64,000 nucleotides of DNA, taken from contig CM067370.1 of assembly GCA_034401795.1 (NCBI GenBank), forward strand, positions 99,394,164-99,458,163, written 5' to 3'. This document shows positions 1-64,000 of this stretch, piece after piece. The first letter of the stretch is position 1; each line of letters opens with the position of its first letter. The position numbers and the translations under genes are program-made. Under the pieces are notes generated by a model. The model did not search any database. It was not told the DNA's origin and saw nothing but the letters and a program-made list of their open reading frames with translations. This DNA is from Chaetoderma sp. LZ-2023a (Eukaryota > Mollusca > Caudofoveata > Chaetodermatida > Chaetodermatidae).

Positions 1-59
1 TTGAAACAAGAAAGCCAGAGACTTGTTTTAACCGTCTGTTGCCATAACATTTATAGCAT

Positions 60-238
60 AGAGGTCAAATCAGAAATCTATGCCAATAGATTTCTTTTAT
101 TTTGCATTATTAGCATTTTCCAAGACTTTTCCATGACCTATGCTAAAAAATGCGGATTTTCCATGACTTTCCAGGCCTGGAATTTAAATTGTCATATTCC
201 ATGACTTTCCAGGATTTCTATGACCAGTATGAACCCTG
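60..238. repeat. Dispersed CATGACTTTCCAGG repeat
   Basis: The segment contains several TTCCATGACTTTTCCAGG-like words, a CCAGGCCTGG palindrome and the ending GTATGAACCCTGA. A related copy lies at 63440-63548 at the other end of the window. The short frame over positions 1-204 only reads through this repeat and is not treated as a gene. The family is not identified; the palindromic make-up suggests the end of a DNA transposon. Confidence 0.55.
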
Positions 239-354
239 ATACACATAGAGCATACTGGCTACTCTAACCGATATTATAATGTATGTAAAACAATTCTGAT
301 AGAAAGGCATTGCTGCTTAACATAGCAATATTAATTAACTTCTTGTGTCAAACT

Positions 355-602
355 GTTTTAAACCTTTAACCCTCTCGAATTTGTTAAAAAAGATTTAATT
401 TTTCTCAAAGAAAATGTCCATTTGTAGACCAAGAGAAGAGTATTTTTGAAAATTTACCACTGGAATCAATGGCTCGGTTATCGAGCCAGTTACTCAAGTG
501 GTAAATTTTAAAAAATAGTCCTCTCTTGGTCTGCAAATGGGCATTTCTCAAGAGCACTGCAGAAGCCGCTTATGGCTGATATGAGTGTTAAATGGTTAAA
601 CA
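355..602. repeat. Hairpin MITE family H1, full-length copy
   Basis: Two arms (about 414-478 and 482-545) are reverse complements: TTTGTAGACCAAGAGAAGAG on the left pairs with CTCTCTTGGTCTGCAAAT on the right, around a GGCTCGGTTATCGAGCC centre. Outer sequences (aacctttaaccctctcga / gagtgttaaatggttaaa) are also roughly inverted, giving an element of about 245 bp. More than ten related copies are scattered through the window. No coding capacity, so probably a non-autonomous DNA transposon. Superfamily unknown. Confidence 0.75.
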
Positions 603-1130
603 AGTGCACACCATAGTTATTATTTAGGCAGTTTGGTAAACAGACCCGAGACCAATACTAAATTTGTGAGTCGCAAATAACGATCTTCAGCCATTTTCAT
701 GTGCCCCTAGTGCTATTTATGGGAATCTAAATTTTCTATCGAGCAATACAAACTCAATCAGAGAGAAAATAAAGATAATTTTATGTGTTTACATGATGCA
801 ATTTCTCCTTGTATTGGACTCATTAGTTTGTTGCGTGAGTTTTCTGATGCCATGATTCAATTGTTTTAGATGAGGCATTCCTTCATTAAGTTAGCCACAT
901 GGCCCATCCCAATATATCGCGTGTGTCTTGCGAGAACACCTTCGATACAAGATCTCCAAAAATATCTCATTGGTAATGCGTGGGCATTGGCATAATTTCT
1001 TCCCGAATATGGGGACAAAAAGAATTGAATCTTTAATCCTTTCACAGCTGAATTCCCATATCTTATTTTCAAGGCAGCCATACATGAAAACTGTTGAAAA
1101 TGTGTACAATACTTTGACTGAACGCTGTTT
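603..1130. other. No recognisable feature
   Basis: AT-rich unique-looking sequence. Short overlapping frames on both strands around 866-1203 lack codon structure, domains or splice context and are treated as chance. Confidence 0.5.
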
Positions 1131-1190
1131 CTGCCTTAGGAAGCAATGGCTTCCAGTCAAAATTAATTTGAAAATATTCAACAGAATAAG
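1131..1190. repeat. MITE family H2, single arm
   Basis: The sequence GCAATGGCTTCCAGTCAAAA followed by ATTTGAAAATATTCAACAG is one arm of the second abundant foldback family (H2; consensus TGTTGAATATTTTGAAAATA then ATTTGACTGGAAGC). The opposite arm is not evident nearby, so this is a half element. Confidence 0.55.
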
Positions 1191-1492
1191 TTTTATATCC
1201 TAAAGAATATATATTTTCAGAGATTTGTCTGTGAAAGGGCTAATTAGACAGAACTACCAATACCACATTCAATATAATATGGACATGTAGCCTGAAACAA
1301 GATAATAGCTCATAGTCTTCTTCTGTAGGAAAAATATCAGAAAATAAAAATCCCTCTTAAAATTCAAAATCAATACACCCACAAAAAGTATCATATGTGG
1401 ACAAGAAATTGCACATTGGGTAAATGCGCCAAATGAGCCACTGGATGGATTGGGCCAATTTTAATGTCAGTATCAAGCAATTCACCATTGGC

Positions 1493-2310
1493 ATAGGCAG
1501 CAACAGCGGCCAGCCAAATTAGTTCCAAAATATTCATTAGCTTACCTGTATAGTTTTCTGGAACTTGATAGTCAGGGAGTTCAGAGATCGATCGATCACA
1601 AAACGAGCAAGGTGTGAGTGGAGCTTAGTTAGAGATTGGCGGGGCATCGCTAAAAATGGAAACGTTCATTGTGACACGGGTAAGATGACATAGGAGCTAA
1701 GGAGATGCACAGGCTAAGATGACTGTATCATGGCACAGGGGCTAAGATGACACAGGGGCTAAGATGACACAGGAATTAAGATGACACAGGGGCTAAGATG
1801 ACACAGGAGCTAAGATGTCACAAGAGTTAAGATGACAGGAGCCAAGTTGACACCGGGACTAAGATGACACAGGGCTAAGATGACACCGGGGCTAAGATGA
1901 TACAGAAGTTAAGATGATACAGGGGCTAAGATGATACAGGGGCTAAGATGATACAGGGGCTAAGATGATACAGGAGTTAAGATGACACAGGAATTAAGAT
2001 GACAGAGTGTCTAAGATGATACAGGGGCTAAGATGACACGGGGGGGGGGGGATAAGATGACAGCAAATGCGATACGATCAACAGTGGTTCCTGAGATAGC
2101 ATTATTTGCACGATATCCACAAATGGTTGAATCTAGTTTTAGCTATGCCCTGCCCATCACTAGCTAAACTCCACCCACGCTTTGACCATGTTGGGATCGA
2201 TCGATCCCTGCACTCCATGAATCTCAATTACCAGAAAGCTATACAGGTAAGCAGTAAGCTGTTGAATATTTTGAAACTAATTTGACTGGGTGCTTATGGC
2301 AGCAACAGTG
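1493..2310. mobile_element. Foldback element with H2-type ends enclosing a minisatellite
   Basis: Arms of about 170-200 bp (1493-1668 and 2110-2310) are inverted relative to each other. Both carry an H2 motif (CAAATTAGTTCCAAAATATT against the inverted GAATATTTTGAAACTAATTT), then GCTTACCTGTATAG, then GATCGATCGATC, then a TGGAGCTTAG/CTAAACTCCA block. By eye the arms are about 70-75% alike. The interior is almost entirely a 17-bp tandem array. The layout resembles foldback (FB-like) transposons. No transposase is present. Confidence 0.65.
1681..2066. repeat. 17-bp minisatellite (GGGCTAAGATGACACAG)n
   Basis: Roughly 22 degenerate copies of a 17-bp unit with the invariant word TAAGATGA. Variants replace the first bases (gaatt, gagtt) or change cacag to tacag. 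The array ends in a poly-G run near 2041-2050. It sits in the loop of the foldback element. Confidence 0.85.
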
Positions 2311-2329
2311 GCCAGTCAAATTGCTAAAG

Positions 2330-3110
2330 ACATACAATTCATACAAATAGACAGACTACAAAGCATTTAAAATGGATGAAATGGCGCCAGACATTCATAA
2401 CGTAATTGATTATGACGTCAGCCTACATGTGATGTAGCTGACTATTAAGTCATATGACTGACTGAGAAATTGGATTCATCAATTGTTGTACATGCATTTC
2501 ATACAATTTTGAACAAGAGGCATCCGAAGATACAATACAGCTCACTTGTACATATATTGTCGCAGGATACATCAATGACCGGGGCGTGCCATGGACTAAA
2601 TATTCAGTGGAAAAAATTATATGAAATTTTTCAGGTCCAAATCATGTAAATATATAGCACAACAACAATCCTACATGCATACCATCGGATATACATGTGG
2701 TCGCATTGTTTCATGACTCAATCATAAAACCCAACTGCCAAATAAGGTTGCGTGCGTGTCACGTGGTGCAATTTTGATAACAATGTTGTTCTAAGCTGTT
2801 GTTACTGTCTAGCTTTAAGGTAACAAGAGTAGACCAACCATGTTTTCAAAACCACAGCAACTTCGTATCTTATACTTGGAAGAATATAGCTTTCTTGTTT
2901 GGCGTACATATGGTTTATTACCCACAAACAAAACCTACTTAATGACAATACATGCATGGTTTAGAATCTACCAATCTTTATCAGGTCTGTCTAACCAGAA
3001 ACACTAACAGTCCTGACAGCGCCAGCTTTGGCAAATTTCTTCTAACCTAAGGTAAACTTTAACTCATTCACTGACAAATTCCTTGTACCTCAATCTCAAG
3101 CTGAACAAAC
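2330..3110. other. No recognisable feature
   Basis: AT-rich sequence with no long frame, no clear repeat and no RNA gene seen on either strand. Confidence 0.5.
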
Positions 3111-3116
3111 ACAAAA

Positions 3117-3185
3117 GCTGTTGAATTTTTTGAAACTAATTGGCAGGAAGCCATTGCTGCCTTCCCACGCAATGGCAGCCATGTT
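3117..3185. repeat. MITE family H2, compact copy
   Basis: The left arm GCTGTTGAATTTTTTGAAAC runs into GGAAGCCATTGCTGCC and an imperfect return GCAATGGCAGCC. The distal right arm is missing. Confidence 0.5.
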
Positions 3186-3424
3186 CGTGGGATGACATAA
3201 TCCCACAGATTTGGACAGACACATGGATGGATACACAGACAAATAGGAGCTAATAATTATAAACTAGCCACATGAGATTATTAACCTATTCAATAACAGA
3301 TTCAAGTAGAAGATTTAGTTATTGAATGATAATAACCAAAGATAATGGACACAATCTTGTTTGACGATCTCAAAACAGAAATGACATGACATTTATTGTA
3401 GCATTTAATTAATCTATATTAGAT

Positions 3425-4022
3425 TATATTAAAATTTGCACGGACGGACGGACACAACTTCAGGGACAAAGGGATGGATGGACGTAGGGATGGGCTGACT
3501 GACCCACAAAATAATGTACATTTCCCTAGTACCATAGCCAATGCTCCCATTGAGTTTCGTCACAATACTATAAGCAAAGATAACATTATTTAATGAAACC
3601 CCCAAATTTGCACGGATGGACCGACCCAAATTCAGAGACAAAGGGATGGATGGATGGAGGGACCGGCTGACTGACCCACAAAATAATGTACATTTCCCTA
3701 GTACCATAGTCAATGTTCCAATGAAGTTTTCTCACAATACTCCAAGCAGAGATAAAGTTATTGTATGAAAACCCAAAATTTGCATGGACGGACGGACACA
3801 AATTCAAAGGGATGGATGGATGGATGGAGGGACGGGCTGACTGACCATCAAACTAAGGTGCATTTGCCTACTGTCATAGCCAACCTTTCCATGAAGTGTT
3901 GTCACAATATTCCAAGCAAAAGTAGTTATCAAAAGAAAACCTGTGTGTGTGATGGACGCACGGACGGATGGACGGACGAACGGACGGAAGTAAAAACATA
4001 ATCCCCCCCGCTTTGGCGAATA
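3425..4022. repeat. 172-bp tandem array with GGACGGACGG core
   Basis: Monomers begin with ATTTGCA(C/T)GGA at 3434, 3606 and 3778, exactly 172 bp apart, and a fourth partial unit follows near 3950. Each has a (GGAC/GGAT)n stretch, GGGCTGACTGACC, an ATAATGTACATTTCCCTAG-like block and a CACAATACTCCAAGC block. The short frames here (for example 3429-3713 minus) repeat the same peptide once per monomer and are products of the array, not genes. Confidence 0.85.
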
Positions 4023-4129
4023 TGCCATAAATCATAAAGAATTTACTTGTTCAGGGATTTGTTATTGAAAGGATTAATTTCAGAGCCTGATACATAACAT
4101 ACAGTAACACAACACAATGTTCATCTTAC

Positions 4130-4441
4130 CGTATTTACAGCACATTCTGGTACCGAGTGAGACCAATCCACATCTGTCCAATTACAAGCGGGTTTAACCA
4201 CCATGTCCTCTCCTGAATGCAATGTTTTCCCATGTCCGCTTTCTTGAGCTATAACATTGTCTATTAACTCCCTCAATTGGTGTAGAGACAGTGACTCATT
4301 AGATCCATACTGTTGTAAAAGTTGGTCGAGATAGGCTGTGCTAGATGGAGACAGGGCTATAGAGTAAGGTATAAGTGCGAGGCATACTACAAAGACAAGG
4401 ATACCTGACAGTGAGACATTCCTATAGAAACACAGCTTCAT
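4130..4441 (-). CDS. Putative first coding exon, ZIP (SLC39)-like metal transporter
   Basis: A minus-strand frame starts at ATG 4441 and gives a typical signal peptide (MKLCFYRN, then the hydrophobic core ILVFVVCLALIPYSIAL), followed by YLDQLLQQYGSNESLSLHQL, a glycine/histidine stretch and a Cys-containing end. The pattern Y/F-L-x-L-x-x-Y-G-x-N-x-S/T-L-x-L-x-x-L after a signal peptide is what I know from the ectodomain of ZIP8/ZIP14-type zinc/iron importers. The exon ends in ACG followed by the donor GTAAGA (4129-4124), phase 0, so the rest must lie further left; no later exon is recognised in 1-4120. The frame is open upstream to 4585, but I chose M at 4441 because it opens the signal peptide. 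The family call is tentative; a secreted or membrane protein exon is more certain. Confidence 0.45.
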
Positions 4442-4590
4442 ATTGTCTGATCTTGTTCTTGTGCAAGTCTTCCTATTATTCCATATAGAACAGCATGCTG
4501 ACTCTTGCGAGATCACTTCTTGGTGATAATCCATTTCAACAGCTGGGGATATTGCAACAATTTTGCTAATGTCTGATGATGTCACTATTT

Positions 4591-4823
4591 AATGGTTAAG
4601 AAAGTCTAAATTTTTGCTTAATTAATCACCATTTGCTGATCAAGAAGAGTATTTTTGAAACCCTATCACTGCAATTGCCAGCTCAGTTAACAAGCCAGTT
4701 ATACAGTTGGTAAATTTTCAAAAATAGTCTTCTATGGGCCAGAAAACATGGCAAATGGAGATTGACAAAGCAAAAATCAAGATGACTAGCGGCTGGCTTT
4801 GGCTGACCAAACCATTAACTGGG
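4591..4823. repeat. MITE family H1, diverged copy
   Basis: Contains AAGAAGAGTATTTTTGAAA, a central GCTCAGTTAACAAGCC inversion and GGTAAATTTTCAAAAATAGT as the opposite arm. It ends near CCATTAACTGGGT, and aatggttaag marks the other end. It lies a few hundred bases 5' of the putative signal-peptide exon (minus strand), so it could fall in that gene's promoter or 5' UTR. Confidence 0.6.
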
Positions 4824-4829
4824 TAGCTT

Positions 4830-5715
4830 TCAGCGTTACTGGACCAGAAAAGTGAATTTAAGAAGTTTTATCACTGACCCTCTTGTTTTCCACCGCTTGA
4901 CCTTTATTTCTGAAAAGGAAGAAAGAAATCAAATCACAAAATGATCAATCATATTATGAGAAGACTCAGTGATTTAACTACAAGTACATGTAACAAGTTT
5001 CAAATTGGATATACACGCTAAAGGGGTCATCTTTGCGATTAACCCAAGTATAATTTGGTTTGCCAGTCTGTGTCTTTCAATCATGAAAGATCTTCTGACG
5101 TGGGAATTTACAAGTAGATTAAACAATTTAACCCACAAATTTCAATAAAGTTCTGTTTTCGTAACTCCAATGAGTCAAGGTATTGTTAATTTAAAGATGT
5201 TGTGAGGACTAGATACCCGTTCGCTCTGATTAACTTGATAATCATAATATAGATTCTCCTTTACTAGAAGAACAAAATGCTTTTTAAATTTTTGTAATTG
5301 CTCCAGCCAAAGCTGAGATAAGCACATGGCAACTTCCTTGACAACCAAACGTTTTTAGCTATCGCGCTAAACTTGTGACGTCACACCGGGAAGACACCAA
5401 TTCTTATAGTCTAGAGAGCATAGCTAGGCGCTCTACTACTGCACATATTAGGAACCTAAGCACCTGTTCTTTGACAATTCATTGTTCACACAGGAACACT
5501 ACATTGTTAAAGGTGTACAAAGATTCAGTAATAGCAAAGTTGGTGATATTTTTGTTGATTAAACTTAAAGGATAGTTCTCATGGTCACGGTTAGAGGTGA
5601 CAGTAACATCGGATTTCGTGTACGTGAGGCTATATTTAATCAAACCCACACACACACTTCTTGGAATACAATTCTACAAATGCATATATATCTTACTCTT
5701 ATCTTTCTGGATTGA
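4830..5715. other. No recognisable feature
   Basis: AT-rich sequence. Two short frames on the plus strand (5375-5575, 5597-5815) have no domain or context, and the second runs into the palindrome at 5716. If the minus-strand exon at 4130-4441 is real, this stretch may hold its promoter, but I see no clear TATA or initiator. Confidence 0.45.
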
Positions 5716-5889
5716 CCACAGGCCTTTGAATTTTCGTCCATCCATATCACTACCACATATCCCCCTACAACATGATGTATATATACCTACTATATATAGT
5801 GTATATTATATATAGTAAGTATATATACATCATGTAGTAGGGGGATATGTTGTAGTGATATGGATGGACGAAAATTCAAAGGCCTGTGG
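5716..5889. mobile_element. 174-bp near-perfect palindromic MITE with target-site duplication
   Basis: Outer arms of 82 bp pair with only three mismatches by eye; they start CACAGGCCTTTGAATTTTCG and end with its complement. The centre is AT-rich (TATATATAGTGTATATTATA). TGGATTGAC occurs directly on both sides (about 5708-5716 and 5886-5894), overlapping the palindrome ends, which fits a 7-9 bp target-site duplication. An 8-bp duplication and CA...TG ends would suit the hAT superfamily. Near-identity of the arms indicates a recent insertion. A transcript would form a long hairpin. Confidence 0.8.
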
Positions 5890-6239
5890 ATTGACTGCAG
5901 AGATTTTCCATTATAGATGATAGGCACATGTATGTACACAAATGTACAACTTTTTAAATGACAGTAGGCCTACACAGCTCAGTGCATTTACTATCGCAAT
6001 TTACCATTGTGCAGACTTATGAATAAATTTATGATTGCAAAATAGCAGTTACTATAGTTATGTGTTTAAAATTAACTAAAATGCTGGGAAAATATAAATC
6101 AAATCTAAACTAATCTATTTGCGCATAGTCATCCAGAGTAGGCCTACACAGTTTATTTACAATTTAGGCATCGATCGAGTTGCCCGATGAGGCTTTCGCT
6201 GCCGTCCGCACGCATATAGTACAACTTAAATAACACATA

Positions 6240-6313
6240 CTGTTGAATATTTTGAACATAATTGGGTTGGATTTCAACCCAAATTATGCTAAAAAAAATA
6301 TTCAAGACAGGTT
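6240..6313. repeat. MITE family H2, short palindromic copy
   Basis: CTGTTGAATATTTTGAACAT folds onto AAAAAATATTCAAGACAG around GGGTTGGATTTCAACCC. The stem is imperfect; about 74 bp in total. Confidence 0.6.
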
Positions 6314-6465
6314 CTTGTATCGTGTTCATATGGTTCTAACTAACAAGCTTGTGTTTTTGCATTGGAAACATATAGTTATTTATGAGCTGCACTGTAAGTA
6401 AAGACGATACGCCAGCGATCTATGAACATTCTGTCAGTTTAAATACATCGCCAAACGCTTATATA

Positions 6466-8122
6466 CACCTGTGCAAAAGTTAAGCACCACCCTATTTTTA
6501 CGCACATGCGAGGGTATATTCATGTGCTATGAAGAAAGCAATAGCATAAACATTTATGTACCCATCCATCTTAGTGCAAGAGGTAATAATGCAACTAGAG
6601 GAATGCTGATTATGATGGTGGGGAAACACTGTATGTTTTTGTTTGAACTTGAAAACGAGGCCTGAATATGGTTACGTTGACACAACTGACAACTATTGCC
6701 CTACAGTTGACACACATGGCTAGATTGTCATTAATGGTGTCTGAAAACGAAGTTTAACATCTGTGCACGAGTTTGAGACTGTCATTATTAATACCGGGTA
6801 TATCCACCTTGTGCCTGGATGACGGCCTGGACACGACGTCTCATGCTGGTCACCAACCGACTGATACGCCATTGCGGTATTCGTTGCCATTCAAGATGGA
6901 GTGCGTCTGTTAATTCCGGTAGGTTCTGCACAGGAGGATCCCTCCTTCTCACCATGTTTCCCAGAATGTCCCAGATATGCTCAATAGGGTTCATGTCAGG
7001 GCTCCTTGCTGGCCATGGTAGGGTTTCGATGGCATTCTGGCGGAGGTATTCATGCACAGCTCTAGCACGATGTGGTCGGGCGTTGTCATCCATGAATATA
7101 GGGTGGGTTCCAGGTGCATGATTTACAAAATGAGGGACCACAACTCAATCCAGTATGGAATCTTGATATCTTTGTCCATTTAGTGTCCCAGGTACAGTCA
7201 ACAGATCCAGCTTACAATCAAATGAGATGCACCCCCATATCATAACGGAACCTCCACCAAATGGAACTTCTTCTATGATGTTACGTTGGTCGTACGCCGT
7301 GCGTCTGGACCTCCATACACGAGTTCGACCATCTGTGGCATGAAGCAGGAACCGACTTTCATCGGACCAGTGTACCCGTCTCCATGATCTCATGTTCCAG
7401 TGTCTTCTTTCGTTGCACTACCTCAGACGCTCCTCTTTGTGGTGTGCAGTGAGGAGAGGACGTCTGACAGGTCTCCTAGCTTTCATGCCAGCAGCATACA
7501 GTCTCCTTTTGACGGTAGACATTGCCACTCTATTGCGCGTTTCCCATTGCTGGCTGAGCACTCTGCTTATGGTGAATGGAGATCTCCTAACAAGGCGTAC
7601 TAGGGCTCGATCATCACGGGCAGTAGTCTTCTTCGGTCTTCCAGATCTAGGCCTGTCCTTCACCTCGTTAGTTTGCCCATGTTTTGCAATCAAACGACTG
7701 ATTACAGTATGGTTAATGTTCAGCTGTCTGCCAATCTCTCTGCATGACATACCAGTGGTACGCATGCCTATGATTTGCCATTTCACACGATCACTTAACC
7801 TTCGTCTTGCCATAGCGGTTCACAATCAAGAGCTAATTCTCTCTGTACAAATAAACCACGGTCATGAACACAAAATTCCTAATCTTGTCGCCTAAATCTG
7901 TATGTAATGTTCTACACCTCAAACTGGACTTTTACATAACTGAACACGTGTGCTGTTTCCCGCCACGCACGGACATCAAGCGGCGTGAAGTCATGCATGC
8001 ATGTGCATTTCATACTTGGAATTATGTCAGCTAACGCGGGGACAAAAAGTATGGCAGCCTAGTTGTACCATCATGTTTCTACATTCTATTGTTTTTGCTG
8101 GTGCTTAACTTTTGCACAGGTG
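6466..8122 (-). mobile_element. Tc1-type DNA transposon, copy 1 (transposase interrupted)
   Basis: Terminal inverted repeats start CACCTGTGCAAAAGTTAAGC (about 24 bp) and are flanked by TA on both sides (6464-6465 and 8123-8124), the classic Tc1/mariner target. Length is 1657 bp, identical to the copy at 28977-30633, to which it is an almost exact reverse complement (roughly 1-2% different by eye, several differences at CpG sites). The transposase lies on the minus strand and carries two nonsense codons. Confidence 0.95.
6788..7813 (-). pseudogene. Tc1-type transposase, two nonsense mutations
   Basis: The frame is collinear with the intact 341-codon gene of copy 2, with the same length (1026 bp) and no frameshift. 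Codon 132 (Trp in copy 2) is TAG at 7418-7420, and codon 223 (Arg in copy 2) is TGA at 7145-7147, splitting it into 131-, 82- and 117-residue open pieces. The helix-turn-helix N-terminus, the HWSDESRF first-Asp motif, DDNARPH and SPDMNPIEH motifs are all still readable. A few missense differences from copy 2 (for example His18 to Arg). It probably depended on transposase from another copy after these mutations. Confidence 0.95.
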
Positions 8123-8129
8123 TATAGAT

Positions 8130-8984
8130 AAACAATTACATTGATTCTAATCATGAGAAATTTCACATAAGACACACACTTATTGTACATTTGTAATCTT
8201 CAGAAAAAGTTGTAGCTGCATTCTGGAGCTTATAGCCTTATACATATCTTTTTAGATGCCATGCTTTACCGTTGTTATAGGCCTATTATTATGCGAATAT
8301 GGCTATCCATGAAACCATTAAAAATGAGTAAATATCATGATAGAATTTTAAAAAAATCATGATTTCTTATTTCTTGAAGACTTAGCTTCAACCTGACATA
8401 ATTTATGTTATGGTTGTGAAGCCTCTCGTGTTAAACGAACGTTTTAAAAATAGGTCACCTTTGTACTACAGACAGTGAAATATTGACACAGCTCACAGCG
8501 CCGTTCCCGGTGTGACATCACAGGGAGCGGGGATATGATTTAGATCGAGGCATCATTTAATCTCGTTATTTGGGCTGCCTAACATATTTCTTTTCACTCC
8601 AAGTGATGCTATTGTGTTTATATAGTGTAGTAGACCATAAAATTTATTGAAACTCGTTATCGACCATAAGTCCTCACAAGACCTTTAAACAAGATATGCC
8701 TAATATTCCTCACACATTATAAAAGCATTTGCTCAGCACATAAAGCTCCATCGTCCTACAGGGCTTTAGATTTACCTCATTTGGGCATACATGTACCACC
8801 TATCTGGTCCGGGATCCATCAATACTCCTAGAAACTATACAATTTAGAAATCTGAAGGATTGATTTTGAGCCATTTTAGTTTTAATAGCACAATAAACCC
8901 TCTGATTAGCCAGAAAATGCCACAGCATCCATCTCTGAGTATGTAATTGACTGTAAATCAGTTAATTAGTGTTCATAGCAGCCA
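8130..8984. other. No recognisable feature
   Basis: AT-rich sequence. The only structure noted is a weak inverted repeat around 8390-8425 (GCTTCAACC...GGTTGTGAAGC). No frame or RNA gene is supported. Confidence 0.45.
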
Positions 8985-9437
8985 GTAGGGTTTTGCATTG
9001 AGTGATCGCGATCGCTTAAAAAATTATCGTGATTACTCGATTAATCAGCTTGGATACAAATTACCAAGACATAACAACAAACGAATATCAATGACAAAAA
9101 TTGCAATGGTGTTTAGAAAAGTCCATTTGCAGGGCAAGAGAACTCTTTTTGAAAATGTATCACTGAAATGCCTGGCTAAAGAATCCTATTCTCGAGCCAG
9201 GCATTCCAGTAATACATTTTCAAAAAGTCTTCTCTTGCCCTGCACATGAACATACATTTACTAAGCAAAATGTCATTTTTAATGACCGATCGCATTAAAA
9301 AGTAATTGAAAGTTAGGTTTTGAAATATTTTATGCAACAGAAAATATTCACGATTATTTGATTATTTAATTTTTAATCAGATAAATCCACATAATCGCGA
9401 TTTTTGATTTAATCACGTGATCGCGCAAGCCTATATG
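8985..9437. repeat. ATCGCGAT-rich element with inverted ends and nested H1 hairpin
   Basis: The left end TAGGGTTTTGCATTGAGTGA followed by TCGCGATCG is roughly inverted to the right end GATCGCGCAAGCCTATAT; interior flanks contain ATTAATC/GATTAAT words. The right-end motif (ATCGCG ... GCAAGCCTA) recurs at 14030-14095. An H1 hairpin sits in the middle, so this looks like one non-autonomous DNA element interrupted by another. Superfamily not determined. Confidence 0.5.
9118..9252. repeat. MITE family H1, nested copy
   Basis: GTCCATTTGCAGGGCAAGAG pairs with CTTCTCTTGCCCTGCACATG. Inner arms are TTTTTGAAAATGTATCACTG and CCAGTAATACATTTTCAAAA. Well preserved. The short frame at 8998-9249 reads straight through it and is not a gene. 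Confidence 0.7.
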
Positions 9438-9439
9438 TT

Positions 9440-10900
9440 ACTTAGTACGATGATAAAGCTCAGAGTCAGCCAGTAGATGTGATCACTTGTCAGCTAAGGA
9501 GGCAGCTGCGCATAACTCTGCACTGTGTAGTGCTTCCCAGTCAACTGCTCGTGCTGCAAACCTGCTGGATAACTGATTTATAACAAGCGGAACTGAGGGA
9601 ATTGTTATAGCGGCCGAGGTGCTGCACACGTCTTGTATAATAATCGAGTTACCGAAAATCCAAATTTATTGATAGTAAGGTAGCAGCATGACAGATCAGC
9701 TTGAATGGCCAGTGGCTTGAAAAAAATCAAGATGGCAACACCTGGTAAATTAACACATTTTTTAAGGTTTCATGTCTTCAAGAGTCAATTTTCTATGTTC
9801 TAACACCAGGCCAGCACAAATTGAAAATTTACGTAACCCACAAATTGGTTATGCAAATTTCTTTCAGGTAACCCATTTAGTTTGCGTAACCCATTTTTGT
9901 TTTTGGATGAAATAAGTTTTAATATATTTCAATGTGCTTTAAATAATGGTGACAAATAAAAAATGTCTTTTTATGTTGTGTAGTTACATTAATTTGTCAA
10001 ATAGTCAAGGACGATCTTGATTGGTTAGCTCGACCATGATAAACTAATCAGAATCCATTTTAGTAAATACGTTGGCTTAAAGTGACAACCGCTACAACAT
10101 CAATACGATTTGTTAATTTGACTTTCAAATAATCCCTAAATTGACAGTTGGGAACCAGTCTGCAGGAGCGAACTTACATGAGAGTATCATATTAGCAGAC
10201 GATGCCACAGCGTTAACAGACTCTCCATCAGATAGACGTATCTGAAATTGAACACATTAACCTCGTTTTGATCGCTTTCAAAGCCATAAAATTAATAGGA
10301 TGTATTCAAAAGTGACGGTATTCGTATCAAGGAAAAGTCATAAAACTCAAAACGAGGCTACCGGGTCGTTGAACCGCGTATGGTAATCTGATCCACGATT
10401 TACCATCAGAAAAAATGCTATTAATTATCTGTATACTGCCTTTCAAGACCAAAAATGATTTCAGATTTCAAGGTGTATATTGACACTAAATGCTTGAAAA
10501 TAAAACTTTTAAAATTGAATACATTTAGAGGCTTAGATTGTGTGGCTAGATGTAATGAAATGAAAAATCTTAACATATGACGATTCCATTGTGTACAAAT
10601 TAATCTAAATTTTTTGGTTGTGAAACTGAATTAGAGACACATGCTCCTATTTCAACTACACAATTAAACAAGAACGCTAAAGCATGATATGTCTCGCCCC
10701 TCATATTATTGACCACTGGATACATATTTTGATACTTAAAAGGCAAACTACTTGCATAATCATTATAATTATGAACTAAAGAGGGACGTGGATGTGGTGA
10801 GAGAAATTTGATAATGTCCATACACTGACTCCTATGATTGCTTATTTTGTAATTCTTTGGAGTCCTCATTTGCCTATAAATCCGAGTCATTATCAATTAA
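9440..10900. other. No recognisable feature
   Basis: About 1.4 kb of AT-rich sequence without supported genes. A 98-codon minus frame (10600-10896) has no recognisable domain, start context or splice signals and is treated as chance. Confidence 0.45.
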
Positions 10901-10902
10901 AC

Positions 10903-11640
10903 AAGAGCTCCGCAAACGGCGCATAATACCCCACCATGATGACAAACCAATGAATGACAGCTATTAGAAAATATTTTTTCCTCAGCCCCATCAGACCAGT
11001 CATCCTTATAAAGTGTCAAAGCGATCCGTTAAACAGTCAAGGACGTATCATCCGGAAACCAATTTTCAAAATGCCTGCCGCTGACTGGCGGCCATATTAG
11101 ATTTCGGATTATCATAAATTTTGATACATTTCTTGACTACACATATTCCAACGACTGTAGGAAGTGATCCAATAAATGAAATCCCGAAACCAACTTTCAA
11201 GATGGCAGCCCATGGCTGTCGGCCATCTTGGAGTTCGGATCGGCGTCAATTTCGACAGGTTTCTTCTCCGCACCTAGTCCAACTACCCTATTAAGTTTCA
11301 AAGGGATCCGATAAACGGTAACAGAGTTATCATTTGGGAATCAATTTTCAAGATGGCCACCTGCGGTTGGCAACCATCTCAGAGTTCGTATCATTGTCAA
11401 TCTCGATAGGTTTCTTCCTCAGACCAAGTCCACCCACTCTATGAAGTTTCAAAGCGATCCGATAAACGGTAACACAGTTATCATCCGGAAACCAATTTTC
11501 AAGATGGCTACCGGAGGCTGGTGGCCATCTTGGATTTTGGATCATCGTCACTTTTGATAGGTTTCTTCCCCAGTCCTAGTCCAACCACTCCATGAAGTTT
11601 CAGTGATCCGATAAACGGTAACAGAGTTATCATCCGGATT
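10903..11640. repeat. Tandem array, monomer type I (about 145 bp)
   Basis: The array opens with AAACAAGAGCTCCGCAAACG-GCGC, an ACAAGAG word followed by a short GC hairpin, much like the heads of the modular elements further right. Monomers contain GGTAACAGAGTTATCATCCGG, CAATTTTCAAGATGGC, a GGCCATCTTGGA return, AGGTTTCTTCCCCAG and CCACTCTATGAAGTTTCAAA; units recur near 11046, 11190, 11327, 11476 and 11626. Each monomer contains an inverted CAAGATGGC/GGCCATCTTG pair. It passes directly into the next array at about 11640. Confidence 0.7.
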
Positions 11641-13330
11641 ATACTGTGATCTTTGACCCCATAACCCTGACGTTATGACTGCTTTATAGATGGGCTGCTT
11701 CCATTCAATGTATATAACCATGTACCCAAGTTTGGTTCCAATTGGGTCAGGCATTGTTGATATTATAAGGCAATAACTTTCAATTAACGCAAAAACGTAA
11801 CGTAAAATATTAACAAGAATTCCGCGGAATTAAATGTCTCGCCTGTCCCCTGTTTGTCAGTTACCTTGACCATTGACTTTCTGCCCTCAATGTTATCATG
11901 CTGCTTCCTAACATTATAGGTAACCAGGTTTCCAAGTTGCAATAGCCTTAACCAATGCTGAAATATAAGCGGAAAAGTTTTGCTAAATGCAAAAACTTAA
12001 TGTTGAAATAGCAGAGTTCTATATCAAGGTCAGTGACTGTGACCTTTGACCTTGTGATCCCAACATCATCATGTTGCATCCTATCATTATAGGTAACCGT
12101 GTATCCAAGTTTAGATGCAATAGGCGTAAACAATCCTGAAATATAAGCCGAGATGTTTTGCTAAACGCAAAAACTTAATGTTGAAAAAGCAGAGTTCTGT
12201 ATCAAAGTCACAGCGATATTGATCTTTGACCTTCTGACACCAACATCATCATGCTGCTTCCTAACATTATAGGTAACCATGTATCCAAGTGTAGTTGCAA
12301 TAGGCTTAACCAGTCCTGAAATATAAGCTGAGAAGTTTTTCTAAACGCAAAAACTTAATGTTGAAATAGCACAGAGTTTTATATCAAGGTCACAGTGACC
12401 TTGACCTTTGACTTTGTGATCCAAATATTATCCTGCTGTATCCTATCATTATAGGTAACCAGGTACCCAAGTTTGCTTGCAATAGGCCTAACCAATCTTG
12501 AAATGAAAGCTGAGAGGTTTTGCTAAACGCAAAAACTTAATGTTGAAATAGCACAGAGTTCTGTATTAAGGTTACAGTGATATTGACCTTTGACATTCTG
12601 ACCCCAACATCATCATGTTGCATCCTATCATTAAAGGCAACCGTGTATCCAACTGGATCAGGCATTGCTAGACAATAACTTTTGTTTAGCGCAAAAACTT
12701 AACATAAAATATTAACAAAGATTATACTGTGACCTTTGACCCGCATAACCTTGACATCATGACCGCTTTATCAGTGGGCTGCTTCCATTCAATGTATATC
12801 ACCATGTACCCAAGTTTGGTTCCAGTCGAATCAGGCATTGCTGAGATATACGGCAATAACTTTTGTTTAATGCAAAAACTTAACGTAAAATATTAACAAA
12901 GATTATACTGTGACCTTTGACCCCCATAACCTTGACCATATGATGACTGCATCAGCATGCTGATTCCTTTTGATGTATATCACCATGTACCCCAGTTTGG
13001 TTCCAATTGGATCAGGCATTGCTGAGATATAAGGCAATAACTTTTGTTTAATGCAAAAACTTAACATAAAATATTAACAAAGATTATACCGTGACCTTTG
13101 ACCCTCAGAACCTTGACCTCATGATGTTTGCATCAGCGTCCTACTTCCTTTCGATGTATATCTCCATGTATCCAAGTTTGGTTCCAATTGGATTAGGCAT
13201 TGCTGAGATATAAGACAATAACATTTGTTTAACGCAAAAACTTAACGTAAAATATTAACAAAGATTATACTGTGACCTTTGACCCCATAACCGTGACGTC
13301 ATGACCGCTTTATCGGTATGTGAGTTACCA
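11641..13330. repeat. Tandem array, monomer types II and III (about 181 bp) with nuclear-receptor-type motifs
   Basis: Type II monomers (one at 11641-11820, four at 12650-13330) share GTGACCTTTGACC, CAATGTATATCACCATGTAC, GGTTCCAATTGGATCAGGCA and GCAAAAACTTAACGTAAAAT; the block TGACCTTTGACCC recurs exactly 181 bp apart at 12730, 12911, 13092 and 13273. Type III monomers (about 11820-12640) share AGGTCACAGTGACCTTGACC and GCAAAAACTTAATGTTGAAA at about 180-bp spacing. Types II and III are related but distinct, and the order II-III-II shows block rearrangement. No protein is encoded; short minus frames here are products of the array. Confidence 0.8.
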
Positions 13331-14546
13331 ATATCAATCTTGAGTGGATGAGCACATTTACATTTGGCCGCGCCCCCAGGGGTTGGAGACAAAAGGTCAT
13401 GAAATTGATTGCAATGCAACTCCTCTGACACTATTGCATACATGTGTGTGTTACCCATATGATTGCCGAGTGCAAAAGGCCGTTTACAACTTTACATTTG
13501 GCTCCGCCACTGGGTGGCTTCTGGGGTGTGTTAAAAGTTCAAAGTGGTGAACATGGGGATTTGCGATGATGCGTCATCGACCGATCAATCTAGTTCTTTT
13601 TAATTTTAGAGTTAGCAATTTCAGGCGGAGTAATAATTTTTCCTTTTTAATTCAGTTGTCATGTCTAATTAAAGAAAATAAAGCAAGAGCATTCCAGATT
13701 ATTGTATTTTGGCCTACAAAGGGAGGCAATAAGCGGAAGCTAATACATAATGTAATTTATATTCCCGCCGACATTTTATGTTGAATTTTGATGAAATATG
13801 ATGTTTATTAAACTATACGCAATATTTAGGCGGTCCCAATTAATAATTTCACTCCCGCGATGAAGTATAGACATAGGATGGCAAGAATTTGTCGCATGTA
13901 ATTGTGTTCTAATTTCGTGCTATTTTTGTATGATCTATTTCAACTTTTTCTAGAAATTCCAAGTCCCAGTTTTCGTGACTTGTCACGTTACCCAGGTTTA
14001 TACTTTGGGGAATTTGGACCTACGATTTAATCGAAAATCGCGATTTAAAATAATAAAATTGATCGCGATGTTTCAAAGCAAAAATCATGCAAGCCTACAT
14101 TAAAATACAGGGAAACAGCTGGCAGAATAATCTAACTGCGCAATACCGTGTATTTAAAAAAGCATCTACCCAATTCATAGGAGAATAGTTATGCCGACGT
14201 GTGGAGACATAAGATAACTGATAACACTCGTCTGTATATCGTCATATGCGCATTTTCCAAAAATATTTACGAAAGTTTTGGACTATGTTCTGTTAGAGGC
14301 AATACATGTATTAGTTTTTCGGTGATTTTTCCGACATCTGGCAATCCTGACAATACCGACCAAACACTATTTCGCCTACGAAAATTACAATTGTTTCTTA
14401 CAACCACTTTATTTAATTTATGGATAGGCTAATGACTGATAGAATGAGACAAATTGCTTAAATTTTTGGCAAGACTTGTATGACAACGCCTATTTAGCAT
14501 GTTCTCAATATCTTCCTGGCTTATAACATGGATATTTTCCAAAAAG
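13331..14546. other. Mostly unrecognised; ATCGCG repeat fragment near 14030
   Basis: 13331-13540 carries two related words (TTTACATTTGGCCGCGCC and TTTACATTTGGCTCCGCC) and may be the end of the preceding array element. 14030-14095 has AATCGAAAATCGCGATTTAA and ends GCAAGCCTACA, a fragment of the family at 8985-9437. Otherwise nothing is recognised. Confidence 0.4.
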
Positions 14547-16948
14547 CAAGAGGACCAAGGGCCTGTGACGCTCACCTGGACCATTAGTATTTGAAACATT
14601 TGCATTTAAATATACACGAATCTTTACATTAAACAGATGGTCACCAGAAAAATCGACCAATCAAAATTCTAAATAGAAAGACTGTAGGATCATCAAAGTC
14701 AAATTTGGTTAAAATCCGCCAAGCTGTTAAGGAGATGTGTTTTGAAAATTTCCAGTAAATATTTCATTAAAAAATCATGATTTTCACCTAAAATATTGAC
14801 TAATCAAAATTCTGAATACAGCATCTGGAGTCTACTCACATAGGATCATTCCAGCACAATTTTGTTGAAATCCTTGAAGCGGTTAAGAAAGAGATGCGCT
14901 TTGACAATTTACAGTAAATTTTTCAAAAAATCTGATTTTCAACCAAAGAATTGATCAATCAAAATTCTGAATAAACGTTCTAGAGCCTACCACTATACAA
15001 TGCATCTAGTCAAATTTGGTTGAAAGATCTCTTGCAGCTAAGGAGGAGTAGCATTTTGACCATTTGTAGTAGATTTTTCCATAAAATCCAAGATTTTCGC
15101 CCAAAAAATTGATTAATCAAAATTCTGAATCGAAGTTCTAGTCTACCACGATAGAATGCATCTAGTCAAATTTGGTTGAAATATGTCACACAGCTGAGGA
15201 GTAGCATTTTGACCATTTCCGGTTGATTTTTCATAAAATCTAAGATTTTCACCCCAAAAATGTATTAATCAAAATTCTGAAATCTTTATCTAGAGCCTAC
15301 CACCATAGAATGCATCTAGTCAAATTTGGTTGAAATATGTCAAGCAGCTAAGGAATAGTAGCATTTTGACCATTTCCAGTTGATTTTTCATAAAATGTAA
15401 GATTTTCACCCAAACAAGAGGCCTGTAACGCTCAGCTGGACCATTAGCATTTGAAACATTTGTATATAAAGATACATGTTTCTTTACATTAAACAAGGTG
15501 GTGTCTGGAAAAATTGACCACTCAAAATTCTGAATGGAAGTTCTGGAGCCTACCTACCATTATAGTTATTCCAAACAAATTTGGTGGAAATCCATTAAGC
15601 GGTTAAGGATGATATGCATTTTGACAATTTCTGGTAAGTTTTTCATAAAATCTAAGATTTTCACAAAAAAAATTTGATCAATCAAAATTCTGAATAGAAG
15701 ATCTAGAGCCTACCAACATAGACTGTATCTAGTAAAATGCGGTTGAAATATGTCAAGCAGCCAAGGATGAGTAGCATTTTGACCATTTTTCACCAAGAAA
15801 ATTGATAAATCAAAATTCTGAAAAGAAGTTCTAGAGCCTACCACCATAGAATGCATCTACCGTTAGTCAAATTTGGTGGAAATATGTCAAGTAGCTAAGG
15901 AGTAGCATTTTGACCATTTTTGGTAGATTTTTCATAAAATCTGATTTTCACCCAAAATATTGATAAATCAAAATTCTGAAAAGATCTTCTAGAGCCTACT
16001 ACCATAGAATGCATCTAGTCATATTTGGTTGAAATATGTCAAGTAGCTAAGGAGTAGCATTTTGACCATTTTCGGTAGACTTTTCATAAAATCTACGATT
16101 TTCACCCAAAAAATTGATCAATCAAAATTCTGAAAAAAATGTCTGGAGGGTACCTGCTTAGAATCATTCCAGACAAATTTTGTTGAAATCGGTCAAAACC
16201 TTAAGAAGACGAGATTTGACGGACGGGCAGATGATGGACAGACGACGGACGCCTGCCATGGCATAAGCTCACTTGGCATTTCAGGCCAGGTGAGCTAAAA
16301 ATTGACCAATCAAAATTCTGAAAAGAAGTTCTAGAGCCTACTAACCATAGAATGCATCTAGTCAAATTTGGTTGAAATATGTCAAGCAGCTGAGTAGTAT
16401 TTTGACCATTTCCGGTGGCTTTTTAATAAAATCTCAGATTTTCACCCAAAAAATTGATCAATCACAATACTGAAAAGAAGATCTAGACCCTACCACCATA
16501 GAATGCACCTAGTTAAATTCGGTTGAAATATGTCAAGCAGCTAAGGAGTAGCATTTTGACCATTTCCGGTAGATTAAAAAAAAATCTAAGATTTTCACCC
16601 CAAAAATTGATCAATTAAAATTCAGAAAAGAGGTTCTAAAGCCTAACACCATAGAATGTATCTATACAAATTTGGTTGAAATATGTCAAGCAACTAAGGA
16701 GGAGTAGCATTTTGATCATTTAAAGTAGATTTTTCATAAAATTAAGATTTTCACCCAAAAAATTGATCAATCACAATTCTAAAAAAGTCAGGATAGTAGC
16801 AGCTTGGGATCGTTCCCGCCAAATTTGGTTGAAATCGGTCAAACCGCTAAGGAGAAGACATGATTTGACGGACAGACGGAAACTGAACGGACGGATGGAC
16901 GACCGCCATGGCATAAGCTCACTTGGCCTTTCAGGCCAGGCGAGCTAA
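14547..16948. mobile_element. Modular tandem-core element, type A (about 155-bp monomers)
   Basis: The head is CAAGAGGACCAAGGGCCTGT followed by GACGCTCACCTGGACC. The tail is a GACGGAC-rich stretch, GCCATGGCATAAGCTCACTT and GGCCTTTCAGGCCAGG followed by CGAGCTAA. Between them lie about nine monomers with ATCAATCAAAATTCTGAA, TCTAGAGCCTACCACCATAG, GTCAAATTTGGTTGAAATAT and GTAGCATTTTGACCATTT, interrupted by a second complete element. Head and tail share an inverted GCTCACCTGG, and the tail ends in a small hairpin then CTAA, somewhat like Helitron/HINE 3' ends. The plan recalls pearl/CvA-type elements of bivalves. Non-coding. Confidence 0.75.
15411..16298. mobile_element. Nested type A modular element
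   Basis: Its own head (ACAAGAGGCCTGTAACGCTC) and tail (GCCATGGCATAAGCTCACTT, GGCATTTCAGGCCAGGTGAG) bracket five monomers. It splits a monomer of the outer element inside an A-run: the outer copy reads TTTTCACCCAAA before it and AAAATTGACCAATC after it, which together restore the normal monomer. No target-site duplication can be told apart from the A-run. This shows that head-to-tail units move as discrete elements. Confidence 0.75.
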
Positions 16949-16949
16949 T

Positions 16950-17858
16950 TATAATGATGTTAGGATAAACATGCACTTTCATGAGGAATGTAGATCATGA
17001 TTTCTACGTTGTCTTGTGTCCGCTACCCGATGATGTGAGACGAATACAAGCAAACTACAGTTCTGGGATCTATTTTCGTAGCGCTCCTATTTTTCTTCGA
17101 CTCCCTTCCCCCATGCACCCCTTTCCAAGGTCAGGAATTATTGTGGTGATTCTAAACACTGGACACGGCGTGAACAGTTCATGAGCATAAAGTGTGTCGT
17201 AAAATTATAATTTAAGATAATTATTCAGATATTTGGTATCTGTTGGTACATGGTGAGTGGGGTGGACAACAGTGCATATATTACTGGTACATAGACATAC
17301 ATAATTATAGTGTTCATTCTGGGGCTATGGGGGTGATAATTCCCCATAATTCTGAAATGACCCACATTGGTTGGTCAGGAGGGGTCCTATGTCCCCATAT
17401 TTTTTATGGTTATTGAACTGCAAAATAAGGTAAACCTTTCAAACAGATTTTTGACATTGTAAGAAATATTTTGTTGAATATTTTGAAAATAATTTGGCTG
17501 CAAGTGATTGACCCGTGTAGGAAACAACAGCTTCGAGTCAAATTAATGCCAACAAATTCACCAACTTGCCAGTATGGATGAAATTGCCAGTATATTGCAG
17601 TTCATAAACTGTGAATTAAATGAACATCGTTTTACCAGATGGGTCTAACATGTAACAAGGAATTAATGTGGCTATGCATCTACTAAGTAGGGGGTTTGTT
17701 TATAGCCACTGTGCCCCTGGTTTTTCTAATGCCCTACATTGTGGGTGGTCAGGGTCCTTGGGCCCCACTTTTCCAGATCCCAGAATGAACACTGCATGTA
17801 TGCATTTTCTCCCATATAATAATAATGTTATGTAGGCCCTAGATGTTTTTTCATAAAA
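16950..17858. other. Mostly unrecognised; H2 copy at 17470-17562
   Basis: Contains TTGTTGAATATTTTGAAAAT paired loosely with CGAGTCAAATTAATGCCAAC around 17470-17562, a diverged H2 element. Short frames at 16981-17184 and 17700-17927 show no domain or splice context. Confidence 0.4.
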
Positions 17859-18470
17859 CAAGAGGCCCAAGGGGCCTGTATCGCTCACCTGGACCATAGG
17901 CATTTCAACTAGAATGTTCATTAACAATAAGTAGAACTCTAATGAGTTGAGCAGACTTGTAACAAGAAAACAGAGGCCATAGTTCTTTATGTATCAACTT
18001 CTCTTGAGCAAACTTTAATGACTTATAGTCATCAATACATGTATCATCTCCCAAATGAGTGATCACTTCAGTAGTTCTGGAAGTCGTTTTCTTGAAAACT
18101 AGGTTATTCAAGATGGCCACCGAATGACTCAGCCAATCAGATTCACAAGTGAACAAATTTGGTTCAGCACTTGCCCTAGACAATATTTCATGAGTTCTGA
18201 ATCGATCCTTCAAACGGTTTCAGAGATTTTTAAAGAAATTTCGAAAGATTGGCCAAAATCCAAGATGGCCACTGGCCCAATTGGCCGATCGGCTTTGTTT
18301 GAACAAACTTGAATCTCTATGCCCTAAGGATGCTTCCTGCCAAATATAATTGAAATTGTCCCAGTAGTTATCAGGAAGACATTTTAAATTTCCCATTGCT
18401 TTAGTATGGGAGCGTTTGGCAGGAAAATGATCCAAGATGGTCGCCAAACCGCTTATCCCATAGAGTTATC
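17859..18470. mobile_element. Modular tandem-core element, type B, head only
   Basis: It begins with the full head AACAAGAGGCCCAAGGGGCC followed by TGTATCGCTCACCTGG. The core is different from type A: CAAGATGGCCACCGAA, TTGGTTCAGCACTTGCCCTA, CCGATCGGCTTTGTTTGAAC, CTGCCAAATATAATTGAAAT. No GACGGAC tail is present; the core stops at about 18470 against unrelated DNA. Frames across it are not genes. Confidence 0.7.
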
Positions 18471-18965
18471 TATACTAGTTAGAGACATAGGTGGCGCTGC
18501 AATTTTGTCTAGCGTGCAGCATTCGCTCACACACAATTAAGATAGCAAAATGATAGATGCTCGCTATTATCTTAAACGCAAAAATAACATGCTTGTTTCA
18601 TTCACTGCGTAGAATTTTTACGAACAGGTGTGAAAAGGGAACTGGAATTAATATAACACAGGTATGTACTCATTCTTTTTTATGATAGGGATCAAATATA
18701 TTGTAGCTAAGTAAACATAAACATACCAGTTTTCGTATGACAGTCTATCGTTATTCAGGCCTTGCAATTATGATGAGCAATTGGCCAACAGCAGTAGTGA
18801 TCAATAGATTCTTCAAACCGTACTTATTATTATGTTATCTATTTTGTTTACTGAACAGCAGTTTAATTAAAGCCTTTGTTTGACAGATTTTATTAGGAAA
18901 AATTTAATTTTCTCACAGATAATGTCCATTTGCAGATCAAGAGAAGACAATATTTGACAAATTTT
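18471..18965. repeat. Unrecognised DNA ending in half an H1 hairpin and a CT run
   Basis: 18471-18880 holds nothing I recognise. From about 18885 the H1 outer end and left arm appear (TTTAATTTTCTCACAGATAA, TGTCCATTTGCAGATCAAGA) and are cut off at TTGACAAATTTTG, followed by (TC)n at 18970-18981. The right arm is missing. Confidence 0.5.
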
Positions 18966-19285
18966 GTATCTCTCTCTCTCCACATGTCTTGTGGTGGCGT
19001 GCATTACATCTACAAGGTGCTTGATAGTCACAGCTTGTCTCTCCCAAGGGGCATTAGCTGTAGTGGTTCAACTCCACTGGGTGCCAGAAAACAATGCATG
19101 TGTTACAGAAGACATTCTCTCTCTGTCTCGATAATTGTAATGCCCCACCCCAGCATATTACTATAGTTGGAATGTAAAATGCGAATGACAACCTTGCGAC
19201 ATTGTGGTGATGGTGTAATTTTAAAGCATAGACAATCTTGGCTGCTAATTCTGACATTTTTCTGCAGAACTTTACCATTTTTTAA

Positions 19286-19747
19286 ATGGACGCTGACAAA
19301 ATCTGTCTGGAAATAGGTAAATTAGGTATGGAGAGTATGGAACTTCTGCAGACGGCACATATGAACATCATTCTGTTGTTGAAAGCAGTTTTATATTTAG
19401 ATTTAGTGTTTTTTACACATGAATTTGGTGTGTGCTATATTTCAGGTGTCACATGCGAGGAAGTTGCTGACAGAGAACTATTGCCTGTTTCCAGTACAGC
19501 AAACACTGAAGACGAAGCAAGTGAAAAGCTGAATATACATGTATCTATTGATCCATATAAGGAACATGAAAAGCCTGGACAGTCAAAGAATTTGAAAAGA
19601 AAAACTCGTAAAAACTGTGCTTTTTCATATAAGTCATGGAAAAGTCATGAAAAATCAGAATACCACTCGTGTCAAGAATTATGCTATAAAATTGTCATGA
19701 CAAGAAATCAAATGCAGGGGAAAGATCTACCATCTGAATGCATCTAG
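19286..19747 (+). CDS. Hypothetical protein, possibly two exons
   Basis: A 153-codon frame is open from ATG 19286 to TAG 19747. It contains a plausible 129-bp phase-1 intron: donor ATAG|GTAAAT at 19317 and acceptor TATATTTCAG|GTGTC at 19445. Splicing would give 110 residues, MDADKICLEI joined to GVTCEEVADRELLPVSS, then an acidic stretch and a basic, Cys-containing end. Removing the intron also removes the hydrophobic tract that makes the unspliced product look odd, which mildly favours splicing. No known domain is recognised. The surroundings are repeats, so it could be part of an unknown element or chance. Confidence 0.3.
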   Translation: MDADKICLEIGKLGMESMELLQTAHMNIILLLKAVLYLDLVFFTHEFGVCYISGVTCEEVADRELLPVSSTANTEDEASEKLNIHVSIDPYKEHEKPGQSKNLKRKTRKNCAFSYKSWKSHEKSEYHSCQELCYKIVMTRNQMQGKDLPSECI

Positions 19748-19816
19748 CATGTTTAGATTTCAAAGGTGTATGAACACTGTGACTATTATTATAACCACAA
19801 TCAACAAGACTGTAGT

Positions 19817-20213
19817 TGTCTAACTCTTGGTCAGTTTCCATTTATATGTCAAGAGAAGACCATTTTTGAAAATTTATCACTCGAATGACTGAATTGGTAA
19901 CAGACCCAGTCATTCCAGTGATAAATCTTCTAAAATGTCTCCTGCAGATGGACTCTGATTCAATGGAACTCTTGCTTTTCTTGACTATTAAATGGTTGAA
20001 CATGATTATATAGTAACCATTTAAAGGTAACAATTTGTCCGAAAAACACAAATTTTTTGCTTGTTGATTGTCCAATTGCATGGTAAGAGACTATTTTTTG
20101 ACAATTTTGCACTGGAAAGACTGGGTCTGTTACCAATTCAGTCATTCGAGTGATAAATTTTCAAAAATGGTCTTCTCTTGACATATAAATGGAAACTGAC
20201 CAAGAGTTAGACA
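19817..20213. repeat. 95-bp perfect inverted repeat of H1-type sequence
   Basis: 19817-19911 and 20119-20213 are exact reverse complements by eye (outer word TGTCTAACTCTTGGTCAG, inner GTAACAGACCCAGTC). Each arm is itself half an H1 hairpin, and the 207-bp spacer contains the matching halves (CAGTCATTCCAGTGATAAAT and TGGTAAGAGACTATT). The arrangement suggests two H1 copies in opposite order with recent inversion, duplication or gene conversion. Another H1 arm follows at 20214-20265. Confidence 0.85.
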
Positions 20214-20325
20214 GAACCAGTCTTTCAAGTGCTAAATTTTCAAAAATAGTCTTGTCCTGCAAATGGACAAGACTTGCATCATTCAGCAAAATTTGCTTTT
20301 CTTGACTAATCTTGACCATTATTAG

Positions 20326-20530
20326 CCCTTTAACACTCATACCAGTCAAAAATGGCTTCATCTGTGGTCTTGAGAAATGTCCATTTGCAGACCAGAGAAT
20401 ATTTTTGAAAATTTACCACGAATGATTGGCTCGATAGCCAAGCTAGTAATTCCATTGATAAATTTTCCAAAATAATCTCTTGGTCTGCAAATGGAAATTT
20501 TCTACAAAAAAATTTAAGGGTTAAATGGTA
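20326..20530. repeat. MITE family H1, near full-length copy
   Basis: Outer end CCCTTTAACACTCATACCAG, arm GTCCATTTGCAGACCAGAGA, centre GGCTCGATAGCCAAGC, return arm TCTCTTGGTCTGCAAATGGA and outer end TTAAGGGTTAAATGG. One of the better copies for defining the element ends. Confidence 0.75.
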
Positions 20531-20534
20531 GAAC

Positions 20535-21050
20535 ACAGGATAAGTAACCGTTTAAATGTCATACCTATGTGCCTTGAAAATTTATAAATATCAGGGGAAA
20601 AGACAGTGCAATGTCAGGGAATTTATGCTTCGGTCCCTAAGAACAGTGAATCCTGTATATTGTTATAATGACATAATGGTGTCATTATACTAATCGAAAT
20701 AATAATATTAAATAATAATGATGGTGATGGTACTAGTGATTGTAATAATGACGATAATAATGTTTCTAATGATAATATGTAGTTATTTGTAAATATTGTT
20801 CATTTGCGTTTCCCATATGTGACAATGTGACCTGGGTTTGTAAATAAATCAAAATTGTATTGTAGTTGTAGCAATGATATAATGACATGATTATATATCA
20901 ATATAGTGACAATGATTGTAAATATATTATTTAAAAAACAATGATAAGATACAAAGAAACTGTCTTTGTCCAATATCACTTTATCGACAGAAATGTTTTA
21001 ATTTACGCAGATATGCTTCATAATTCACTTTCAAAGCAAGCACACAGGTA
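20535..21050. repeat. AT-rich tract with degenerate ATA/ATG trinucleotides
   Basis: 20690-20790 is built from AATAATAATA and GATGGTGATGG-like words. The remainder is AT-rich with no feature recognised. Confidence 0.45.
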
Positions 21051-21053
21051 GGC

Positions 21054-21300
21054 TCATGAATATTTTGAAATCAATATGACTTGAAGCCGCCATAGACAAC
21101 AGCATTTGAACCTTTGATGGTCAAGATTTGTCAAGAAAATTTTACTTACAATTTTTGCTTAGTGAATGTCCATTAATTCATATGCCAAGAGCAAGCCATT
21201 TTTTTAATTACCACTAGACACGCTAGAATGACTGGCTTGTTTAATATCGAGCCAATCATTCCAGTGGTAAAATTTCAAATGGACATTCCTTAACACAATA
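21054..21300. repeat. Adjacent H2 fragment and H1 hairpin
   Basis: 21054-21118 has TGAATATTTTGAAATCAATA and GACTTGAAGCCGCCATAG (H2 arm). 21121-21300 is an H1 copy with TGTCCATTAATTCATATGCC, a central GACTGGCTTG...CGAGCCAATC inversion and CCAGTGGTAAAATTTCAAAT. Confidence 0.6.
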
Positions 21301-21879
21301 TTTGTTATTATTGCCTGTAGTATCTCGGTATCTCTATTTCACAGTGAAGCTATTGTGTATTCTTGTAAACATGCGTCTAATTACCCTCGCCACATAAAGG
21401 GAAGAGGGTATTGCAATCGAGTATGAGCGTGTGTCCGGAGCTGTACCTCGCAAACTACTACATGTACAAGAGGATTTCTATGCATGTGAGCCACATAAAA
21501 AAACTGGGTCCAGATCGGATCAAATTCTTGATCTATGGATATCTCATAAACCGCTGGTCTAATTTGGCTTAATGTTTATGACTTAGGATTCCACAACTTT
21601 TGTCATGGTCCGAAAAATAAAAAAATTGGAAAAGGGAGGGTGAGGGTCTACAATCTCTGATTTCTCTTGTTTATCAGCTTATTATTTTAAATAAATCTAT
21701 AAATTTTTCTGATCCATTTGTTTGTTCCTAAGATATTTACCAATTTCAGCCACGCATACCAAGATTAAGTACCATTTTTACCACTTTATTATGTCAAATA
21801 TTTTGAAACTCAACTGATTGAAAACAAAACGTTCAATAGTTATTGGGGAAAATTAGAATATTTACCAATACAGTGATTG
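21301..21879. other. No recognisable feature
   Basis: AT-rich sequence with no supported gene or repeat. Confidence 0.45.
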
Positions 21880-22185
21880 CCTTGATTAATCTGTATGTTT
21901 GTCTTTCGGCCTCCTGCCTTGGTTAATCTGTATGTTTGTCTGTCGGCCTCCAGCCTTGGTTAATCTGTATGTTTGTCTGTCGGCCTCCAGCCTTGGTTAA
22001 TCTGTATGTTTGTCTGTCGGCCTCCAGCCTTGGTTATTCTGTATGTTTGTCTGTCGGCTTCCTGCCTTGGTTAATCTGTATGTTTGTCTGTCGGCCTCCA
22101 GCCTTGGTTAATCTGTATGTTTGTCTGTCGGCCTCCTGCCTTGGTTAATCTGTAGGTTTGTCTGTCGGCCTCCAGCCGTGATTAA
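21880..22185. repeat. 37-bp minisatellite, about 8 copies
   Basis: The unit is CCTTGGTTAATCTGTATGTT then TGTCTGTCGGCCTCCAG (37 bp), with little variation between copies (TCCTG for TCCAG, one TTATTC). Since 37 is not a multiple of 3, all three frames are read in turn; the 70-codon frame at 21936-22148 comes from this and is not a gene. Confidence 0.95.
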
Positions 22186-22790
22186 GTTCTTGGTAATGGT
22201 TTAAGCGCTGCATATATTGTCTTATATCAGGAATCGTTAATCATATTGAAACTAAATTTGGACAAATGATTACCTTATTGAAACTAAATTTGGACACATG
22301 GTTACCCCGAGGTAGTGAAATGACAGTGAGGTCACACTGTCAATGGTCCCCCACCCACCCCATCCCCTAGACATGGGGTCTCAAGTGAAAGCTTGAAAAT
22401 TTTACTGGTCAGCTTGGGACGCAGAAGACTGGGCAGCCATTTCTCACATTTTCCATGATTGGTGATATTTGGAGGGGTTTGGTGGTGCTGGATGGAATGG
22501 ACAAGCTAAAGGGCCTAATATATTTATCACAAATGTTGGGGTGACTTGTCCCGTGTTCCACCGATTATATTTAAATATATCAGAATCCATTTTGAAAACA
22601 ATCTGACTAAAAGATACTTTTTAACAAACATTTCAAGGTGGCTAAATATAGAACCGGCTCAATATTTTTGAAAACGTTTTGACTGTCTCAGACAGCTAAA
22701 GTTTCCAATCTCAGTTTTTAAAGTAAGCAGATTTCTCTCCATACACTTTAACACATGGTTACCTATGTTAATATTAGGCCTATATAGGGA
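22186..22790. other. No recognisable feature
   Basis: Contains a short direct repeat (ATTGAAACTAAATTTGGACA twice, 22237-22292). Otherwise no feature is supported. Confidence 0.45.
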
Positions 22791-22794
22791 GGTA

Positions 22795-23350
22795 TGGTAA
22801 ATACGAAGGTTGCTAACCATTTTGAAAATGATTTCGCTGATTCAGGTACAAATATCAGTGAAAATCGGGGATTATTTAAAACATACGTCCATCTGTATGT
22901 TCCAAATTTAATTTAAAAAATCGTAATAAGTGTTTACTCAACAGTGGTTTGTTTGTTGTATATGTAGACATGGCATAGAGCAATAACAGTAATATTGCTG
23001 ACTATTTTGAAAGAAATTTCGTCGAAATGAGGGATCTACGTGACAAAATTTACTTTTAAGATAGCTGAAAATCAGGGATTATTTAAAACATAGACCCTTC
23101 TATATATGCTCCAAATTTTATTTTAAAATCTCAAGTAGTTTTTACACAACAGTGGTTTTAGACATGGCATATAGCAACAACAGTAATGAGTATTACTGAC
23201 TATTTTGAAAGGGATTTTGTTGAAATGTATACATCCACTTGGCCGATATGCCTGTAAATCGGGGATTATTTAAATCATGAACCCTTCTATATATGTTCCA
23301 AATTTTATTTTAAAAATTCAAGTAGTTTTTACGCAACAGGGGTTTGTTCG
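22795..23350. repeat. Tandem array of three units (about 185-209 bp)
   Basis: GGGATTATTTAAA recurs at about 22867, 23076 and 23261. Each unit also has CTTCTATATATGTTCCAAAT, TTTTACGCAACAGTGG, GACATGGCATA and CTGACTATTTTGAAAG blocks. The array stops abruptly at GGGGTTTGTTCG, where a short GC-richer segment (23355-23460, GCCGCGCCAGCCTGGC) begins. Confidence 0.75.
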
Positions 23351-23514
23351 TATACATAGAGCCGCCAGCCAGTGTTTACATCTAATAGCAGTGTCGCTCT
23401 TTGGCCATCTTATTGGCCGCGCCAGCCTGGCTGAGCGCTAGACATCGAGCGTAATAGTAGAGTATCAGGCGCGCTGTCTCTAGTCAATATAACTACCTCT
23501 ATGGCTTATCCAAT

Positions 23515-24619
23515 CATTTCTAAAATTGTAAATTTGAGATCAGAATACTCAAAAACACATATAAAACCAATTTGGGACTCAAAATCCATCAAGTAAAAAA
23601 ATCCAATATAGCCAGCAAATACGCTATATTTTGATTGACCCATGGCGGCCATTTTTTTGGCAGTTCAACATTCCTTGAACAAAGTTTAATGGTCCTTAGT
23701 CCCAAATCATCTGCCAAATTTCGACCTGATCCGTTCAGCGGTTCTGAAGAGAAGTCGTTTCCCACATGCAGTTTCGGAGATTTTGATTTTTAAAGACTTT
23801 TCTAAAAATCGGACGAAATCCAAGATGGCCACCGGCCCAATTGGCAGATGGGCTTCATTTGAACAAACTTGAATCTGTATGCTGTAATGATAGGTCCTGC
23901 CAAATATAATTGAAATTGTCCCAGTAGTTCTCGAGAAGACATTTTCAGTTTCCCATTGCTTTAGTATAGGAGCGTATGGCGGGAAAAAGATCCAAGATGG
24001 CCACCAAACCGTTTATCCGACACTTTTGAAAATTACAAATTTGAGATCAGAATACCCAAAAACACATAAAACCAATTTCGGCCTCAAAATCCATCAAATA
24101 AAAAATCCAGTATGGCCGCCAAACACGCTATATTTTGATTGGTCCACGGCGGCCATGTTTTTTGATGGTTCAACTTCCCTTGAACAAACTTTAATGGCCC
24201 TTAATCTGTAATGATATCTGCCAAATTTTGACACGAGAAGTTGTTTTCGCTAAAACTAGGTCAATCAACATGGCCCCCGAACCATTTGAGCAATCAAGTT
24301 CCCTTGAACAAACTTGGTTCAGCACTTGCCCTAGATCATATTTCATGAGTTTTGCATCAATCCCACAAGCGGTTTCGGAGAATATTTTTAAAGACGTTTC
24401 CTAAAATCGGCCGAAATCTAAGATGGCTGCCGGCCAAATTGGCCGATCGGCTTCGTTTGAACAAACTTGGATCCCTATGCGCTAAGGATGTTTCCTGCCA
24501 AATATAATTGAAATCGGCCCAGTGGTTCTTGAGAAGTCGTTTAAAGAAAAAGGTGATGGGCAGATGGATGGACGGCGGACGTCGCCAATACATAAGCCCA
24601 CTTGGCCAGGTGAGCTAAA
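23515..24619. mobile_element. Modular tandem-core element, type B, tail half
   Basis: Two core units start near 23518 and 24024 (AAATTTGAGATCAGAATAC). Cores carry GATCCAAGATGGCCACCAAA, CCCTTGAACAAACTT, AGCACTTGCCCTAGATCATA and CCGATCGGCTTCGTTTGAAC. The tail is ATGGATGGACGGCGGACGTC, then ATAAGCCCACTTGGCCAGGT and GAGCTAAAA (24553-24619). No head is found on the left. The core matches 17859-18470 and 48976-50316. Confidence 0.75.
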
Positions 24620-26160
24620 AGTGGGCAAAAACAAAAATGGAAAAAACGAATACTTTCATAGCTAACTGAATGTCCATTTTCCCCACAGAAATGTAGCAGA
24701 TGACTTCTGAGAGCATCCAGATGACACCTAGATCACACTCCTCGGACAACGCCTTCAACAATTTCTAGATTCGGCAAAAATCCAAAAGAAAAATAAGTTT
24801 ATTCACTCAAAATGCTGGTGAAGGCTTCTCAGAACACATACGTTTCACAATTTTACGGGAAGGACCCGCAGGCCCCCTCCTTGTGAGACTACCAAATCCC
24901 TCTCAGACTTGCATCAATTATGACGGCCCCCTTACTGAAATTCCTGGATCCGCCAATGATCGCGTTGGTTCATATGCATTATTTTTCAATACTCTGATAT
25001 GCCTAATTATTGTTGATGTAGCATTCAACTTCATACATATGACTACATATTTTCTGTATCTTCCGATATTTTTAAAGATCATTGCCGACAGGCCCCGATT
25101 ACAATACAATGTGAAAGCGACTAGCAGTGTTAATTGACGCGATGTCGCCAGTTGATTTCAGTAAACTGCTGTGAAGAACGACCCGGTAACCTCATTTTCG
25201 ATTCGGCATTGAGCGATCTCGCTAAGCGGCCTTGACCACTGGCTTAGTTACGAATACGTCCTATTGTAATCAAAATATTATATAGGGAGCCACCTCAAAA
25301 TATTCTAGTCTCTTAGTTGTCACATAACAGTTTTAGGGCCATAAATGGGATAAATTGTGTGCCAAATCGCCTAAATGCATCGTAAATTTCACTATTTTTT
25401 GTGCGCAGACAATGAGTCCTAGGTAATTAGCAATTGTCAGACCCCCCCCCCCCCACCCCCACCACTCTAGTACATTAATACAACATTTAGGCCAAGTACT
25501 CGATAGAGTTGACTGAGACTCGCGAGCCAGTGTGATTTGGAGTCGGAACCTTTTAAATTAATATTTATTAGTAATGCGTGATATCATAATGGGTACCTGT
25601 TTGTGAACATAATGTAGATCTGGAGACATGATGGGTACCTATTTTAGAACATATTGTAGATCTGGAGTACCCGTTTTAGAACTGTGTTTTGATATAGGAA
25701 TTGCTGATATAGTACCAGGAAGTAATTGGAATTGTCCTCTTATCGAGCCGAATGGAAAATGGGTTATGCTAATTGTCAGTTAAGCAACTGATGCGTGAAC
25801 GAAATGGTCATACGCGCAATTTATGCAGGCCTGAACACATGTAGGTATTCCTTTGGGCAAATTATCAAAAAGTGTGCATTTACATTTTGTTTGTACATCT
25901 ACAGACATTCCAATTTTACATGACATTTTAAGATTGTTTCAAAATGTGGATCAAACAATTATATATATGTATTAATACCTACTATTTCACCTATTGTAAA
26001 GGACACCCATACTTTATATTTTGTAGGCAGCGGTTGAAATAACAGCTATTTTGCATGGAGAATGTAGGGAAAGGATAGTTGTTGCATGTAAATTTTCAAT
26101 CTTATGTACACAGGTATGACAAGGTACATATATATAATTTCTGGCTGATATGCTATAATA
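24620..26160. other. Unrecognised DNA with a poly-C run and short duplications
   Basis: 24860-24960 is GC-richer and contains GGATCCGCCA, possibly an element end. 25441-25461 is a poly-C/CCCCACC run. 25590-25680 has GATGGGTACCT...AACATA.TGTAGATCTGGAG repeated nearly twice. The ORFs at 24883-25137 (plus) and 24918-25109 (minus) overlap each other and lack domains. Confidence 0.45.
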
Positions 26161-26165
26161 TCAAC

Positions 26166-26348
26166 GTTAACCATTTGCATAACAAGAAGACTTCCTTAAA
26201 AGTTTTACCACTGGAATGACTGGCTCGATAACCGAGCTACTCGTTCCAATAATAAATTTAAAAAAATAAGCTTCTCTTAGTCTATAAATAGACATTTTCT
26301 ATGAAAAAATTGAAATTTTCTTGAATGAATCTGAGGGCTAAGGGGTTA
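26166..26348. repeat. MITE family H1 copy
   Basis: ACCACTGGAATGACTGGCTC then GATAACCGAG, and a return arm AAGCTTCTCTTAGTCTATAA. Outer ends are TTAACCATTTGC and GGGCTAAGGGGTTAG. Confidence 0.65.
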
Positions 26349-27894
26349 GTGCACAATGAGTACATGTGTACTGCAATACATATCAATATGTATTGGGCAT
26401 GTCAAACAAATAACTGGTTGAAGATAATCAGTGTGTCAATTTTGAAAACAACATTGCTTAATCATTTCAGCCACAGATTAACTGCCTGCCTGCTGAATTT
26501 CTGAAGATTACATTTTTCATGGGGCTTAACTTTGGATATGTTGAATATTTTGAAAACAATCTGACTGAAACTTAGCTAAGCCAACAACAAATTTCAGTCA
26601 CACTCATCAAAATATTGAACTGGACAGTTCTTGCCTATTGAAATTATTGTCTGGTGACTTACAGCAGTTTGACAGTAAATATTGCAATGAAAGAAGACAT
26701 TCTATTCAACATTTTAGAACTGATTTGACAGTATTTAGGCAACAAGGGCCTCCAGTCAAATTAGTTTCAAAGCATTCAAGGATTTACATCACTCATACAT
26801 GCATCCTGTAGATATGTCATTTTATCCGGATATCAATGAAGTCACATTTGTTGCTGTCAGAGAAAGCAATAACCTTTAACAACCAACATTTAACTATTTA
26901 ACCCTTTTACCGACAAATCCCTAGAAAAAGAATATTATTTATGATATAAAACCTATTCTGTTGAATATTTTGAAAATAATTTGACTGGAAGCTGTTGCAG
27001 CCCAAGCCAGCAACAGCTTCCCGTTAAATTATTTTCAAAATGTTCAAGTTTTCCAGTATGGTAGTGTTGAAAACGAGATATGGCCAATTCATTAGTGAAA
27101 GGGTCAAAGAAGAATTGACCTCAGATATCAATAAACTCAATCAATCGGTTTATAATGTTTACAGACATATTTATCCTGATCACTCAGCGATGTCTATGAA
27201 CATGTCTATGTAATTCTTTTCTTCCTCATGACTAGTAAAAAAACCCTTCAAGGCACTCACAAAGGAACATTGCTGAATATTTTAAATATAATTTGACTGA
27301 AAGTTGTCACTGACTAAATGAGCCAACTAATTATTTTCAAAATTTGAACAGAAAATTTTTCATATTGTAAAGAATAAAGATGTTGCACTTGATTCGAGCT
27401 CATCGCATAACAACGCACCTGCCAACTAGAAATTTCCACTCCATGATAAAATGTGTAGGACTGGCAGTATGATCAGTGAACGAAAAGAAGAAGAAGATAA
27501 AATGTGTATTGACCTTGTGTTTATTTGAGACAGCAGTCTGACGAATTAACTGTATGCCTGATGACTTTCTGTAGAATACCTTTCCCATGGGGCTAAATTC
27601 TGAATAGGCTGAATATTTTGAAAACAATTTGATTGAAAGTTGCTGGTGGAAAGCTACAAGCAAATTAACTGATAAATATTGCTACATGTACACGTGGATA
27701 GTCTTCAGTGAGGTCAGAATCAAATGACATATACTGGATTCACATACATGAATGATGTAAACTCTTGAATATCTTGATAATGATGTATTATAACATCTAG
27801 TATTTATCCATCAAATCTTTTGCAGTAGTTAATTCATTTGTAGACATGATTTGCCTATTGTTTTGTATAATATGTATCTATTTAATTAAGACGT

Positions 27895-28168
27895 TATTAG
27901 CTTAATTGGCGTCTACTGAATCCCTGATTCCAGGTCCCTTCCACTGGCACCCATTTATACTCCAACGAGGAGTGAAGGAAATTGCCTATGTTTCAACCGA
28001 TTGCTTGCCTTCCACCCAATCGGGATTTGAATCCCGCCCGCCTGATTACCAGTCGATTGCGTTACAGTTTCTAGTTGTTTGTTTGTATATCTTGTTTCTT
28101 TATATGATTGTACTTGTATTGCTGTGTCCTTAACGTTGGTTTTTTTGCAATAAACTATCTATCTATCA
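27895..28168 (+). repeat. Possible SINE-like retroposon with (CTAT)n tail
   Basis: The plus strand ends CAATAAACTATCTATCTATC, an AATAAA followed by a short tandem tail of the kind seen at the 3' ends of some SINEs/LINEs. Upstream is GGGATTTGAATCCCGCC, similar to a tRNA box B, and TTAGCTTAATTGGCG at the head, similar to a box A. The A-B spacing is too long for a simple tRNA head and no target-site duplication was found. Confidence 0.35.
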
Positions 28169-28372
28169 AGCTATCCAAGGTAATAACGGCAATAAACCAA
28201 TTCAACATAAAATGTGTATTGCGATACACTTTCTTAACAGCATGTGGGGATTCAAGTATATTGCTTAAACTGGCATATAGGTAAATGCTTGAAGAAAAAT
28301 GTCTGAACATGTTTAACTGTCTGGCTACTGCCAGCCACAAGACAATAATTTCAATGGGTAATATTTCAGGAC

Positions 28373-28468
28373 CTGCTGAATATTTTAAAAACAATTTCAC
28401 TGAAAGTTGTTGGTGGCTTAGCCACCAACAACTTTCAGTAAAATTGTTTTAAAAATATTCAGCAGGTT
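28373..28468. repeat. MITE family H2, near-perfect hairpin
   Basis: A stem of 47 bp per arm with two mismatches (CCTGCTGAATATTTTAAAAA ... GTTGTTGGTGGCT, then its complement). It is the youngest-looking H2 copy and the best guide to the family consensus. Confidence 0.85.
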
Positions 28469-28479
28469 CAGAGTTAAAA

Positions 28480-28976
28480 CATCAGGGAATATGTAGTGTG
28501 TAGAAATCCAGCATGCAGACAGCTAACAAACAAGCGAGCCATTGATGTGGCCTGTATCCGGGTCAATGCATAAATCTCAGTGTTCCAAATACAGGACAAC
28601 TACGTGTACACACAGCAGTAACGAGACCCTGTCAAATTAGTTTCAAAATCTTCAACAGAATAACCTTACATCTGAAAAAATGTAGCCAATAAACCTCGAG
28701 TCACAATTAAGTTTGAGACAACTGTGCCACTAAACTACATGTATATAATAAACTGGAAGGCCTCCCGAAATACGAACAGAATAATATTGCAGATTAATAT
28801 GATATTGTGGTCAATAGATGTTTTAAAACACTATGCGTAATAATTTCACTATATCGTGATCAGAAAATTCATTCAACATTATATTTATTGGCGAGACTTA
28901 GGCGATTTAGTTTGGGGCGACTTGACAAATCTTACATTATGATAATTAGATGATGACTCAGTGAAGTAAATATATA
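28480..28976. other. No recognisable feature
   Basis: AT-rich sequence with only an H2 arm near 28629-28662. Confidence 0.45.
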
Positions 28977-30633
28977 CACCTGTGCAAAAGTTAAGCACCA
29001 GCAAAAACAATAGAACGTAGAAACATGATGGTACAACTAGGCTGCCATACTTTTTGTCCCCGCGTTAGCTGACATAATTCCAAGTACGAAATGCACATGC
29101 ATGCATGACTTCACGCCGCTTGATGTCCGTGCGTGGCGGGAAACAGCACACGTGTTCAGTTATGTAAAAGTCCAGTTTGAGGTGTAGAACATTACATACA
29201 GATTTAGGCGACAAGATTAGGAATTTTGTGTTCATGACCGTGGTTTATTTGTACAGAGAGAATTAGCTCTTGATTGTGAACCGCTATGGCAAGACGAAGG
29301 TTAAGTGATCGTGTGAAATGGCAAATCATAGGCATGCATACCACTGGTATGTCATGCAGAGAGATTGGCAGACAGCTGAACATTAACCATACTGTAATCA
29401 GTCGTTTGATTGCAAAACATGGGCAAACTAACGAGGTGAAGGACAGGCCTAGATCTGGAAGACCGAAGAAGACTACTGCCCGTGATGATCGAGCCCTAGT
29501 ACACCTTGTTAGGAGATCTCCATTCACCAACAGCAGAGTGCTCAGCCAGCAATGGGAAACGCGCAATAGAGTGTCAATGTCTACCGTCAAAAGGAGACTG
29601 TATGCTGCTGGCATGAAAGCTAGGAGACCTGTCAGACATCCTCTCATCACTGCACACCACAAAGAGGAGCGTCTGAGGTGGTGCAACGAAAGAAGACACT
29701 GGAACATGAGATCCTGGAGACGGGTACACTGGTCCGATGAAAGTCGGTTCCTGCTTCATGCCACAGATGGTCGAACTCGTGTATGGAGGTCCAGACGCAC
29801 GGCGTACGACCAACGTAACATCATGGAAGAAGTTCCATTTGGTGGAGGTTCCGTTATGATATGGGGGTGCATCTCATTTGATTGTAAGCTGGATCTGTTG
29901 ACTGTACCTGGAACACTAAATGGACAAAGATATCAAGATTCCATACTGGATAGAGTTGTGGTCCCTCATTTTGTAAATCATGCACCTGGAACCCACCCTA
30001 TATTCATGGATGACAACGCCCGACCACATCGTGCTAGAGCTGTGCATGAATACCTCCGCCAGAATGCCATCGAAACCCTACCATGGCCAGCAAGGAGCCC
30101 TGACATGAACCCTATTGAGCATATCTGGGACATTCTGGGAAACATGGTGAGAAGGAGGGATCCTCCTGTGCAGAACCTACAGGAATTAACAGACGCACTC
30201 CATCTTGAATGGCAACGAATACCACAATGGCGTATCAGTCGGTTGGTGACCAGCATGAGACGTCGTGTCCAGGCCGTCATCCAGGCACAAGGTGGATATA
30301 CCCGGTATTAATAATGACAGTCTCAAACTCGTGCACAGATGTTAAACTTCGTTTTCAGACACCATTAATGACAATCTAGCCACGTGTGTCAACTGTAGGG
30401 CAATAGTTGTCAGTTGTGTCAACGTAACCATATTCAGGCCTCGTTTTCAAGTTCAAACAAAAACATACAGTGTTTCCCCACCATCATAATCAGCATTCCT
30501 CTAGTTGCATTATTACCTCTTGCACTAAGATGGATGGGTACATAAATGTTTATGCTATTGCTTTCTTCATAGCACATGAATATACCCTCGCATGTGCGTA
30601 AAAATAGGGTGGTGCTTAACTTTTGCACAGGTG
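28977..30633 (+). mobile_element. Tc1-type DNA transposon, copy 2 (apparently intact)
   Basis: Ends CACCTGTGCAAAAGTTAAGC and its complement, flanked by TA (28975-28976, 30634-30635). 1657 bp, with an uninterrupted transposase. It lies in opposite orientation to the copy at 6466-8122, so the two form a 22.5-kb-separated inverted pair of nearly identical 1.66-kb sequences. The extremely low divergence suggests recent activity in this lineage. Confidence 0.96.
29286..30311 (+). CDS. Tc1-type transposase, DD34E
   Basis: 341 residues, the usual length for Tc1 transposases. Residues 1-60 form a paired-like helix-turn-helix (GMSCREIGRQLNINHTVISR), followed by a GRPR-like linker (RPRSGRPKK, 54-62) and a second DNA-binding helical domain to about 125. 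The catalytic core is DDE: Asp151 in HWSDESRF, Asp243 in DDNARPH and Glu278 in PDMNPIEH, with exactly 34 residues between the last two. GGGSVMIWG (186-194) is the glycine-rich box. The enzyme cuts at the terminal inverted repeats and inserts at TA. The start ATG at 29286 is the first in frame and matches the family N-terminus. Antisense frames across it are not genes. Confidence 0.96.
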   Translation: MARRRLSDRVKWQIIGMHTTGMSCREIGRQLNINHTVISRLIAKHGQTNEVKDRPRSGRPKKTTARDDRALVHLVRRSPFTNSRVLSQQWETRNRVSMSTVKRRLYAAGMKARRPVRHPLITAHHKEERLRWCNERRHWNMRSWRRVHWSDESRFLLHATDGRTRVWRSRRTAYDQRNIMEEVPFGGGSVMIWGCISFDCKLDLLTVPGTLNGQRYQDSILDRVVVPHFVNHAPGTHPIFMDDNARPHRARAVHEYLRQNAIETLPWPARSPDMNPIEHIWDILGNMVRRRDPPVQNLQELTDALHLEWQRIPQWRISRLVTSMRRRVQAVIQAQGGYTRY

Positions 30634-31496
30634 TATATAACGTGGATCGTGATTGGGTAGTTTTATCGGGGTTAATCATAAGTGTCGGTTTTAGTAGTGT
30701 CAATGGATGCCGGTTTTTAACAAGCTTGATCACCTTTCTCCATCATACAGTAGATACGGCCGTTTCGGATCACTATCTTAATCATCAATCAAATTCTTTA
30801 GAGCCACGTTTTGATTTAATATTTTGTTATGTTTTTCAATAACTTCAGTTTATTGATGACAAAGAAACATAAAAATGATCTCAATCGTGTCAGATTTCTA
30901 GCATTTAATTAATAATAAATCCCCCCCAACAGACCACCCTTTAGTGGGTTGGTCTGTATTAGCCTTACAATAGACTGGCACCAGTCTGTACACACTCCTT
31001 GGTGACGCCTGTCACTAAGCACGCTCGCACATGCGCAGTAGGTCCCAAATGTGAAAACTGATTCACTTTTCTAAATTTAAGTGCCATATATCCAGAATAG
31101 ATTCTCAAATCAATACCCAGCGGGGTGGCTGAGGCCGGGTCGTAGTGATTGAACGGTAAGTATGTTTTTATAGTGGTTAATAAAACTAGACCAACCCACT
31201 AAAGGGGGGTCTGTTGGGAGTTGTTATTACACCACAAAAACATCCATTACCGTTCAATCACTACTTGCTAAACCCATAGATTTGGTCAGTGTCCCACTAC
31301 GAAACTTTGGTCGGAGGAGATTTGAGAATCCATAAGCATGGATAAAAATCAAACAAAACATAATCAAATGTTAATAACATAACATAATGGTGCATCTTAA
31401 TCAATCACACAGTGATTATCAAACAAGGATTTCTTTAAACTTAAAGAAATAAATAAAAACCAAAGAACTCACACCATTACACGCAGACGCACGGTC

Positions 31497-32968
31497 CTAA
31501 CGAAAATGGTGGGATGTGCTTGGTAAATGGTCTTCATCCTTTTTAGTTAAAATCATAAAGTTCCTAAAAAAGGAAGCCGCTGTGCTCTGGTCTTTTAAAT
31601 AAAAAGTAGTAAAAGTAGACTCAGATTTCCATCCTGCAACTTGCATAACCTCGTCTACAGAAGAGCCAGCAAAAAGGGCAAAAGAGGTAGCCATCCCTCT
31701 AATGACATGGGCTTTAATGTGAATGGTCTCACAAATCCATCTGGGAATAGATGCCCTAGAGACTGGACTGGCTACCCCCTCCTCATACGGAACCCAGAAA
31801 AGGGACAGATCGGATCTCTAAAAATCAGAACGACGCTTATAAACTTTTGGAGCTCTGACAGGACACCAAAATCTGTCAGCCGGAGAAAGGAGGTTAAAGA
31901 TTGTAAAATAATCGGCTTAACTGGATAACGGATTGATTGAGTCTTTGATAAAAAATCCCTTCAAGGATATAAGACCAGACCGTCCCCAGAATCGATAAAC
32001 CTATCCTTTTCAGCGGAGAAAAAGTGGATTTCGGATCGCAACTAGAAAAACGGTCTTAAAAGTTAAAAGATTCAAGCTAATCGTAGAGATAGGTTCGAAA
32101 TGATGACCTTCCTAAAAACCTGAAGAACCAGAGCCAAGTTCCAGGAAGGCAAAGGTTTAACACCTGGAGGATGAATATTACCTAAACCTCTGATCAAAAG
32201 ATTAAGAACCATAGTATCTTCAACTTCAGCGTTCAACAAACAAGGAAGAGAAGATGCAAAAGAAAATCTATATCCTCTTACAGTGTTAGCAGACAGATGT
32301 AAAGAGTTGAACAGATAAGATAAAGAGTCTAACACCTGGGAAATAGAAACAGAATCAGGCACAAGACCTTGATCTGAACACCATTCTCCAAAAATCTTAA
32401 GCCAACCCTTGTAAACTCTTCGAGTCGACTCCCTCCTGGCAGAATCGAAGATTTCCTGAGCTCTTGTAGAAACTTTATTCTCAAGGATCGAGCACTCGAT
32501 ATACTCCAAACGCACAGACTTAAGATTCCTGGGTTTGGATGATGGTAAGTACTAGAAGATCGAGAAGGTCTACAAACCAGATCCTTATTGGCCAAAAGGG
32601 AGCTATTAACAAGATCTTGCAGATCTGGTCCCTGACTTTCTTCAGAACCAAAAGAAATCAGGATTGTGGGAGGGAACGCATAAGCGAAGATTCCTGACCA
32701 GGACTGAGACAGGGTCCACAGCCCACGCCTGAGACAATTGGTCCGCAAGAAAACTCAGACAGCCTGGGACATGAGTGGACACTAGGAAAATTTGATTCAT
32801 GCGACACCACATGAGGAGGTTCCACACTTCCAAGTACAGGAGAGATGACTTTGTGGCCCCCTGCCTGTTGACATAAGACTCCTGGCGAATTGTCCGATCG
32901 AATCGAGAACTAGAGACCCTTAACATGACTGTCCGAAAAGGGAGACATGAAAGATAAAATCTGTGCAA
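31497..32968 (-). pseudogene. DIRS A1 recombinase and RNase H remnants
   Basis: Readable parts include a recombinase N-terminal region (TRRVYKGWLKIFGEWCSDQG, SANTVRGYRFS) at 32072-32515, the recombinase C-terminal region (MATSFALFAGSSVDEVMQVA) at 31497-31694 and an RNase H-like stretch (VNRQGATKSSLLYLEVWNLL) at 32642-32968. They match the parallel parts of element A2. Several interruptions; a fossil. Confidence 0.7.
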
Positions 32969-33939
32969 TCAGACATGTCGCAAAAAGATTGGATCTAGTG
33001 ACATCCCAAGAAAACCTCGATCTTCCTTCTAAAAATGAAAGAAAACCCCATAGCAATGCCTGAACGAATCGAGATTTAGATGCCTATCAGACAATCCAAC
33101 AAATGAACAAAAGCCTGGATTTACTTTCCAAAGAAGAGCCTCTTCTTAGACTCCTTGACAAGCATAGAAGACAACAACCCCTCTAAAGCTAATAGCTTCT
33201 GATTAGAAGGAACAGAAGGCCATTTGGGAGGAGACTGCAGAGAAGGGTTAAAGATGTGGCAAACTTACTATATGCTAAAGAGGACTGCTCATAGAAAACA
33301 CATAGATTACATATGCCATGATGCTCCAACCAAAATCCTGGGCTATATCCTTATTGCTTAGCCCTCACTAAAGAGGTAACTCACGTTTATTATGGATATT
33401 TTAATAATACCGCTTACTCTGAATGGAGAAGGCTCATATCAGTATAGCCTAACTTATTAAAATGCTAAAGACTCTGCAAAAATTATATATAATTTTATTT
33501 ATAGAGATTTAACCAGATATCGTGGCAAATCAAAAAACCCATAGTAAGCCTATGGGAGTGCTTAGAGTCAAGATATAGCCAAATCCTGTACCTGAAATCT
33601 GCAGTAATCCTGACTGGAATTCGAAAACCTCAAATCGTGACAGAATTTAGCAAGATAGAATGAAGAAAAGAAATTACGGTTTCCCAAACCACCACTCAAA
33701 AAGATGAATTACGGGAAAATTACATGTGATGACATCATCACAATTCTATGAATAGAACGCATGACAAGGTCCTGTTGAGAGAACTATGGCAAACATTTGA
33801 CTATCTAATTTAAAAATCGTATAATAATCGAGCAGATTTAATAAAAAGTTGTTATTGAATACATCAACGGTTGCCTAGCCGCTCGGGCTTGACAGATCAT
33901 CTTGTCAGCTTGTCAAATAATACTTGATCTACGCAAGTA

Positions 33940-34065
33940 TTTCTTACAAATAGTGTTAATGTATGGAATCCTTTACCAACAGAAGCAATTAACGCTCCAA
34001 CATAAAACACATTAAAAAACAACCTAGACTCATTCTTCAAGTCACAGGGTTTTATATATAGACCT
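33940..34065 (+). pseudogene. LINE 3'-end fragment inside DIRS A1
   Basis: The plus strand reads TNSVNVWNPLPTEAINAPT, a stop, then NTLKNNLDSFFK. This is the well-known C-terminal motif of jockey/CR1-like LINE polyproteins (VWN-LP-E-VVNAPS-xTFKN-LD). The rest of the LINE is not visible. The same motif, less decayed, is at 38081-38278. Confidence 0.55.
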
Positions 34066-34949
34066 AAGGTCGACTAACTCCCAAGATTGCACTCACTTCT
34101 TCTACACTGAAGTATTAGACTGCAATCACAGAAAATCATCAGCCTGAACGTGACACAGGATCCTATAATGATTGCAAAACTGTGTCCCATATTTAAATCA
34201 ACGACATAGGAAAACAAGCCAGCTTCAAGACTTGGCTTAGGAATACTGATCAATTTGATATCCTAAACCATTCAATATTTATGCCAAGAGGCAGAAAACT
34301 TAAAAGATTTTTTATATATTTATTGATTCTAATATTTATAGTCTTAGAATCAATAATTTCATCTTTGTAATAACAAATGACATTGTGTTAGCAATCCCAA
34401 TAAAAAGAAAGATTGAACACTGATACTTGATATTAACGGTCTGGATACTGAATTTTGCAGACGACATATTACAACTGTAATATCTCTGGACCTGCAAAAT
34501 ATTTTGAAAACATTTTGACCGAAAATTGTTGGTGGCTGCTTAGATAGGATAAAGATTATCGAGTGTAGAGGCCTATCTAGACATCCATGGTAGCTACTAC
34601 ACACGATAATCTGTATACCATGACACACACACGGAAATCTCGGTAATATCTTAAGATCGCCATCGTCTTAAAAAGATAGTGCTTTTAGGATAAAGATTGT
34701 CTATGTCTATGTATAATAGTTGCGCGTTAGTGAAAATAATAGACACTAATAATTCCGACTGTCTTTTAATAAAGAGACATAAACGCCAGTAAATATTATT
34801 AGTTCCACCAACAGACGACTAATGCTGGTATAAGACTGGTATAAGAGGGATCTCATATTTCCATATCATCAATTTTTGAAGAAAAGTTCCGAAATCAAGG
34901 ATATAGAAATATGAGATTCCCAATTATTCCATGCTTCCAGCCAGGTGAA

Positions 34950-35012
34950 AAGATTTCATCTTGAGAACGGCTCTCCAAGTGTGATACCAGCGATCAAAAA
35001 GAAGAAGAAAGA
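34950..35012 (+). mobile_element. Tiny GAA-tailed retroposon insert, copy 1
   Basis: A 63-bp insert beginning AAGATTTCATCTTGAGAACG, continuing GCTCTCCAAGTGTGATACC and ending in an AAGAAGAAGAAAGA tail. It is flanked by a perfect 11-bp direct repeat, AGCCAGGTGAA (34939-34949 and 35013-35023), as expected of target-primed insertion. A 58-bp part matches 62721-62778 with two differences. Confidence 0.75.
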
Positions 35013-36179
35013 AGCCAGGTGAATGCATTCCTAGGCCTATTTGACTTTTATTAAATCGGGCCGACATGACTCTATCCTAGGCCGAGCTGACTAATTTAAG
35101 TAGGCCGACTCGACTGGAATTCACTTCACCAACAACCCTCAGCCAAAACGCCCCCAAAAGACCCAGCAAATCCTGAGCTTTGATGCCCACCGAAAGATGC
35201 CCACCAAAAACCACCAACCGGAGGCCTGCAGCAACCCAGTCAAAATAGAGCAAAAAATTACGCTAGAAAAGGGAAAACAACCAAAATTCTGGAAAAAAAT
35301 TAATGAAAACAAAGCTAACTCACCGACACTATGTCAACGCAGAAGAAGAATTCAGCTTATATTCCTTCTTCCTGCCCCCTTATCCGCTTGATTATCTTTT
35401 CTAAGCGACTATTGTTCTTGTAGACATTAATCTTGTAGTCATACTGATCCCTATGAAACCTTTACTGAATCTAATTCTTTTCAGCGACTGGCAAAATTAG
35501 ACTACGATTTACGCAAGAATCAGGGTTTTTCCCTCTACAGATTCACTCCCTTTGGTTAAAATAAATATGTCAACCTGCCGACATAAGAGGTAAAAGGAGC
35601 GTGAAGAAAGGCTGAATGGCCCGAAGACAACTGGCCATCTAAAGTTGGATTTAAGTAGAAATCGTATCTCGAGATAATGCGTAGAATACACTGACTTATC
35701 GGCTGATGATATGTGCATATAAAATAATCTGCAACAAAAAACCCAGTCAGAAGAGTGTTTAATTACGTTGAAAATTGTCACTGATAAACGAATAAATGTC
35801 TGAATAGACTACAATTCCAAGAGAGACTACAAGACTGGCAATGACTCGGTATGAATATTTTCAGCCATTAAACATTTCCAATATTAAACAAATACGGAAA
35901 TAAGACTAAATCTTAGGCAAGAAGATGACAAGATTCTAGGAAAGCGAACATGTAAACCGGACGTGAAGAACAAAACTGGAACCCCAGGAAGTTCTCTATC
36001 ACCTGAAATCCAAAACAGAAAGACAGACACGGAAGATAATCCTAGAACACCAAAAAGATCCATGAAAACCGGAAATGACCTTATCCCCGGCTGTACGAAA
36101 TCCGGATGTGGAAAAATAGGAAACGGAAATGTGTAAACCGGAAGTAGACTACCGGAAACTGATCAAGATCCTACAACCC

Positions 36180-36535
36180 GGAGAAGAGGAAGCTGAAAAA
36201 ACCGGAAACGGATATAGATGAATGATGCAATGCCAGGTCCAACAGACCCAGATAAGCATTCTTCCTACCGGAAGTAGCAACACTACTACCGGAAGAGGAA
36301 GCTGAAAAACTGGAAACGGAAATAGATGAATGATGCAATGCCAGGTCCAACAGACCCAGATAAGCATTCTTCCTACCGGAAGTAGCAACACTACTTCCGG
36401 AAGAGGAAGCTGAAAAACCGGAAATGGAAATAGATGAATGATGCAATGCCAGGTCCAACAGGCCAGGCCCAACAGACCCGGATATGCATTCTTCCTACCG
36501 GAAACAGCAACACTCCTGCCGGAAACGGAAAAACC
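36180..36535. repeat. About 108-bp tandem repeat inside DIRS A1
   Basis: GATAAGCATTCTTCCTACCG recurs at 36251 and 36359 (108 bp apart), with a third, slightly longer unit near 36481. Units also share GATGAATGATGCAATGCCAG. The 148- and 95-codon minus frames here (36149-36595, 36171-36458) are periodic products of the array, not genes. Confidence 0.8.
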
Positions 36536-37345
36536 GGAGGTGGACGGAAAAGCCAGAAAATCATGAGACACCGGATGTTCAGCCAAGCCAGACAATCACA
36601 GTGCTCATATCCGGATGCCCGGTAAAACCAGAAGACAAACCGGAATGCAAACCCGCTTGCCCGGACATGCCAGGAGCAGAGACGGGAGCAGAGGAGATGG
36701 AAGATCTTAAAACATTTCTGGCAATAAGAATTAAGGGAAAGATGAACTTATGCATGAGATGAAGGATCGGAAGCCTCCGCCACCGATGCCATCGCATGAT
36801 ATAATAGGCATGGTTTCTCAAACCTCGAAAACGGGAGTACTGACACGAAAACTGGTAACTCAAAACTAGAGTTACAAAAACCCTCTAAAACACCATGACA
36901 TGAAAGTTAAACATAACATAGGCAAGATAGATTTCATGGTAGGCATGTTTTCTTGAGTCAGAGAATTAAATGTAGCTGAACTTTTCAGTGCAAAGCTATA
37001 AACTTTTATCCATATGATAGCAGGCGAACTGATCTGCTAGCAGAATATTTGAAAAGTGAATCAGTTTTCACATTTGGGACCTACTGCGCATGTGCGAGCG
37101 TGCTTAGTGACAGGCGCCACCAAGGAGTGTGTACAGACTGGTGCCAGTCTATTGTAAGGCTAATGCAGGGGGTCCCTCTATCACAAGCCTGGTTGAGGGT
37201 CTACATGGTGATGGAATTGGCATTATGGAGTATGTAAGCGAGCATAAAATTTTTATTCTGATAGCTAAATGCAGATATTTGATTTAGCAAGTAGTGATTG
37301 AACGTAATGGATGTTTTTGTGGTGTAATAACAACCTCTGTTGCGA

Positions 37346-38060
37346 TAACCATCCATTATGGCCGACACGAAAACAAGCTCATCTCTCACTGCGGTGTATG
37401 CTGAAAATGCCTCAATAGACAGCACATGTTTGTATATTAATGATAGTTTTCATATTGTTGTTTTTTGCCTTGTCAAAACATGGCAATGGGATAAGACTAG
37501 TTTAAAAAATATTATTTTATAGTCGTCAAACTGACAATTTAAATGACGTGATCCGGAACGACCCAAAGTGATCAAAATTCCATTATTTGGCCGACTCACG
37601 CTATTATGAAATTCTTTGAAGCGCAAAGGTGTAACTAAATCTTTTTTATATTTGCATAAAGTACAAACGTGTCATCAAAATCTAACACGTTTGATTAAAA
37701 ATATTCTAGGAAACATTTCTTAAAGTAGTGATCCGAAACTGCCTGACACACTGTACTTTCATTACCTTTTTAACCTTCACTACCATAATATTGTTGTTGT
37801 TGAGTGAGGATACCCCTCCAATAACTTGGAGCACCCACAGCAGTGGCAACGATTTGCTTTATTAAAACTAATCCAAATATAATGTCGATATGTTACCCAC
37901 CATATATACAGATATGGTGGTGGTGTTTTGTTTATGTTGTCCAATTGTTCTGAATGTTATTACTTATGTTGTTTCTGACTGCAGGCTTATGCCTCACTAG
38001 TCAAATCTCACATAGCATTTCTGGTACAAGTCCTTAGAGGTCTTCTTCACCAGACTACTT
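37346..38060. other. No recognisable feature
   Basis: AT-rich sequence between DIRS A1 and the LINE fragment. The last about 80 bp may be the LINE 3' UTR. Confidence 0.4.
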
Positions 38061-38080
38061 TTCTTTATCATCCCATCGCT

Positions 38081-38695
38081 CTAGACTTCCTCTGGTTCCG
38101 ATGAGGGGGCCGTAAAATTGTCACACAGGATTTCCTGTTTTTTCCAGTACTTGTCCAGTCTGTTCTTAAATGAGTTTAGAGATGGTGCATTTACCACTTC
38201 TTCTGGGAGATCATTCCATATTTTCGTGGCCAGTACTGTGAAGTAATTTCGTCTCCTCACTGATGTGACAGTGCACATTTAGGGGACGATCTTCATGGAA
38301 TTTCCCTGCATACTGTGTCTTTCTGAAACATCACTCCACAGTTTTATAAAGTCATTTGCCTTCTTATCATACTCTCCATGAAGTATCTTGTACAGTTCTA
38401 TTACGTCTCCCCTGTACGATAAGGTGGGTAGCTTGAGGTGGGATATGTGAGATCTTTCATTCCCGGAATTTGTTTTGTAGCCCTACGCTATACCCCTTCA
38501 ATTAGCTCTATGTGATTGACTTTTAGTGGTGCCCATATCGGGCTGGCGAAATCCATGTCAGTGCGCACTAGACTTTTATATAAGGGGATAAACGTTTCTG
38601 CATTCAGATACTGAAAGGTCCTTCTTATTAGAGCAAACATGGAATTGACTTTTTTCACCATTTTACTGATGTGCTGTTCAGCTGTTATTATTAAT
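38081..38695 (-). pseudogene. LINE (jockey/CR1-like) reverse transcriptase C-terminal fragment
   Basis: Minus-strand reading from 38695 down gives HISKMVKKVNSMFALIRRTF, then FIPLYKSLVRTDMDFASPIW, then HIELIEGV followed by a stop and RRATKQIPGMKDLTYP; a frame change follows into KLPTLSYRGDVIELYKILHG, then a stop at 38279-38281 and YFTVLATKIWNDLPEEVVNA. This is the domain after the reverse transcriptase in non-LTR elements of the jockey/CR1 group. It is 5'-truncated with at least two stops and one frameshift, so inactive. Confidence 0.85.
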
Positions 38696-38877
38696 GGTTC
38701 AATACTTTACTGTTCTGATGGAATAGTCACGGTCTTCGAATTCTCAGCAAGTAGGTTCAGCATTTTCGCACAACATTTGCAGTCTGAGATCATTGGTATA
38801 TTGGGCTTTAGTTCTGATAAAAGAGTACCAGCTGTGCTAACACAAGTTTAACAGCTTCCCATTTTGTTCTGTTACAG

Positions 38878-39193
38878 CTTCTCCCATACTGGATATGAAA
38901 CAGTAGGCAGCGCAACACTTGTTTCACAGGTTGACAATTTTGAGCCATTGACCTGCACACCTTTGTGTGTGATGCCAACACCAACAAGGTCAAAGACTGT
39001 ACTTAACTGACACGTTTTCAATGACGTAGATGATGCTTCCTTGCGTTGCGCTGAACTTGGTGTCATTGAAGATTTCACAGAGGAGGGAGATGTGGAAGCT
39101 GTTGCCATCAAGCTTGCTGAGTCACATTTTGATCTACATGTACAAGATGGTTCAGTGTCTGAGTCAGTTGCTTCCATTGTCGAACATAAATAA
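38878..39193 (+). pseudogene. Terminal-exon-like frame with one in-frame TGA
   Basis: An acceptor-like TTTTGTTCTGTTACAG ends at 38877. From 38879 one frame runs 104 codons to TAA 39191-39193 with a single TGA at 39008-39010. It reads HTGYETVGSATLVSQVDNFE, then PLTCTPLCVMPTP, and after the TGA NDVDDASLRCAELGVIEDFT and VEAVAIKLAESHFDLHVQDG. An AATAAA (39192-39197) overlaps the end. The acidic, well-mixed composition looks protein-like, but I recognise no family. The minus-strand 101-codon frame over the same bases is an alternative that I consider less likely (serine/threonine-rich). Confidence 0.3.
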
Positions 39194-39199
39194 TAAACA

Positions 39200-40640
39200 C
39201 CAAGCTATGGTCAATTAAAAGTAAGAAGCGCATGCAGTAGTGACATTATACAGATCTAACAAAAATTGATAAAGCTATTAAGAAATCTAGAATACTCAAT
39301 TCTGATTGGTCGAGTTTTTTTGCCAATAAAACAGGAAATAATTATCCGCTCATGCTGAAATTTATACACAGTAATCTGTATGAGGAGCACCATATACACT
39401 CCAAATTTCATCTGAATTGGAAATATCCTTCCCTTTTTACTAGTGAAGGGGTTGGCAAAATGGGCAATTTCGAGTATTAGAATATTCAAATGATCCATGG
39501 ACCCTATGTTATTGACCAGGAACTTGTACCGATTAAATGGATAACCTAAGGGCGTTTGATGCGCCTTAGTACTCAGTATTTAGTAATACTCCTCAATAAA
39601 CTGTTGCTCAAGCGGGTGAATGTCATTCAGCACGTAACTAAAGGGTAGTCATTTCCCGGAAATCTCACGTCAAGAATTCTCACAATAAGCTGTCTGTTTG
39701 ACTATTTTTCGAGAGCATATGTCATATAATAAAGAGATTATGATAATTTGACAACATAAACAAAATGATTCGCGCGAATCTAACTTAAATCTACTTCAAG
39801 CAACACTCCGTAGACTGGAAGATATACGAACACAAACAAAAACCCATTCAATAGATGTGATTCTAACTCTATCAACCCAAAAGGTCACATGATAAATAAT
39901 ACTACGATTTACAGGAATTTCATTCATAAAATCAATAGTAGTGAATATCCAGGCGGAAAAATTCGTTAACAAAAGATTTGTTAACAACCAATCACATTAC
40001 GCCTGCTCCTATTTGAGAGGCTAAGAGGTTTATTTACTTGTAACTGGTCCGCCAATGTAAGAAGCGACTTAATTGTTTTCATTTCACGGGCGTTCAAGCA
40101 ATTTGTCCCGTACATGTATGTCTTATTCCGTGCTGGATCATTTTATGTTTGTCGAAATCTAAGGGAAATAATGACATGTTTGGATTGGGAGTTCATTGTA
40201 TAGTGTCGTTGTTTTCGCAGCACATTTCTTGAATTTTTTTGTATTGTCACATTTGGAATCATAATTAAACATACACGTAGTATAAAGTCGAATTGACAAA
40301 AGGATTATTCGCTACAAAGAAGAAATTTAGACTTTCAAATTTCTATCTTACCTTGAACTCAGAGCTCACATCATGTAAAAACTCATTGCTGGCAAATCAA
40401 ATCATATTTGCCGAGTGTCGTCCTTGGCCGATTTGTTGGGATTTCACCAACACCCTTGCTTTCCCATGACTATAGTTATAGATGACTGTATTTTATGGCT
40501 ACTATTAGCAAATGGTTACCCTCTAGATGATAATATTAAACTCAAGTCAAGAACAAACTAGTTTAGGACAGTCACCAGATTTCGCGCAATGACAATCTTA
40601 TGCACACTTTTTAGTTTTTTCCATTTTCGTAATGGTTTTT
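39200..40640. other. Mostly unrecognised; dispersed repeat at 40040-40155
   Basis: 40040-40155 (GGGCGTTCAAGCAATTTGTC ... GGATCATTTTATGTT) resembles 47175-47285 (CGGGCGTTCAAGCAATTTTT ... AGATCATTTTATGTTGG), so an unclassified dispersed repeat is present in both. No gene is supported. Confidence 0.4.
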
Positions 40641-40642
40641 AA

Positions 40643-40907
40643 ACAAGAGGCCCAAGGGGCTTGTGTCGCTCACCTGGAACATTTACAACTCAACTTAGCT
40701 TTATGGAGTTTTACATCAATCAGTGCCACTTCCAATGACTTTCAGTCAAATGGTTGATTTTGCAAAGGTGCTTTTGAACAATATTTAAGCAAAAATAGAA
40801 GACATCAGTACTAACAACAGAAATTGATGACATGCAGTCAAACTTGTATTAAGACACCACTCAAGTGAGAATCAGAAGACAGCCTCTTATGGTAACTGGT
40901 TTCTTAA
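40643..40907 (+). mobile_element. Modular element head without tail
   Basis: Starts AACAAGAGGCCCAAGGGGCT then TGTGTCGCTCACCTGGAACA, the same head as at 17859. The following sequence matches neither the type A nor the type B core, and an H1 copy follows at 40908. It may represent a third core type or a truncated copy. Confidence 0.6.
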
Positions 40908-41122
40908 CCCTTTAATGGTCATGATTTTTCAGTAAAACAAAACTTTCAGGTTATGTCTATTTGCAGGCCAAGATATGGAGCATTTTGAAAATGTATCACT
41001 GGAATGACTGGCTCGATTATCGAGCCAGTCATTCCAGTGGTAAATTTTCAAAAATACTCATGCTGGCCTGCAAATCGACATCCCTCAAGGCCACTGCAGA
41101 GGCAGGTTTTCGCTGGTTTGAC
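40908..41122. repeat. MITE family H1, well-preserved copy
   Basis: The centre GACTGGCTCGATTATCGAGC and CAGTCATTCCAGTGGTAAAT forms an almost uninterrupted stem. Arms TCTATTTGCAGGCCAAG and TGGCCTGCAAATCGACA are less well matched. It lies directly after the modular head at 40643. Confidence 0.75.
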
Positions 41123-41177
41123 CCCTTTCACCCATAAATCCCGGAAAAAGTATATTCTTTATGATATAAAACTTATT

Positions 41178-41455
41178 TTGTTGAATATTTTGAAATTAAT
41201 TTGACGCGAAGCCATTGTGCCTTAGGAAACATTGGCTTTCTTTAAGAAGGGTTAATACAGATGGTCTTTATAGCAGGTTCAACTGAGTATATTCCAAACC
41301 ATCCTTTTAACACGTGTACATCTTGCTGAATGGCCAAGTTCGCGATGCTGCAGTTTATTTAAAAAATAATTTGACTGAGTCATAGCTGACTTAAGGCAGC
41401 AGCAATTTTCAATGAATCAAATACATTTCAAAATATTTTAACAGTATAGGTATCA
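41178..41455. repeat. Two H2 copies
   Basis: 41178-41235 has TTTTGTTGAATATTTTGAAA and an imperfect return (GCCATTGTGCC...GGAAACATTGGC). 41355-41455 has AATAATTTGACTGAGTCATA, GGCAGCAGCAATTTTC and CAAAATATTTTAACAG. Confidence 0.55.
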
Positions 41456-44400
41456 GAGTACACAATACATATCTTAAATATTTAGGCAGCAGTTGCAGGG
41501 AAAAGGTTAACCTGTTAATTTAGTTTTTATCTATTATGGTAATAAAAGCTGTCATATGTCAATGGATGGTGGAAATAAAACGACCCAGACGTATATACTG
41601 GTCTGGCGTTTTGTTAACTTACTAAAATACTTACCACTCATTCACTGTTTGCTATAAGTCACCTGACTTAGATATCTCAGAAAATTTTAACCTATTCATT
41701 CCCATGGTGTGGGTTCCCTTGTAACAAGGTTAGCAGAGATACATCCCTCCAATGGGTAGTCTTGATAGTATCTCTTTAACTCTAAAGCAGTCATTACTCT
41801 AGGGAACCGGTTCCTCTATTCCTATAGAGAACATATAAATGAGTCTGTGAGCATGCGCACTTATGCTGCTACTATGCATGCGATTGAGTCCAAGCCGTCA
41901 TTAATTAATTCCACAAATTTTTAATAATGATTTGCAATTTAACGACGCGGGGTGACCGAGGTGGGCCACAGTGAATTGAGTGGTAAGTATTTTAGTAAGT
42001 TAACAAAACGCCAGACCAGTATATACGTCTGGGTCGTTTTGTAATACAACAAAAATACTAAGCCACTCAATTCATTGTTTGCTAAAACATAGAATTGGTC
42101 AGAGCCCAAATACTAGGTGGGTTGGTAAATTGCAAATCAGGAATGAAAGGTTAATCACCAAAAATACTAAAACCAACTAAATCGCTGAAGTGCTGAAAGA
42201 GCACGAACAAACAAATGTTCTAAATAAAATACAATAATATAATGATAATTAGAAAATCTCAGCAAAGAGAATTTAAAAACAGACGTGAGATGGTGAAGAC
42301 GGCTGATTAAAGAATCTAGGCAACTGAGCCTAGGTTTGAGTGGCGAAACGAGAAATGTCAGATTGTGAATTGAATCTGATCATTCAGATAAAAATAATGT
42401 AGAATCTGACATTTATACTGCAACTTACATGTCGTCCACTGATAGATCTGCATAGAATGCGAAGGAGAAGGCCATACCACGAACATCGTGTGCCTTAACA
42501 CAAACTGAGTGTCTCCTGGAGATACATTCTAGTGTCAATTAATGGTGTCTGTAATCCAGTTGATGAGATGCGCGCTTACTAAACAAATTCGCATAAGTAA
42601 TCTGAACGGTAGATCTGCATAGAATGCGAAGGAGAAGGCCATACCACGAACATCGTGTGCCTTAACACTTACTGAGTGTCTCCTGGAGATACATTCTAGT
42701 GTCGATTAATGGTGTCTGTAATCCAGTTGATGAGATGCGCGCTTACTAAACAAATTTGCATAAGTAACCTGAACGGTGTTTCAAAAAGATCTTTTAAATT
42801 GGGTATAGTTTTCGGAAAGGATTGAAAACAATTAATTAGGTTTTATATATATAAGATCTCTTCAAGGGCAAAGAATGAGGGCAGATCTCCTACCACCTAG
42901 AAAAGATCATTCACAAAAAGAATATGAATATCGAAATGCCATCTAACAAACGCGGCCGCTAGTACAAAAAGAATGATTTCAGAGTTATACAATTAAACAG
43001 ATGGTCCAAAGAATGAATTAATAGAGGAATTTATTATAGGTATTTGCCTTTGTGCTATACCCTAAAAATACCGGTACCATGGATAAATGATGTAAATACT
43101 TAATAACTCTCAAACCGGCTTCTAGAAAATAAAGAAGGATAGATGCTAGTGAAAACGATAACACCACCCCAGCATACAGAGATTTAAATCATAAAAAAAT
43201 ATCCCATGAATCTATGACTTGATGATGGGATGCAGAATCGGGCGAGATAATGTGTTGTTCTAACAACCATTTGAAAACTGTAAATATACTCTGGTAAATT
43301 CTCCTGTAACAGATAGTTTGAATTGATTAGGAATACTAAAGTTCAGACAAAAAAATCAATTTCTGAAAAACAGGTCTCTTGGAAAAGACCATATATACAT
43401 ATTGAAGATTTGTGGAATGATGAACTGAAAGCTGCTGTTAAACCAGATAATCAGCAAAATTGGTCAGACGCTTTGGGTTTCCACAAAGAGGACTACGAGA
43501 TCCACTGAATAACTCTCATTGGGCCAAGCAGGAGTGATTAAAGGGATAATACAATCTGCTAACAAAATTTCTTAAAGACAATTGTACTAGAAACCGCTGA
43601 CAAAAGTTCTTAAATACAATTGGCACTAGAAAGTTAAATTGAAGATATTTAAACAAAATGTGAAGTCTATGACTGGGCCAGAGCATCTACCCCATAGAAA
43701 CTTAATGGGATGTAATAAATGAGCTACAAGGAAAATCATTCTACCTGGAATGTGAGCTGCTGAAAGATTTCCTGACATCTCGACAGCAGGAGGAAGACCA
43801 AGACTCCAGACAAAATATGATAACCTCAACTGCCCTGCTTGTTGATGAAAGTCACTACTATAGAAATGACTGCATGAGCAGATAGGTGGCTTGTGAAAGA
43901 GACAATATCTCTTCATTCTCCAATATTCCAGAGTATTGAATAGGAATACTAGAGTATTAGTTCCTGTTCTAGTTCATGAAAAGGAAGAGAGTAGTAAGAC
44001 TACTTTATCTGATTCCATAGACACAAGGAGAGGAAATTCTATAGCGATCCCCTCCCCCAAACACATAAGAACAAGACATCAAACTGGACCTGCAGATGGA
44101 TAAACTGGTGAATTGGTACCGATGACACCCAGCGAATGAAAATGCAGTGTATGCGGTCGTGGTGAGGGACAAAATTCTGAATTACCAGACTTGACCTTCG
44201 TACACAAAACTGACTCCATTCGGCCCAAATTTTAACACAATTAAGGAACCTTCCAAGCCAGAGGAATCCCAGACTGGCCATGATGTAATTAAAAGAACCC
44301 AGATCCAGTTAGGATCAATTCTGTATACATGTATGGAAATATCAGAAAACACTGTCCCTTATCCTTGACGAGACCAGTGATGACTGGCCAAAATGACTCC

Positions 44401-45974
44401 ATGTCCATATTATTCCTTTCATCGATGAACTCCATTTCTGAGACAACATATCATGAAGAGTTGAATATTATAAAACGATTTACTAAGTAATTTTTGTCTC
44501 AAACAGTATCAAAGCAGCCATGGGTTCCAGACAAAATAATTCCAAAATATACAACAGAATTAGTATTAAATCATAAGGACATGAAATGTAAATTTTTTGG
44601 AAGTTGTCAGAAAAGGATAAATATATGAGCTGAAGATAAGAGCCGAGACCCTATAAAAGATGATCTGGCAGCACCTCATAATCCTTAGTCTTTGGATTCT
44701 GCCATTCCTCCACTGTATCCTACTTGAAAAGAGCAGAAAATTATTGATCAGGAACAGAAGCAGGACTAATGTCAAAGGAGACCAACATGGTTTGATAGAA
44801 AAAAGGGGGATTCAATGACTACATTGATTGTACCTTATATGTAGGAAATCTGCTTCCTAAGACATGCATGAGGCTAGCTATACCCATCCCCACCCCTGAT
44901 AGAGTAGAGATTATATAGAAGCACTTAAGCATGACAGCCAGGACCAGAATAAACCTGAATCTTATTTTACAAATATAATTTTAAAACAAAGCTAGTATGA
45001 TATGAACCCAATTGTTAATATCTTTATCAGATGATTAAACAGGAGAGAAGTCCACCAAACCTGTGACTAGATCAATGATGGATAAGGACAAAGGACTGAA
45101 ACTACATAGAAGGGTGAAAGGAAAAAACCATATTCCACAATCCATGCGAAGGCAATAATCCAATGTTCTTGGTTAGGCCCCCTTGAGGAATTTATTTAAT
45201 AATGCCTGGGAGTTAGAATTTAGAAGAATAAAAATAGGCTTGAATAGATAAGGCTGAGAAGACAGCTCCATATGAAAATAATAAAATAGACATATCACAA
45301 GACAACCAAAAAGATCAAAATTTCTATTGAACTCGAGAAAGGAGCGGTGTAAATCTTGATAAGACAAAAAAGATTTAGTTATCGTGACAAGCTTACATTC
45401 ACCCATAGATATGCTCCATCATGGCGAGGGATCCTACTGATAGAAAAGAAAGACTGAAAAACTATGTTAAAAATAAATCAGGCCAGATATGATACTAAAA
45501 GATAGCAAAACACTATTCGCAGATTGATATTAGGAGAATCGAAAGATGATTGATTCCAATTTTTTGAGAGAACAGGTCGAAAGATGGAGGCTGATAGGAA
45601 GAGAGTAATACATGAGAAGATTCAGGAGCAAAACGAAATCTAGTGAAATCAAAACGACAAAAGCACTGCTAGGATCATAAGAAAAAATAAAATCATTCCT
45701 AGAAGATAAATGCGAAGAGTTGGGTGTACACAAGGTTTCGAAGGATGAGGATAATTGGATGGTTCAGCCATTCCACTAAGAGCAACTAATAAAGAATTAA
45801 AAATAAGAGCCCCTGAAATAGGGTATTTAAATTGTCAAACATGATTTAGAAACAAACAATACCAGCAAAACAACAGAAGTGAATTGATTTGGCATACCTA
45901 AACCAGAAGTTTAATTATAATCAGTTGCTATACCATAAAAATTGAGTTATAATCTAGGTAATAATACTGAGCAC

Positions 45975-46240
45975 AGGACAATTAGGCCTTATGGTCATCT
46001 CTTCTTCATTTATCTCCATGCCTGTGCCGTCACTTCTGGTCATGGGTTGCGTGTACGGTGTAGTCATGCATTGCCTCTTGACTATGCCAAAGCCTTCCTA
46101 AACCATTTTCGAATGTTTTAAGAGATGGTGTGGAAACAACATGTTCAGACAAAACATTTCACAGTTTACACACACCCCTTAGAGAGAAAATTTTTCTAAC
46201 TAGGTTAGTTCTCCCCCCCCCTTCTGGTAGACTTTCAGAT
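45975..46240 (-). pseudogene. LINE 3'-end fragment inside DIRS B
   Basis: Minus-strand reading gives NVLSEHVVSTPSLKTFENGL then GRLWHSQEAMHDY, the same jockey/CR1-type C-terminal motif as at 38081. Stops and a poly-C run (46210-46219) show it is decayed. Confidence 0.5.
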
Positions 46241-47837
46241 GATTTCCACGAGTAATAGTCCATTTGCAAGCAGAATGTTATATTTGACTATAACAATTAA
46301 TCGATTGAGAGCCGATAGAATGATCCATCATAGCCTGGGTACGTGCGCTATATATCCAATTTCACCCAAGTTAAGTATCCGCTGAAAGAATTTCCAAAAT
46401 GATGAGAGATTAGATTAAACATTAAGTAGGGAAAACCCCCATCTTAGGGCTAATAAAAGGGGCTGATAGTCAAGAACTTTCCTGATCCAAAGGCTATGCA
46501 TGCTACTAAAACACTGAGATCAACACACATCTCTGATATAGTAAAAACTTCGTCATCAAAGTTTGTAGCGTTTACTATCAAAATATTAACCATTTAACTC
46601 TCGAAGTTATTAGTCATAAGTTGCAACTGAAATAAGTTGAATCTGAATGAGTACCAGCAAATATGGGAGTGGCATATTTACTTATAAATCCATAAATAGG
46701 TCGCACATTTATGCTCAATTTACGTTCTAGAACGTTTGAAGATATATACGTTTTTGATACAAGGATAAAACTTATTTTCCTCTGAATTTTTAAACATCTT
46801 AACGTCTGAAGATACCACGAAAAAAACCCCTGCACAAATCTTGTCACCTCGCGGCTATGCTTAATGTGTACCTCAAAGCATCATTCGGAGAAGTGAAATT
46901 ATTAAATTGAACAGCCTAAATATTGCGTATAAAGATTGTTTTTTCCATCAAAATTAATCCTAACTTGACATAAATGTCGTCTTTATAATATATAAATCAG
47001 AATCACGTGATAATCACATGATATATAAATCACGTGATATTATCTGACCAGATCAGGTTAAAGCAAATTTTAATGAAGTATCTTAAGCGAGTACTCGGAT
47101 ATAGTTATCCTGGAATCGAAAATTCGGCAATGAGATCTACGCTTCTCGTCAGCGCCTCCAAACGGAGATTTACTTTGCCACTGGCTGGCTCGCTAACATT
47201 AGACGCGGGCTCCCAGTTTAATTATCGGGCGTTCAAGCAATTTTTCTAGAACATCGCATTACGTTTTAGATCATTTTATGTTGGTCACTCACATTACAAT
47301 ATAACCATGCAGTAATGTATATGATAAATTTTATCGCTAGATTTAGAAATCAAGTGAACGCAAGATTCTCGCTAGATTTGCAAATCAAGTGAACCTGATT
47401 ATGATAATCTGACACAGGCTTAATAGCCTATCTAACAAGAGGGTTATGTGATTACGAGGATTCAAATCAGTATCGTAATTTTGAACATCCGGGCATTCCG
47501 AGATCGTCCGACATTTGCCAATTTACGACACACTAAAGAGAATATCCCATAGCAACGCAATGTTTACATTTTTCATGAAACTAAGGGCATAAAAAAGAGT
47601 AATTTTTATAAGATATTAAATAAAAGGTAAAAAGGTTTCACGGCCCATTGCTAGTAATGTTAAATTAGCCTGCAAAAACGGCGCCAATTTAAAACCAAGA
47701 CCGAATCGCGAATTAATATGATGGTCTTGTCTTTATTGTAATATGACTGACATGACTGATCATCATAAAGTAGTTTTTCTTCAGGGGATGATCGTGGTGT
47801 ATCCAGTCCACCACGCCTGTTTGCACCACTGTCACAT

Positions 47838-48110
47838 TCTTAATAGATCCAATAACTTCCCAACCGGTATATTACATAGTTATGTAGGATACCGTATGTA
47901 GGATTCGATCCAAACCGGTATGTAGTATACCTTATGTAGGAAAGAATGATGCTCGGAAATACGTACCTAGTCAAAACTCTTAATTGATCCACTAACTTCC
48001 CAACCGGTATGTTACATATGTTATGTAGGATACCTTTCGTAGATGTTCCAAACCGGTATATAGTATACCTTTCGTAGGAACGAGCCTCATGGCTAAAATA
48101 GGATCAGAGT
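47838..48110. repeat. Two-unit tandem repeat rich in ACCGGTATG
   Basis: ACTTCCCAACCGGTATATTACATA... and ACTTCCCAACCGGTATGTTACATA... head two units near 47850 and 47993. Each has paired AACCGGTAT and ATACC(T)TT(A/C)(T/C)GTAGG words that could fold. It lies inside DIRS B, near its high-coordinate end. Confidence 0.65.
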
Positions 48111-48677
48111 TATTGACTTCACCTGGCTTGTAATGTGAAGCTGGCTCCATTTTCTTTCAACTTGGTCACAACGAACTTTCTGTTCATATTCACGTAAATT
48201 ATAAACATTTTACATAAGTACTACGACTTATTCAACAAAGACTGCTTGTACTGTGGTATTCATGAAAAATCAAATGTGGATGTAGCTCCACAAGATTATG
48301 GAATGAATAGGATTTGTTGAGATAAAAGTTAGGTGTTTCCTGTAATACAGAAAATTAATTAATGACGGCTTGGACTCGGTCGCATGCATAGTAGCATAAG
48401 TGTGCATGCTCACAGACTCGTTTATATGTTCTCTATAGGAATAGAGGAACCGGTTCCCTAGAGAAATGACTGCTTTAGAGTTAAAGAGATACTATCAAGA
48501 CTACCCATTGGAGGGATGTATCTCTGCTAACCTTGTTACAAGGGAACCCACACCATGGGAATGAATAGGTTAACATTTTCTGAGATATCTAAGTCAGGTG
48601 ACTTATAGCAAACAGTGAATTGAGTGGCTTAGTATTTTTGTTGTGTTACAAAACTCCAATTGCACATTAATTAACCA

Positions 48678-48901
48678 TTTAACCATTGAATTTAAGAAAA
48701 GTTTAATTTTCTCATAGAAAATGTCTATTTGCAGACCAAGACTATTTTTGAAAATTTACCACTGAAATGACTGGCTCGTTAAAAAGAGTCTCATTCCAAT
48801 GGTAAAATTTTCAAAAATAGTCTTCATTTGGTATGCAAATGGACATCTCTCAAGACCATGGCCGAAGCCATTTTTGGCTGATATGATGGCTAAAGGGTTA
48901 A
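48678..48901. repeat. MITE family H1, full-length copy
   Basis: Outer ends TTTAACCATTGAATTTAAGA and GATGGCTAAAGGGTTAAC. Arms TCTATTTGCAGACCAAGACT and TCATTTGGTATGCAAATGGA. It lies just outside the inverted end of DIRS B. Confidence 0.75.
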
Positions 48902-48944
48902 CCGTTTTCCTAACCTAGCAAAATAGGTAAGATATTGTGTCCTC

Positions 48945-50316
48945 TGATATCGATAGCCAGGTGAGCTAATAATAATAAATTGATAAGAAGCGAATCTTAT
49001 TAACGCATTTAATTGGAAATAATGCGCTAAGCTGTTGCTTAACAGCTGTTGCTGTCAATTGTATAACAGCAACAGCACTGTCTATGACAGCAATGGTCTT
49101 CACAATGGTGTTTACAAACTGTACACCAGCCTTTCTAATACTGGCTTTGTAACAATTTATCTCTAGACATTGGTGTGACAAGGGTTGAATAGTCATGCTG
49201 AAAACTGTTTTTTTAACAGTTCAACTGCCCTTGAATAAACTTTAATGGCCCTTAATCCCGAATTAGATCTGCCAAATTTCGATCCCTTCAGCGGTTCTGG
49301 AGAAGCTGTTTTGGCTAAAACTAGGTTAACCAAAATGGCCGCCGAACCATTTGACTAATCAAGTTCCCTTGAACAAACTTGGTTCAGCTCTTGCCCTAGA
49401 TCATATTTCATGGGGTTTGTTTCAATCCACCAAGCGGTTTCGGAGAAGATTTTTAGACGTTTCAAAAAATCGGCCAAAAATCAAGATGGCCACCGGCCAA
49501 ATTGGCCGATCGGCTTCGTTTGAACAAATTTGAATCTCTACAACCTAAGGATGCTTCCTGCCAAATATAATTGAAATCGTCTCATAAGTTCTCGAAAAGT
49601 AGACATTTTAAATTTCCCATTGCTTTAGTATGGGAGCTTTTGGCGGGAAAATGATCCAAGATGGTCACCAAACCGTTTATCCGACAGTTTTGAAAATTGC
49701 AAATTTGTGATCAGAATACCCAAAAACCCTATATAAAACCAATTTCAGCCTCAAAATCCATCAAATAAAAAAATCCAATATGGCAGCCAAACATGCTGTA
49801 TTTTGATTGGCCGACTGCACCATGTTTTTTGACGGATTAACTTCCCTTGAACAAACTTTAATGGCCTTTAGTCCCTAATCATATCTGCCAAATTTCGGCC
49901 TGATCCCTTCAGCTCTTCTGGAGAAGAGGTCATTTTCGCTAAAACTAGCTCAACCAAAATGGCCGCTGAACCATTTGGCCCATCAAGTTCCCATGAACAA
50001 ACTTGGTTCAGCTCTTGCCCTAGATCATATTTCATGGGATTTGCTTCAATCCACCAAGCGGTTTCGGAGAAGATTTTTAGACATTTCCTAAAATCGGCCC
50101 AAATCCAAATTGGTCACCGGCCAAATCGGCTTCGTTTGAACAAACGTGGATCCCTATGTCCTAAGGATACTTCCTGCCAAAGATAACTTATATCGGCCTA
50201 GTGGTTCTTGAGAAGAAGCCGTTTAAAGGAAAAAGTTGACAGATGGACAGGCGGACGGACGCCGGATGGTCGCCATGGCATAAGCTCACTTGGCCATTCT
50301 GGCCAGGTGAGCTAAA
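48945..50316. mobile_element. Modular tandem-core element type B, plus an isolated tail end
   Basis: 48945-48975 is only a tail end (ATAGCCAGGTGAGCTAATAA). From about 49200 two type B core units follow (GCCAAATTTCG...CTTCAGC at about 49273 and 49887), with CCAAGATGGTCACCAAACCG and CCGATCGGCTTCGTTTGAAC. The complete tail ends the element: GGACGGACGCCGGATGGTCG, GGCATAAGCTCACTTGGCCA, TTCTGGCCAGGTGAGCTAAA (50238-50316). No head is visible. Confidence 0.75.
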
Positions 50317-52050
50317 AACCGTGAGACGGTGTAAAACCAGTATACCGCCCTGCCCTAACAGGAGTGACTCTAAATTGCATTGCATAAATTCTTGCCTTAT
50401 GTCTACTGAGCAGGTTTCAAATACCGTGGGGTTAGTCCATTACTGCAGCTCATTAATATCCATGAAATTCACTTCACATCACCGCCGATTACCAAAAGCG
50501 GGATCCTTCTTTTTTTGTTCATTTCAAATGTATCAACTGCCTCTATAGTGTATATATATATATATACATTCATATGTAGGTCTAATTTATAGGTTTAAAT
50601 GGGCAAAATTAGCAGTTCAAACATTCAACAAACCAGTACAGTGACATTTATGGATGTACCAGCTGCTAAATATGCATTATCATCAATTCACGAAATTTGG
50701 TACCGCTATTTCACACATAACTTGGTCAGGTGAGTACATTCAAATGTTTGGAATTTGTTTAAAAATTAAAATTTTGTTCTGAAATTTCTATGATTGTATT
50801 CTGAAGTGTTATTTTATGTTGTGTTAAATTCCTGCACAAATTTGTTTAAGAGTTCTTTCACGAGTGCATTGTTTGCTTAGATTCACAAACTTCGGTACCC
50901 ATAGTATTTACAGACCTGCCTACGCCATATAAACTCAATCAGTAGTTTCTAATGGGAAAACCATGATTTTCAGTAATTTCACCATGGCAATCAGTAATGG
51001 TTTTTCAGTAGATTTCAGTCTCTCAGTAATTCAGTTTTCACATAAAGCAATTATAAAAGCATGTAAATGTACGAATTAATGAAAATTAAGCTCTTTAATT
51101 ATCACACACACCCCACAATTAAAAAAAATATCCTTCTTAGGGATGATTATTTTTGAAAATTTGTCACTGGAATGACAGGCTAAGTAAACATTTTATGGGG
51201 TTGAACCGCCCCACCACCCACCCCAATTCATCCCTATCCATAACTAAAGAAAAAAATTGGAATATCTTACTTGGTTGAGCACCCAATTTAACCCTCAAAT
51301 TTGGATATCATTACTTTACCACATACCAGTGCAAAATATTTCCATTTCCCCATGATCGCGATCTTCGGGAATTCTTAACCGAGATTTATCTCACTTTACA
51401 AATATAAATACAATTCCGCAGACAATATTTCCATGACAGCTGTCTAAACTCAACTGATTTAATGTTTGAAATTCATGAAAACAATTGATTTTTACGATAT
51501 TCAGAGAAATATTACTCAATTGTGATAAGTTCCCAGTATGTATCTCAGAGGTAGGTACGGTTATCTACACAGTTTAGTGATGTCAGTCTAGAGGTGACTG
51601 GGACCCAATCTAAACTTGCTAACTAATGTAGAAAGTCTCGTGTAGCGCAGATCGGCCAGACGGGTACGGACTGTCCTAGTTTAGCTGGGTACGGGACGAC
51701 CATTCCGGGTACGTTCCAAGCACGCCACCCCACCCTGAGTAGGATAGTACGCATGTATAAAGCCATATGAGAAAGGTTCCGGTAACACATCTAAGTCCGT
51801 GAGATCGTGTAGTGCACATGCGCGCATGTCAGAGCTTCCCTGACAACACATGTCAGCATTGGGACAATGCATACTAAAGTGTACTGGGTTTGTGCATGTA
51901 ATCCCTTTAAATTTAAAGTTCTCGTCATACCTATCAGGACAGGAATGAGACGAGGATTTCAAAACTATTTACCTTTTTAAAATTGGACCAGAAATGGCCC
52001 GAGTTATCCTAATTTAGCGCATTGAAATTATTTTCAAAATATTACTGGGA
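50317..52050. other. Mostly unrecognised; (TA)n and H1 fragment
   Basis: (TA)n at 50549-50566. 50960-51060 has several TCAGTAAT words. 51131-51190 is an H1 fragment (TTTTTGAAAATTTGTCACTG). 51680-51960 is GC-richer with a Cys-rich 93-codon minus frame that I cannot assign to a family. Confidence 0.4.
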
Positions 52051-52093
52051 TGTTGTAAACGCGTGTATGTACTAAATGAATGGGGAAGATGCC

Positions 52094-52205
52094 TATCACG
52101 TGATAGCATCCTCACCCTTTCTATCTGCACGCTGATTGGCTACAGATCGCCCCCTGATTGGCTGGGCATCCTGCCTCTGACATCACAAGTAGTATAAAAG
52201 GAGCG
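52094..52205 (+). promoter_or_regulatory. Strong TATA promoter block
   Basis: In order: the palindrome TATCACGTGATA (E-box CACGTG at 52097-52102), two inverted CCAAT boxes (ATTGG at 52135 and 52157, 22 bp apart), a CRE-like TGACATCA (52178-52185) and TATAAAAG (52193-52200). Spacing is that of an RNA polymerase II core promoter directed to the right, with a start expected near 52225. It could serve a host gene or be the U3 part of an old LTR; no matching second LTR was found. Confidence 0.6.
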
Positions 52206-53480
52206 AAAAATCAAGAATTGAGACCACACTTCGGCGAGAGAGAACAAGTGGTAGGTTGTGTGGCCAGAGCAGTGCAAGACGCGAGCAACTGCTTACTGAC
52301 TGTGGCTCCCTATTAGCCACAGCAGTGCCTCTCGGATTTCAGTTCTTAGTCTCTGGCCCACAATTGGAGCATCCGCATCTAAGTTTTTGTAAGCGCTCGG
52401 ACGGCCATCTGGGGGCAACTAATTAAACAGAAGAGTCCCTCACTACCAACACTTCAGAGGAGCCTTCCTGCGGATGGGACTCGCAGCCCCGATGTAATTT
52501 CTCCAGTATGTAGAATGAGTGGTGAATCTTGGTGGACAACTAGTCAGAAGTGGCAATCAAATTCCGCTCGGCATGTCGTGTGTTAATTAACCTTTAGGCC
52601 GCGGTCTGGTGGGACTCTGCCTGGTATGCCTCAAGAGCAATGTGGTGTATCCAGGAATGTACATGCATTGTTTAATTATAAATTTCAACAGTAGCCCTTG
52701 ATGTTACGGGCAACCTTCAAACTTCCATTACCAGATGGACATTTTCAACAATCTGCTTAATTATTGGTATTAGCTATTATGACTATCTAGTATGTCCACT
52801 ACAGTCATTCTTCTTCACCATCTTTGAGAGTGAGCCGCATCAACAGTTCACCTGCGGAGATTTCCCAGTAACTCCGGATTCGTGCCATCTCACGTCCCTC
52901 ATCTGTGACGCAGCATCTACAGTGATTTATGAACCTTTTCCGTACCGATGACTAATAGGTACTCATTTAGCTATTGTATTTATTCATTTCTTTACAGGTA
53001 CTGATGACTAACAGGTACCGCCCCACTCGTCTCAGAATGCATTTTATAATTAATATCCTTTACAGTAAATATTATCCTTATTTTTGTGCTTATGACTATC
53101 AAGCACCGCAAGGTCCTATGACCTGGATTATTCTCAATACTGTGATAGTTAGCCATCCTAGTTACTTGTTTTGTTTATTTTATATAAAACACTAGGACCG
53201 CAGTACGCTAGGCTATAATATACAGCAACAATAAATCTGCATCACTTTTGGCCGAGCATCAATTTTACACTGAGGTCACTGTTCATGTTCTTATTGTGTG
53301 AACCTGACGTGTGATCGACTAAACCTGGCTATTCTAGCTCGATAGGATAGGTTTAAAAGTAGTTAGGGACAACCACTCATTAGGAGACATTTGTGTAAGC
53401 CTCTTTTCTGGAAGTAGCGGATATGTAACACCGCACACCGGCTAGATTGTGTAAAATTGGCCAGATATCTTAGGGCCTCT
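52206..53480 (+). other. Presumed transcribed region downstream of the promoter; no CDS recognised
   Basis: GC-richer than its surroundings for the first 500 bp. 52300-52322 is a hairpin (CTGTGGCT...AGCCACAG, 7-base loop) that would lie about 80 nt into the transcript. Later there are GTACCGATGACTAATAGGTA and GTACTGATGACTAACAGGTA near-repeats (52940-53010) and an AATAAA at 53230-53235. Long frames are absent. Promoter, hairpin and polyadenylation signal together would fit either a non-coding transcript or a degraded LTR unit. Confidence 0.35.
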
Positions 53481-53767
53481 TATTATATTGAGTGATTGTC
53501 TCTTTCTATGCTCCTCCAGCCGCAAAGCTTATTAATTATCTGGAACTCCCGTCGACACAGTGGCATGATCCGACTTGGGAAACTATTGGGGTTTCCAAGC
53601 GGTGAAGACCAGTGTCGATTTTGCATACACCTCCTCTGTATCTTCGGATACCACTTAGCATAGATAACCCTGCCAAAATAGGAAGCACTGCGAAAAGATA
53701 TTATTTTTAAATAGCCAGCAGTGCATCTCTGGGCATCCTGGAACTTAACCCTAATGACAGGCAAATG

Positions 53768-53863
53768 TTATTTCACTGGAGCCGGATCTCGAAATGATTC
53801 GCCTCCGACACACCGAGTGACCTTTTTGCCAACTCTCTTCCTCCGCTTCGGCGTTGAAGGCAT
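53768..53863 (-). CDS. Short basic frame, possible first exon
   Basis: ATG 53863 opens a 31-codon frame (MPSTPKRRKRVGKKVTRCVG...) with a nuclear-localisation-like basic run, in CpG-richer DNA. A 94-codon frame on the same strand (53483-53764) follows in another phase. No clear donor is present (AAAAAG|GTCACT is weak). Could be the N-terminus of a nuclear protein or chance. Confidence 0.2.
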   Translation of the reverse strand: MPSTPKRRKRVGKKVTRCVGGESFRDPAPVK

Positions 53864-54183
53864 TTTCCTGTGATGGAGGCACGCACGACATACTTTCCTC
53901 TCGCAACAATATTTTAGTATGGGGAATAATGGTTTATATTAAACTACATAAGTGACCTCATTAGGATGATCCCTTGCAGGGATACCTCACGAATATATAC
54001 AGATCGGTGAGGTACCTCTGACGAATCCATGTTAGCAAGACACCAACTTAGTTCTATGTACTGTATATTTTCTCTCTCATGCTAACAGACGAATACCATT
54101 GTTTGTATAGTACGTATATTTTTCTTAAATTATCATGTCTGGGCTCATAAATTGAGTCATGGACCATCATACTGCTGACACTA

Positions 54184-54447
54184 ATAGTTGGGACGAGACA
54201 GTGAGGTTAAATTTCGGTGGCAATGGTCGCACGGCTCTAGAAGTCGGTCTTTGTACTTTTCGGAAATTCGCGATACGGGATCCGTAACCCCGAGAACCGT
54301 AGCTAACCAGCCCTCCCACGCATGCTGTACATGCGGTGCAACGGTACGGAGCAGTAGAATGGACAAGAGCATAACCCCGTCAGCTACACTCGCTGCAGTT
54401 ATGACATTTTGCGAAACTGACGAGATTTCATGTTTGTTGACATCTTA
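54184..54447 (-). CDS. Candidate exon with one membrane segment
   Basis: The minus frame is open for about 88 codons from roughly 54447 to TAG 54184-54186. It reads SQNVITAASVADGVMLLSIL, LLRTVAPHVQ, then WLATVLGVTDPVSRISEKYK and CDHCHRNL. There is a hydrophobic segment around VMLLSILLL and a CxxC pair. GC content is near 50%, against about 36% around it. The plus strand is also open for 89 codons here, so strand and reality are uncertain. No family is recognised. Confidence 0.28.
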
Positions 54448-54714
54448 TGAGAAATGACAGGTACTATTACTCAACGCGATGATTAGCGCCGATTGTTTAG
54501 TTATCAATGTGTGCGACAAGTTCGAGGTGAGGCTTGTTTTGCTGCCGGCGTTTATTGCACAGCGCTGACGGCGGAAACTTGTTTTAATAAGTTTCCGTAA
54601 TTCTTAACGCCTGACCGTATTACCATAATTCACCCATTTTGTCTTATCCGTAGTTTTGAAGAGCCGACTGTAGTACCGCATTTTGGATGTTATTTCCGTC
54701 AAAATACGGACAAT

Positions 54715-54815
54715 CTGTATTGGTAATAGGGGTTTAACGATACACCTAGCTGATGATGTGATACGATCTCGATATGGTTCTCACGATAGGATACGTATAG
54801 ATACACGTCATTTTT
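54715..54815. repeat. TATCG-rich dispersed element fragment
   Basis: TAACGATACACC followed by GTGATACGATCTCGATATGG and ACGATAGGATACG. The inverted counterpart at 61740-61835 (GATCGATACGG ... TATCGCGATGCAGTGATGAA, TTGTTACACCC) has the same GGGTGTAACNAT end. Probably ends of a non-autonomous DNA transposon. Confidence 0.5.
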
Positions 54816-54819
54816 CTTA

Positions 54820-55439
54820 TTGTAGAATACAGAATCTTCAACAACAAAAAAAAATCATTAAATCTCAGACATTTTAGCAAAGCTTTGCACTCAAATTATA
54901 TTCAAAATATTCAACTGCTTCTGCTCAGTTGTATGACTGTCTTGAAAAGGATGTTAATGAGACTAGAACCCTGTAATGTGGTAATGACCACTGGAAGAAT
55001 ATTTTGGAATTTGAAAACTTACTACTGGCCAGTACTGGGTAGCACTGAAATCATGCTGGAATGGTTGGCTAATAAATAATAATTTCTTTGCTATGTAGTA
55101 TGATTAATGAACAGCTAAACAATAAATAACACATTTTTGAAAATCTAAATTAGGTTTAATAAACTTTAATTGAGAACAACATTCAAAATTCAATAATCAG
55201 TTAATCACCCTCAAACTTCTCCATGGCGAGAAAGGACAACAAATATTTTCACGATGTTCTACTGAATTAGTCTAAATCTGGAATAAAACACAATTGTGAA
55301 GTTTATTTGTTGAAATGAATGTTTGCGATGAGATTTTGCAATGGCTTACATAATGCACTTATGAACAATTCTATTCCCGTTGTTGGTGATTGTACATTGT
55401 ATTTGTACGAAATTATGAGGATGATGCTAGCTCCATCTA
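54820..55439. other. No recognisable gene
   Basis: AT-rich; a possible H2 arm (TTCAAAATATTCAACTGCTT) at about 54900-54920. Nothing else is supported. Confidence 0.4.
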
Positions 55440-56319
55440 TTAAATCCCCCCCACAGACCTCTTGCGGGTTGGTCTGTTGTTTATTAATCACTATAAAAGC
55501 ATACTTACCGTTCACTCACTACTTGCTAAATCAATTATCTGCATTTAGCTACCAGAATAAGATTGTTATGCTTGCATACACTCCTCCCCATGCCTATTCA
55601 TATAAATATGGACCCTCAACCAGGCTACTGGTTAGGTCCATCTCCAGTATATTAACTGATATAGACTGGCACCAGTCTATACTCACTCCATAGTGACGCC
55701 TGTAACTAAGCTCGCTTGCGCATGCGCACTGGAGCCCAAATAGGAAACAGATTCACTTTTCTGAATTTAAGTGCCAAATATTATAGGCAAATTCTCAAAT
55801 CAATTCCACACGGGGTGGCTGAGGCCAGGTCGTAGTGATTGAATGGTAAGTATGTTTTTATAGTGGTTAATAAAACAACGGACCAACCCACAAGGGGGGG
55901 GGGGGGTCTGTGGGGGGTTGCTATTACACCACAAAAACATCCATTACCATTCAATCACTACTTGCTAAACCCATAGATTTGGTCAGTGCCCCAATAAAAA
56001 CATTAGGTGGGAGGCGATTTGAGAATTAACAAACAAGGATAAAAATCAAACCAATATTATCCAAATGTTAATAACATAACATAATAGTGCATTTAAATCA
56101 ATCACACCGTGATTATCAAATAAGGAAAACTTGAACTTAAAGAGATAAATAAAAACCAAAATAAACTCACCATTTCTTACAGACGCACAGTCTTAGCGAA
56201 AATGGCGAGATGTGCTTGGTAAATGGTCTTCAGCTATTTTGGTTAAAATCGTAATATTACGAAAGGAGGCTGCTGCACTCTGATCTTTCAGATAAAAGGT
56301 TGTAAGAGGATTCAGATTT

Positions 56320-58859
56320 TCATCCTGCAACCTGCATGACTTCATCTAAATACGAACCGGCAAAAAGTGCAAAAGAGGAAGCCATTCCTCTAACATCGTG
56401 AGCTTTAATATGGGAGAGATTAATTTGTTCCGGAGAAGTAATCTCATAACAAAGCTTAATTGTCTCCCAAATCCATCTGGTTTTCGTATTCTTTGAGACC
56501 GGCTTAGCTAACTCTTCCGCATAAGAAAACCATAAAAGGGACGGATCAAATCTTTTGAAATCAGTTTGCTGTTTGTACATTCTTAATGCCCTAACAGGAT
56601 ACCAGAGTTTGTCGGAAGGCGAAAAAGACGATAATGATTTTAAAATGATCGGACTAGCAGGAAACTGGTAAGACTGAGTTTTAGATTAAAAAATCCCTTC
56701 TGGGATATAAAACTAAACCGTCTCCTGAAACTATAAATGTCTCCCTTTCAGCAGAAAAAGCATGAATTCTGAACGCCTTCTAGCAGAGGCCGTTAATACT
56801 AGTAGAGGAAAGAGGTTCAAAATGACGGCCTGCCAGCACTTGAAGAACCAAAGCCAAGTTCCATGAAGGTAAAGGCTTAGCTATCGGAGGACGAATATTG
56901 TCTAGACCCCTAAATAAAAACTATTAAAGGTCTTAGTGTCCTTGACATCGGCATACAGAAGGCAAGGAAGAGAAGATGCCAGAGAAAATCTATATCCCCT
57001 AACCGTATTAGCTGATAAATGTAAGGAATCAAAGAGATATGTTAAAAAGTCTAATACTTGGGGAATAGAAACAGAATCGGGCAAGAGACCTTGGTCTGAA
57101 CACCATTCTCCAAAAAATTTAAGTCGACACTTGTAAACTCTGCGGGTCGCCTCTCTTCTGGAAGAATCAATAATTACTGGAGATCTTGAAGAAACTTTAT
57201 TCTCGTAGACTTTAGTTTCGATATTCTCCAAACACACAGACTGAAGATTTCTAGGTTTGGATGAAGACAAAGACCTCTTACTTGAGACAGAAGATCCTGG
57301 GAGAATGGAAGAAGACGAGGGAAGTCTACCAGAAGATCTAGAAGGTCTACAAACCAAATCCTCTTTGGCCAAAAAGGAGCTATTAAAAGAATCTCGCAGA
57401 TTTGTTCTTTGACCTTCTTCAACACTAACGGAATCAAAATCGTTGGAGGGAATGCATAGACGAACATTCCTGTCCAGGACTGAGACAGGGCATCCACCGC
57501 CAGGGCTTGACTGTCCGGAAAAGGAGACATGTAAGAGGAGATCTGAGCATTCAGAGATGTCGCAAACAGATCTACCAGAGGACGATCCATAAGACTGAAA
57601 ATTGCTTTGACAACCGACCTCTTTAACTGCCACTCTGTGTGGCCGAATTAGCTGGGACGTGACAGTTGGTAAGCAAGAAAATCCAGACTGCCTGGGACAT
57701 GAGAAGACACTAGAAGAATCTGATTCTTGCGACACCATAAGAGAAGGTTCCACACTTCTAGACAAAGGAGGGATGACCTTGTACCCCCCTGCCTGTTGAT
57801 ATAAGAGACCACTGTCGAATTGTCCGACCGAATCGAGACTTTGAGACCTATCACAAGATCTGACCATGAAAGGAGCCTTCTTGACAGCACACAATTCCAG
57901 AATGTTGATATGAGCTGTCGACTCCTCCATGGACCAAAGACCGGAAACCGACAGGGAGTCCCAGACCGCTCCCCATCCTTCCTGAAAAGCGTCTGTGAAG
58001 ATAATCGCCTGAGGGGAGTACTTTACCAGTGGAACACCCATCAGAAGCAGAGAACGATCTTTCCAAAAATCTAGAAGAGGAATCAAGTGTTCTCTGATGG
58101 GAATCTGATAGTAAATAGAGTGAACCGACTGCTTCCAAAGGGACATTAAATACATTTCATCAGCGCCGCCCATGGAATAACATTCTCTATGCTGACCATC
58201 AAACCTATCACTCTTAGCAGAAATCTTACTCAGACCATGGAAGAAGAAGACAGGATTTCCATTCCCACTGATAAAGCCTCTATTCTTGGATCTGAGGGGA
58301 AGACTAGACCCTGGGCCAGATCGAAAGAAATGCCTAGAACGATCTTTCCAAAAATCTAGAAGAGGAATCAAGTGTTCTCTGATGGGAATCTGATAGTAAA
58401 TAGAGTGAACCGACTGCTTCCAAAGGGACATTAAATACATTTCATCAGCGCCGCCCATGGAATAACATTCTCTAGGCTGACCATCAAACCTATCACTCTT
58501 AGCAGAAATCTTACTCAAACCATGGAAGAAGAAGACAGGATTTCCATTCCCACTGATAAAGCCTCTATTCTTGGATCTGAGGGGAAGACTAGACCCTGGG
58601 CCAGATCGAAAGAAATGCCTAGATGCGTAAAGATTTGAGAGGGACCTAGGCTTGATTTCTTTAGATTTAAAATCCACCCTACATTGCATGCCAGACTGCA
58701 AACCGCTGGAAGAATTCCTAAGAGAATTGAGGAAGACTGCTTTACTAACCAATCATCTATATAAACGTGTAGATGGATAGAACAACGGTGTAAAATTCCT
58801 GCCACGGCTGAGACTAGGCGAGTAAAAAGAAAAAGAGCCGTGGTCAGGCCAAAACTCAT
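56320..58859 (-). pseudogene. DIRS A2 reverse transcriptase, RNase H and recombinase remnants
   Basis: The longest open stretch (56902-58752) spans parts of the reverse transcriptase domain through to the recombinase N-terminus (TRRVYKCRLKFFGEWCSDQG, SANTVRGYRFSLASSLPCLL). The recombinase C-terminal core (KAHDVRGMASSFALFAGS) is at 56320-56580. HLHVYIDDWLVKQ gives the polymerase active-site box. These parts identify the family and orientation. Several interruptions; not expected to function. Confidence 0.75.
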
Positions 58860-59431
58860 GGCGCGAAACTGCCAAACTCAATCTTTGTAAGCAAATCTCA
58901 GGAATTTTCTGAAGGAAAGGTGAATGAGAACATGAAAGGCGTCATTTTGGTCGACGGAAAACGACCACATACCCTGATCTATACTGGAAATGATCTTGGA
59001 GATGGTCTCCATCTTGACTTGGGAGTAAGAATCATGAGATTTAATCATGTCATACCCCTTTGTTAAATTAAAATTAATGCAGATTTGAATGTTTCAGAGT
59101 GAATAGAGATTTTACTAAGATTTAATGACAGGCTAGGAATTCGTACCCTAAGCTGAATGCTCTCATGTATGTATAAGACTATGGACCGACGGATCCAAAA
59201 ACCCAAGAAGAGGAAGAGAAGAGATAAAATAAGAGAAAGGGTTGGACCTACCCGGGCGGAGGCCACACCTTCACTCTCTTAGCTTGAAAAACCTCTGTGT
59301 GAAGACCTACCACTAGACCTTGAACTAGGACTGTAAAAATAAGCCTGGCCCCCTCTCACTCTAAGAGCAGGGGGTTGACTAACCGTAGAAAAATCTTTAA
59401 CGTGAAAGGAAAGAACTTCCCAGGAAGATCC

Positions 59432-59456
59432 AGAGAGAGAGAGAGAGAGAGAGAGA
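59432..59456. repeat. (GA)n microsatellite
   Basis: An uninterrupted GA run of about 12 units inside DIRS A2. Confidence 0.9.
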
Positions 59457-61429
59457 AGTGGCAACTCGTAAGTAATCATCTTTTGAGATCTGAAAAAGGA
59501 GCATCATATTTAGAGATAAGAGAAAATTCCTTAGAATTAACATCATTCACAAAGAAAACTAACATTTTAATGACCAAATTGTCAATTGGAAGGATTTGAG
59601 GAGACAAGAAAGAAGAATTAGAAGAAAGAGCCGACACAAAAGAAGGAAGGTCTATAGAAAACTCATCCTTAAAAGGAAGAGAAAGAGTCTAAGCAATCCA
59701 CCTGTGAGCCAGTGACCGGTGATCCGAAGAGACCCTGACTGGACAAAATCTCTTCAGCCCTGACCGACTTGGGAATTTAAGAATTAGAAGAAGGATTAGG
59801 AGATGGAGAAGAAAAATGAAGAGAAGAGTCACCAGAGGCCATAGAATCAACAGATCAAACGGAAAGAGGAGAGCAAGGCCTCCTGGAAGCTTGAAGAGAA
59901 GAAACCTGTAAAGAATCAGAAAAGGAATGATTGATCAGATACAACATCCTGACCAGAGGACATGGAAGGTGATTCAGGCCACTAGCGGAAAACCTTGAAC
60001 GAATAGAGAAAAAAACTGACATGAAAGAACGAACAAGGGACGAATCCCTAAGCACAGAAAACAATGAGAAAACCAGACCGTAATCAACAATTTGAAACTC
60101 AAGCTCAAAAGAGAGAATGACAGAAACAATCGGATCAAGATGATCAAAGGAGGAAGCAGAAGGATGAAGAGACGAATTAAGAAGAATGGAAGATGAAGAG
60201 GAAAGAACAGAACCAGAAGATCCCTGGAGAGGATTGATAGAAGACGAAATATGGGAAAACCCCAGAGGAGGGGAAAAGGAGGAAGACTGAAAGAGAGAGA
60301 GGAAGGAGAACATGACTAGAAGAAAACTTTAGAAGGAGAAGGAGCAGAGGATGAAGGAAGAGACCTATAATTATCTTTACTTCTTTATATTTAAAGAGTT
60401 AGAACCAATATTATCATCTGTTAAAGACGGATGTCATTGAGTTTGATATGCCAATAAAAGGAATGATTGATAGATTGATAATGAATCTCCGGGATCAGGT
60501 CGAGTGTTAAATACACAAAACACTGATACTTGATTATGATGATACACTACGGGTTGAATCACGAAACAAAACGCTGAAAGACAGAGGCGATATAAAATCA
60601 AAGCGAAATGACTCGCCAAAATCATGAACGTGACAATGAAGAAAAAACCCTCAGCTTTTATTCCTTCTTCCTTCACCCTTTTTGTCTTATTTCTCTATTC
60701 TCAGCATCTTCTTGCTCTTGTAATCATTAATCTTAGAGCCACTCTCATCCCTATGAATCCACTACTAAATCTTTTCCTTTCATCGCCTGTCAGAATTAGA
60801 CTAAGAATTACGCTAGAAACAGGGATTTTCTTTAACAAAATAACTCTCTTTGGTTAAAATAAATATGTCAACCTGCCGACATAAGAGGAAAAAAGAGCGC
60901 GAAAAAAGGCTGAACGGCCCGAAGACAACTGGCCATCTAAAGTTGGATGAAATTAAAAATTATGTATCTAGCGATAATGCATAGAATACAGACTGACTTC
61001 GGCTGCAACAAAAAACCCATCCGGCAACCAGTCGGAAGTCTTTAATTATATTGAATTGTTTCACTGATAAAAGAATAAATGCTGAATATCTACAATTCCA
61101 AGAGAGAATTCAAGACTGGCAATGCCTCGGAATTAATATTTTCAGCGAATAAACATTCCGATTTTAAAAGCACTTACTGAAATAAGACTAACTCTTAGGC
61201 AAGATGATGACTAGATCCTAGGAAAGACAAACCTGGAATCTCAGTAAGAGCTATCCCCGAAATCCAAAAAAGGAAGACAGAACTGGAAGTTAATCATAGA
61301 ACACCATGAAAAACTGGTAATGACCCTATCCCCGGATATACGAATCCGGAAGTGGGAAAAACAGGAAACGGAAATGCGCAAACCAGAAGAAGACAACCGG
61401 AAACTGAACCTGGATGTACAGTAAAAAAT

Positions 61430-62345
61430 AGAATACGCATAGGAACCGGAAATACGCAAAATAGATTATTTTTCACGATAGACAAATATACACGTAGGAC
61501 TGCCTGCGATTTTAGCACTTATTTTTATTTAAATTCCTGTCTACATTATATATCGAGAATACTATTATCGGCGAGCCAGACAAAAAACCATGACTGCGTC
61601 TTAGAAAAACAATCTTGTCGGGAAGTGTTTTGGCATTTTTAGACTTATCCTGTTCGTAATTAATTCATATACGACATGGAAAGTCGCCTGGCATTTCAAC
61701 CTCGTCCTGTTTGTGTTTTTCATTTTGTGCGCCACGCCCCCGGGTTCGTTGGCAGATCGATACGGGAAGCATATCGAAAATTGTATCGTTCGCATATGTA
61801 TCGCGATGCAGTGATGAATTGTTACACCCATAATTAGTAGGTATGTCTGGATATATATCATCATATAATGGGTTGTCGAGGCTGTAAGCACATTGTCGCC
61901 GATTTAATATACGGGTAAGAATTTTATCACCGACAATAATGCCATAAACGGATCTGATACAAACACAGAACTTAATTTATAGTTGTAAATCCAGATCAGG
62001 TTATATTCCGCTTTTCGTGATAACTGGGTAGTAACAAATTTCGGACAATACATTTAAAAAGTTAAAATCGTTCAGTTTTCCTTTTGGAAATTGGTAAATG
62101 TAGTATTGAAAATGAACATAAGTGTTTTGACTACCGGAAAATAGAAAAAAATTATTGAAATTTTATCTTATACCTGTGGTAACTAGGGCCTGTTTGAATT
62201 GCCATTGTGGGTAGAGAAAAATCCATCTAGATCTGAAAACTACGTAAACACACCATGCCAGTTCCACGATTCGGGAGAATAAATTATTGCTATGACAACG
62301 AATCTGCTATGCTACTCAGGACACTAACTGACAGATGTCATTGGA
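61430..62345. repeat. Unrecognised DNA with TATCG-rich element at 61740-61835
   Basis: The GATCGATACGG...GGGTGTAAC element (minus orientation) is related to that at 54715-54815. The remaining sequence between two DIRS elements shows nothing recognisable. Confidence 0.45.
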
Positions 62346-62349
62346 TGCA

Positions 62350-63445
62350 AAAAAACCCAACAGACATCCCCTTTAGTGGGTTGTTCTGTAGTTTTATTAA
62401 CCACTATAAAACATACTTACCGTTCAATCACTACTTGCTAAATCAACTACTCTGCATTTAGCCACCAGAATAAGATTTTTATGCTTGCTAACAAACCCCC
62501 ATATGCCTATTCCATCTCTATATATACCCTCAACCAGGATACTGGTAGGGTACACCCCCAGCATATGGCCTGATAGAGACTGACACCAGTCTGTACTCAC
62601 TCCTTGGTGACACCTCTCACAAAGCATGCTCGTGCATGCGCATAGGAGCCGAAATAGGAAACCGATTCACTTTTCTAAATTTAAGTGCCAAATATTACAA
62701 ATAGAACTGAAGAAAACCACAGATTTCATCTTGAGAACGGCTCTCCAAGTGTGATACCAACGATCGAAAAGAAGAAGACAAACAGATTCTCAAATCATTC
62801 CCACGCGGGGTGGTTGAGACCGGGTCGTAGTGATTGAACGCTAAGCATGTTTCATAGTGGTTAATAAAACTACAAACAAACCCACTAAAGGGGGGGGGTG
62901 TCTGTTGGGGGGGGGGGGGTGTTATTACACCACAAAAACATCTATACCATTCAATCACTACTTGATAAACCCGTAGATTTGGTCTGTGCCCCACTTAAAA
63001 ACCTTTGGTGGGTCGAGATTTGAGAATCGTTAAACAAGGATAAAAATTAAACAATTCATATTCAAATGTTAATAAATTAACATAATAGAGCATCCATAAC
63101 AAATCAAAGTGATTATCAAACAAGGAAAATTGTCAACTCAATGAAATAAACAAAACAAGAGAATATTCTCACCATATCTGACAGACATACAGACTAACGA
63201 AATTGGTGAGATGTGCTTGGTAAATGGTCCTTGTCTTGTTAAAAATGTTATGTTTCTAAAAAAGGAGGCTGCTGGGCTTTGATCCTTTAAATAGAAACAG
63301 GTAAAAGTGGATTCAGATTTCCAACCTGTGACGCATGACGTCGTCCAATGATGAGACAGCGAAGAGCTAAGGAGGAAGCCATACCACGAAGGCCGAGAGC
63401 CTTGACATGGGCTAAATTGATCTCAATTTTAATTTTCCATACCAG
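62350..63445 (-). mobile_element. DIRS-like element A3, terminal part only
   Basis: It has the terminal repeat of family A (GACTGACACCAGTCTGTACT, GCGGGGTGGTTGAGACCGGG, GTAGTGATTGAACG) followed by a remnant of the recombinase C-terminus (63287-63469, NLAHVKALGLRGMASSLA). It has the same orientation as A1, A2 and B. It is cut off at about 63440 where a CATGACTTTCC-type repeat begins. Broken fossil. Confidence 0.7.
62705..62777 (+). mobile_element. Tiny GAA-tailed retroposon insert, copy 2
   Basis: A 73-bp insert within the terminal repeat of DIRS A3, absent at the equivalent place in A1 and A2. It starts AACTGAAGAAAACCACAGAT, continues TTCATCTTGAGAACGGCTCT and ends GAAAAGAAGAAG. It is flanked by ACAAATAG (62697-62704) and ACAAACAG (62778-62785), a probable 8-bp duplication with one change. 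Its 5' end extends 14 bp further than copy 1, as expected of variable 5' truncation. Confidence 0.7.
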
Positions 63446-63548
63446 TTGGCCCAAAATTGGACGTTCCATACTTTTTCCAGCCCTGGAAAAGGCTTTCCTA
63501 ATTTTCCATACTTTTTCCAGACTTCCATACGTGCATACGAACCCTGAG
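63440..63548. repeat. Dispersed CATGACTTTCCAGG-type repeat, second copy
   Basis: TTCCATACTTTTTCCAGCCC, TGGAAAAGGCTTTCC, a second TTCCATACTTTTTCCAGACT and the ending CATACGAACCCTGA parallel the copy at 60-238. Confidence 0.55.
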
Positions 63549-63549
63549 A

Positions 63550-64000
63550 CCAGATAAAAGCTTTATTTATTCCTATTTATGGATCTTGTAAATGCAATAT
63601 GAGGTTTGGTTACCTGTCTCGTATTATTTTTAACAGTTATGGTTGTGGCAAGTCATTATTGTTGTCAATGTGGTATGTATTTAACGCTGATAGCGAGACA
63701 TTTAAGGCCGGGTACCACGCCATTCGCACCCGGATGGAACGTACATTCATGTATTTATTTGCAGACATGCATTAATTCCCGTTTTTTGTAGCCTATGTCT
63801 GGATAAAAGCGATTTAAAAATTCTAGCGGACGATATTTCATTATGACGTCATAGTTACTATGAACTTGTTTGTATTGCCCTCAAATAGCGAGGAGCACCG
63901 CGATACGTCGGTACAAATTTTATAACGTCATTGGGCTGGTGCAATTATTTTAATGGTGTAGGCCCCCAGTAAAAGATGCAGCAATGCTGGCGGATGTCAC
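63550..64000. other. No recognisable feature
   Basis: No supported gene or repeat. Short plus frames lack domains. Confidence 0.4.

Follow-up and report, generated by a model that had tools for sequence, protein, structure and literature searches.

The window, i.e., the whole analyzed stretch of 64,000 nucleotides, contains a 63-bp insert that starts at position 34950, ends in a GAA-rich tail (3' terminus AAAAAGAAGAAGAAAGA) and is bracketed by a perfect 11-bp direct repeat. The repeated sequence, AGCCAGGTGAA, occurs twice on the plus strand of the window and once on the minus strand (48118-48128). An earlier note on this DNA had described the insert with its repeat and tail, and had stated that a 58-bp core matches positions 62721-62778 with two differences. 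Both statements were confirmed: the core (34951-35008) is identical to the second place at 56 of 58 positions, with a local E value of 3e-23 in a BLAST search within the window. A 20-base piece of the core, searched in the window with up to three mismatches, matched solely at these two places, and 0 matches were expected from 100 shuffles. The flanks of the two places do not match each other, despite the nearly identical core. The two inserts are called copies 1 and 2, a third, more weakly related insert is called copy 3, and the features of all three are summarized in Table 1.

Table 1. Coordinates of the three inserts, their target-site duplications and the paralogous empty sites.
Feature	Position	Strand	Remarks
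Copy 1, 5' target-site duplication AGCCAGGTGAA	34939..34949	+	perfect 11-bp direct repeat
Copy 1, insert	34950..35012	+	63 bp; core 34951-35008; 3' end is the GAA-rich tail
Copy 1, 3' target-site duplication	35013..35023	+	perfect 11-bp direct repeat
Copy 2, 5' target-site duplication ACAAATAGA	62697..62705	+	8/9 match to 62778-62786; borders consistent with the empty paralogs
Copy 2, insert	62706..62777	+	72 bp; 5' end 15 bp beyond the core common with copy 1
Copy 2, 3' target-site duplication ACAAACAGA	62778..62786	+	8/9 match to the 5' repeat
Paralogous empty site for copy 2	55732..55850	+	matches the joined flanks over 119 bases without gaps, 86.6%
Second paralogous empty site for copy 2	31055..31160	+	matches the joined flanks over 106 bases without gaps, 87.7%
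Copy 3, 5' target-site duplication GATAAAATGTGTA	27445..27457	+	perfect 13-bp direct repeat
Copy 3, insert	27458..27495	+	38 bp; weak similarity of the body to copies 1 and 2; GAA tail related
Copy 3, 3' target-site duplication	27496..27508	+	perfect 13-bp direct repeat

Copy 2 is located in a stretch (62356-63411) that is one of several paralogous repeats; the others are found at 55458-56414, at 30921-31697 and, in part, at 37048-37335. Two of the aligned paralogs lack 81 bp that are present at copy 2, which is the net insertion. The 72-bp insert and one 9-bp repeat were deleted by script, and the joined flanks were matched within the window. Both empty sites matched without gaps, and, thus, the insert of copy 2 has the borders given in Table 1. 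Copy 2 is an insertion as well, as evidenced by the two paralogs that lack it. Its duplication contains one mismatch in 9 bp and was missed by the scan for exact repeats. Another 9-bp pair, which likewise differs at one base, is present at 62709 and 62771, within the insert and its tail. The sequence ACAGATT, which had been picked by eye as the duplication, was dropped because the empty sites put the border farther upstream. Searches with joined flanks revealed no empty paralogous site in the window for copy 1 or for copy 3.

In the BLAST search with the core, the place of copy 3 ranked directly behind copy 2 (E 0.013), and it was found before flanking repeats were considered. The insert reads GGACTGGCAGTATGATCAGTGAACGAAAAGAAGAAGAA, and a GAA-type stretch covers positions 27485-27497. 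The tail is related to those of copies 1 and 2, with 81% identity over 32 bases (E 0.004-0.009) and 94% over 17 bases (E 0.015). The similarity of the body is weak: equally good scores were obtained with 135 and 150 of 20,000 shuffles, and also at 20 and 17 of 1381 window sites anchored at A-rich stretches, the copies themselves being included among these sites. Therefore, copy 3 may belong to another family with a similar tail. A profile built from the three copies found only the same three copies above the threshold, a result that is circular. The earlier note had been right about copy 1 and the core match, but the extent of copy 2, which at 72 bp reaches beyond the core, had to be revised, and the third insert had been overlooked. 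As a separate, unexplained observation, the 15-base target of copy 3, ATAAAATGTGTATTG (27497-27511), recurs exactly at 28207-28221, about 700 bp downstream.

A list of GAA-type stretches on both strands (15 + 8 = 23 sites) was compiled, and for each an exact direct repeat was sought up to 700 bp upstream. Bordering repeats of at least 11 bp were present at three of the 23 sites, namely copy 1 (11 bp), copy 3 (13 bp) and 58525-58535 (30 bp). The last of these was rejected as a further insert, because it is accounted for by a 285-bp tandem duplication (58051-58623, 99% matches). This duplication lies within a minus-strand ORF of 616 amino acids, which had no Pfam match at E 0.001. When the distance was restricted to 100 bp, two sites remained, i.e., copy 1, which was known beforehand, and copy 3. 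In first-order Markov flanks, an exact repeat of at least 11 bp within 100 bp upstream was found in 7 of 20,000 cases and one of at least 13 bp in none, and the chance control for 700 bp yielded 2 of 400 for at least 11 bp. Real positions of the window outside tandem arrays are the fairer control. There, repeats of at least 11 bp were present at 106 of 20,078 positions and repeats of at least 13 bp at 44. Accordingly, about 0.12 (at least 11 bp) and about 0.05 (at least 13 bp) sites were expected among the 22 tail sites besides copy 1, and one was found. Direct repeats of this kind are common in the window: of the 650 entries of the direct-repeat list, 527 fell within the tandem arrays and 15 were of low complexity, which left 108 for the count, and 18 repeats of at least 11 bp outside arrays enclose at most 100 bp. 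The flanking repeats alone are, thus, weaker evidence than they look, and the case rests on the empty sites and the tail.

These numbers bear on the reading that unrelated GAA-rich stretches happen to be flanked by fortuitous direct repeats, or that the inserts derive from a DNA transposon or are filler from DNA repair. GAA stretches and repeats of the required length are indeed frequent enough in the window to give this reading a basis, but the near-identity of copies 1 and 2 over the core and the two empty sites for copy 2 speak against it. Terminal inverted repeats are lacking; of the 12 end bases, no more than 2 or 3 pair. Taken together, this reading is highly improbable.

All three inserts can be translated in one frame up to a stop codon. 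The peptide is LKKTTDFILRTALQV for copy 2, DFILRTALQV for copy 1 and GLAV for copy 3, and the distance from the first base of the stop codon to AAAAGAAG, which lies downstream, is 15, 15 and 13 nt, respectively. If this is the end of an ORF, 10-12 nt of 3' UTR would lie between the stop and the tail. Two of the four codons preceding the stop differ between copies 2 and 3 at the third base only. In copies 1 and 2, an alternative frame is likewise open, and, therefore, the coding reading is weak; judged from the sequence, the inserts might represent the end of a LINE ORF, a stop codon and a very short 3' UTR. The putative ORF end may resemble CR1/L2-type C-termini. A scan of the window for ORF ends like F..TGL gave eight matches, of which one has a GAA tail behind it, namely copy 2. 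Copy 1 is not among them, because the pattern demands 12 stop-free residues ahead.

Longer copies of the core were not detected in the window, and Pfam searches of 38 chosen ORFs and six 3-kb read-throughs revealed no LINE reverse transcriptase; we, thus, infer the LINE parent from the inserts. An unusually stable 3' stem-loop would be expected for a stringent-type LINE tail; the predicted folds of copies 1 and 2, which would be truncated ends, are not more stable than those of shuffled sequences (z +0.82 and +0.99, respectively). The Pfam matches in this set were a Tc1-type transposase, an RVT_1 fragment and a weak integrase-type domain, the latter two below their cut-offs. The RVT_1 fragment (58518-58877, minus strand; E 9.3e-7, 29.2 bits at a cut-off of 29.6) was rejected as the parent, because it sits amid DIRS-like repeats. 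These are the paralogous repeats in one of which copy 2 is located (30921-31697, 37048-37335, 55458-56414 and 62356-63411). They are partly inverted and share their region with the RVT_1 fragment and a weak Phage_int_SAM_4 match below the cut-off (32075-32551, minus strand), and they are perhaps DIRS- or Ngaro-like elements. The Tc1/mariner-type elements form an inverted pair (6459-8129 and 28970-30640) with 98.9% identity over 1671 bases, and a 341-aa ORF in the second copy matches HTH_Tnp_Tc3_2 and DDE_3. The Tc1-type transposase, together with the style of the repeats, suggests an animal host.

Exact patterns of 43 and 22 bases gave 0 matches in a collection of genome contigs, and patterns of 26, 19, 24 and 24 bases gave 0, 1, 0 and 0 matches in viral contigs; both collections are unlikely to include animal repeats. 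The single viral match (L001, 19 bases, 105-kb contig) was rejected as a chance match, as few further bases agree and the GAA tail is absent in 100 bases inspected by eye. A literature search found GAGAACGGCTCTCCAAG in no paper, and GAAGAAGAA together with SINE and non-LTR in none.

Three properties are characteristic of the inserts. Each of the three is flanked by a target-site duplication, which is perfect for copies 1 and 3 and has one mismatch for copy 2. The 5' ends and the flanks differ while the 3' end is alike; this combination of a common 3' end, a simple tail and variable 5' ends is clear for copies 1 and 2, while copy 3 is included by virtue of its tail. By eye, the GAA period runs into the first one or two bases of each 3' repeat. 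Together with the unoccupied homologous sites in two paralogs of copy 2, these properties support target-primed reverse transcription, which the earlier note had proposed. Between its two options, a 5'-truncated LINE and an independent miniature retroposon, the former is favored, given that the copies have different 5' ends and that their sequence is readable as the end of an ORF with a stop. Very probably, the inserts are extremely 5'-truncated 3' ends of one LINE family or of related subfamilies, the RNA of which would end in a short 3' UTR and (GAA)n.

The proposed enzymatic steps follow established LINE biology. The endonuclease of a LINE would nick the target DNA, and the nicked strand would prime reverse transcription on the GAA tail. 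The template would consist of the last 15 codons of the ORF, the TGA stop, the 10-12-nt 3' UTR and the tail. Synthesis would halt after some 38-72 nt, resulting in severe 5' truncation, and cleavage of the second strand 9-13 bp away would generate the target-site duplication.

The same mechanism could also have acted on a different source RNA, i.e., the inserts could be 5'-truncated copies of an ordinary SINE with a LINE-derived 3' part. According to PMC3747384, 3' ends are common to SINEs and their partner LINEs. The stretch at 28022-28036, GGGATTTGAATCCCG, resembles a tRNA T-arm, with a match also obtained in 5 of 100 shuffles; it is perhaps a piece of a minus-strand SINE and would hint at the presence of SINEs in this region. 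However, the window contains no longer copy of the insert body and no tRNA gene detectable by ARAGORN (bacterial code setting), and the sequence of the insert is compatible with the end of an ORF. Neither a pol III promoter nor a small-RNA head was seen in the copies. Any truncated copy would lack its head anyway, and, therefore, the SINE reading keeps a place among the explanations, albeit as an unlikely one.

Alternatively, an independent miniature retroposon with a source RNA of about 75 nt and a LINE-like GAA tail could have been mobilized in trans by the enzyme of a LINE; copies 1 and 3 would then be shortened versions. It would fit this reading that all three copies are shorter than 75 bp and that, apart from the tandem duplication described above, none of the 23 GAA-tail sites marks a longer insert (repeat of at least 11 bp, up to 700 bp upstream). 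Yet copies 1 and 2 match the pol III promoter boxes A and B only loosely, with 2 and 4 mismatches at best, and Rfam yielded no family at threshold in the window and none at E 5 around copy 1. A common 5' end, moreover, cannot show from just three copies. A miniature retroposon is, thus, quite unlikely; truncation is the likelier reading, whether the source was a LINE or a SINE carrying a LINE tail.

If the inserts are LINE ends of very short length with clean duplications, such ends would give rise to small insertions and to seeds for GAA microsatellites, both of which repeat annotation can miss. Low processivity of the reverse transcriptase and end joining by the host are set against each other as the cause of LINE truncation in PMC4760211, and a family with almost only such copies would bear on this question and on the truncation length of LINEs. 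Whether nearly all copies are shorter than about 75 bp, owing to a short source RNA or to a reverse transcriptase or host end joining that stops synthesis almost at once, is doubtful. If true, the copies would be dense (three in 64 kb here) and would be missed by repeat annotation that starts at 100 bp.

The comparison with known systems draws on the papers cited below, with PMC4176376 and PMC10294476 as further context. Human L1 (PMC2912911) shares target-primed insertion, duplications and truncation with the inserts, but the tail of the inserts is GAA-rich instead of poly(A), and the motif TT/AAAA is present at none of the three junctions. Truncated LINE copies usually have a length of 100-1000 bp (PMC3747384), and the inserts of 38-72 bp are, thus, below the usual range. 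RTE LINEs of Lepidoptera have duplications of 6-12 bp and 3' UTRs that are short and frequently contain di- or trinucleotide repeats, and their truncated copies, which consist only of the RT end and the UTR, have been mistaken for SINEs (PMC2887409). The inserts are similar with respect to the duplications, the simple-repeat tail and the putative short 3' UTR, whereas the duplication of copy 3 is longer (13 bp). The Tn-TA signature of the RTE element Bov-B (PMC13295347) is not consistent across the three insert sites: by eye, T/A is present only at copy 2, and TTT 10-12 nt upstream only at copy 3. The severe truncation of the inserts also differs from RTE in Anolis, where 53% of the insertions are full-length, compared to less than 10% for CR1 and less than 7% for L2 (PMC5389967). 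Truncated LINE insertions of Anolis retain the 3' end, and the authors explained an excess of CR1 polymorphism by many insertions shorter than 50 bp, which their BLAST search may have missed (PMC5389967). The inserts resemble CR1 and L2 of Anolis in their 3' anchoring and their 5' truncation (PMC5389967). CR1 insertions of less than 50 bp have, thus, already been inferred in that lizard genus, and, therefore, the kind of insertion described here is already known.
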